NCBI GenBank assembly: GCA_001465025.1 | Contig: LNDO01000108.1 | Location: 1-46,479, forward strand | Direction: 5' to 3' | Length of the DNA: 46,479 nucleotides | Source: Pseudomonas sp. Ga0074129 | GTDB lineage: Bacteria > Pseudomonadota > Gammaproteobacteria > Pseudomonadales > Pseudomonadaceae | Shown: positions 1 to 46,479 of the stretch, one piece after another | How the letters are laid out: each line of letters starts with the position of its first letter | Numbering within the stretch: the stretch's first letter is position 1 | The notes under the pieces: generated by a model | The model's input: only the letters and a program-made list of their open reading frames with translations | What the model was told of the DNA's origin: nothing | The model's database searches: none | Made by a program: the position numbers and the translations under genes

Positions 1-75
1 GAATTGAAATAAGTCATTGTTTTAAATGGATTTTTGCAGGAATTGCTACGTTGCAGGGTCCTGTAGTTAGGATGA
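1..75. other. AT-rich flank of unknown origin
   Basis: This edge stretch is clearly richer in A and T than the coding DNA to its right. In the frame of the downstream oxygenase it contains a stop codon (TGA at 73-75). It has no ORF of its own and no terminal inverted repeat that I can recognise. It directly abuts the truncated gene, so it could be the end of a mobile element or of a deletion joint, but nothing identifies it. Inference only. Confidence 0.3.
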
Positions 76-777
76 CACTTTATTTTCCTCCCACAGCTGG
101 CATTGGCCGGCGTGTGGGATCACTCCAATTTTCGCCAGGACCTGCTCGGTCGCCTGCGACGCACTGGGCAATTCATTTCCGGCACCACCTATGGTTCGCG
201 CGCCGATGCCGAGTGGCTGATCGAAAAGGTCAAGACCATCCATCTCAAGGTTACCGGCAACGCCGCAGATGGCCGCCCTTACGCAGCCAGCGACCCGGCG
301 TTACTGACTTGGGTGCATGTGGCCGAAGTCCACAGTTTTCTTCAGGCCCATCTGCGTTACCGCAACCCGCACCTCAGCGCCGCCGATCAAGACCGCTACT
401 ACGCCGAGATTGCCTTGATAGCCGAACGCCTGGGGGCCACCCATGTGCCTCGATCGCGCGCCGAAGTTGCCACTTATCTGCACGCAGTCCGCGCGGAACT
501 GAGTTGCGATGAGCGCTCGCTGGAGATTCTGCGCATTCTGCTCGCCGCCCCCGCGCCAAGCGCCCTGGCGGTACCGGCAGGTAAATGGATGATGCAAGCC
601 GGTATCGACCTGCTACCCGACTGGGCGCAGCACATGCTTGGCCAGACAGTGAGCCCGGCGCGCAGCCGGATCATCCAGGCCGGCGTACACAGCCTTGCGC
701 CCACGCTGCGCTGGGCAGTGCGTGGCGGTGCGGTCAGTTGCGCCCGCCGACGGTTAAATCTGCCACCGTTGCAGTGA
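76..777 (+). pseudogene. MpaB-family (DUF2236) oxygenase, 5'-truncated
   Basis: The readable protein resembles the oxygenase MpaB / latex-clearing-like family (DUF2236), proposed haem-dependent oxygenases. Typical conserved stretches are present: GRLRRT, the YGSRADAE region, a DPALLTWVH motif, YYAE, and a LGATHVPRSRAEV segment. The family is usually near 270-300 residues and begins with about 50-60 residues ending in a QLAHP-like motif. Here homology seems to start abruptly at about base 91 (QLALAGVWDHS), and the frame is closed by a stop at 73-75. The first usable start is a TTG at 103 (224 aa), which has no Shine-Dalgarno sequence. I therefore read it as a gene that lost its 5' end. A shorter active protein from the TTG cannot be excluded. 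The family call is fairly secure; the pseudogene call is inference. Confidence 0.6.
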
Positions 778-873
778 CCGAGCAGTTCACACGCTGGCCG
801 CCAGCAAAGCCGCTGTGCCACCATAGCGAACTTTCGCGGCCTGCCGCGCCTGTCATTTTGTGAGGATCGCGTT

Positions 874-2055
874 ATGCAAGAGGTTGTCATCGTTGCCGCC
901 ACCCGCACCGCCATCGGCAGTTTTCAGGGTGCACTGGCTGCCATCCCGGCCCCTGAACTGGGCGCTGCGGTAATCCGCCAGTTATTGGCGCAAACAGGCT
1001 TGGACGGCGCACAGGTTGATGAAGTGATCCTCGGCCAGGTACTCACTGCAGGCAGCGGGCAGAATCCGGCGCGCCAAGCGGTGATTCTTGCCGGTTTGCC
1101 GCATGCCGTACCCGCACTGACCCTGAACAAAGTCTGCGGCTCAGGCCTCAAAGCTTTGCACCTGGCCGCCCAAGCGATTCGCTGCGGCGACGCCGACGTG
1201 GTCATTGCCGGCGGCATGGAAAACATGAGCTTGTCCCCCTACGTGATGCCCGGCGCACGCACTGGCCTGCGCATGGGCCATGCCAAGCTGATTGACAGCA
1301 TGATCACTGACGGCCTGTGGGATGCCTTCAACGATTACCACATGGGCATCACCGCCGAAAACCTAGTGGACAAGTACGGCATCAGCCGTGAAGGACAAGA
1401 TGCCTTTGCCGCTGCCTCGCAACAGAAAGCCGTAGCGGCCATCGAAGCCGGACGCTTCGCGGCTGAAATCACCCCAATCCTCATTCCCCAGCGCAAAGGC
1501 GACCCCGTGGCCTTCGTCACCGACGAGCAACCGCGCGCTGGCACCACCGCCGAATCGCTGGGTAAACTCAAGCCCGCGTTTAAAAAAGAGGGCAGCGTTA
1601 CTGCCGGCAACGCCTCTAGCCTGAACGACGGTGCAGCAGCGGTGCTGATGATGAGCGCAGAGAAAGCCAAGGCACTCGGTCTGCCGGTATTGGCCAAAAT
1701 CGCCAGCTACGCCAGTGCCGGTGTCGACCCGGCGATCATGGGCATCGGCCCGGTCGGCGCGACCCAGCGCTGCCTGGTCAAAGCCGGCTGGCAGCTGGAT
1801 GAGTTGGACCTGATCGAAGCCAACGAAGCCTTCGCCGCACAAGCCTTGGCAGTCGGGAAAGAACTGGGCTGGGATGCCAGCAAGGTCAACGTCAACGGCG
1901 GCGCCATCGCCCTCGGCCACCCGATTGGCGCTTCGGGCTGCCGCGTGCTGGTCAGCCTGTTGCACGAGATGATCAAACGTGACGCCAAAAAAGGCCTCGC
2001 CACCCTGTGCATCGGTGGCGGCCAAGGCGTAGCGCTGGCCATTGAAAGGAACTGA
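874..2055 (+). CDS. atoB: Acetyl-CoA C-acetyltransferase (thiolase)
   Basis: A 393-aa thiolase II-type enzyme that condenses or cleaves acetyl-CoA and acetoacetyl-CoA in the cytoplasm (ketone-body, short-chain fatty-acid or polyhydroxyalkanoate metabolism). The length is standard. The nucleophilic cysteine is C88 in NKVCGSG, the catalytic histidine is H349 in ALGHPIG, and the second cysteine is C379 in CIGGGQG. The ATG follows a GAGG box by about nine bases. The gene stands alone between the broken oxygenase and a REP element, so its neighbours do not decide between degradative (AtoB) and biosynthetic (PhaA) roles. The enzyme class is certain; the symbol is a best guess among near-identical paralogue groups. 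Confidence 0.9.
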
Positions 2056-2137
2056 TAAGTAGGCCGGGTCACGCCTCACCGCTGTGGTGGATGTAAATAG
2101 CAACATCCGCCTTACGCGCTGAGGCTTTTGATCTTGC

Positions 2138-2195
2138 CGGAGGGGCTTTAGCCGCGCGCTTTAAAATCGTAAGCATCGCGGCTAAAGCTGCTCCC
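2138..2195. repeat. REP-type inverted repeat
   Basis: Two imperfect 18-base arms face each other: GGAGGGGCTTTAGCCGCG at 2139-2156 and its near reverse complement at 2177-2194, with two mismatches and a 20-base spacer. The GGAG...GCTTTAGCCGCG pattern is that of Pseudomonas REP/BIME elements found between genes. It lies 83 bases after the thiolase stop and 53 before the next start, so it may also stabilise the 3' end of the thiolase mRNA. Confidence 0.7.
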
Positions 2196-2247
2196 CTCGA
2201 AAAGCGCAGTGGTAAACTGCGCGCCCTTCTTTTTCGAGTCGCCGCGC

Positions 2248-3264
2248 ATGCCCTCTCTCGATCAGGCGCTGCGCGCCGCACTGCATAACCGCCAAGACCT
2301 GATAACTGAACTGCATCAGCAAGGCACCGACTGCTATCGCCTGTTCCATGGCAGCCAGGAAGGCGCGGGCGGTCTGACCATCGACCGTTACGGTGAGCAA
2401 TTACTGGTACAGACCTTTCACCAGCCACTCAGCCGTGATGACTTACTGGCCGCCCACGCGCTGATCTGCAGCCACCTGAATCAGCCGTTATTGCTGGTGT
2501 ACAACGACCGCAGCCAAGGCAACTCGCGTATCGACCGCACGGACCCGGTCTACCAAGCCGAACCAGCCGCACTGGCCGATCTGGTCGGTCATGAATGGGG
2601 CCTCAATTACCGCGTACGTGGGCGTCATGCGGGACAAGACCCGCTGTTATTTCTCGACCTGCGCAACGCCCGTGGCTGGATCAAAGCGCACAGTGCGGGT
2701 CAATCCGTGCTCAATCTATTTGCTTACACCTGCGGTGTTGGCCTGAGCGCCGCAGCGGGCGGAGCCCGTGAAGTCGTTAACCTGGATTTTGCCGAAGGCA
2801 ACCTGGCCGTCGGCCGCGAAAATGGCGCGCTCAACCCGCAGCTCGCACCCATGCAGTTCGTCCAATCCGACTACTTCCCAGCCATTCGCCAACTGGCCGG
2901 GCTGCCCATCACTGCGCGCCGCGGGCACAAACTGCCGCCGTATCCGCGCCTTGAACAACGCCAGTTTGACCTCGTACTGCTCGACCCGCCGGCCTGGGCC
3001 AAGAGCGCGTTCGGCACCGTCGACCTGCTGCGCGATTATCAAAGCCTGCTCAAGCCAGCGATTCTCGCCACCGCTGACAATGGTGTACTGATCTGCTGCA
3101 ACAACTTGGCTAAAGTCGCCATGGCGGACTGGCGCGAACAGGTGCTGCGTTGCGCTGACAAACTCGGCCGCCCGGTGCGCGACTGCCAGGTGCTGCCACC
3201 CGCCGCTGACTTCCCGTCGCACGACGGCCAACCACCGCTGAAAACGCTGATTTTGCAGTTCTAA
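2248..3264 (+). CDS. Class I SAM-dependent rRNA methyltransferase
   Basis: A 338-aa cytoplasmic methyltransferase related to the RlmI/RlmK-type 23S rRNA m5C methyltransferases. The N-terminal ~100 residues, with a GGLTIDRYGEQLLVQ segment, match the PUA/EEHEE-like region of that group. The Rossmann fold follows, with SAM motif I at LNLFAYTCGVGLSAA and the catalytic/target-base motif LLDPPAWAKS. I place the start at the ATG at 2248 (MPSLDQAL). The frame remains open upstream to 2209, but those residues (VNCAPFFFESPR) read like translated intergenic DNA. The exact rRNA target cannot be read from the sequence. The gene runs alone between the REP element and the DUF748 gene. Confidence 0.82.
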   Translation: MPSLDQALRAALHNRQDLITELHQQGTDCYRLFHGSQEGAGGLTIDRYGEQLLVQTFHQPLSRDDLLAAHALICSHLNQPLLLVYNDRSQGNSRIDRTDPVYQAEPAALADLVGHEWGLNYRVRGRHAGQDPLLFLDLRNARGWIKAHSAGQSVLNLFAYTCGVGLSAAAGGAREVVNLDFAEGNLAVGRENGALNPQLAPMQFVQSDYFPAIRQLAGLPITARRGHKLPPYPRLEQRQFDLVLLDPPAWAKSAFGTVDLLRDYQSLLKPAILATADNGVLICCNNLAKVAMADWREQVLRCADKLGRPVRDCQVLPPAADFPSHDGQPPLKTLILQF

Positions 3265-3363
3265 AGCACTGTACCGAACACAGAATCCGCTGCGGAGGTT
3301 CTGCGAAGCCGCGCGTGCATGCCATACTCCCAAGCACTTCTCGTCGGGAAAGATGACGTAATT

Positions 3364-6351
3364 ATGCTTAAAGGAATAAAGCGCGCGGCCAGCGCAATGG
3401 CCATCGCCGTGACCCTCTACAGCCTGCTGGGCTTTCTGATTTTGCCGGGCATCGCCCTGCGCATTGCCAACCAGCAACTGGCCCAGTACGCGACCGTACC
3501 CGCCAGCCTGCAGCGTTTACAACTCAACCCGTTCAGCCTGGAGCTCAGCCTCTGGGGCCTGCGGATCGGCGAAGCTGACCAGCAGCAGATCGCTTTTGAG
3601 CGCCTGTATGCCAACCTGCAACTCGACAGCCTGTGGAACGGCGTTTTGCACCTGGCCGACATTGAATTGGACAAACCGCAAGGCGAAGTCCTGTTTGGCA
3701 AGGACGGACGGCTCAACCTGACCCAATTGTTCAACATACCGCCAAGTCCGCAACCGGCGGTCGATGAGCCAAGCGGCGAGCCGTTCCCGTTACGCATCGC
3801 ACGGATCAAATTGAGCAGCGGTAACGTCCACTTTCAGGATCTGCGGCCCAGCGAGCCAATCGAGTTCCTTTACGACGACCTCAACCTTGAACTGTTCAAC
3901 CTCAGCACCCTGCCCGACGACAATGCCGACATGAGCCTAGTGGCCACCGGGCCTACTGGCGGGCGGATTGACTGGACTGGGCGCATCAGCCTGGTGCCGA
4001 TCAGCTCCAGCGGTAATTTAAAAATCACCGACGGCAAGCTGAAAGCCTTCTGGCCCTACGTGCGCGATGCGCTGCCTCTGGTCCTTGAAGACGGCACGGT
4101 CAACCTGAGCAGCGACTACAACCTAAACCTCGCCAATGGTACTGAACTGCTGTTGAGCAATACCCAACTGAGCGTCAGCCGTTTTGCCATCAAGAGCCCA
4201 GCGGACAAACCGCTGCTGCGCCTGGAAAGCCTGGATATCAGCGAAACCAGCGTTGACCTGGCCAAACAGCAGGTCATCATCGGCAAAATCAGAAGCCAAA
4301 CGCTCGAAACTTGGGCGGCACGCGAAGCCGATGGTCAGCTCGACTGGCAAAAATTACTGGCCAGCCAACCTGCAAAACCAGCTCCAGCTCCAGCTCCAGT
4401 TGAGGCTGGGGCGGATCCCAGCAAGGCAACAGAAACTGAGGCGGTGAACGCGCCGACCACCGCAGAGCAATCTGCTGAGCTGGAAACCACCACGCAAGAT
4501 CTGCCACAAACGTCTGATAAACCATGGCAAGTCATCCTGCGCGACATGCAACTGCGTAACTATCAGGTGCACCTGAGCGACCGCGCTGGCGGCGCAGAAG
4601 TCAAACTGGAGCTCGCGCCGCTCAACCTCGACCTGAGCGATTTTGACAGCCTGGGCACCTCGCCTTTCACGCTTAAACTCGACACCGGCGTCAATAAAAC
4701 CGGGCAAATCAACGTCGCCGGCCAGGTGCAACTGACACCCACCACGGCCAAGCTACAAGTGGCCACCCGCGATATCGACCTGCGTCTGGCACAGAAGTAC
4801 CTGACCCCCTTCGTGCGCCTGGAACTGCGCAGTGGGCGGCTTGGCAGTGATCTGGCAGTTGATCTGCAAAGCATCGAGCCGCTGGCATTTCGCATCGATG
4901 GTCAGGCCGAAATTAACCAACTGCACACCCTCGATACTCTCAAAGACCGCGACTTGCTCAAATGGCAGCGCGTGCTGGTGGAAGGGATCGACTATCAACA
5001 CGGCAAGGGCCTTGCGATCGGCCAAGTCAAGCTGCAACAGCCCTATGTACGCTTCATCATCAACGAAGACCTGACCACCAACGTCAACGAGCTGCTGGTG
5101 CCTCAACCCGCTAGCTCCGAACAGAGCAAAGCAACAACCGAGAAACCGCTGCCTATCCGTATCGGAGGCATCAGCATTCAGGACGGCTCGGCCAATTTCG
5201 CTGACTTCAGCTTGCGTCCCAACTTTGCCACCGCCATTGGCCAACTTAACGGCAAGATCGGCACCCTGAATAATCAAAGCCCGAATGCTGCCAGCATTGA
5301 TATCACCGGCAAGGTCGATAAATACGCACCGGTCAGCATCAAAGGCCAGCTCACACCGTTCGATCCGATGAACCGTCTGGATATCACGACCCGCTTCAAG
5401 AACGTCGAGCTGACAACCCTGACGCCCTACTCTGGCAAGTTCGCCGGCTTCCGCATCCGCAAAGGCCGCCTCAATCTCGATCTGCATTACAAAATCGAGA
5501 AAGGCAACCTCAATGCCGAAAACAAACTGCTGCTGGAAGACCTGCAACTGGGCGAGAAGGTCGACAGCAAAAACGCCATGGACCTGCCGATTCGCCTGGC
5601 CGTGGCTCTGCTTAAAGACACAGAAGGCAATATCGAGATCCAGCTACCCGTGCAGGGCAATCTAAACAGTCCTGAATTCAGCGTTATGCCCATCGTCTGG
5701 CAGACCCTGCGTAATCTGGTATTGCGCGCCGCGCAGGCACCGTTCAAGTTTATCGGCGGCCTGGTCAGTGGCGGTAGCGATGTTGACCTCAGTACGGTGC
5801 GCTTCGCCGCGGGTGATAGCTCGCTCGACGCGGACGCGCAAAAGGCCTTGGACATGCTGGCCAGCGCACTTAAAGAACGCCCGACGCTGCACCTGGAAAT
5901 CGAAGGCATGAGCGCCCTGAGCAGCGACGGCCCACCATTGGCCGAGAACCGCTTGGAGCGTGAATACCAGGCCACGTGGTACAAAATCCTGCAACGGCGC
6001 GGCGACGAAGTTCCCGCACAACCCAGCGACCTGATCATTGATGACGACGACAAAGCGGTTCTCCTCGAGGGCATTTATCGCGTGCGCCTCAAACAGCAAC
6101 CGCCGGCTGAATGGCGCGAACTGCCCGAACAAGAACGCCATAACAAGATGCGCGATGCAGTCCTGCAGTCCTGGGCGCAGAGCGAACTGTTACAGCGCCA
6201 ACTGGCCCAGGCGCGAGCCGGTGAAATTAAGGACTACCTGGTTGACCGTGGCGGCCTGGCCGACGAACGAATTCACTTGTTGGATGTCAACAGTGTCCAG
6301 GCCGACACCGATGGTCGCGTCGCCTCCACACTGCACCTTGGCAGCCCATGA
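3364..6351 (+). CDS. DUF748 / AsmA-like envelope protein
   Basis: A 995-aa protein with one N-terminal membrane anchor (about residues 8-32) and a very long beta-rich periplasmic part. It has the alternating short hydrophobic strands of DUF748/AsmA-like proteins, a group linked to phospholipid transport between inner and outer membrane. A low-complexity linker rich in Pro, Ala, Thr and Glu (around bases 4375-4500) splits the repeats. Near the C-terminus a VRFAAGDSSLDADAQKALDML segment resembles an OmpA-like peptidoglycan-binding start but lacks the complete motif. I chose the ATG at 3364 (MLKGIKR) because the anchor follows directly; an in-frame ATG at 3319 is also possible. The stop overlaps the next gene by four bases (ATGA), so the two are translationally coupled. 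The molecular role is inferred from the family only. Confidence 0.8.
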   Translation: MLKGIKRAASAMAIAVTLYSLLGFLILPGIALRIANQQLAQYATVPASLQRLQLNPFSLELSLWGLRIGEADQQQIAFERLYANLQLDSLWNGVLHLADIELDKPQGEVLFGKDGRLNLTQLFNIPPSPQPAVDEPSGEPFPLRIARIKLSSGNVHFQDLRPSEPIEFLYDDLNLELFNLSTLPDDNADMSLVATGPTGGRIDWTGRISLVPISSSGNLKITDGKLKAFWPYVRDALPLVLEDGTVNLSSDYNLNLANGTELLLSNTQLSVSRFAIKSPADKPLLRLESLDISETSVDLAKQQVIIGKIRSQTLETWAAREADGQLDWQKLLASQPAKPAPAPAPVEAGADPSKATETEAVNAPTTAEQSAELETTTQDLPQTSDKPWQVILRDMQLRNYQVHLSDRAGGAEVKLELAPLNLDLSDFDSLGTSPFTLKLDTGVNKTGQINVAGQVQLTPTTAKLQVATRDIDLRLAQKYLTPFVRLELRSGRLGSDLAVDLQSIEPLAFRIDGQAEINQLHTLDTLKDRDLLKWQRVLVEGIDYQHGKGLAIGQVKLQQPYVRFIINEDLTTNVNELLVPQPASSEQSKATTEKPLPIRIGGISIQDGSANFADFSLRPNFATAIGQLNGKIGTLNNQSPNAASIDITGKVDKYAPVSIKGQLTPFDPMNRLDITTRFKNVELTTLTPYSGKFAGFRIRKGRLNLDLHYKIEKGNLNAENKLLLEDLQLGEKVDSKNAMDLPIRLAVALLKDTEGNIEIQLPVQGNLNSPEFSVMPIVWQTLRNLVLRAAQAPFKFIGGLVSGGSDVDLSTVRFAAGDSSLDADAQKALDMLASALKERPTLHLEIEGMSALSSDGPPLAENRLEREYQATWYKILQRRGDEVPAQPSDLIIDDDDKAVLLEGIYRVRLKQQPPAEWRELPEQERHNKMRDAVLQSWAQSELLQRQLAQARAGEIKDYLVDRGGLADERIHLLDVNSVQADTDGRVASTLHLGSP

Positions 6352-6659
6352 GCCTTGTACCTATGCGCACGTTATCCCGCATGCTATTACTCACCTTGCT
6401 AATCACACCGCTCATGGCGCAGGCCGACACCTTGCGCTGCGGCAGCCAACTGGTGAGCCTGGATGACCGACGTTTCGAGGTACTACAAAAGTGCGGCGAA
6501 CCCGCCTTTCGTGACCTGGTCGGTTATTCACTCGGCCCTAACGAGCGCCGTGAATACCAGATTGAGGAATGGGTCTACGGCCCGGATAACGGCATGCTGA
6601 GCATTTTGACGTTCGAGGGCACGCGCTTGCGCGCTATCGAGCGCCGTCGTAGTCGTTAA
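6348..6659 (+). CDS. DUF2845 secreted protein, copy 1
   Basis: A 103-aa small protein with a hydrophobic signal peptide ending near MAQADTLRCG, followed by the DUF2845 pattern. That pattern has two cysteines (in LRCGS and KCGEP), then EEWVYGPDNGM and a C-terminal ILTFEGTRLRAIE. It is expected in the periplasm, probably with a disulphide. Its start overlaps the stop of the DUF748 gene (ATGA), and an internal Met at residue 6 is an alternative start. The function of DUF2845 is not known; the coupling suggests an envelope role shared with the large neighbour. Confidence 0.8.
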   Translation: MSLVPMRTLSRMLLLTLLITPLMAQADTLRCGSQLVSLDDRRFEVLQKCGEPAFRDLVGYSLGPNERREYQIEEWVYGPDNGMLSILTFEGTRLRAIERRRSR

Positions 6660-6674
6660 AACAAGGAGCGTCGA

Positions 6675-6974
6675 TTGAAAGCACTTATCTGCAGCCTATT
6701 AATTTTGCTGCCTACCGTGGCACAGGCCTCGTCGACCCTGCGCTGTGACAGCGGCCTGATCAGCGTGACGGACTCCTCCAGCGTGGTCGCCAGTAAATGT
6801 GGCGAGCCGATGAGCCGCGAGTTTGTCGGCTACCGCGAAGTGCTTGATGCCTATGGTTTTCGCAATGAAGTAGCCGTTGAAGAATGGGTCTACGGGCCAC
6901 GCAATGGCATGTACCAATTCCTGCGTTTTGAAGGCAATCGCCTGGTCAAAATCGACAGCAAGCGCGGTCTTTGA
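6675..6974 (+). CDS. DUF2845 secreted protein, copy 2
   Basis: A 99-aa paralogue of the preceding gene. It has a signal peptide ending near VAQASSTLRC, then CDSGLISV, SKCGEPMSREFVGY, VEEWVYGPRNGMYQFLRFEGNRLVKI. The start is a TTG seven bases after an AAGGAG Shine-Dalgarno box, 15 bases past the end of copy 1. It is presumably co-transcribed with the DUF748 gene and copy 1. The tandem pair looks like an old duplication: the cysteine and WVYGP motifs are kept while the rest has diverged. Function unknown. Confidence 0.82.
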   Translation: MKALICSLLILLPTVAQASSTLRCDSGLISVTDSSSVVASKCGEPMSREFVGYREVLDAYGFRNEVAVEEWVYGPRNGMYQFLRFEGNRLVKIDSKRGL

Positions 6975-7095
6975 GCGGCGTTTCGATACGCCAGTAAAAC
7001 TCGGCAGCCACTCGTGTAAGCATCACATTCCGCGTGTCACCCCGCGATGCACACCCCACCGACAGCCAAGCTAAAAACCACTAGGTCTGACGCAT

Positions 7096-7134
7096 AAAAA
7101 AGCCCCGCTGGCAAAACCAGCGGGGCTTTTAATT
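7096..7134. terminator. Bidirectional intrinsic terminator
   Basis: The inverted repeat AGCCCCGCTGG / CCAGCGGGGCT with a CAAAA loop is flanked by an A run on the left and a T run on the right, so it terminates on both strands. It sits between the convergent DUF2845 gene and pnp. The rest of 6975-7183 shows no other feature. Confidence 0.9.
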
Positions 7135-7183
7135 AACGAGTACAGCCGCTTGGGCTGCACTCAATCAAGGCATACCGGGGTGA

Positions 7184-9289
7184 TTAAACGCCCGACACCT
7201 TGGCTGCAGCTACGTCTTTGATGGACAGCTTGATGCGGCCGCGGTTGTCCACGTCCAGTACCAACACTTCCACTTCCTGACCTTCTTTCAGAATGTCAGT
7301 CACCTTCTCAACACGCGCATCGCTGAGCATGGAGATGTGCACCAGACCGTCTTTGCCCGGCAGGATGTTAACGAAGGCACCGAAATCGACGATGCGCTCA
7401 ACCTTACCGATGTAGATCTTGCCGATCTCGGCTTCCGCGGTGATGCCCAGAACGCGCTGACGCGCTGCTTCTGCGGCTTCCTTGGTTTCGCCGAAGATCT
7501 TGATCGAGCCATCGTCTTCGATGTCGATCGACGCTTTGGTTTCTTCGCAGATAGCGCGGATGGTTGCACCACCTTTGCCGATCACGTCGCGAATTTTGTC
7601 CTGGTCGATCTTCATCGCGATCATGGTTGGGGCGTTAGCCGACAACTCGGTGCGCGAGGTTGCGATGATCTTGTTCATCTGACCGAGAATATTCAGGCGC
7701 GCTTCCAGGGCTTGGCCCAGAGCGATTTCCATGATTTCTTCGGTGATGCCCTGGATCTTGATGTCCATCTGCAGTGCGGTTACGCCCTTGGCGGTACCAG
7801 CTACTTTGAAGTCCATGTCGCCCAGGTGATCTTCGTCGCCGAGGATGTCGGTCAGAACGGCAAATTTCTCGCCTTCTTTAACCAGACCCATGGCGATACC
7901 GGCTACCGGTGCCTTCATCGGCACACCGGCGTCCATCAGTGCCAGGGAAGCACCGCAAACGGATGCCATCGAAGACGAACCGTTGGACTCGGTGATTTCC
8001 GATACTACGCGGATGGTGTACGGGAACACGTCAGCGGCTGGCAGCATGGCCTGAACCGAACGACGGGCCAGACGGCCGTGACCGATTTCGCGACGGCCAG
8101 TAGCACCCATGCGACCACACTCGCCCACCGAGTACGGCGGGAAGTTGTAGTGCAGCATGAAGGGGTCTTTCTTCTCGCCTTCCAGGGTGTCGAGCAGTTG
8201 CGCGTCACGGGCGGTACCGAGGGTCGCTACAACCAGAGCCTGGGTTTCGCCACGGGTGAACAGGGCCGAACCGTGGGTTTTGTCCAGCACACCGACTTCG
8301 ATGTTCAGACCTCGCACAGTGCGGGTATCACGGCCGTCGATACGCGGCTTACCGTTAACGATGTTCTCGCGCACGGTGCGGTATTCGATTTCACCAAAGG
8401 CTTCTTTGACTTCACCAGCAGAAGGCTGACCTTCAGCACCGGAAAGCTTGGCGACTACCTGATCTTTCAGCTCACCCAGGCGCGCGTAGCGGTCTTGCTT
8501 GATGATGATGGTGTAGGCCTGAGAAATCGCTTCACCGAATTCGCTGCGAATGGCATTGAGCAGTGCGGTGTTTTCCGCTTTCGGCTGCCAGTCCCACGTC
8601 GGCTTGGCGGCTTCAGCAGCCAGCTCGGTAACGGCCTGGATCACGGCCTGGAACTCGTCGTGAGCAAACAGTACAGCGCCCAGCATCTGGTCTTCGGTCA
8701 GCTCTTTGGCTTCCGATTCAACCATCAGCACGGCATCTTTAGTACCGGCTACAACCATGTCCAGGCTCGAAGCCTTGAGTTGCTCGTAAGTCGGGTTGAG
8801 CAGGTAGCCGGTTTCCGGGTGGAAGGCTACGCGCGCAGCACCGATCGGGCCGTTGAACGGGATGCCGGAGATGGCCAGTGCAGCGGAAGTACCGATCATC
8901 GCAGCGATGTCCGGATCAGTCTTCTTGCTGGTGGAGATCACGGTGCAGATAACCTGCACTTCGTTCTGGAAACCTTCCGGGAACAGCGGACGGATCGGAC
9001 GGTCGATCAGACGCGAGGTCAGGGTTTCTTTTTCGCTTGGGCGCGCTTCACGCTTGAAGAAACCGCCGGGGATCTTGCCGGCTGCGTAGGTTTTTTCCTG
9101 GTAGTGCACGGACAGCGGGAAAAAGCCTTTGCTTGGGTCGGCAGTCTTGGCGCCGGTTACGGCGACCAGTACGGCGACGTCGTCGTCAACGGTGACCAGC
9201 ACTGCGCCGGAGGCTTGACGGGCGATACGGCCTGTCTCGAGGGTAACGGTCGATTGACCGAACTGGAACTTCTTGATTACCGGGTTCAC
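7184..9289 (-). CDS. pnp: Polyribonucleotide nucleotidyltransferase (PNPase)
   Basis: A 701-aa 3'-5' phosphorolytic exoribonuclease of the RNA degradosome, the standard length. It has two RNase PH domains (about 10-145 and 310-455) separated by the helical domain, a KH domain with [11 protein letters not shown] near residue 555, and an S1 domain beginning [17 protein letters not shown] near 620. The start codon is GTG. It lies downstream of rpsO on the same strand with a terminator-like hairpin between them, the arrangement that in E. coli allows partial read-through and RNase III-dependent autoregulation. Whether RNase III cuts here is not visible. Confidence 0.97.
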
Positions 9290-9435
9290 GGTGTTTTCCT
9301 TCTCTTTGTTGCCCTTGGGGAAAGCGGTTCTTGCACCGTTCTATCACGTCAACGTGAACAAACGGGTCTTGCAGAATGTGTGGGCGGTTACGGGAATCGG
9401 ACCCGCTATCGTCCAAAACAGCTAAAGCAGAAAAG

Positions 9436-9473
9436 CAAAAGCTGGAAGCAGGGGCAAACCCCACTTCCAGCTT
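9436..9473 (-). terminator. rpsO-pnp intergenic terminator
   Basis: On the minus strand a perfect 10-bp stem (arms at 9464-9473 and 9439-9448) is followed by a T-rich tract (TTTTGCTTTTCTG), a typical intrinsic terminator after rpsO. It probably sets how much transcription enters pnp. It could also be an RNA-processing site. Confidence 0.75.
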
Positions 9474-9500
9474 CGGCAGTCAGCTACGCGTAAGCATTGC

Positions 9501-9770
9501 TTAGCGACGCAGACCCAGGCGACCGATCAGGGCGCTGTAACGACTAACATCCTTGCCCTTCAGGTAATCCAGCAGCTTACGACGCTGGTTAACCATACGG
9601 ATCAGGCCACGACGCGAGTGGTGATCTTTACCGTTGGCCTTGAAGTGGCCTTGCAGCTTGTTGATGTTGGCGGACAGCAGTGCAACTTGCACTTCCGGGC
9701 TACCGGTGTCGCCAGCAGCTTGCTGGTAGTCAGTTACGATTTGGGCTTTTTCTTCAACGCTGAGTGCCAT
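9501..9770 (-). CDS. rpsO: 30S ribosomal protein S15
   Basis: The 89-aa ribosomal protein S15, which binds the 16S rRNA three-way junction and bridges the subunits. The family length is exact, and the conserved [18 protein letters not shown] and RRKLLDYLK segments are present. The ATG follows a GAGAGGA box. A structured leader precedes it (separate entry), consistent with the known autoregulation of S15 in other bacteria. Promoter-proximal to pnp. Confidence 0.98.
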
Positions 9771-9833
9771 GGGGCAATCCTCTCAGTTAGGCAACTGCCG
9801 AAACAGTCGCAATAGGCCGGGAATCGCTTCCCG
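9771..9833 (-). promoter_or_regulatory. Structured rpsO leader (candidate S15 autoregulatory element)
   Basis: Upstream of the rpsO ATG the minus strand can form two stacked hairpins. One is CGGGAA/TTCCCG around a four-base loop (9818-9833). The other is a 7-bp stem GCGACTG/CAGTTGC containing a G-U pair (9791-9810), immediately 5' of the Shine-Dalgarno box at 9778-9784. S15 leaders in several bacteria use a G-U/G-C motif or a three-way-junction mimic close to the ribosome site. The fold is seen; binding by S15 is inference. Confidence 0.45.
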
Positions 9834-9974
9834 TGTTTTTAAGTGAGGTATGACCGCGCCTATTAACAGCCACCCTCGATACACGCAGGCCAGAGCCGAA
9901 ACCCTTTACCTGCGCTACGGCCAAACTGACCGAATCATCTACCACCGAACAGTGTTCAGCGGCTGCAACCCTGG

Positions 9975-10895
9975 CTATGCCTTGGTTGAAATCAAACGAC
10001 GCGGCGCAATACGCCCGTCTTCGCTCACTTCACCGATACCGATAAAGCGACCGTTGTGGTCTTGCACCCGAACCATGCCGAACTTTGGCGCTTCGGGGGC
10101 GCGTACCGGCTGCCCTTGCAGCCAGTAAAACGAACTGTGCTCAGAGAACTGCAGCAATGGCCAATGTTGCAGGCCGCTGTCGGACGGCTGCAAAAACTGA
10201 TCAACCGCTTCGTTGCCCCCTTCAGCATGCACCCGCTCCAGTTCTTCGAGCGTTACGGTACGGCTTAAATCAAAAGGGCCAGCTTTGGTTCTGCGCAACT
10301 CAGCAACGTGCGCACCACATCCCAACTGGTGGCCGATATCTTCGACCAGCGTACGAATATAGGTGCCCTTGCTGCAATCAACCGCCAGGCGCGCTTGCTC
10401 CGCCTCGCAGCTCAGTAATTCCAGGCGCGCAATAGTAACAGAACGCGGCTCGCGCTCCACTACTTCGCCAGCACGAGCGAGCTTGTAAAGCGGCTGCCCA
10501 TCACGCTTGAGCGCCGAGTACATCGGCGGTATCTGGCTGATTTCGCCGCGAAATTGGGGAAGAACCGCTTCGATATCGGCGCGACCAACGGTCACTGGGC
10601 GACGTTCCAGCACTTCACCTTCAGCATCGGCTGTGGTGGTGGTAACGCCCAACTGCATCAGCGTTTCGTAGCCTTTATCGGCATCCAGCAGGTACTGGGA
10701 AAACTTTGTGGCCTCACCGAAGCACAATGGCAGCACGCCAGTAGCCAACGGATCAAGGCTGCCGGTATGCCCGGCCTTCTCGGCGTTGAGCAGCCAGCGT
10801 ACCTTCTGCAGAGCGGCGTTGGAGCTAAAGCCTTTGGGCTTATCGAGCAGGATAATGCCATCAACGGCACGACGAATACGTTTGACCTGGGCCAC
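9975..10895 (-). CDS. truB: tRNA pseudouridine(55) synthase
   Basis: A 306-aa enzyme that converts U55 of the tRNA T-loop to pseudouridine. The catalytic aspartate is D48 in [13 protein letters not shown], followed by the conserved YETLMQLG and [15 protein letters not shown] segments and a C-terminal PUA-like domain. I start it at the GTG at 10895 ([14 protein letters not shown]), seven bases after AAGGAG. The frame is open further upstream to 10952, but that would overlap rbfA. Only four bases separate it from the rbfA stop. Part of the infB-rbfA-truB-rpsO-pnp series. Confidence 0.95.
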
Positions 10896-10899
10896 GCGC

Positions 10900-11304
10900 T
10901 TACTCCTTAGCCTCAGGTTCGTCGTCGTGCTGACGGTCTTCGCTGACTGCACGCTCGATCAGGGCCGACAACTGCGCACCACGGATAACGCTTTCGTCGT
11001 AATGGAAACGCAGGTTAGGCACGCTGCGTAGCTTCATCGCCCGCCCCAACTGCATGCGCAGGAAGCCGCTGGCATCGTTGAGCACCTTGATGCTCTGCAC
11101 CACGGGATCAACGCCTTCTTCCGGCTCGCCACCCATGATGGTGACAAACACCTTGGCATGACTGGAGTCGCGACTGACTTCTACGGCGGTGATGGTCACC
11201 AGACCGCCGAGACGCGGGTCCTTGATTTCCATGCGGATCAACTGCGCCAGTTCGCGCTGTATTTGGTCGCCGATGCGCTGGGCCCGGCTAAATTCTTTGG
11301 CCAT
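10900..11304 (-). CDS. rbfA: 30S ribosome-binding factor A
   Basis: A 134-aa cold-shock-linked maturation factor that binds pre-30S particles and acts late in 16S rRNA 5'-end processing. It begins [19 protein letters not shown] and has the KH-like DPRLG and [10 protein letters not shown] segments. I chose the ATG at 11304, which follows a GAAGG box, rather than a GTG five codons earlier. The tail is acidic and Glu/Asp-rich. It lies 108 bases downstream of infB with a hairpin between them. Confidence 0.95.
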
Positions 11305-11362
11305 TTCTACTACCTTCACTCGTCACGCGGCTCGAAAAAGCAGCGGACCTAAAAGCGGCAAA

Positions 11363-11392
11363 CGCCCGGCCGCGCAAAAGCGGGGCCGGGCG
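11363..11392 (-). terminator. infB-rbfA intergenic GC hairpin
   Basis: A perfect 9-bp GC stem (CGCCCGGCC / GGCCGGGCG) is followed on the minus strand by a broken T tract (TTTGCCGCTTTT). This is a weak intrinsic terminator or an mRNA-stabilising hairpin at the 3' side of infB, likely leaky since rbfA and truB follow. Confidence 0.5.
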
Positions 11393-11412
11393 CTGCGTGT
11401 TGCGGCTCGTGC

Positions 11413-13908
11413 TTACAGGCTACGGGCCACTTGGACTTTCTCGAACACTTCGATTTTGTCGCCGACCTTGACGTCGTTGTAGCTCTTCACGCCGATACCG
11501 CACTCCATGCCATTACGCACTTCGGAGGCATCGTCTTTAAAGCGACGCAGGGATTCCAGCTCGCCTTCGAAGATCACCACGTCGTCGCGCAGTACGCGGA
11601 TCGGACGGTTACGGTAAACCGTACCTTCAACCACCATACAACCGGCAATGGCACCAAACTTCGGCGAACGGAACACGTCACGCACCTCAGCGATACCCAG
11701 GATGTTCTCGCGAACATCACTGCCGAGCATGCCGGTCAGCGCTTTCTTCACGTCTTCGATGATGTCGTAGATCACGTTGTAGTAACGCATATCCAGACCT
11801 TCCTGCTCGACGATCTTGCGCGCACCGGCATCGGCACGCACGTTGAAGCCGAACAGTACAGCGTTGGAGGCCAGCGCCAGGTTAGCATCGGATTCGGTGA
11901 TACCACCGACACCGCCGCCGACCACACGCACTTGCACTTCATCGTTACCCAGGCCGCTGAGCGAGCCTTGCAGCGCTTCCAGAGAACCACGGACGTCGGA
12001 TTTGAGGACGATGTTGAGCGTCTTTTTCTCTTCCTGACCCATGTTCTCGAAGATATTTTCCAGCTTGCCGGCGTGAGCACGGGCCAGCTTAACTTCACGG
12101 AACTTGCCTTGGCGGAACAGTGCGACTTCGCGGGCTTTCTTCTCGTCAGCCAATACGCTCATGTCATCGCCAGCATCCGGCGTGCCGTCCAGGCCAAGAA
12201 TCTCGACCGGAATCGACGGACCAGCTTCTTTGATTGGCTTGCCATTCTCGTCGAGCATGGCGCGGATACGACCGAAGTTGGAACCGATCAGCACCATATC
12301 GCCTTGACGCAGCGTACCGTCCTGAACCAATACGGTGGCAACCGGACCGCGACCTTTATCAAGGCGCGACTCGACCACAACACCACGACCTGGGGCCGAT
12401 GGCGTGGCTTTCAGCTCAAGAATCTCGGCCTGCAGCAGTACAGCTTCAAGCAGCTCGTCAACACCAGTACCGACCTTGGCCGAGACAGAAACGAACGGCG
12501 TATCACCGCCCCACTCTTCCGACGTCACGCCATGCACGGACAACTCGCTGCGAATGCGGTCGAGGTCAGCGCCAGGCTTGTCGATCTTATTCACTGCCAC
12601 TACCAGCGGAACACCGGCGGCCTTGGCGTGCTGAACGGCTTCAATGGTCTGCGGCATCACGCCGTCGTCCGCTGCAACCACCAGGATCACAATATCTGTC
12701 GCCTTGGCACCACGGGCACGCATCGCGGTGAACGCGGCGTGGCCCGGGGTATCAAGGAAGGTGACCATGCCGCGCTCGGTTTCTACGTGGTAGGCACCGA
12801 TATGCTGGGTAATACCACCGGCTTCGCCAGCAGCTACCTTGGCGCGACGAATATAGTCGAGCAGCGAGGTTTTACCGTGGTCAACGTGACCCATGACCGT
12901 CACAACCGGCGCACGGGAGAAGGTCTCACCTTCGAATTTCAAAGACTCAGCCAAAGAATCTTCCAAGGCCGTGTCGCTGACCAGGATGACTTTGTGGCCC
13001 AGTTCTTCAGCAACCAGCTGGGCAGTTTCCTGATCCAGGACCTGGTTAATGGTCGCCGGAGTACCCAGTTTGAACATGAACTTGATGATTTCAGCGGCTT
13101 TAACCGACATCTGCTGAGCAAGATCGCCCACAGTGATGGTTTCGCCGATCTTCACTTCACGCACGATTGGACCGGTCGGGCTCTGGAAGCCATGGGCATT
13201 ACGCTTCTTCAGCTTGCCCTTGCCACGACCACCGCGACGGAAGCTGTCGCTTTCTTCGTCAATAGAGCGTGGTGCAACACGTGGCGCCGGGGCTTTTTCC
13301 TTAACGCTCGGACGATGCTGGGTGGTCTTACGATCACCACCACGACGCTCGGCATCATCGTTGCGTGCTTTATCTGGGCGGCGCGGCTCTTCCTTCTTGC
13401 GCTCCTCAACCACTGCAGCAACAACAGGCAACTCAACAGCTACTGCTGCAACCGGCGCTTCTGCTGCGGGTGCTTCAGGCTGAGCAGGAGCTGAAGCCGC
13501 GCGTTGCGGTTCAGCAACCGCACGCTGCTTGGCTTCTTCTTCAGCTTTCAAGCGAGCGGCTTCGGCAGCTGCGCGATGCTCTGCGAGCTCACGCTGCTTC
13601 TCGGCTTCAATTTCTTCGGCGCTGCGTTTAACGAAGGTTTTCTTCTTACGTACCTCAACGCTGATGGTCTTGCTACCGGCAGCACGAAGGGTGCTAGTGG
13701 TTTTGCGCTGCAAGGTAATCTTACGCGGCTCTTCCACTTTGTCGCCGTGGCTGCTTTTGAGATAAGCCAACAGGGCTTGCTTCTCACTGTCGGTCACCGC
13801 TTGCTCGGCACTTTTGTGCGGCAAACCTGCCTCACTCATTTGCTGCAGCAGGCGTTCAACCGGCGTATTGACCACTTGGGCCAGTTCTTTAACCGTGACT
13901 TGCGTCAT
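11413..13908 (-). CDS. infB: Translation initiation factor IF-2
   Basis: An 831-aa GTPase that brings fMet-tRNA to the 30S subunit and promotes subunit joining. It has an N-terminal IF2_N domain (1-50), a long charged Ala/Glu/Lys linker (about 95-235), a second IF2_N domain (about 250-305), then the G domain with GHVDHGKT at 340-347, DTPGH at 386-390 and NKID at 440-443, followed by domains II-IV. Length is usual for Pseudomonas. It lies 27 bases after nusA, in the conserved rimP-nusA-infB operon. No internal second start for a shorter IF2 form stands out. Confidence 0.98.
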
Positions 13909-13935
13909 GCATTTCTCTCCTCAGGCCGCAACTGC

Positions 13936-15417
13936 TTACTCGAACCAATGGGCTCGGGCGGCCATGATCAACTTGCCGGCTCGCTCAGCGTCGATACCGT
14001 CGATGTCGAGCAGGTCATCAATCGACTGCTCGGCCAGGTCTTCGCGGTTAACAACGCCGCGCACTGCCAGTTCATGCGCAAGCGCCTTATCCATCCCCTC
14101 TAGCGAGAGCAAGTCTTCGGCTGGGTGGGCATCTGCCAGCTTTTCCTCGTTGGCAATGGCTTTGGTCAGCAAGCGATCTTTGGCGCGAGCGCGAAGCTCG
14201 TTGACGATTTCCTCGTCAAAACCATTGATGCTGAGCATCTCTTCCATCGGTACGTAGGCAATTTCTTCAAGGCTGGTGAAGCCCTCTTCGACCAACACCT
14301 GAGCAAGCTCTTCATCGACTTCAAGATCGTCAATAAAGCGCTGCAGGATGTCGCCTGTTTCAGCCTGTTGCTTGGCTTGAATATCCGCTTCAGTCATGAC
14401 GTTTAGCGTCCAACCAGTCAACTGACTGGCCAAGCGCACGTTCTGACCGCCACGACCAATGGCCTGAGCAAGGTTGTCAGCGGCAACGGCGATATCCATG
14501 GCATGGGCATCTTCGTCGACGATAATGGCGGCGACTTCAGCAGGCGACATGGCATTGATGACGAACTGAGCAGGATTGTCATCCCACAGCACGATATCAA
14601 CACGCTCACCCGCCAGTTCACCGGAAACGGCTTGCACGCGCGAACCGCGCATGCCGATACAGGCACCTTGCGGGTCGATGCGCTTGTCTTTGGAACGCAC
14701 AGCCAACTTGGCGCGCGAACCCGGATCACGGGAAGCACCCATGACTTCAATCAGCTCTTCGGCAATTTCTGGCACTTCAATGCGGAACAGCTCAATCAAC
14801 ATCTCAGGCGCAGTACGCGAGAGGATAAGCTGCGGGCCGCGGTTCTCGGTGCGGATTTCCTTGAGCAGGGCGCGCAGACGCACACCGACACGGAAAGTCT
14901 CACGAGAGATAATGTCTTCGCGAGCCAACATGGCTTCTGCGTTGTTACCCAGGTCAACAATGACGCTGTCGCGGGTCACTTTTTTAACGGTGCCAGAGAT
15001 GATTTCGCCCAATCGCTCACGATAGGCTTCAACCACCTGGGCGCGTTCAGCTTCGCGAACTTTCTGGACAATCACCTGCTTGGCGGTTTGCGCAGCGATA
15101 CGGCCGAACTCGATGGACTCGATTTTCTCCTCGAGCACATCACCCACTTTTGCGTTGGCTTCGACGGCGCGCGGCATATCGGTCGTGACCTGGTGCGCAG
15201 GGTCATCGAAGTCCGCTTCTTCAACCACTGTCCAGCAGCGGAACGTCTCGTAGCTGCCTGTTTGACGATTAATCGCCACACGCAGTTCAACTTCGTCCTC
15301 AAAACGTTTTTTTGTTGCAGTCGCCAGAGCCAACTCCAACGCTTCAAAAATCACGCTGGCCGGAACGCCCTTTTCGTTGGACACCGACTCAACAACCAGC
15401 AGTACTTCTTTGCTCAT
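13936..15417 (-). CDS. nusA: Transcription termination/antitermination factor NusA
   Basis: A 493-aa RNA-polymerase-binding factor controlling pausing, termination and antitermination. It starts [17 protein letters not shown], with an N-terminal RNAP-binding domain, an S1 domain (about 135-200), two KH domains ([11 protein letters not shown] and [12 protein letters not shown]), and two C-terminal acidic repeats of the gammaproteobacterial type. I place the start at the ATG at 15417; an upstream open extension to 15489 is not supported. In enterics NusA represses its own operon through leader terminators, and such terminators are present here before rimP. Confidence 0.97.
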
Positions 15418-15485
15418 CGTACGCCTCGCCTTTCGCAATCCATTGGACACTGCGCAATCCGCGCAGCTCTCGCGGGATCCGCGCT

Positions 15486-15947
15486 TCAATCAAACCTGGG
15501 GATAATGTTGGCCTTGTCGATCATTTCAATCGGCAACAGGAACTCGTGGTCATCCACCAGCACCACCACATCCTGTTCTTCTACACCGCGCAGAAGGCCC
15601 TGAAAGTTGCGTCGCCCTTCAAAAGGCGAGCGCAGCTTGATTTTTACTTGCTCACCGGCATGACTGGCGAACTGCTCAATCGTGAACAACGGCCGATCCA
15701 TACCTGGTGATGACACCTCAAGGGTGTACTCAGCAGTGATTGGATCCTCGACATCGAGGACACCGCTGATCTGCCGACTGACAATTTCGCAGTCTTCGAT
15801 AACAACGCCATCAGGCTGCTTATCAATATAAATTCGCAGCAAAGAATGCCGCCCTTGTGACAGGAACTCGACACCCCAGCATTGATAGCCAAGAGCCTCG
15901 ACTACCGGAGCCACCAAGGCCTGCAACTGTTCTAGCTTGCTCGACAC
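15486..15947 (-). CDS. rimP: Ribosome maturation factor RimP
   Basis: A 153-aa protein needed for early 30S assembly. It shows the [17 protein letters not shown] opening, [15 protein letters not shown] and the C-terminal Sm-like domain. The start is the GTG at 15947 (VSSKLEQLQ), after a GAGGGG box; the upstream open frame runs through the leader terminators and is not coding. First protein gene of the rimP-nusA-infB operon, 68 bases before nusA. Confidence 0.95.
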
Positions 15948-15969
15948 CTGAACCCCTCGCGCATGCTGT

Positions 15970-15997
15970 AAAAATAAAAAATGGGCGAATCGCCCAT
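15970..15997 (-). terminator. Intrinsic terminator in the rimP leader
   Basis: Read on the minus strand, ATGGGCG/CGCCCAT forms a perfect 7-bp stem followed by TTTTTTATTTTTA, a strong intrinsic terminator only about 23 bases before the rimP GTG. A terminator this close upstream of rimP points to attenuation. In enterics the same operon is controlled by NusA acting on leader terminators; that link here is inference. Confidence 0.8.
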
Positions 15998-16042
15998 CAT
16001 CAAACCGCCCTATAAAGGCCGGCAAAGCTGTCGTCCAGCTAG

Positions 16043-16065
16043 CAAAAAGCCCCTTTCAAGGGGCT
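16043..16065 (-). terminator. Terminator of the tRNA-like RNA
   Basis: The minus strand has AGCCCCTT/AAGGGGCT followed by TTTTTGCT, an intrinsic terminator 11 bases beyond the 3' end of the tRNA-like RNA. Together with the promoter at 16166-16195 it defines a short transcription unit of roughly 115 nt, with rimP downstream reached by read-through or another promoter. Confidence 0.82.
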
Positions 16066-16075
16066 CCTCTGCAAT

Positions 16076-16149
16076 TCAATGCGGGGGCTGGTTAACCCAG
16101 CCAGCGTCGGGGTTTAATCCGAGGAGCGACTTTACTGCTCAATCCCACA
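16076..16149 (-). ncRNA. tRNA-shaped RNA derived from initiator tRNA-fMet (metY position)
   Basis: The minus strand aligns along its whole length with bacterial initiator tRNA. Acceptor: TGTGGGA with CCCCGCA (6 of 7 pairs). D stem: GAGC/GCTC with a 9-base loop. Anticodon arm: TCGGA...CCCGA, one base short. Variable region: five bases. T stem: GCTGG/CCAGC, perfect. The 3' arm CCCCGCA equals that of tRNA-fMet. Missing are the CAU anticodon (loop TTAAAC), the D-loop GG, the T-loop TTC (loop only GTTAA) and the CCA end (TTGA instead). It lies between tRNA-Leu and rimP, where E. coli has metY. It cannot serve as a normal tRNA. It is either a decaying gene or a retained tRNA-like leader or small RNA. 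The structure is seen; the function is unknown. Confidence 0.65.
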
Positions 16150-16165
16150 TCAAAGCTGGGGCCGG

Positions 16166-16195
16166 ATTATACGACCGAACCTCATCCAGGGTCAA
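16166..16195 (-). promoter_or_regulatory. Strong sigma-70 promoter with GC-rich discriminator
   Basis: On the minus strand, TTGACC (16195-16190), an 18-base spacer and a perfect TATAAT (16171-16166) are followed by CCGGCCCC. The GC-rich discriminator is typical of stable-RNA promoters under stringent control. It drives the tRNA-like RNA, whose 5' end lies about 10 bases past the expected start site, and possibly rimP-nusA-infB by read-through. Confidence 0.85.
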
Positions 16196-16211
16196 TCGAC
16201 ACTCCAGCAAC

Positions 16212-16240
16212 AAAAAGGCCCGCATTTAGCGGGCCTTTTT
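16212..16240 (-). terminator. Terminator after tRNA-Leu
   Basis: AAAAAGGCCCGC / GCGGGCCTTTTT with a five-base loop. On the minus strand it ends the tRNA-Leu transcript a few bases after the encoded CCA. Its symmetric A and T flanks make it usable in both directions. Confidence 0.9.
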
Positions 16241-16246
16241 GAAAAT

Positions 16247-16332
16247 TGGTACCGAGGAGGGGACTCGAACCCCTACAGCCTATGGCCACTACCACCTCAA
16301 GGTAGCGTGTCTACCAATTCCACCACCTCGGC
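16247..16332 (-). tRNA. tRNA-Leu (anticodon GAG)
   Basis: An 86-nt class II tRNA on the minus strand. The acceptor stem is GCCGAGG/CCTCGGT, the anticodon arm CTACC-TTGAGGT-GGTAG puts GAG in the loop, and there is a long variable arm. The T-arm is GGGGTTCGAGTCCCC, and the CCA end is encoded. It reads CUC/CUU leucine codons. It lies 31 bases after secG, as leuU does in E. coli, so it is probably cut from the secG transcript. Confidence 0.97.
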
Positions 16333-16363
16333 AAAATCGTTTACAACATAAAGCGTGTTGCTA

Positions 16364-16747
16364 TTACTGCTGCTCAGGAGCTTGAGGTACGTCCACCGCA
16401 TCAACCGCCGGCTTAGTTGCTTCCAGAACAGGTACATCTTCAACAGCTGGCTTAGCCTGTTGCACTTCTAGCACAGCTGGATCAGGCAAACCAACCTGAG
16501 CCAAGCCGTCAGCTTTATCTTTAGCAAAGAACGCTAAACCCAAGCTAGTCATGAAAAAACCGGCTGCAAGTATAGCAGTAACTCGACTCAAAAAGGTAGC
16601 ACTTCCTTGACTGCCGAATACGGTAGTGGACGCACCACCACCAAAAGATGCGCCTGCATCAGCACCCTTACCTTGCTGCAAGAGAACCAGAACAACAACG
16701 GCAATAGCGCCCAGCAGATGAAGTACAACGATGACTGTTTCCAGCAT
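16364..16747 (-). CDS. secG: Preprotein translocase subunit SecG
   Basis: A 127-aa inner-membrane subunit of SecYEG. It has two membrane helices (about 3-22 and 54-74) with the conserved [17 protein letters not shown] loop between them, then a Pro/Val/Ala-rich cytoplasmic tail. The start is the ATG at 16747 (METVIVV-like opening, [12 protein letters not shown]), four bases after the tpiA stop. The frame stays open upstream, but that would overlap tpiA. Co-transcribed with tpiA and tRNA-Leu. Confidence 0.95.
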
Positions 16748-16751
16748 TTTC

Positions 16752-17507
16752 TTAACTTCCTGCGGCGCGACAGATCGCACCGAACTCATCCGCATTCAGA
16801 GAGGCTCCACCCACAAGCCCTCCATCTATATCAGGCATACCGAAAAGCTCGGTAGCAGTTACGGCCTTAACACTGCCGCCATACAAAATTCTTACTTTGC
16901 TCGCCAGTACCGCATCGCACTTGGCAAGCTGCTCACGAATAGCCGCATGAACTTCTTGCGCCTGCTCAGGCGAAGCAGTCAGACCCGTACCAATCGCCCA
17001 AACCGGCTCATAGGCAATAACAGCACAATCAAACACTTCCACACCCAAAGCACCAATCACTGCAGAAACTTGCGAAGCAACAACAGCTAGGGTTTCGCCA
17101 GCCTGACGCTGCGCAAGCGTCTCACCCACACACAGCACCGGAATAAGACCTGAAGACTGTGCAGCGGCAAACTTGCGCACCACAAGCTCATCAGACTCAC
17201 CCAGCAAAATCCTTCGCTCCGAGTGACCGACCAGCACGAGCACACATCGAGCATCTTGCAACTGACTCGAAGCCACCTCACCGGTCAACGCACCCTGCTG
17301 TGATTCAACGGCACAATCTTGCGCACCGACCATCACAACACCTCCCGACAACCCCTCAACTGCCTGAGAGACATGCAGCATGGAAGGGAAAACCGCTACA
17401 TCCACACCTGCAGGAAACACCTGCTTGCAAAGACCGTCGATCAGCTCTGCGACGCTAGCGCGGGTACCGTGCATTTTCCAGTTACCAGCAACCATTGGGC
17501 GACGCAT
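16752..17507 (-). CDS. tpiA: Triose-phosphate isomerase
   Basis: A 251-aa TIM-barrel enzyme interconverting dihydroxyacetone phosphate and glyceraldehyde 3-phosphate. Catalytic residues are visible: K11 in AGNWKMHG, H95 in VGHSERR and E167 in [11 protein letters not shown]. The phosphate-binding YGGSV is also present. Length is normal. It sits between glmM and secG, four bases before secG, so it is expressed with the secretion gene. Confidence 0.97.
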
Positions 17508-17572
17508 GCTTTACCTCGTCGGTCAAAGAGGGCGCAGATGTTACCCAACAGTTTTCAGACTGGCAAGCCAAA

Positions 17573-18910
17573 TCAAGCACATACGTGCGCAACAACATCA
17601 GCCAATTCATTGGCATAGCTACGGACCTGCGCCTCATCCTCACCTTCAACCATCACACGCACCAGCGGCTCAGTGCCAGACTTGCGCAACAGCACACGCC
17701 CGCGCCCCGCCATTTGCGCTGTGACGCGCGAACTTGCCTCTTGCACTAAGGGATGCTCAAGCGGATCCAACCCACCCGCAAAGCGAACATTGATCAACAC
17801 CTGCGGACACTTCTGCATGCCCAGCCGCGCTTCAGCTAATGTTTGCCCACGACGCTTTAATGCCATCAACACCTGCAACGCCGCAATGATGGCATCCCCT
17901 GTGGTCGTATGCTGGAAGCAGACCAGATGCCCTGAACCCTCGCCACCTAACTGCCATTCCCGCGCCAACAACTCTGCGATGACATAACGGTCACCGACCT
18001 TGGCCCGCACAAACGGAATACCCAGATCTGCCAGCGCCAACTCCATGCCCAAGTTGCTCATCAAGGTGCCAACCACTCCACCCTGCAACTTGCCGCGCTC
18101 CTGCAGATCACGGGCGATAATGAACAACAGCTCATCGCCATCCACCACGACGCCTGCGTGATCAATCATCAACACCCGATCAGCATCACCATCAAATGCG
18201 ATACCCAGATCAGCCTTCTGCGCCAAAACCTCAGCCTGCAAGGCCTCAACATGGGTCGAGCCACAACCGTCATTGATATTCAAACCATTAGGCTGCGCAG
18301 ACAACACGGTTACCTGCGCCCCTAGCTCGCGAAAAACACTCGGCGCAACCTTATAGGCGGCACCATGAGCGCAATCGACTACAACCTTCAAACCCGCAAA
18401 ACTTGTACTGCTAGGCACACTGCTCTTACAGAACTCGATGTAGCGCCCCGCCGCGTCATTGATACGCGAAACTTTACCAAGCTGATCCGACTCCACCACG
18501 GTCATGGGCTGATCAAGCAGCTCTTCAATCATCATCTCAATCTCATCCGGCAACTTAGTGCCCTGACCTGAGAAGAATTTGATGCCGTTGTCATGATGTG
18601 GATTATGCGACGCACTGATGACAATACCTGCCTCGGCCTGAAAGGTTCGCGTGAGATAGGCAATGGCCGGCGTAGGCATCGGCCCGAGCAGCATAACGTC
18701 AGCACCCGCCGCAGAAAGCCCAGCCTCAAGCGCTGACTCAAACATGTAACCGGAAATGCGCGTGTCTTTGCCAATCAAAATGCGGCATTTGCCTTGCTTA
18801 CGAAACGCCATACCGGCCGCCCAACCGAGCTTGAGCATAAAGTCAGGAGTAATTGGGAAATCGCCCACACGACCCCGAATACCATCGGTGCCAAAAAATT
18901 TTCTACTCAT
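17573..18910 (-). CDS. glmM: Phosphoglucosamine mutase
   Basis: A 445-aa enzyme converting glucosamine 6-phosphate to glucosamine 1-phosphate for UDP-GlcNAc, peptidoglycan and LPS synthesis. The active phosphoserine is S101 in [12 protein letters not shown], the metal loop is DGDADR (about residue 243), the sugar loop GEGSGH, and the phosphate-binding [12 protein letters not shown] near the C-terminus. It follows folP by 18 bases, the usual folP-glmM pair. Confidence 0.97.
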
Positions 18911-18928
18911 TGCGCAAATCCTTCTAAC

Positions 18929-19780
18929 TTATTCAGCCGCTTCAACCGCAGCTATCATGCGAACAACATCAACCGTTTCCGCAACATCGTGAACTCGCAG
19001 TATGCGAGCTCCCTTGCTAATACCTAATGCAGCCAACGCCAGACTGCCAGAAAGACGACCACCCACCTCACGCCCGAGCGCTTGCCCAATCATGCTCTTG
19101 CGCGATACCCCAACCAGCAGTGGACGCCCGAGCACATGCAGTTTTGCTAAATGTTTAAACAGCGAGAGGTTGTGCTGAAGATTTTTTGCAAAGCCGAAGC
19201 CCGGGTCGAGAATGATGCGGTCACGTGCAATCCCTTCGGACTCACACGCGATCATGCGCTCAAGCAAAAAATCACTGACTTGCGCGACTACATCGGCGTA
19301 TTGAGGACTGTCCTGCATGCTGCCGGGCTCGCCACGCATGTGCATGAGGCATACAGGCAATCCTGTATCGCGCACTGCATCAAGTGCGCCGTCGCGCTGC
19401 AGGGCGCGAACGTCATTGATTAATCCAGCACCTAAGCGAGCCGCCTCACGCATAACCGCTGGCGTCGAGGTATCTACCGAAATAATGACATCAAGCTCCG
19501 CCGCAATAGCTTCAACAACAGGCGCAACCCGCTCAAGCTCTTCAGTCGTCGACACCGCACGCGCACCTGGACGCGTTGACTCGCCACCCACATCAATGAG
19601 CGTGGCACCTGCAAGCAGCATGGCTTCGGCATGTCGCAAAGCCATGTCACGCTGACCAAAACGCCCCCCATCAGAAAACGAGTCGGGCGTGACATTAAGA
19701 ATGCCCATCACATGCGGACGGCTTAAATCAAGAAGCCGGCTACCACAAGGTAGCCGGCCGAAAGGTGACACATCAGACAT
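18929..19780 (-). CDS. folP: Dihydropteroate synthase
   Basis: A 283-aa TIM-barrel enzyme joining p-aminobenzoate to hydroxymethyl-dihydropterin diphosphate in folate synthesis; it is the sulfonamide target. It shows GILNVTPDSFSDGG, DVGGESTRPGA, DPGFGFAKNLQHN and SRKSMIG. It lies 8 bases after ftsH, the conserved ftsH-folP-glmM order. Confidence 0.96.
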   Translation of the reverse strand: MSDVSPFGRLPCGSRLLDLSRPHVMGILNVTPDSFSDGGRFGQRDMALRHAEAMLLAGATLIDVGGESTRPGARAVSTTEELERVAPVVEAIAAELDVIISVDTSTPAVMREAARLGAGLINDVRALQRDGALDAVRDTGLPVCLMHMRGEPGSMQDSPQYADVVAQVSDFLLERMIACESEGIARDRIILDPGFGFAKNLQHNLSLFKHLAKLHVLGRPLLVGVSRKSMIGQALGREVGGRLSGSLALAALGISKGARILRVHDVAETVDVVRMIAAVEAAE

Positions 19781-19788
19781 GAAGAACC

Positions 19789-21714
19789 TTAGAGCTCAGC
19801 GGCCGGACCACCGATGGGTTTTTCCACAGACTCGACCACGGCTACAGGCGCAGTCGGCGTGCCACCACCGCTGTCATTACCCTGCCAGCCTTTGGGATCA
19901 CGAGGGTCTAGGCCATTCATGATGTCGTCGATTTGTTCGGCATCAATGGTTTCATACTTCATCAGTGCTTCTGCCATGGCGTCGAGCTTGTCACGGTTTG
20001 CTTGAAGCAACTGCTTGGCAGTGCCGTAGCACTCATCAATGATGCTGCGCACTTCCTGATCGATCAACTTGGCGGTTTCAGAAGAAACGTTGCTCTGGTT
20101 GCTACCCATACTGCGACCAAGGAAGACTTCACCCTCCTCCTCCGCATACATGAGCGGGCCAAGCTTCTCGGACAGCCCCCACTTGGTCACCATGTTCTTG
20201 GCAAGCTGCGTGGCACGCATGATGTCGTTGGATGCGCCAGTGGTCACACCATCAAAACCCAACGTCATTTCTTCAGCGATACGGCCGCCGAACAACGAGC
20301 AAATCTGGCTGATCAGCGCGCGCTTGGAGAGACTGTAACGGTCCTCCTCAGGCAGAAACATCGTTACGCCCAGCGCACGACCACGGGGGATGATCGACAC
20401 TTTGTAGACGGGATCATGCTCAGGCACCAGACGACCCACGATGGCGTGACCCGCCTCGTGATAAGCCGTGTTCAGTTTCTCTTTGTCGGACATGACCATT
20501 GTTTTACGCTCAGCGCCCATCATGATCTTGTCTTTGGCCAGTTCGAACTCTTTCATTTCGACTACGCGCTTACCAGCACGCGCAGCAAACAGTGACGCCT
20601 CGTTGACCAGGTTAGCCAGATCAGCACCAGAGAAACCTGGCGTACCACGAGCAATAACGGCAGGAGCAACGTCTTCGCCCATAGGCACTTTGCGCATGTG
20701 GACTTTGAGAATCTGCTCGCGACCGCGAATGTCAGGCAAGCCAACCACAACCTGACGGTCGAAGCGACCCGGGCGCAGCAACGCAGGGTCGAGCACATCC
20801 GGACGGTTAGTGGCGGCGATCACGATGATGCCGTCATTCATTTCAAAGCCATCCATCTCAACCAGCAACTGGTTGAGTGTTTGCTCACGCTCGTCGTGAC
20901 CACCGCCCATACCTGCGCCACGATGACGACCTACAGCGTCGATCTCATCGATAAAGATGATGCAGGGTGCGTGCTTCTTGGCCTGCTCGAACATGTCACG
21001 CACACGGGACGCACCGACACCGACGAACATCTCGACAAAGTCCGAACCCGAAATGGTGAAGAACGGCACTTTGGCTTCGCCGGCAACAGCCTTGGCAAGC
21101 AATGTTTTACCGGTACCTGGCGAGCCAACCATCAACACGCCACGCGGTATGCGACCACCGAGACGCTGGAATTTGCCAGGATCACGCAGGAACTCAACCA
21201 ACTCACTGACTTCTTCTTTAGCCTCGTCGCAACCGGCAACGTCAGCAAAAGTTGTCTTGACCTGATCTTCGGAGAGCAAACGCGCCTTAGATTTACCGAA
21301 GCTCATCGGCCCACCCTTGCCGCCCGCACCACCTTGCATCTGACGCATGAAGAACATAAAGACAGCAATAATCACCAGAATCGGGAAGCTGGCTACCAGC
21401 AACTGCGTCCAAATGCTCTGTTGCTCAGGCTGCTTGCCGACGATCTCGACGTTATTGTCCATCAGATCCTTGATCAGGCCATTGTCCTGAATCGCAGGCC
21501 GTACGGTTTCGAATGACGAGCCGTCAATGCGTGTGCCGCTGATAATGAAACCATCGACGGTGACTCGCTTGACACCGCCATCCTGCACCTGCTGGATGAA
21601 CTGCGAGTAATTGAGTTTGTTCGTCTCACTCGGGCTGGAGAAATTGTTCATCACCGTTACCAAAACGGCTGCGATGATCAACCACAGGACCAGATTCTTT
21701 GCCATGTCGTTCAA
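19789..21714 (-). CDS. ftsH: ATP-dependent zinc metalloprotease FtsH
   Basis: A 641-aa inner-membrane AAA+ protease degrading sigma-32, LpxC-type regulators and damaged membrane proteins. It has two membrane helices (about 8-22 and 102-123) around a short periplasmic domain and an AAA module with Walker B FIDEID at 254-259. The second region of homology is followed by the zinc site HEAGH at 419-423. Walker A reads GSPGTGKT (197-204) where the family has GPPGTGKT; the GKT core is intact. The start is a TTG at 21714, well spaced from GAGGG; an ATG three codons later is the alternative. Confidence 0.97.
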
Positions 21715-21887
21715 TTTACTACCCTCTGAAGCAGGCCCCTTGCTGAAGCGCGCTTCGCATGACGACCAGTTATGTACCGGTCTAACTTACTACACAACGC
21801 CCACCCCTGGCAGGCACCGTCTGTAACCCTTTATTTGCATTAGGACCGCGTACGCGCAAAACAATTCGCAGAGTCACTCAGCAGCCT

Positions 21888-22511
21888 TCAAATACCGCGA
21901 AAGCCACGCGCGAGCATGTACTGCTCTCGCGAGCGATCACGTGAAGAAAGCGGCTTGCGCATCTGCACCTTGTCGAACATCTGTCGCACCTGCTTGTGGT
22001 AGAGATCAAAGCCTTCGCCTTGGAAGATCTTGATCAGAAAATCACCGCCTGGCCGCAACACCCGAGACGACAAATCCAGCGCCAGCTCGCAGAGGTACAT
22101 CGCGCGAGGCTGATCCGACTCTCTCACCCCACTCATATTGGGGGCCATGTCTGAAATCACAAGGTCTACCGGCTGATTACCGATTGCCTCAAGGATCTTT
22201 GCGAACACCTCATCGTCGGTAAAGTCACCTTGGATGAAATTGACATCGGGAATGCTGTCCATTTCCAGAATATCTGACGCGATCAGCCGCCCCTTGTCAC
22301 CGATCACTCGACTGGTGACCTGAGACCAACCACCAGGTGCGGCACCAAGATCGACTACAGTGATGCCAGGCCTAAGGATGCGATCCTTCTCCTGAATCTC
22401 AAGCAGTTTGTAACTGGCGCGCGAACGATAACCATCCTTTTGCGCCATTTTGACGTAGGGGTCGTTGAAGTGCTCTTTCAGCCAACCTTGACTGGTCTTG
22501 GAACGGGCCAC
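21888..22511 (-). CDS. rlmE: 23S rRNA (uridine(2552)-2'-O)-methyltransferase
   Basis: A 207-aa FtsJ/RrmJ enzyme that methylates U2552 in the ribosomal A-loop. It begins [15 protein letters not shown] from a GTG at 22511, seven bases after GAGG. The SAM motif is [11 protein letters not shown] (54-64). The K-D-K-E set is visible in [27 protein letters not shown] and DRSREQY. It is heat-inducible in E. coli and paired with ftsH there as here. The gap to ftsH is 173 bases. Confidence 0.95.
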
Positions 22512-22614
22512 GCAATACCTCGAACTGTGCAACGCATGAATATCTGGGCGGTCCCGAAGACGCTCGGGTAAACTAATCGCCGTTTTTTATCAGATTAAAT
22601 GCAGGAATCAGATT

Positions 22615-22926
22615 ATGCCGCTCACTCAAGAGCAGAAGAAACAATTCAAATCTATCGGCCACCACCTAAAGCCTGTATTGATCGTGGCCGACAATGGTTT
22701 GACCGAAGGTGTGCTCGCCGAACTGGAGCGCGCACTGAGCGATCATGAACTGATTAAAGTGCAATTGCGCATCATTGAGCGTGAAGATCGCTTGGCGGCC
22801 ATTAGCGAGCTGTGCAAAGCCGGCAAAGCCGAAACCGTACAAGTGATCGGTAAAATGGCACTGATCTATCGCAAAAATCCTAAGGTCAACAAGAACCTGT
22901 CAAACGTGCATCGCCACCAAGGCTGA
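22615..22926 (+). CDS. yhbY: Ribosome assembly RNA-binding protein YhbY
   Basis: A 103-aa CRM-domain protein that binds pre-50S particles. It shows QKKQFKSIGHHLKPVLIVADNGLTEGVLAEL and the GKMALIYRKNP ending with the expected helix-strand order. It diverges from rlmE, leaving about 100 bases that must hold both promoters. An ordinary, complete gene. Confidence 0.93.
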   Translation: MPLTQEQKKQFKSIGHHLKPVLIVADNGLTEGVLAELERALSDHELIKVQLRIIEREDRLAAISELCKAGKAETVQVIGKMALIYRKNPKVNKNLSNVHRHQG

Positions 22927-22974
22927 TGCATTTGCCGCGCAAGGTGCGTCAAGCACCTTGCAGGCAAGCTCTTG

Positions 22975-23421
22975 CTACACTTCGTCTTGCGCTCTTACTG
23001 GCGGAGGCTGTAACACCAGCAGTAAGCCGCAGAATGCCACCGCCAAGTAGCTGAACATCAGCCAGAGGTCGGCCGTAGCAACCAACTGGCGTACAGCAAT
23101 GTAACTGCCAGCCATCACCTCGACAGCTATCAGCAAATGCCCACGGGTATCGCGCCACAAGCTGCTCAGCCCCTTAGCGCGCACCAGCACAAACACCTGC
23201 AGACCTGCACAAACAGCCGCCAAACCCATCAGCAGTGGCCGTAGCGCATTACTGATTTCTTCCACCAGCAACGACGCCAAGCCTGCATGGGCAATGGCCG
23301 GCAGCAGCAGAAAATGCAGCAACCAGAGGCCACCGACCCAGAGCGTCTGAGCCAGCAGCCAACTGATTGATCCGGCATCACGACCAGCGGGCTTAGAGAT
23401 GACGAACCTCAACGATCTCAT
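22975..23421 (-). CDS. DUF4149 membrane protein
   Basis: A roughly 148-aa protein with four predicted membrane helices (starting at [79 protein letters not shown]). It resembles the small DUF4149 inner-membrane proteins found beside greA in pseudomonads. The ATG at 23421 makes it overlap the end of greA by 29 bases; a TTG at 23412 is also possible. No function is known. Confidence 0.75.
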
Positions 23422-23865
23422 ACTCGAGCGCGCCACTGGGCGTTTGCACGACCACTACATCGCCTTCGCTCTTACCGATCAAGGCGCGAGCGATAGGTGA
23501 GCCAACGGATATCTTGCGTTGCTTGATGTCCGCCTCGTCCTCACCCACGATCTGGTAGATCACGCTCTCATCGGTTTCGCAGTTGGCAATCTCAACAGTG
23601 GTGCCAAAGATCACTTTGCCGGTGTGCTCAATGGTGGTGACATCGATGATCACTGCATTCTGCAGACGACCTTCGATATCGCGGATACGCGCCTCGACCA
23701 TGCCTTGCTGCTCGCGTGCAGCGTGGTACTCGGCGTTTTCCTTAAGGTCACCCAACTCACGGGCAGTACCAATGTCTTGACTGAGCTTGGGGCGCACAAC
23801 CTTGGTCAAGTGCGCATGCTCTTCTTCCAGGGCGCGAGCGCCCTGAACGGTCATGGGGTATTTAG

Positions 23866-23869
<4 letters not shown>
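23393..23869 (-). CDS. greA: Transcription elongation factor GreA
   Basis: A 158-aa factor that rescues backtracked RNA polymerase by stimulating transcript cleavage. An N-terminal coiled coil carries the acidic tip (around [16 protein letters not shown]), and the C-terminal FKBP-like domain has [20 protein letters not shown]. It starts within the last four bases of carB (ATGA-type overlap), so it is translationally coupled to carB. Standard length. Confidence 0.97.
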
Positions 23870-27087
<3,218 letters not shown>

Positions 27088-27123
27088 GTTCTCTCTCTCG
27101 AATCCTTGGGTCAGTCGGCTGGC

Positions 27124-28272
27124 TTAACGGCGCTTGGCCATGGCTTCGATAAAACGGTCGAACAGCGGTGCCACATCGGCTGGGCCGGGGCTCGCCTCGG
27201 GGTGACCTTGGAAGCTGAAGGCGTCCTTGTCGGTACGCTCGATACCCTGCAGGGAACCGTCGAACAGCGACTTATGAATGGCGCGCACATTGCTCGGCAG
27301 GCTGCTTTCGTCCACGGCAAAACCGTGGTTTTGGCTGGTGATCATGACCACGCCGGTTTTCAGATCCTGCACCGGGTGGTTGGCACCGTGGTGGCCGTGG
27401 CCCATTTTCAGGGTCTTGGCACCGGAAGCCAGCGCCAGCAACTGGTGGCCGAGGCAGATGCCGAATACCGGAATATCGGTCTCCAACACCGCTTTGATCG
27501 CAGCAATGGCGTAATCGCACGGTTCTGGATCGCCCGGACCGTTGGACAGGAAAACACCATCTGGATTCAGCGCAAGCACATCGCTAGCAGGCGTTTGCGC
27601 CGGCACGACCGTTACGCGGCAACCGCGCTCGACCAACATGCGCAGAATGTTCCACTTAACGCCGTAATCGTAGGCGACCACGTGGTGCGGCAATTCGCTT
27701 GCTGGAATTTCCGGATGGCTGTCATCCTGCAAATTCCACACACTGGAGCGCCACTCGTAACGCTCAGTACAGCTAACCACTTTAGCCAGGTCCATGCCTT
27801 TAAGGCCTGGGAAGCTGCGCGCCAATTCCAGCGCTTTTTCTTCGGTGGCGTCATCGCCGACCAGAATGCAGCCGTTTTGCGAGCCTTTCTCACGCAGGAT
27901 GCGGGTCAGGCGGCGGGTATCAATACCGGCGATGGCGACAGTGCCGTTTTCCTTGAGGTACTCATCAAGCGGCTGTTTGTTACGCCAGTTGCTGGAGGTC
28001 AGCGGCAAGTCGCGGATAATCAAGCCGGCTGCCCATACGCGGTTGGACTCGGCGTCTTCCGGCGTGGTGCCGGTGTTGCCGATGTGCGGATAGGTCAGGG
28101 TGACAATCTGCTGGGCATAGGAAGGATCGGTAAGGATTTCCTGATAGCCGGTCATGGCGGTGTTAAAAACCACCTCTCCAATAGTTTGGCCATCGGCACC
28201 GATGGCCTCGCCGCGAAAAATACTGCCATCAGCAAGAGCCAAAATGGCAGGTTTAAGGGCTGGCTTACTCAA
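27124..28272 (-). CDS. carA: Carbamoyl-phosphate synthase small subunit
   Basis: A 382-aa glutaminase subunit that delivers ammonia to CarB. The class I amidotransferase triad is C273 in FGICLGHQ, H357 and E359 in [11 protein letters not shown]. The start is a TTG at 28272, eight bases after GGAGGT. The N-terminus reads [15 protein letters not shown], with KPA written twice, so the opening is about four residues longer than the usual [12 protein letters not shown] form. Separated from dapB by a terminator. Confidence 0.97.
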
Positions 28273-28314
28273 GAAAACCTCCGAAAATTAAAACGTGAAG
28301 CAAACGCAGGTTGT

Positions 28315-28355
28315 AAAAAAGCGGGATGACGTATCAACCGTCACCCCGCTTTTTT
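28315..28355 (-). terminator. Terminator between dapB and carA
   Basis: A long stem, AAAAAAGCGGG-A-TGACG with CGTCA-C-CCCGCTTTTTT (one mismatch), around a TATCAAC-like loop. On the minus strand it is followed by a T run, so it ends the dapB side before the carA unit. It lies about 40 bases upstream of the carA start and could also act as a carA leader attenuator. Confidence 0.8.
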
Positions 28356-28375
28356 ATCTGATTCATTCTGCGCAA

Positions 28376-28395
28376 CTTTAGTGGACACACTAAAG
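28376..28395 (-). repeat. Perfect 8-bp inverted repeat in the dapB-carA gap
   Basis: CTTTAGTG/CACTAAAG with a GACA loop lies 21 bases upstream (minus-strand sense) of the terminator hairpin. It has no T tract, so it is not a terminator. It could be an operator or an RNA hairpin in the carA 5' region. Function not known. Confidence 0.35.
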
Positions 28396-28481
28396 CAGAA
28401 AGCTTACAGGAAAGTCCCTTTTTGGTCCACCGCCAGTTGCACCCAAGACGCAGTTAACTGTCACACCTGCGACAGCATGAC

Positions 28482-29327
<846 letters not shown>

Positions 29328-29356
29328 TTAGCGACCGCGCAGCCTGTCAGCGGGAT

Positions 29357-30487
29357 TTACAGATCGCCAAAGAAGCGCTTTACACCCTCGAACCAGCCAT
29401 TGGCTTTCGGCGAGTGCGAGCTGTCACCTTCCAGGGTTTTGCGGAACTCATCGAGCAACTCGCGCTGACGACGATCCAGGTTAACCGGCGTCTCTACCGC
29501 CACCTTGCACATCAGGTCGCCCGCCCCACCGCCGCGCACAGGGGCCACGCCCTTGCCACGCAGGCGGAACATCTTGCCGGTCTGCGTGCCTTCCGGAATC
29601 TTCAGCTTGACCCGACCGTCCAGCGTCGGCACTTCCAGTTCACCACCCAGAGCTGCATCGGCAAAACTGATTGGCACTTCGCAGTACAGGTGCTTGCCGT
29701 CGCGTTGGAAGATGGCGTGCTCGCGCACATTCACCACCACATACAGATCGCCGGAAGGGCCACCCATGGTGCCCGCCTCACCTTCGCCGGTCAGACGAAT
29801 GCGATCGCCGGTATCCACGCCCGCAGGCACTTTCACCGACAAGGTTTTATGTTCTTCCACCCGGCCTTGGCCGTGGCAGGAACCACAGGGATCAGTGATC
29901 ATCTTGCCGGTGCCGTGGCAGCGCGGACAGGTTTGCTGCACCGAGAAGAAGCCCTGCTGCATGCGCACCTGACCGATACCGCCACAGGTGGTACAGGTCA
30001 CCGGCGTGGTGCCTTTCTTCGCGCCCGTGCCATCGCACGGTTTGCAATTAACCAGTGTCGGCACACGGATGGTCACTGTCGTGCCGCGTACGGCCTCTTC
30101 CAGATCCAACTCCAGGGTGTAGCGCAGATCACTGCCGCGCTGGGCGCCCCCGCGTTGACCGCCGCGACCACCGCCCCCGAAGAAATCGCTGAATACATCG
30201 CCGAAAATATCGGAGAAATTCGCACCACCTGGGCCACCGCCACCGCCGCCGCCCATCTGCGGATCGACACCAGCATGCCCGTATTGATCATAAGCCGAAC
30301 GCTTGGCGGCATCGGAGAGCACTTCGTAAGCCTCATTGGCTTCCTTGAACTTCTCTTCGGACGCTTTATCGTCAGGGTTGCGATCTGGGTGGTACTTCAT
30401 GGCCAGGCGGCGGTAGGCCTTTTTCAGCTCCGCTTCACTGGCACCGCGCTCAACACCGAGCACTTCGTAAAAATCGCGTTTAGCCAT
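29357..30487 (-). CDS. dnaJ: Chaperone protein DnaJ
   Basis: A 376-aa Hsp40 co-chaperone that stimulates DnaK ATPase and loads substrates. It has a J domain (1-70) with the HPD motif in MKYHPDRNP, a Gly/Phe-rich linker with long glycine runs (about 75-115), then four CxxCxGxG zinc motifs ([32 protein letters not shown]). The C-terminal substrate domains are complete. It lies 122 bases after dnaK. Confidence 0.98.
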
Positions 30488-30529
30488 AAGTCTTCAACAC
30501 CTTTAAATCGTCTACTCCAGACACGCCAA

Positions 30530-30588
30530 CGCGGGAGCAAGCTCCCGCGCGACGGATCATGCCGGGCGCAACCTGCGCCACGCCCGGC
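30530..30588. repeat. Two GC-rich hairpins between dnaK and dnaJ
   Basis: The first is a perfect stem, GCGGGAGC/GCTCCCGC with almost no loop (REP-like core), at 30530-30549. The second, at 30561-30588, pairs GCCGGGCG with CGCCCGGC and can extend inward through GCGCA/TGCGC. Neither has a T tract, so they are more likely REP-type or mRNA-stabilising structures than terminators. They may lower dnaJ expression relative to dnaK. Confidence 0.55.
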
Positions 30589-30609
30589 CAGAGCGGTATA
30601 AGCTTGCGC

Positions 30610-32526
30610 TTACTTGTTGTCTTTGACCTCTTCGAACTCAGCATCGACTACGTCGTCTGCGGCGTCCTTGGCTTGTTCACCACCTGCAGGCTGCGCGCCT
30701 GGCTGTGGCTGCTCGGCATACATCTTCTGCGCCAGCGGTGCGGTCACTTCAGACAACGCGGTCATCTTGGCTTCGATTTCGGCCTTGTCGTCGCCTTTGA
30801 CTGCCGCTTCCAGAGCAGTCAGTGCGGCTTCGATGGCTGTTTTCTCATCGGCAGTGGCCTTATCGCCCGCCTCGACAATCATCTTGCGGGTGGCGTGCAC
30901 CAGTTGATCACCTTGGTTGCGCGCACCGGCCAGCTCTTCAAACTTGCGGTCTTCCTCAGCGTTTGCTTCGGCGTCACGCACCATCTGCTGGATCTCTTCC
31001 TCGGACAGACCCGAGTTGGCCTTGATCACGATGGACTGAGTCTTACCGGTGGCTTTGTCCTTGGCACTTACATGCAGGATACCGTTGGCGTCAATATCGA
31101 AGGTTACTTCGATCTGCGGCACGCCGCGCGGCGCTGGCGGAATCTCGGCCAGGTCGAACTTACCCAGCGACTTGTTACCGCTGGCTTGCTTGCGCTCGCC
31201 CTGCAGTACGTGAATGGTCACTGCGCCCTGGTTGTCGTCGGCAGTCGAGAACACCTGCGATTTTTTGGTCGGGATCGTGGTGTTTTTCTCGATCAGTGCG
31301 GTCATCACACCGCCCATGGTTTCAATACCCAGGGTCAGCGGGGAAACGTCCAGCAGCAGTACGTCCTTGACGTCACCAGCCAGCACCGCGCCCTGAATAG
31401 CTGCGCCCATGGCCACGGCCTCGTCCGGGTTGACGTCTTTGCGCGCTTCTTTACCGAAGAAATCGGTAACCAGCTTCTGCACCAACGGCATGCGGGTCTG
31501 ACCGCCAACCAGGATCACATCATTGATCGCAGCGATGTCGATACCAGCGTCTTTCAGCGCGATACGGCAAGGCTCAATGGTGCGCTGCACCAAGTCTTCA
31601 ACCAGCGATTCCAGCTTGGCACGCGAGATCTTCACGTTCAGGTGCTTAGGACCGGTGGCATCTGCAGTGATGTACGGCAGGTTGACGTCGGTCGACTGGC
31701 TCGACGACAACTCGATCTTGGCTTTCTCAGCAGCTTCTTTCAGGCGCTGCATGGCCAGCGGATCACCTTTGAGGTTCATACCGCTTTCTTTCTTGAATTC
31801 GTCGACGAGATAGTCGATCAGACGAATGTCAAAGTCTTCACCGCCGAGAAAGGTGTCACCGTTGGTGGCCAACACTTCAAACTGGTGCTCGCCATCAACT
31901 TCGGCAATCTCGATCACCGACACGTCGAAGGTACCGCCACCCAGGTCATAAACGATGACAGTGTGGTCGCCTTTGGCTTTGTCCATGCCATAAGCCAGGG
32001 CAGCCGCAGTCGGCTCGTTGATAATGCGCTTAACGTCCAGACCGGCAATGCGACCGGCGTCTTTAGTGGCCTGGCGCTGGCTGTCGTTGAAGTAAGCCGG
32101 CACGGTGATCACCGCCTCGGTCACTGGCTCGCCGAGGTAGTCTTCGGCGGTTTTCTTCATCTTCTTCAGAATTTCAGCCGAGATTTGTGGCGGAGCCATC
32201 TTCTGGCCGTTCACTTCAACCCAAGCGTCGCCGTTGTCTGCTTTGGCGATCTTGTAAGGCACCATCTGGATATCTTTCTGTACGACGTCTTCATCAAAAC
32301 GACGACCGATCAGACGCTTCACCGCATACAGGGTGTTGTGCGGGTTGGTCACTGCTTGGCGCTTGGCCGACTGACCGACGAGGATTTCACCATCGTTGGC
32401 ATACGCAATGATCGACGGCGTGGTACGCGCGCCTTCAGCGTTTTCGATTACTTTGACGGTGCCGTTTTCCAAAATCGAGACGCAGGAGTTGGTGGTCCCC
32501 AGGTCGATACCAATAATTCTGCCCAT
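30610..32526 (-). CDS. dnaK: Molecular chaperone DnaK (Hsp70)
   Basis: A 638-aa Hsp70. The nucleotide-binding domain begins [17 protein letters not shown] and carries [12 protein letters not shown] and [11 protein letters not shown]; a substrate-binding domain follows, then the helical lid and the acidic tail ending EEVKDNK. The ATG at 32526 has the right spacing to GGGAG; an ATG two codons upstream is too close to that box. Lies 99 bases after grpE in a grpE-dnaK-dnaJ heat-shock operon. Confidence 0.98.
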
Positions 32527-32625
32527 ATTCATTCTCCCGAAACTTTGATAATTGCGCCGCTGTAACTGGTCAGCGGCGGTAGCACTAAAACGCTTGACTG
32601 TTTAATGGGGGCGGCTTGGTAAATT

Positions 32626-33195
32626 TCAAGCCTGCTCATCAATCGAAGGAGGCGTTTGCGCCGGTGCCTTGCTGACCACCACCATGGCGGGGCGCAGCAG
32701 GCGACCATTGAGCATGTAGCCCTTCTGGAACACCTTGAGCACGCTGTTAGGCTCAAGATTGGTACTTTCCTGCATCGCCATCGCCTGGTGATGCTCGGCA
32801 TTGAACGGCGCACCGTGCGGATCAATCACTTCCAATTGATAACGCTTGAGCGTGTCGTTAAACAGCTTGAGCGTCAGCTCCATGCCCTCACGTACAGCCT
32901 TGATGGCCTCGTCATCCGGGCTCGACAGCTCAAGGCCGCGCTCCAGGCTGTCGACCACCGGCAGCAAGTCGCTGGCAAACTTCTCTAGGGCAAACTTGTG
33001 CGCCTTTTCGACATCCTGCTCGGCGCGGCGGCGCACGTTCTGCAAATCGGCAGCCATGCGCAGCGACTGATCCTGCGCAGTGGCCAGTTGCTCTTCCAGC
33101 GCGTGCACGCGGGCAACCAGGTCATCGCCCGCAGCCGCTTCGGCAGCTGTTTGTACATCGGGATTCTGCGTATCCAGGGTCTGTTCGTCAGCCAT
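32626..33195 (-). CDS. grpE: Nucleotide exchange factor GrpE
   Basis: A 189-aa homodimeric exchange factor for DnaK. It has a long N-terminal coiled coil (about 30-90), then [13 protein letters not shown] and the C-terminal beta-wing with [16 protein letters not shown]. The ATG follows GAGGAGAG. First gene of the operon, with a clear sigma-32 promoter about 55-80 bases upstream. Confidence 0.97.
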
Positions 33196-33248
33196 GAGTC
33201 TCTCCTCGTAAAATTCGACGCGAGCCGCAACTCACGTGTCTGACCGGT

Positions 33249-33276
33249 ATATGGGGTCAAAAAAAATGCTTTCAAG
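33249..33276 (-). promoter_or_regulatory. Sigma-32 heat-shock promoter of grpE-dnaK-dnaJ
   Basis: On the minus strand, CTTGAAA (33276-33270), a 13-base spacer and CCCCATAT (33256-33249) match the RpoH consensus in every defining base. It points at grpE. The start site should lie near 33242. Confidence 0.92.
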
Positions 33277-33289
33277 GAGAAAGAGCGGA

Positions 33290-33326
33290 TTGTCAGCCCA
33301 CAAAAAAACACTGTATAAATAACCAG
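33290..33326 (+). promoter_or_regulatory. recN promoter with LexA (SOS) box
   Basis: TTGTCA (33290-33295), an 18-base spacer and TATAAA (33314-33319) form a sigma-70 promoter. A 16-base LexA site, CTGTATAAATAACCAG (33311-33326), covers the -10, so LexA binding should block recN. The position and form match the recN SOS box of other gammaproteobacteria. Confidence 0.85.
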
Positions 33327-33350
33327 ACATGAACTTGGGAGGCCCTCGCC

Positions 33351-35024
33351 ATGCTGGTGCACCTGTCCGTACACAACTACGCCATCGTTGAACACCTTGA
33401 TCTAGAGCTGGATGCAGGCATGAGCGTGATCAGCGGTGAAACCGGTGCTGGCAAATCCATTATGCTCGACGCCCTTGGCCTGACCCTGGGTGATCGCGCC
33501 GACAGCGGCGTGGTGCGCCCAGGCGCGGACAAAGCCGACATTCTTGCCAGTTTTGACTTGTGCGATATCCCTGAAGCACGCGCTTGGCTGGCCGAGCGCG
33601 ATCTGGACAACGATGGCCCGTGTATTTTGCGCCGAGTGATCACTGCCGAGGGCCGATCGCGCGGCTATATTAACGGCGCACCCTGCCCGCAAGGTGACCT
33701 CAAGGCGTTGGGCGAACTGCTGATCGACATTCACAGCCAACACGAACATCAGTCCCTGCTCAAACCTGACACCCACCGTCGCCTGCTCGATGAATATGCT
33801 GGCAGCCAAGAGCTGGCACGCCAGGTACAACTCGCCGCCCAACGCTGGAAGCAAACCCGCAACGAACTAGAACGCATTTCCAACATCGGCGACGAACAGC
33901 GCGCGCGCCATCAATTGCTCAGCTATCAACTGGAAGAACTCGATAATCTCGCATTGGGCGAAGACGAGCTTGAACAGCTGGAGTCAGAACATAAAAACCT
34001 GACCAACGCCGAAAGCCTGCTTAGCGCCTGCCGCCTAGTGATAGAACAGTGCAGCGAAAATGACGCCGGCAACGTGCTGTCAGCCTTGACCAACAGCCTC
34101 AACCGTCTGAGTGCATTCCAGGGTCAACCCGGCGCATTGAGCGAAGCCATTAATCTGCTGGCCAGCGCCCAAATCCAAGTTGAAGAAGCGGTCGGCGAGC
34201 TAAATCGCTTTCTTGATCACTTCGAAGCCGACCCACAACGCCTGCAACACATGGAAGAACGCCTGGACGCGATTTATACCCTGGCACGCAAGCACCGCAT
34301 CCAGCCCAGCGAACTGGGAGCGATGCAGCAGCAGTTATTTGAAGAGCTGGAAAGTCTGAATGCCGATGATCAAGCCGCTGAACGCCTGAACGAAGAGCTG
34401 GCGGCTTTTGAGCGTCATTACCAGGAAAAAGCAGCGGAGCTCAGCACGCTGCGCAATAACGCGGCCAATCAACTGGCTGGCGCGGTCGAACAAGAAATGC
34501 AGACGCTGGGCATGCCCGGCGGGCGTTTCACCATCAAATTGACCGCGCACACCAGCCATGAACCTCACCCCAACGGCCTTGAGCAACTCGAGTTTCTGGT
34601 CAGCGCCAACCCCGGCCAACCCCTCAAGGCACTGGCCAAAGTGGCTTCCGGCGGCGAGCTGTCACGCATCAGTCTGGCGATTCAGGTGATCACCGCACAG
34701 ACTTCACGCGTGCCCACATTGGTATTCGATGAAGTGGACGTGGGCATTGGCGGCCCGACAGCCGAAGTCGTCGGTCAGTTGCTGCGTCGCCTCGGCGAGC
34801 GTGGTCAGGTGTTAACGGTTACCCACTTACCGCAGGTCGCCGCGCAAGGGCATCAGCACCTGTTTGTGCACAAAGTGCGTGAGCGCGACGCCACCCGCAC
34901 CGCGGTTAGCAAACTGAGCCAGACTCAGCGCGTTGAAGAAATAGCACGCATGCTGGGCGGCGTTGACCTGACCGATGAATCATTGGCGCATGCCAGGCAG
35001 ATGGTTAGCAGCGCTCAGACTTGA
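33351..35024 (+). CDS. recN: DNA repair protein RecN
   Basis: A 557-aa SMC-like ATPase for double-strand-break repair. Walker A is GETGAGKS near residue 27, two long coiled coils flank the middle, and the C-terminal ABC signature SGGELSRIS is followed by Walker B VFDEVDVGIGG. The ATG follows GGGAGG by eight bases. SOS-regulated through the LexA box 25 bases upstream. Confidence 0.97.
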   Translation: MLVHLSVHNYAIVEHLDLELDAGMSVISGETGAGKSIMLDALGLTLGDRADSGVVRPGADKADILASFDLCDIPEARAWLAERDLDNDGPCILRRVITAEGRSRGYINGAPCPQGDLKALGELLIDIHSQHEHQSLLKPDTHRRLLDEYAGSQELARQVQLAAQRWKQTRNELERISNIGDEQRARHQLLSYQLEELDNLALGEDELEQLESEHKNLTNAESLLSACRLVIEQCSENDAGNVLSALTNSLNRLSAFQGQPGALSEAINLLASAQIQVEEAVGELNRFLDHFEADPQRLQHMEERLDAIYTLARKHRIQPSELGAMQQQLFEELESLNADDQAAERLNEELAAFERHYQEKAAELSTLRNNAANQLAGAVEQEMQTLGMPGGRFTIKLTAHTSHEPHPNGLEQLEFLVSANPGQPLKALAKVASGGELSRISLAIQVITAQTSRVPTLVFDEVDVGIGGPTAEVVGQLLRRLGERGQVLTVTHLPQVAAQGHQHLFVHKVRERDATRTAVSKLSQTQRVEEIARMLGGVDLTDESLAHARQMVSSAQT

Positions 35025-35040
35025 CCGCATAATGCAAAAA

Positions 35041-35070
35041 ACACAAAGGCGACCTAGATCGCCTTTGTTT
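35041..35070. terminator. Bidirectional terminator between recN and fur
   Basis: ACAAAGGCGA / TCGCCTTTGT, a perfect 10-bp stem with a six-base loop, A-rich to the left and T-rich to the right. It ends recN on the plus strand and, on the minus strand, the convergent fur gene. Confidence 0.82.
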
Positions 35071-35083
35071 GTTAAAGCCAAAA

Positions 35084-35491
35084 TCACTCTGCTTTTTTGC
35101 GCACGTACAGCACCAAGTTGTGGTCGACCAACTCAAAACCGTGCTCTTTGACGATTTCTTTCTGGCGGCGCTCGATCTCAGCATCGAAAAACTCGATTAC
35201 CTCGCCCGAATCCACACACACCATATGGTCGTGATGGCCGCTATCAGCCAACTCAAACACAGCGTGACCGCCATCAAAGTTATGGCGCACCACCAAGCCT
35301 GCAGCTTCAAATTGAGTCAGAACCCGGTAAACGGTCGCCAGACCAACATCGTCACCGGCTTCCATCAGGGATTTATAAACGTCTTCTGCACTCATGTGGC
35401 GCTGACCAGCCGAGTCGAGCATCTGCAGAATTTTGACCCGTGGCAGGGTTACTTTCAGGCCAGCCTTGCGTAGTTCGCTATTTTCAACCAT
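35084..35491 (-). CDS. fur: Ferric uptake regulator Fur
   Basis: A 135-aa Fe(II)-dependent repressor. It has an N-terminal winged helix (VTLPRVKILQML, DVGLATVYRVLTQFE), then the metal-binding HHDHMVCVDSGEVIEF and a His at the C-terminal VDHNLVLYV. Like P. aeruginosa Fur it has a single cysteine and no CxxC zinc pair. I use the ATG at 35491; an upstream extension would run into the bamE promoter region. Divergent from bamE. Confidence 0.97.
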   Translation of the reverse strand: MVENSELRKAGLKVTLPRVKILQMLDSAGQRHMSAEDVYKSLMEAGDDVGLATVYRVLTQFEAAGLVVRHNFDGGHAVFELADSGHHDHMVCVDSGEVIEFFDAEIERRQKEIVKEHGFELVDHNLVLYVRKKAE

Positions 35492-35588
35492 GGTCTGCTT
35501 TCTCGCGGAAGCCGCTTCGCAGCTTCTCTTATTGCGGGTATGATCCGGGATTATATTGCCCAGCCAAGATAGTGGAAGTCGCCCACCG

Positions 35589-36107
35589 ATGCAAAAAACC
35601 AAACTCCTGCTGACCAGCCTCTCACTTACGGGGCTACTCGCACTCGCCGGTTGCTCATTCCCCGGGGTTTATAAAATCGACATTCAACAGGGCAATGTCG
35701 TCACGCAGGACATGATAGACCAGTTGCGGCCAGGAATGACCCGCCGACAAGTACGGTTTATCATGGGCAACCCGCTCATAACCGACACGTTCCACGCCAA
35801 TCGCTGGGATTACCTCTACAGCATCCAGCCGGGTGGCGGTAAGCGCCTGCAGGAGCGTGTGAGCGTCAACTTCAACTCGGATGACCAATTGGTTGGCTTG
35901 TCGGGTGATTTTATGCCCGGCGTAAGCCGCGACCAGGCGATTCTGGGTGAAGACAGCGATGTCAGTACTGCGCCTGCCCGCCCTGCTGTTCAGGTCGAAG
36001 AAAAGCCTGCTGCAGGCTCACTGCTTGAACAAATTCAGCGCGAAGTAGACGACGTCAAAGTAGTACCGGTACCGACGCCAGAGCCGCTGGAAAGCGCACC
36101 GCAGTAA
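35589..36107 (+). CDS. bamE: Outer membrane assembly lipoprotein BamE (OmlA)
   Basis: A 172-aa lipoprotein of the BAM complex. The signal peptide has a lipobox LALAGC with C22 as the lipidated residue. The SmpA/OmlA domain follows, with [19 protein letters not shown] and NRWDYLYS. The Pro/Glu/Val-rich C-terminal tail (about 120-172) is longer than in E. coli BamE and is common in pseudomonads. The ATG at 35589 directly precedes the signal peptide. Divergent from fur, as in P. aeruginosa. Confidence 0.95.
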
Positions 36108-36119
36108 TATTCTGTGAAT

Positions 36120-36149
36120 AAAAAAGCCCGGACTTGTCCGGGCTTTTTT
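36120..36149. terminator. Bidirectional terminator between bamE and rnfH
   Basis: AAAAAGCCCGG / CCGGGCTTTTT with an ACTTGT loop, serving the convergent bamE and rnfH genes. Confidence 0.92.
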
Positions 36150-36169
36150 ATTTGCGCAAAAACAATACG

Positions 36170-36490
36170 CTATTTTTCCGCCTCATCCGTGCGTGCTTGT
36201 GCGGCTTTTGCAGCACGCTGTTTACGCACCTCTTTCGGGTCGGCAATAAGCGGCCGATAGATTTCTACTCGCTCACCATCTTCCAGCACCCGCTCATCCG
36301 GCTTACTAACCGCCTTACCGAAAACTCCTAACGGACTGTGCGCCAGATCCAGCCCAGGAAAATGCACCTGCATACCGGATTGCAGAGCCGCCTGCCGCAC
36401 AGTAGTGCCGTGCGGCAAGCTCAGGCGAAGCAACTTTTGCTTTTCGGCCAGGGCATAAACAACCTCAACCACGATATTGGGCTTATCCAT
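36170..36490 (-). CDS. rnfH: RnfH family (UPF0125) protein
   Basis: A 106-aa ubiquitin-like-fold protein beginning MDKPNIVVEVVYALAEKQ, with a VFGKAV segment and the conserved GERVEIYRPLIADPKEVRKQR ending. Its 5' end overlaps ratA by eight bases, the usual ratA-rnfH pair. It has been proposed as the antitoxin-like partner of RatA, but evidence for that in the family is limited. Confidence 0.9.
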   Translation of the reverse strand: MDKPNIVVEVVYALAEKQKLLRLSLPHGTTVRQAALQSGMQVHFPGLDLAHSPLGVFGKAVSKPDERVLEDGERVEIYRPLIADPKEVRKQRAAKAAQARTDEAEK

Positions 36491-36917
36491 AGAGCTGCTT
36501 GGCCCTCTGACAAAACGCATCAACCAAGGTGTTGGTTGCTTGATTAAACAGCGGCCCAAGGGTGGCGCGCACCAATGGCCCGGCATAATCAAACGTCAAA
36601 TCCAGGCTGATTTTGCAGGCCTTATCGCCCAGCGCCTTGAACTGCCAGTGGCCGTAGAGCTGAGAAAACGGCCCTTCGACCAGGCTCAACTTGATCAACT
36701 CGCCCGGCACCAGTGTATTGGCGGTGACAAAACGCTGACTGAGACCGCCCTTGGCAATTTCAAGACGGGCACGCATGTGGGTCTCACTCACCTCCAGCAC
36801 CTCACTCGCCGCACACCACGGCAGGAACTGAGGGTAACTGGCCACATCGTTAACCAAGTCAAACAGCGCACGAGCCGGATACGGCAGCAGCGCAGAGCGC
36901 TGAATATGAGTACTCAT
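36483..36917 (-). CDS. ratA: RatA / polyketide cyclase-type START-fold protein
   Basis: A 144-aa START/SRPBCC protein beginning MSTHIQRSALLPYPARALFDLVNDVASYPQFLPWC, with a LVEGPFSQLYGHWQF segment. In E. coli RatA binds 50S subunits and can block 70S formation; homologues in mitochondria bind coenzyme Q, so a quinone role is the alternative. It lies beside smpB as in many gammaproteobacteria, which fits a ribosome-linked role. Confidence 0.92.
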   Translation of the reverse strand: MSTHIQRSALLPYPARALFDLVNDVASYPQFLPWCAASEVLEVSETHMRARLEIAKGGLSQRFVTANTLVPGELIKLSLVEGPFSQLYGHWQFKALGDKACKISLDLTFDYAGPLVRATLGPLFNQATNTLVDAFCQRAKQLYG

Positions 36918-36951
36918 TTAACAACCACTTGTTTAAACGAGCCGCCGAGCA

Positions 36952-38355
36952 TCACTTGCTCAACTCAGCGATAAAGACGATCAGCACGCCAATGGGTGCA
37001 ACCACACGAATAAGCCAGTAGACCACACTGAACAGCAGCGGGCTTTTCATCGCCAACTCGTCGCGTACCACTTCACGCTTGAGTACCCACCCTGCAAAAA
37101 TCGCAAAGGCCAAGCCACCCAGCGGTAGAAGAATGCGACTGGTCAGGTAATCGATGGTGTCAAAGAAGTTTCGACCGCCTTCGGCGCCCCACTGGAACAG
37201 ATGGAAGCCATCGTCGGCGAAGACAAAAAACTTGGCTTCAGCGCCCAGGTTGAAAGATAAAACCGTCCCCATACCCACTACCCAGCACAACAGGGCCAGT
37301 ACGCTGGTCACGAGCACTCTGCTGCGCTTGGTGCGCTCAACCAGATAGGCAACAGCGGGCTCCAGCATTGAAATGGAGGAAGTCCAGGCAGCGATCAGCA
37401 CCAACACAAAGAACACCGTGCCCATCAACTGCCCGAAGGCAATGTTGCCGAACGCCACAGGCAACGTGACAAACATCAGCCCAGGCCCGGCACCAGGCTC
37501 AAGACCCGCAGCAAAAACAATCGGAAAGAGCGCTAACCCGGCAGTCAACGCCACCAAAGTGTCGAGAATGCCAACAGTCAAAATCGTGCCGCCAATCGAT
37601 GCATTTTTCGGCATATAAGCGCCGTACACCATGATCGAGCCCACCCCGACACTCAGCGTGAAAAAAGCGTGCCCCATTGCTGCCAGTACGCCATCCAGCA
37701 ATCGCTCTGGCTGGAAATCAAAGAGAAAATGGAAACCCTGCATAAAGTGGCCAGTGGTCATGCTGTAAGCCAGCAACACCAGCAACAACACAAACAGCAG
37801 CGGCATCATGATGCGCAGGCTGCGCTCAAGCCCAGCCACCACTCCACGGGCGATGACAAAAGCGGTGATTACCATAAACAGCGTATGCCAGAGCGTCAGA
37901 CGCACTGGATCAGCCGTCAACGCGCCAAAGGCTGCGCCGGCAGCATCACCACTGGCCCCGGTAAACTCACCGCGGCCCATGCTCAAGATGTAATCAAAAG
38001 ACCACCCCGCCACCACGCTGTAAAAAGACAAAATCAGCAAAGCGGCGATCATGCCCATCAGCGCTGCCCAAGACCATTTCGGCGAAGCACCTGACTCAAG
38101 CGCCAATGTCTTTAACGTGTTGACCGGACTCTGCCTGCCACGCCGGCCAATCAGCGTCTCCGCCAGCATGATCGGCAAGCCCACCATAAAGATGCACACC
38201 AGGTACATCATCACGAATGCCCCGCCGCCATACATGCCCGTCATGTAGGGGAACTTCCAAATATTGCCCAAGCCCACGGCCGAACCGGTTGCTGCCAGAA
38301 TAAAAACCCAGCGACTGGCCCACGCGCCGTGTATTGAAACCTTGTCGTTCGCCAT
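36952..38355 (-). CDS. Sodium-dependent transporter (NSS/SNF family)
   Basis: A 467-aa inner-membrane symporter of the neurotransmitter:sodium symporter family with LeuT-type fold and eleven to twelve helices. The first helix carries the sodium-site signature AATGSAVGLGNIWKFPYM. It is preceded by a short cytoplasmic N-terminus with the conserved Trp (GAWASRW) of the gate. The substrate, probably an amino acid, cannot be told from sequence. It lies between ratA and smpB, divergent from the latter. Confidence 0.92.
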   Translation of the reverse strand: MANDKVSIHGAWASRWVFILAATGSAVGLGNIWKFPYMTGMYGGGAFVMMYLVCIFMVGLPIMLAETLIGRRGRQSPVNTLKTLALESGASPKWSWAALMGMIAALLILSFYSVVAGWSFDYILSMGRGEFTGASGDAAGAAFGALTADPVRLTLWHTLFMVITAFVIARGVVAGLERSLRIMMPLLFVLLLVLLAYSMTTGHFMQGFHFLFDFQPERLLDGVLAAMGHAFFTLSVGVGSIMVYGAYMPKNASIGGTILTVGILDTLVALTAGLALFPIVFAAGLEPGAGPGLMFVTLPVAFGNIAFGQLMGTVFFVLVLIAAWTSSISMLEPAVAYLVERTKRSRVLVTSVLALLCWVVGMGTVLSFNLGAEAKFFVFADDGFHLFQWGAEGGRNFFDTIDYLTSRILLPLGGLAFAIFAGWVLKREVVRDELAMKSPLLFSVVYWLIRVVAPIGVLIVFIAELSK

Positions 38356-38496
38356 GCTCGGCTGATCCGCTTTACGAAAAAAAGATCGTGCATTGTCGAG
38401 GATTCACCAGAGCGGCTCAAGCACGGCTGCCAACCCTGAGTAAATCCATACGCGTTTTGCCGCACTGCACGCATAGCGCGCAGGCTGACGACTCCC

Positions 38497-38502
38497 TATA
38501 AT
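38497..38502 (+). promoter_or_regulatory. Candidate -10 box for smpB, very close to the ATG
   Basis: A perfect TATAAT ends only nine bases before the smpB ATG (38512), and no Shine-Dalgarno sequence lies between (GCGCGCCCT). A matching -35 is not evident at 16-18 bases upstream. If used, transcription would begin within a few bases of the ATG and give a leaderless mRNA. Confidence 0.45.
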
Positions 38503-38511
38503 GCGCGCCCT

Positions 38512-38994
38512 ATGGCTAAACAAAAGAAACACCCGCAAGGCACCATCGCGCAAAACAAGAAGGCGATGCATGACTACTTTGTCGAATCCCGCTTTGAGGC
38601 AGGTTTGGTCCTGTCTGGTTGGGAAGTGAAGAGTCTGCGCGCTGGCAAGGCCCAACTGGTCGACAGCTACGTGCTGCTCAAAGACGGTGAAGCCTGGCTG
38701 ATGGGTTGCCACATTACCCCCCTGAAAACCGCCAGCACCCACGTGATCGCGGACCCTATCCGCACGCGCAAGCTGCTGCTCAACAAGCGCGAGCTGGACA
38801 AACTGTTCGGCGCCGTACAGCAGAAGGGCTACACCTGCATCGCCACTTCACTGTATTGGAAGGCTCACCTGATCAAGTGCGAAATCGCCCTGGCCAAGGG
38901 CAAGAAGGACTTCGACAAGCGCCACACCGAGAAAGAACGTGACGCCGATCGCGAAGTGCAGCGCGCTATGCGCAGCAAAGGCAAAGACGAGTAA
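38512..38994 (+). CDS. smpB: SsrA-binding protein SmpB
   Basis: A 160-aa tmRNA partner for ribosome rescue. It starts [18 protein letters not shown] and has the [19 protein letters not shown] and the [16 protein letters not shown] tail followed by a basic C-terminal helix that enters the mRNA channel. Length normal. No RBS precedes the ATG (see the -10 entry). tmRNA itself is not in this window. Confidence 0.97.
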
Positions 38995-39004
38995 CAGCAC
39001 AGAA

Positions 39005-39036
39005 TGAAAACGCCCCGCTGATGCGGGGCGTTTTCA
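39005..39036. terminator. Bidirectional terminator between smpB and the LysE gene
   Basis: TGAAAACGCCCCGC / GCGGGGCGTTTTCA, a 14-bp perfect stem with a TGAT loop, between two convergent genes. Confidence 0.93.
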
Positions 39037-39050
39037 TTTAAGCAGATTGT

Positions 39051-39680
39051 CTAACGTAATTCGCTAAATGCCAGCTTCACACCCAACCCCACCAGCACGA
39101 CGCCCATCAGCCGATCAAACCAATGCCCTAGCCGCGAAAAGCCTGCGCGCACGCGTTGGTGACTAAATAGCTGAGCAACCAAGCAAAACCACAGCGCCGT
39201 GGCCAAAGCCAGATAAACACCATACCCCGCCTGCACTGGCAACGGCGTGTGCGGGTTAATCACCACGGTAAACAACGACAGAAAGAACAACGTTGCCTTG
39301 GGATTTAGACCATTAGTCACAAAGCCGGCTGTAAAGGCCGCGCGAGCCGTTCGCGCACTCCCGAACCGATTCAACTCAGCCTGACCAGCACTGACCGGTT
39401 TAGCCCGCAACGCTTTGATCCCGATGTACAGCAAGTACGCCGCCGCCAGCCACTTTAAGGCGTTAAAGAGCACAATCGACTGCGACACGATCAAGCCTAT
39501 GCCGAGCAGCGAATACGCTACGTGAATGAAAATCCCGCACCCCACACCCAGCGCACTGAACACACCCGCACGCCGCCCATACGCCACGCTTTCTCGCACC
39601 ACAATGGCAAAGTCAGGCCCTGGGCTGGCCACAGCCAGCAGGTGAATAAGGGCAACGGTAAAAAACTCAGGCCAGTACAT
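39051..39680 (-). CDS. LysE/RhtB family exporter
   Basis: A 209-aa inner-membrane protein with about six helices. It begins MYWPEFFTVALIHLLAVASPGPDFAIV, carrying the PGPD signature of the LysE/RhtB amino-acid efflux family, and contains GFVTNGLNPKATLFFLSLF. The ATG follows GGAG. Substrate not determinable; RhtB members export threonine, homoserine lactones or similar amino acids. Divergent from the dehydrogenase gene. Confidence 0.9.
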   Translation of the reverse strand: MYWPEFFTVALIHLLAVASPGPDFAIVVRESVAYGRRAGVFSALGVGCGIFIHVAYSLLGIGLIVSQSIVLFNALKWLAAAYLLYIGIKALRAKPVSAGQAELNRFGSARTARAAFTAGFVTNGLNPKATLFFLSLFTVVINPHTPLPVQAGYGVYLALATALWFCLVAQLFSHQRVRAGFSRLGHWFDRLMGVVLVGLGVKLAFSELR

Positions 39681-39758
39681 GGGCGCTCCACGACAGAAGA
39701 TGATTTGTTAGGCTCACCACTGTACCCCTCGCCCAAACCAGCAGGATAGATACAGCTG

Positions 39759-40724
39759 ATGCCTTACAGTCTCCGCGCCGCCTTCCTTGATCACAGCTCG
39801 CTCGACCTAGGTGATTTGGATTTATCCAACCTGCGCGCCTGCTTTGCCGACTTGCACCTCTACCCAAACAGCCACCCAGAAGACGTGATTGAACGCTTGC
39901 AAGACGTTGAAGTGGCGATCAGCAACAAAGTCCCGCTGACAGCCGAAGTCTTCGCCGCCTGCCCGCAACTGAAGCTGATTCTGGTGGCGGCGACCGGCAC
40001 CAATCCGATTGACCTTGAGGCCGCGCGCACTCATGGCATCGTTGTCAGCAATTGCCAAGGCTACGGCACGCCGTCGGTGGCGCAACACACATTAATGCTG
40101 CTTCTGGCGCTGGCCACGCGCCTGAGCGAATACCAACAAGACGTGCGCGCCGGGCGCTGGCAACAGGCCAAACAGTTCTGCCTGTTGGATCACCCGATCG
40201 TCGAACTGCACGGCAAGACCCTTGGCCTACTTGGCCATGGCGAGTTGGGAAGCGCTGTTGCCCGCCTGGCAGAAGCCTTTGGCATGCGCGTGCTATTAGG
40301 ACAATTACCCGGCAGACCACCCCGCGCAGACCGCGTGCCGTTGGACGAACTGTTGACGCAGGTCGATGCCCTAACCCTGCACTGCCCGCTGAATGAACAC
40401 ACCCACCATCTGATCGGCAGCCGCGAACTCAATTTGATGAAACCTTCGGCCTTTCTTATCAATACCGCACGCGGCGGTTTGATTGATGAGCACGCCCTGG
40501 CTGACGCGCTTCGCGCCGGACATTTGGGCGGTGCGGCCACTGACGTACTGAGCCAGGAGCCCCCAAAAGACGGCAACCCACTGCTAGCAAGCGACATCCC
40601 CCGGCTGATCATTACGCCGCATAGCGCCTGGGGCAGCCGGGAGGCAAGGCAACGAATCGTCGGCCAGTTGGCGGAAAATGCTCACGCATTCTGCAATGGT
40701 GCGGCCATACGGGTCGTCAATTAG
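39759..40724 (+). CDS. D-2-hydroxyacid dehydrogenase (NAD-dependent)
   Basis: A 321-aa cytoplasmic dehydrogenase close to glycerate/hydroxypyruvate reductases. The NAD loop is GHGELG (159-164). Catalytic residues are R238 in NTARGG, E267 in SQEPP and H288 in TPHSAWG. Two points vary: the glycine loop has a His in its first x position, and the basic GQLPGRPPRADR stretch follows the second strand. A hprA-like glycerate dehydrogenase is most likely; other D-2-hydroxyacid substrates are possible. Confidence 0.88.
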   Translation: MPYSLRAAFLDHSSLDLGDLDLSNLRACFADLHLYPNSHPEDVIERLQDVEVAISNKVPLTAEVFAACPQLKLILVAATGTNPIDLEAARTHGIVVSNCQGYGTPSVAQHTLMLLLALATRLSEYQQDVRAGRWQQAKQFCLLDHPIVELHGKTLGLLGHGELGSAVARLAEAFGMRVLLGQLPGRPPRADRVPLDELLTQVDALTLHCPLNEHTHHLIGSRELNLMKPSAFLINTARGGLIDEHALADALRAGHLGGAATDVLSQEPPKDGNPLLASDIPRLIITPHSAWGSREARQRIVGQLAENAHAFCNGAAIRVVN

Positions 40725-40802
40725 AGCCTGCTAACACCGCACTCGGTTTGCGCTGAAACGCCATCACACCCTACTCTACGCGACTTTTTTCAAGGAGCGC
40801 TT

Positions 40803-41801
40803 ATGGACCCGCGAAGCGAAGTACTGCTGCGCCAAGCCGAACTGTTCAGCGGCCCGCTGCTGCTTGCCGGGCTACCCGCGGATGATCTGCTTAGCCACTT
40901 ACCCGACGCCCACGGCTGGAGCTGGCACGCCGGGGAGCACGCACTACTCGCGAACCGCTTCACACAACGCTGCCACTTTGGCACACAGCCAGGTGAGCGT
41001 GAATTTCAGGCGGCCGTGGTATTTCTGCCCAAGTCTCGCGAACTGACCGACTACCTGCTCAATGCCCTAGCGGCGCGGCTGGCGGGGCGCGAACTGTTTT
41101 TGGTCGGCGAAAAACGGGCTGGCATAGAGCGCGCAGCCAAACAATTGGGCGTTTTTGGGCAAGCGCGCAAGCTCGACAGTGCGCGCCACTGCCAGCTCTG
41201 GCAAGTGCGCATTGAACACGCGCCCGCAGCGCCGGATCTGCACAGCCTGGCGCAACGCTATCAACTGCAACTGCCCGACGGGCCGCTCAACGTACTGAGT
41301 CTGCCTGGCGTATTCAGCCACGGCCGCCTGGATGTCGGCAGCGCCCTGCTGCTTGAGCACCTTAACGACTTACCAAGCGGGCATATTCTCGATTTCGGTT
41401 GCGGCGCAGGCGTACTCGGCGCGGCGCTGAAACGTCGCTACCCGGACAGCGAGGTAACGCTTCTCGATGTCGATGCCTTTGCCGTCGAAAGCAGCCGCCT
41501 AACCCTGGCTGCCAATGCCCTGCAGGCCGAGGTCATCAGTGGTGACGGGATTGACGCTGCACCCTCGGGCCTGAGCGCCATCCTCAGCAACCCACCGTTT
41601 CATCAGGGCGTACATACGCACTACCACGCGTCCGAGCATTTACTGCGCGAGGCCAGCAAGCACTTGGCGTCGGGCGGAGAATTGCGACTGGTGGCCAATA
41701 GCTTTCTTAAGTACCCACCGCTTATTGAGCAACACCTGGGCCCATGCCGGACCCTGATAGACGCCAAAGGCTTTCGCATCTATCGCGCCCTTAAAGGCTA
41801 A
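40803..41801 (+). CDS. rsmC: RsmC-like 16S rRNA (guanine(1207)-N2)-methyltransferase
   Basis: A 332-aa two-domain methyltransferase. An N-terminal pseudo-methyltransferase half (1-155) is followed by an active half with the SAM motif [10 protein letters not shown] (197-206) and the catalytic SNPPFH (262-267), typical of m2G enzymes RsmC/RlmG. The layout and length favour RsmC, which modifies G1207. The ATG follows AAGGAG by six bases. It ends just upstream of the Mn riboswitch. Confidence 0.88.
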
Positions 41802-41839
41802 ATCAACGCTTGCCCCAGAGTTGCTGCGCGGGCAGAATG

Positions 41840-42046
41840 CGCCCGTCCTAGGGGAGTAGTCTCCCGCGAGCGCCAGCTCGCCCGGCACGCGTCAACATAC
41901 TTGCTCAGCAGAGCATGGTGCGTGCGACCCAAGGCCCACACAGTTGTGGCCTGCGGTTTGACAAGACCTATGACACGCACACCTTACCCGGGGCGGGGAG
42001 GCTGTACGTGTCATAGCCATGTCGACCTGCCCCGTTAGGAAACCTA
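41840..42046 (+). promoter_or_regulatory. yybP-ykoY manganese riboswitch
   Basis: The leader of the GDT1-family gene holds the yybP-ykoY aptamer hallmarks: GGGGAGTAG (41851-41859, loop L1) and CAAGACC (41962-41968, loop L3). A 7-bp helix GTGCGTG (41918-41924) with CACGCAC (41974-41980) encloses the L3 side. A side hairpin, GGCCCACA-CAGT-TGTGGCC, lies at about 41933-41951. A perfect 10-bp competing pair, 41968-41977 with 42007-42016, excludes the aptamer helix. Near the start codon, TAGG/CCTA (42036-42039 / 42043-42046) can fold over the ribosome site. Known yybP-ykoY members turn on Mn exporters; the gene below fits. Aptamer call strong; the switching scheme is inferred. Confidence 0.88.
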
Positions 42047-42631
42047 ATGCTCGAATCCCTCCTTGTTCCAACTTTTATCGTTGCCTTGGCTGAAATTGGT
42101 GACAAAACGCAATTGCTCGCACTACTGCTTGCAGCCCGTTTCCGCAAGCCGTGGCCCATTATCTGGGGCATCGTCGTCGCCACACTGGCTAATCATTTTG
42201 CGGCAGGCGCTATTGGCAACTGGGTCGCAGGTTTCTTCTCGCCCGCCACTTTGAGCTGGATTTTGGCTGCCAGTTTTATCGCCGTGGCGCTCTGGGCGCT
42301 GGTGCCCGACAAACTGGATGACGATGAGAACTCCAACTTTCGGCGGTACGGCCCGTTTGTAACCACGTTGATCGCATTCTTCCTCGCTGAGATGGGCGAC
42401 AAAACGCAAGTGGCCACTGTCATGCTCGCCGCCAAGTACCCGCACTTCATCATGGTGGTGATCGGTACCACCTTGGGCATGCTGATTGCCAACGTGCCCG
42501 TGGTGCTGGCAGGTAATTTTGCCGCCGAACGCTTGCCCCTGACATTGATTCGCCGGCTGGCCGCCTCTGCATTCGCAGTACTGGCCCTTTACGCAGGCTA
42601 TCAAGCCATGAAACTCAGCGGCCTGATTTGA
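42047..42631 (+). CDS. mneA: TMEM165/GDT1 (UPF0016) manganese exporter
   Basis: A 194-aa inner-membrane protein with six predicted helices and the two family signatures: AEIGDKTQ (15-22) and AEMGDKTQ (114-121). An acidic DKLDDDENSN loop joins the halves. Bacterial members (MneA) export Mn2+. The yybP-ykoY riboswitch directly upstream agrees. Length normal. The symbol rests on family similarity. Confidence 0.88.
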   Translation: MLESLLVPTFIVALAEIGDKTQLLALLLAARFRKPWPIIWGIVVATLANHFAAGAIGNWVAGFFSPATLSWILAASFIAVALWALVPDKLDDDENSNFRRYGPFVTTLIAFFLAEMGDKTQVATVMLAAKYPHFIMVVIGTTLGMLIANVPVVLAGNFAAERLPLTLIRRLAASAFAVLALYAGYQAMKLSGLI

Positions 42632-42735
42632 CCTGTATTTGACGTCAACACCCCGGCGCTTCGGCCAATCCATCGGTATCGAGACGGCTGCTAAAGTGCG
42701 CAACAAGTTGCCACTCAGCCGTCAGGGAGACACGC

Positions 42736-43179
42736 ATGTCATTGGACGATCGCAAGAAACGGGTACGCCATCATATCGACCTGTCATGGAACCGAGGCCG
42801 TGTAGCACTGGCCGAGCAACTCCATAGCCCAGATTTCCTCTACAAAAGCTCGTTTATCGGTAATCCACTCAACAGCGCTGCGTTCAGCCAAATGGTGCTG
42901 CAGATACGCGACGCCATGCCTGACCTGCAGGTCGTGGTTGAAGAATGCATAGCCGAAGACTTCAAAGTGGTGACCTGGAGCACGCTCATCGGCACCATCC
43001 AGAAGCCGGCCTTGGGCTACCCGCCCAGCGACAAGGTGCTGAGCATTTCCGCCATGGCCTTTTGGACACTCACGCCGAGCAACGAAATTCAGGAAATCTG
43101 CACCATGTTTGACATGGAAAGCTTTCGCGCCCAACTCGGGCTGGCCACTCAGCCTTACGCAGCTAAAGCCCTACCCTAA
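42736..43179 (+). CDS. SnoaL-like ester cyclase family protein
   Basis: A 147-aa protein with the SnoaL/NTF2-like fold pattern: an opening helix DRKKRVRHHIDLSWNRG, then LAEQLHSPDFLYKSSF and a DLQVVVEECIAEDFKVVTWSTLIGT strand set. The ATG follows AGGGAG. Such proteins range from polyketide cyclases to uncharacterised ligand-binding proteins; the presence of His and Asp residues is not enough to assign a reaction. Stands alone before a strong terminator. Confidence 0.72.
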   Translation: MSLDDRKKRVRHHIDLSWNRGRVALAEQLHSPDFLYKSSFIGNPLNSAAFSQMVLQIRDAMPDLQVVVEECIAEDFKVVTWSTLIGTIQKPALGYPPSDKVLSISAMAFWTLTPSNEIQEICTMFDMESFRAQLGLATQPYAAKALP

Positions 43180-43192
43180 AAAGCGCCCAAAA

Positions 43193-43220
43193 AAAAGCCC
43201 CGCTCATGAGCGGGGCTTTT
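43193..43220. terminator. Perfect palindromic terminator
   Basis: AAAAGCCCCGCTCATGAGCGGGGCTTTT is a fully self-complementary 28-base element, with extra A residues to the left. It ends both the SnoaL-like gene and the convergent M48 protease gene. Confidence 0.93.
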
Positions 43221-43238
43221 GCGCGCCTAAAGCACCGA

Positions 43239-44051
43239 TCACTTAGCCTGCTGGTAAAACGGCATCACCTTGGGGATGGCCGCCTGCAGCGCCGCAATCC
43301 GGCTGGTGGAAGATGGGTGCGTACTCATGAACTCCGGCGGCGCACCTTCGTTGGCAGCAGCCATCTTCTGCCACAGGGTCACGGCTGCATTTGGGTTGTA
43401 GCCTGCACGAGCCGCCAACTCCAGACCGATCAGATCCGCCTCATTTTCATTGCCACGGCTATTAGGCAAGGTCAAACCATACTGAACCGCTGCATCAGCC
43501 ATCGCCATGCTGTCAGCACCCAACCCTAGCAGGGCACCAGCCCCCTGTTTGGCCAGCTCGATGCCATACGCCTTGGACATAGCTTCACGGCCATGCTCGC
43601 GCAACGCGTGAGCCATTTCATGCCCCATGATGGCGGCGATTTCATCATCGGTAAGTTTCAGCTTCTCGATGATGCCACTGTAAAAAATGATCTTACCGCC
43701 AGGTCCACAGTTAGCGTTTAGATCAGGGCTTTTGATCAGATTGACCTCCCACTGCCACTGCGCGGAGTCGGGACGAAACAGCGGCGCTTGCTTAATCAAA
43801 CGGTCAGCAATCACCCGCAAACGCTTGGCGTTAGGGCTGCTGGTATCCAACACCCCCTGCTTAGACGCAGCATTCAGGGTCTGCTGATAAGACTGCGCGT
43901 ACATCTGGTTGACTTCCTGAACCGATAGCATGCTGAACATGTACTGCTTTCGCTCGACCCCCACGGCTCCCCCGCTGGTGGTGTTAACGGCCTGGCATCC
44001 AGCCAACAATAAGGCGGCGCTCAGAACGGCAACTGATGACAGCTTTAACAT
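43239..44051 (-). CDS. M48-family metalloprotease lipoprotein (LoiP-like)
   Basis: A 270-aa periplasmic or outer-membrane protease. The signal peptide ends in lipobox LLAGC with C19 lipidated. The zinc site is H144-E145-x-x-H148 in GHEMAHAL, with E204 in NENEADLIG as the likely third ligand. It resembles LoiP/YcaL-type quality-control proteases of the outer membrane. The ATG follows AAGGAG. Ends with HPSSTSRIAAL, the conserved M48 tail. Confidence 0.88.
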   Translation of the reverse strand: MLKLSSVAVLSAALLLAGCQAVNTTSGGAVGVERKQYMFSMLSVQEVNQMYAQSYQQTLNAASKQGVLDTSSPNAKRLRVIADRLIKQAPLFRPDSAQWQWEVNLIKSPDLNANCGPGGKIIFYSGIIEKLKLTDDEIAAIMGHEMAHALREHGREAMSKAYGIELAKQGAGALLGLGADSMAMADAAVQYGLTLPNSRGNENEADLIGLELAARAGYNPNAAVTLWQKMAAANEGAPPEFMSTHPSSTSRIAALQAAIPKVMPFYQQAK

Positions 44052-44218
44052 GCGAAAACTCCTTATGTAATCGCTGACATCCTAGGCTGCGCAGTGATGC
44101 CGAACAACCACCAGCTTGATCAAAGCCATTAAGCCATCTTTAGTTGCTAATGGCGGTTCAAGATTTTCTCTGCAGGCCGATAGAGAAATACAGCAACTTT
44201 TTACTGCGTGGAGCACTC

Positions 44219-46369
44219 ATGACATTTCGCTCAATCCAGACCACCATCGCCACCCTGGCAGGCGCCTGCATACTGGCTATCGTTGCAGCCCTTGTCTTGT
44301 ACGGGCTTTATGCCAGCGGGCGAACGCAAGAGCTGACCCAAGAGCGCACCCAAATTCTGCTTGAACAGGTCATCGAGCAACGTCTCAGTGCGCTTGCTCA
44401 GAATCAGACCCTGCAAATTCAGGCGGAACTGGAATACCCGCTGATGATCACCGCCGAATTGGCGAAAACCAATCGCCTGCTTGGCCTCAAAACAGAGGAC
44501 GGCAGCGCCATGCTGTCCATGGGACGCGAAGAGCTCAACAATCTGGTCCGCGAAACACTCGTTCAGCACCCCAAACTCCTGGGCGCTTACATCGGCTGGA
44601 CGGTAAACGGCTTGGATGACAGCGACGCCATCTACGCCGGCATTGGCAATACGAGCGTCAATGAAAGTGGGCGTTTCATGCCGTGGTGGTACCGCAGCGA
44701 TGGCGGGAAACTCACACAAGAGTTACTGACAGATATTGAAAATGAACAACCACTGCCAACAGGCGTGCGCGCAGGGGAGTACTACTTATGCCCACGCGAC
44801 AATAAAAAGGCCTGCGTCATCGACCCCGCGCCCTATGAGATGAGCGGAAAAATGGTGATGCTGGCCTCTTTTGTTAATCCAATCCTGGTGGATGGAACAT
44901 TTAAAGGCATGGTGGGGGCCGATTTAAACGTTAATTTTATTCAAGACCTTCTGCTAAGCGCTGACAGTCAGCTGTATGACGGCGCCGGTGAACTGGCTTT
45001 AATCTCCAACCACGGCCGGTTAATTGCGTCCACTCAGGCACCCGACAAACTTGGCAGCCCAGCTACCGAACTGCTGGATGCCAATGAACTCGATAACCTG
45101 AAAAAACTAATGCCGGGACAAATCATCTACGACACGCACCACGAAGCGAACCCCGCTGACAGCCATATCGAATTGTTCCTGTCGTTCGGCATCGGCGATA
45201 CCGATGCGCGCTGGACCTTGATGCTGGTATTACCGCTTAACACGGTGATGGCTGAACTGCAGCAATTGCACAGCGACCTGAGCGAACAACGCCAAACAGA
45301 TACCTTTAGCATGACTCTGGTCGGCTTGGTGATTGCTGGACTCGGCTTGTTGGTGATCTGGCTGGTCAGCCTTGGAATAGCCCAACCATTGCGCCAGATG
45401 GTGGGAATGCTGGATGACATCGCCAAGGGCAACGGCGACCTTACGGTTCGCCTTAAGGTTGATCGCAAAGATGAACTTGGCCAAATAGCCCAAGGTTTCA
45501 ACACCTTCCTCGGCAAGCTGCAAAGCATGATTACGCAAGTGGTCACTTCCGTGCAGCAAGTCAGTGACTCTTCTGAACATACCGCAGACATTGCCATTCG
45601 CACCAACCAAGGTGTGCAGAAACAGATGGCCGAAATCGAGTTGGTAGCGACCGCCGTACATGAGATGACCGCGACGGCTCAAGATGTCGCGCGCAACGCC
45701 ACACACGCAGCAGAGGCAGCCAACCACGCCGATCAAGCGGCCAATCAAGGCAAGCAAACCGTTCAGCACACGGCTGAAGCCATCACTGCACTGGCCCAGG
45801 AAATCGGCCGCGCCGTGACCGTCGTGCAAACCTTGGCCAAGGACAGCGAGAACATCAACGCGATCCTAGTGGCTATTCGCGGGATTGCCGAGCAAACCAA
45901 CCTGCTTGCCCTCAACGCTGCGATCGAAGCCGCACGCGCTGGCGAACAGGGCCGTGGCTTTGCCGTGGTCGCCGACGAGGTGCGCAACCTGGCGCAGAAA
46001 ACGCAGAAGGCCACCGAAGAAATTCAGAACATGATCCAACAACTGCAGCAGGGTACGCGCGATGTGGTCAAGGTCATGGAAGACAGTCAAAACAAGACGC
46101 AAGTCAGCGTGCAGCAAGCCAGCCAGGCCGCAGTGGCGCTCGATGCCATTACCCAGGCTGTATCGGTGATCAACGACATGAACACGCAAATCGCCAGTGC
46201 TGCGGAAGAGCAAAGCGCGGTGGCAGAAGACATCAACCGCAACGTCACCAATATTGGTCAGGTGGCCAATGAAGTGGCCGGCGGAGCCGATGAAGCGAGC
46301 CAAGCCAGTGCGGAACTCACCAAACTGGCTGAACAGCAACGTCGCCTGATCAATCAGTTCAAGGTGTAG
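44219..46369 (+). CDS. Methyl-accepting chemotaxis protein with dCache-type sensor
   Basis: A 716-aa chemoreceptor. It has a first membrane helix (about 8-32) and a periplasmic ~330-residue double-Cache-like sensor ([39 protein letters not shown]). The second helix is at about 362-386, then HAMP ([23 protein letters not shown]) and the signalling hairpin with [35 protein letters not shown] near residue 558. It lacks a C-terminal CheR/CheB pentapeptide. I use the ATG at 44219, after GGAG; the frame is open to 44144. Two Cys in the sensor (CPRD...AC) could pair. Ligand unknown; similar receptors bind amino acids or other small acids. Confidence 0.92.
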
Positions 46370-46398
46370 GGTAGGCAATAAAAAAGGCTATGTCTGAG

Positions 46399-46479
46399 TT
46401 AACTGTTGCCGCTCGTATAACCCAGCGATTCACTCAGGCAGATCAATGGGTTGAGCTGCGCTTTGTAGCGCTCAAGCAG
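46399..46479 (-). CDS. 3' end of an unidentified gene, cut by the window edge
   Basis: The minus strand is open from the window edge to a TAA at 46399-46401, giving 26 residues ending SESLGYTSGNS. Third-position G+C looks coding-like and the orientation is convergent with the chemoreceptor. The plus strand also has an open frame from an ATG at 46390 (MSELTVAARITQ...) with no clear ribosome site, so the assignment is uncertain. The fragment is too short to name. Confidence 0.35.
   Translation of the reverse strand: MLERYKAQLNPLICLSESLGYTSGNS

Follow-up and report, generated by a model that had tools for sequence, protein, structure and literature searches.

A degenerate tRNA-fMet gene upstream of rimP-nusA-infB in Pseudomonas and its putative retention as a structured part of the operon leader

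The window analysed here is the whole stretch of 46,479 nucleotides of contig LNDO01000108.1 from Pseudomonas sp. Ga0074129. Its minus strand carries a tRNA-Leu(GAG) gene, a promoter, a degenerate tRNA-like body, two terminators and the genes rimP, nusA and infB (Table 1), and Pfam searches confirmed SecG, RimP, NusA and IF2 in the window. An initial annotation, made from the letters alone, had described a promoter, a tRNA-like cloverleaf lacking the CAU anticodon and CCA, and a terminator at this place; the arrangement was confirmed on the minus strand between 16042 and 16195. The promoter is the sole match to TTGACC-18-TATAAT in the window when one mismatch is allowed (0.01 expected), and a simple scan found no further promoter-like site between it and position 15529. 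The covariance model R1, which has the window sequence among its building set, scored 125.1 bits over the predicted short RNA. The second terminator, T2, consists of a GGGC...GCCC hairpin and a T run shortly upstream of rimP and hence agrees with the motif of the rimP-leader attenuator; the Rfam match to RF01770 that overlaps it reached 19.8 bits, below the gathering threshold of 47 bits.

Table 1. Features of the locus and other RNA matches in the window
Feature	Position	Strand	Evidence and remarks
tRNA-Leu(GAG), intact upstream neighbour	16247..16332	-	ARAGORN; Rfam RF00005, 53.2 bits
Terminator-like hairpin after tRNA-Leu(GAG)	~16229-16209	-	By eye
Promoter TTGACC-18-TATAAT	16166..16195	-	Followed by GC-rich CCGGCCCC; TTGACC in 46/46 parsed relic loci
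Predicted whole short RNA, leader to T1 end	16042..16158	-	Basal stem 16154-16144 x 16085-16075
Degenerate tRNA-fMet body, four-helix junction	16078..16150 (approx.)	-	Alignment to intact relatives; fold; comparison with intact tRNA-fMet
Terminator T1 hairpin	16042..16072	-	Core GCCCCTTGAAAGGGGC at 16064-16049, T run to 16044; kept in 46/46 parsed relic loci
Terminator T2, GATGGGCGATTCGCCCATTTTTT	15976..15998	-	Matches published rimP-leader motif GGGc...gCCC (PMC2965389)
rimP, GTG start at 15947	15486..15947	-	Pfam RimP_N, 103.6 bits; start conserved in relatives
nusA	13936..15417	-	Pfam NusA_N, 123.4 bits
infB (IF2)	11413..13908	-	Pfam IF-2, 135.6 bits
Pseudomonas sRNA P31	28272-28349	+	Rfam, 62.5 bits
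yybP-ykoY manganese riboswitch	41839-41971	+	Rfam, 48.7 bits
Ribosomal S15 leader	9714-9814	-	Rfam, 51.8 bits

The body is not recognised as a tRNA. At this locus ARAGORN called only the tRNA-Leu(GAG) gene, and Rfam listed no tRNA match to the body even at E-values up to 5 and no other family for it, in agreement with the loss of tRNA identity first proposed. The body is without a CAU anticodon in a 7-nt loop, without a 7-nt TTC-type T loop and without CCA. Among the 25 same-genus loci fetched first, 21 have a tRNA-Met(CAT) called by ARAGORN at the same place, and the position between tRNA-Leu(GAG) and rimP is common to the relic and to intact tRNA-fMet genes. Descent from tRNA-fMet follows from this synteny with intact orthologues, and judged by sequence and position the body represents what was once a tRNA-fMet gene in the metY place, as the metY-like placement before rimP-nusA-infB had suggested. 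The window differs from the intact tRNA-fMet by 22 substitutions, of which 4 lie in the 42 stem positions among 77 (binomial P 0.0005); for L043, the most basal member of the window's clade, the figure is 3 of 20 (P 0.0003). The T stem, previously thought to have changed, is nearly ancestral: that of intact near relatives is GTTGG/CCAGC, and the GCTGG/CCAGC of the window lies one U.G to C-G step away. The D-loop GG is indeed absent from the window, whereas AAGG is still present in many sisters. The anticodon stem of the window has an A x C mismatch and 4 pairs, which makes it weaker than that of most sisters, and the anticodon loop varies within the clade.

An assembly or sequencing error, an explanation named at the outset, was ruled out because the clade has 18 more distinct sequences with the relic. 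The genome itself holds three intact fMet genes, together on another contig, which answers the question of other copies in the affirmative and implies that the lost copy was redundant. A search of the same genome with R1 for a second copy of the relic RNA matched only the locus and these three genes. Similarly, in 11 chosen genomes R1 matched nothing beyond the locus and the sites of intact fMet genes; in G406 the locus was not matched by R1.

The window's clade is the P. anguilliseptica / P. peli group, with P. peli (L077) and P. anguilliseptica (L079) as named members, and the loss extends well beyond it. A similarity search over 398 genomes of the genus, at E-values up to 1e-40, recovered the locus in 397, and 363 of the 398 matched a pattern, allowing up to 2 mismatches, for the intact tRNA-fMet of the locus type. 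The other 35 comprise 32 with a degenerate copy (G304 being borderline), one with an intact copy overlooked by the pattern (G126) and two in neither class, namely G089, a fragmented draft, and G236, at a contig end. ARAGORN still calls tRNA-Met in the degenerate copies of G304 and G106 and other tRNAs in those of G136, G193 and G293; the degenerate copy of G253 stands without a promoter at a contig end.

Maximum-likelihood analysis of rimP and nusA from 89 loci, 44 of them relics, gave a tree with 10 maximal all-relic clades, several of which are nested among intact relatives, with support of only 87 to 93 at some of the nodes that separate them. Placement failed for relics L113, L115 and L116. 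The tree leaves out 12 loci without a parsable rimP/nusA flank, 4 without a parsable leader and L041, whose masked bases would distort it; L101, having no coding flank, stood outside the tree tests. The window's clade has support 100 and represents one loss. If loss is irreversible, the tree implies that the tRNA was lost at least 10 times in the genus. A copy-number account, in which loss follows the gain of extra fMet genes, was considered and rejected as a general explanation on the counts elsewhere in the genome, in which drafts undercount: 3 copies in 12 of 16 clade genomes; 2 (10 genomes), 3 (5), 1 (1) or 0 (1) in 17 intact neighbours; and 0 to 4 in 22 genomes of other relic lineages. 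In L034 (G031), an order-level relative, 14 tRNA-fMet matches were observed, mostly in tandem arrays with a spacing of about 126 bases.

The promoter and T1 have outlived the tRNA. Both TTGACC and T1 are kept in 46 of 46 parsed relic loci, and 45 have a -10 box of TATAAT (28) or TATACT (17) at a spacing of 17 or 18; these loci are non-independent and were found by whole-region similarity, so that total loss would escape, yet 397 of the 398 genomes were matched. The remaining locus, L122, has kept TTGACC and T1 with TATCCT as its -10 box. Persistence does not depend on the size of the body: between leader and T1 there are 90 nt in an intact relative, 55 in L121 and 59 in L122, and promoter and T1 persist in both. 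Survival of these two elements through at least 10 losses suggests that they serve something other than the tRNA and would seem to serve the operon, rimP-nusA-infB being the sole downstream candidate. To this extent, and in outline only, the leader RNA first proposed stands.

The rearranged genome G686 lends further support. Here a distance of 168 kb on one contig separates the relic from secG and the intact tRNA-Leu, which have integrase ORFs beside them, whereas a 3' scrap of tRNA-Leu followed by the whole promoter-relic-T1-T2-rimP segment stands behind a glycosyltransferase gene; the break is inside tRNA-Leu and the original sequence upstream of the relic promoter has been replaced. That the segment was kept together supports the service of promoter and T1 to the operon. 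On these comparisons the role of the promoter and terminators is well supported. As a separate observation, two phage-integrase-domain ORFs (Pfam) lie at the 3' end of the intact tRNA-Leu(GAG) of G686 (L132, L142), and this tRNA-Leu(GAG), the neighbour of the relic, looks from its surroundings like a mobile-element site.

Whether the body itself has been kept is a different matter, and the chief rival to a role for it is a plain tRNA pseudogene, in which only the promoter and terminators are selected and the body drifts, looking folded on account of its strong ancestral stems. Redundancy with the other fMet copies and the partly broken anticodon stem of the window favour this account. Evolutionary rates point both ways. 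Over 17 clade sequences the mean pairwise difference is 0.123 for the body, less than half of the 0.289 at 4-fold sites and the 0.272 in the promoter spacer, which argues against free drift; the values are 0.054 for the trailer and 0.027 for T1, and 11 intact relatives have 0.002 for the body. Slowness is not peculiar to the body, however, since the clade values for the T1-T2 spacer (0.096) and for the terminator of tRNA-Leu (0.093) are just as low, as a pseudogene would have it; either the whole leader is constrained, or the 4-fold sites overstate the neutral rate. Parsimony on 17 tips, without L133, gave 0.62 changes per site in stems (32/52), 1.37 in loops (48/35) and 2.67 at 4-fold sites (583/218). 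The T1-T2 segment at 15999-16041 differs on average by 0.096 in the clade against 0.276 in intact relatives, and it repeats CAGCTTTG, which is present also at the start of the relic RNA.

Folding and pairing were assessed in the window's clade. The sequence at 16078-16151 folds better than shuffled versions of itself (z -3.97, 0/200), compared with z -1.32 for the tRNA-fMet of an intact relative, -3.53 for L043 and the modest values of -2.06 for L131 and -1.71 for L133. RNAalifold predicted 40 pairs from 19 sequences, and slid registers pair at 34 to 59%. Against column shuffles the clear result is that 4 pairs changed on both sides compared with 1.3 in shuffles (0/500 reach the observed value). 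The other four of the five measures are weak: 98.0% of cells paired against 97.6% (17/500), 5 cells with both sides changed against 2.7 (32/500), 17 further pair types against 16.2 (148/500) and a covariation score of 0.082 against 0.076 (45/500).

A tree-based null, run with a fixed transition share of 0.65 on a single tree, gave P 0.003 to 0.01 on the RNAalifold structure. To avoid circularity, the test was also started from the cloverleaf of the ancestor together with its known sequence; 92.0% of the ancestral pairs are kept where the null expects 81.0% (P 0.007), or 93.6 against 84.6% without the long-branch L133 (P 0.02). When pairs 1:72 and 7:66 are left out as well, a post hoc exclusion made after their remodelling was noticed, the values are 98.1 and 88.5% (P 0.0004). 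By helix, the T stem (P 0.012) and the anticodon stem (P 0.027) kept more pairs than the tree null, while the D (P 0.27) and acceptor (P 0.48) stems did not differ significantly from it. The selection on structure that had been suspected finds support in the window's clade, as far as retention of pairs beyond a tree-based null can tell, and this retention speaks against a drifting pseudogene; it is for this clade alone that comparison makes it probable that the body has a role.

The acceptor stem has been rebuilt as well as retained, a feature absent from the initial annotation. In the window's clade U-A has replaced the ancestral C1.A72 mismatch, and in place of the ACCA end there is UUGA, paired with what was the 5' leader. 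The basal stem thus formed reaches into both leader and trailer; it counts 11 pairs in the window, and sisters have as many as 14, interrupted by one bulge. It is extended in 18 of 19 sequences (5/5 added pairs), which again counts against a pseudogene, and in L043 by another register with a bulged A. Extensions of this kind are gains that would not be expected from decay alone, although five extra wobble-allowed pairs are not in themselves rare.

Loss of 1 or 2 nt from the T loop was observed repeatedly in independent relics, e.g. L052, L058, L107, L111, L114 and L115, and its shortening is the only indel found in L052, L058, L060, L061 and L115; L133 is predicted to have a T loop of only 3 nt on a retained T stem. 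In a tally made by hand over few-indel lineages, with related B lineages counted once and the rearranged relics L057, L024, L119, L113, L116, L117, L118, L121 and L133 omitted, 8 of 15 small indel events fell in the T loop, which occupies 7 of 77 positions (P 1.7e-5, or P 0.004 if only loops are changeable). Either a mutational bias or selection that dismantles the tRNA but preserves its hairpins could account for this.

Other relic lineages restrict how far a role for the fold can be generalised. In L113, L114, L115, L116, L117, L118 and L121 pairs are kept at chance level only (P 0.43 to 1.0), and no excess pairing was found in clade C2 and L107. Stem decay without pairing in relatives, which the initial annotation had regarded as the mark of a plain pseudogene, therefore applies to L113-L118 and L121, whereas the window's clade does not show it; a folded body is thus not needed everywhere, and these relics, together with the 35 and 31 nt fewer between leader and T1 in L121 and L122 than in an intact relative, count in favour of a pseudogene. 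Clade C1 is, on the same pairing test, a second case of kept pairing: L004 keeps 20 of 21 pairs with 8 stem changes (P 0.003), L074 19 of 21 with 10 (P 0.011) and L075 19 of 21 with 9 (P 0.012), the three members being relatives and not independent. Taking both sides together, we consider a plain pseudogene in the window's clade a serious contender, though a doubtful one.

A further rival is a small RNA acting in trans, some 115 nt long and derived from the old tRNA gene, which would end at T1 and pair with other mRNAs. Its own promoter and terminator, its single copy per genome tested and its conservation in the clade fit such an RNA, and there is a precedent in the pseudo-tRNA within a regulatory RNA of Bacillus cereus (PMC3399842). 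The loops, however, which would be the likely seeds, change faster than the stems, and the relic invariably lies before rimP, so that we regard this as improbable. That the body still works as an unusual tRNA, or binds a tRNA enzyme as a mimic, is very improbable, the kept four-helix shape and the ARAGORN call of tRNA-Asn(GTT) in L043 being outweighed by the missing CCA, the anticodon loop that varies in the clade, the shortened T loop, the extended acceptor stem and the failure of any tRNA match to be listed at E-values up to 5. With the CCA end and the 7-nt T loop gone and the acceptor stem extended, action of RNase P or of the CCA-adding enzyme is less to be expected, and the earlier idea of a mimic for a processing enzyme finds no support.

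The reading that we prefer, with a probability of slightly more than one half (about 0.53), is that a dead tRNA-fMet at the metY position has been kept as a structured part of an attenuated rimP leader. Transcription would start near 16158 from the relic promoter, and the nascent RNA would fold the relic as a stable first leader domain. The promoter would drive rimP-nusA-infB through the tandem terminators T1 and T2, at either of which transcription would end unless readthrough occurs, and the balance of termination and readthrough, of which NusA is the suspected regulator, would set the output of the operon. The three other fMet genes would carry the tRNA function. The relic fold may keep the nascent RNA folded, protect its 5' end or block pairing of AGCCCC with the 3' arm of T1; a search for antiterminators indicated that GGGGCT of this arm can pair with the relic AGCCCC at 16089 or with its own 5' arm, a pairing that we treat as a lead only, as intact tRNAs also carry the motif. 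We infer the transcription, the readthrough, the control by NusA and the role of the fold from the arrangement of the locus.

A bolder version, which we offer only tentatively, holds that what was a tRNA gene now encodes a regulatory leader RNA of the NusA/IF2 operon that is new and specific to the clade. Selection would maintain its four-helix fold, the rebuilt acceptor stem would link leader with trailer, and readthrough at T1 and T2 would be tuned by the folded domain; T-loop shortening would then be a shared early step and the genus would hold many stages of conversion.

These observations bear on the question of why a tRNA gene stands before nusA-infB: its product may be what matters, or else the promoter and leader that come with it. 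In Pseudomonas the tRNA has gone at least 10 times in nature while promoter and T1 stayed, which favours the second answer and provides ready-made comparisons for studying how NusA and IF2 levels are determined. In the window's clade a tRNA fold seems to have outlasted tRNA function, which gives an opportunity to follow the conversion of a tRNA gene. Among the literature matches listed (titles and abstract starts, with most subscription journals outside), none concerned a degenerate tRNA-fMet before rimP, which is weak evidence of absence.

Cited work on the leader of the E. coli metY-rimP-nusA-infB operon includes that of Kenri in 1992, and the tRNA is reportedly released by RNase III. In the accessible text of PMC6511841, E. 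coli has promoters upstream of metY, terminators t1 and t2 before rimP and a metY tRNA copy that is non-essential. The Pseudomonas locus resembles this leader in having a tRNA-fMet-type gene upstream of rimP, a promoter above it and two terminators before rimP (PMC6511841), and differs from it in that the tRNA is dead and that the simple scan found no P2-like promoter below the relic. The rimP leader as described in the available part of PMC2965389 contains a terminator with the GGGc...gCCC motif, has NusA as the suspected regulator and is accompanied in several Gammaproteobacteria by a second, upstream tandem terminator with the inverse motif. Our locus matches that attenuator (PMC2965389; RF01770) in the GGGC...GCCC hairpin and T run of T2 and in T1, whose CCCC...GGGG is the inverse motif; unlike it, the locus scores below the threshold of the RF01770 model and includes a tRNA relic, of which the passages on the attenuator give no description; the published text has 0 occurrences of metY (PMC2965389). 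The tRNA-Other of B. cereus, according to the accessible portion of its report, is a pseudo-tRNA in a regulatory RNA that flanks a genomic island and whose deletion alters many genes (PMC3399842). Both are tRNA-like elements without a role in translation inside a longer transcript, which is a predicted one here (PMC3399842); unlike tRNA-Other, the Pseudomonas relic is part of the leader of a core operon, and such relics arose many times.
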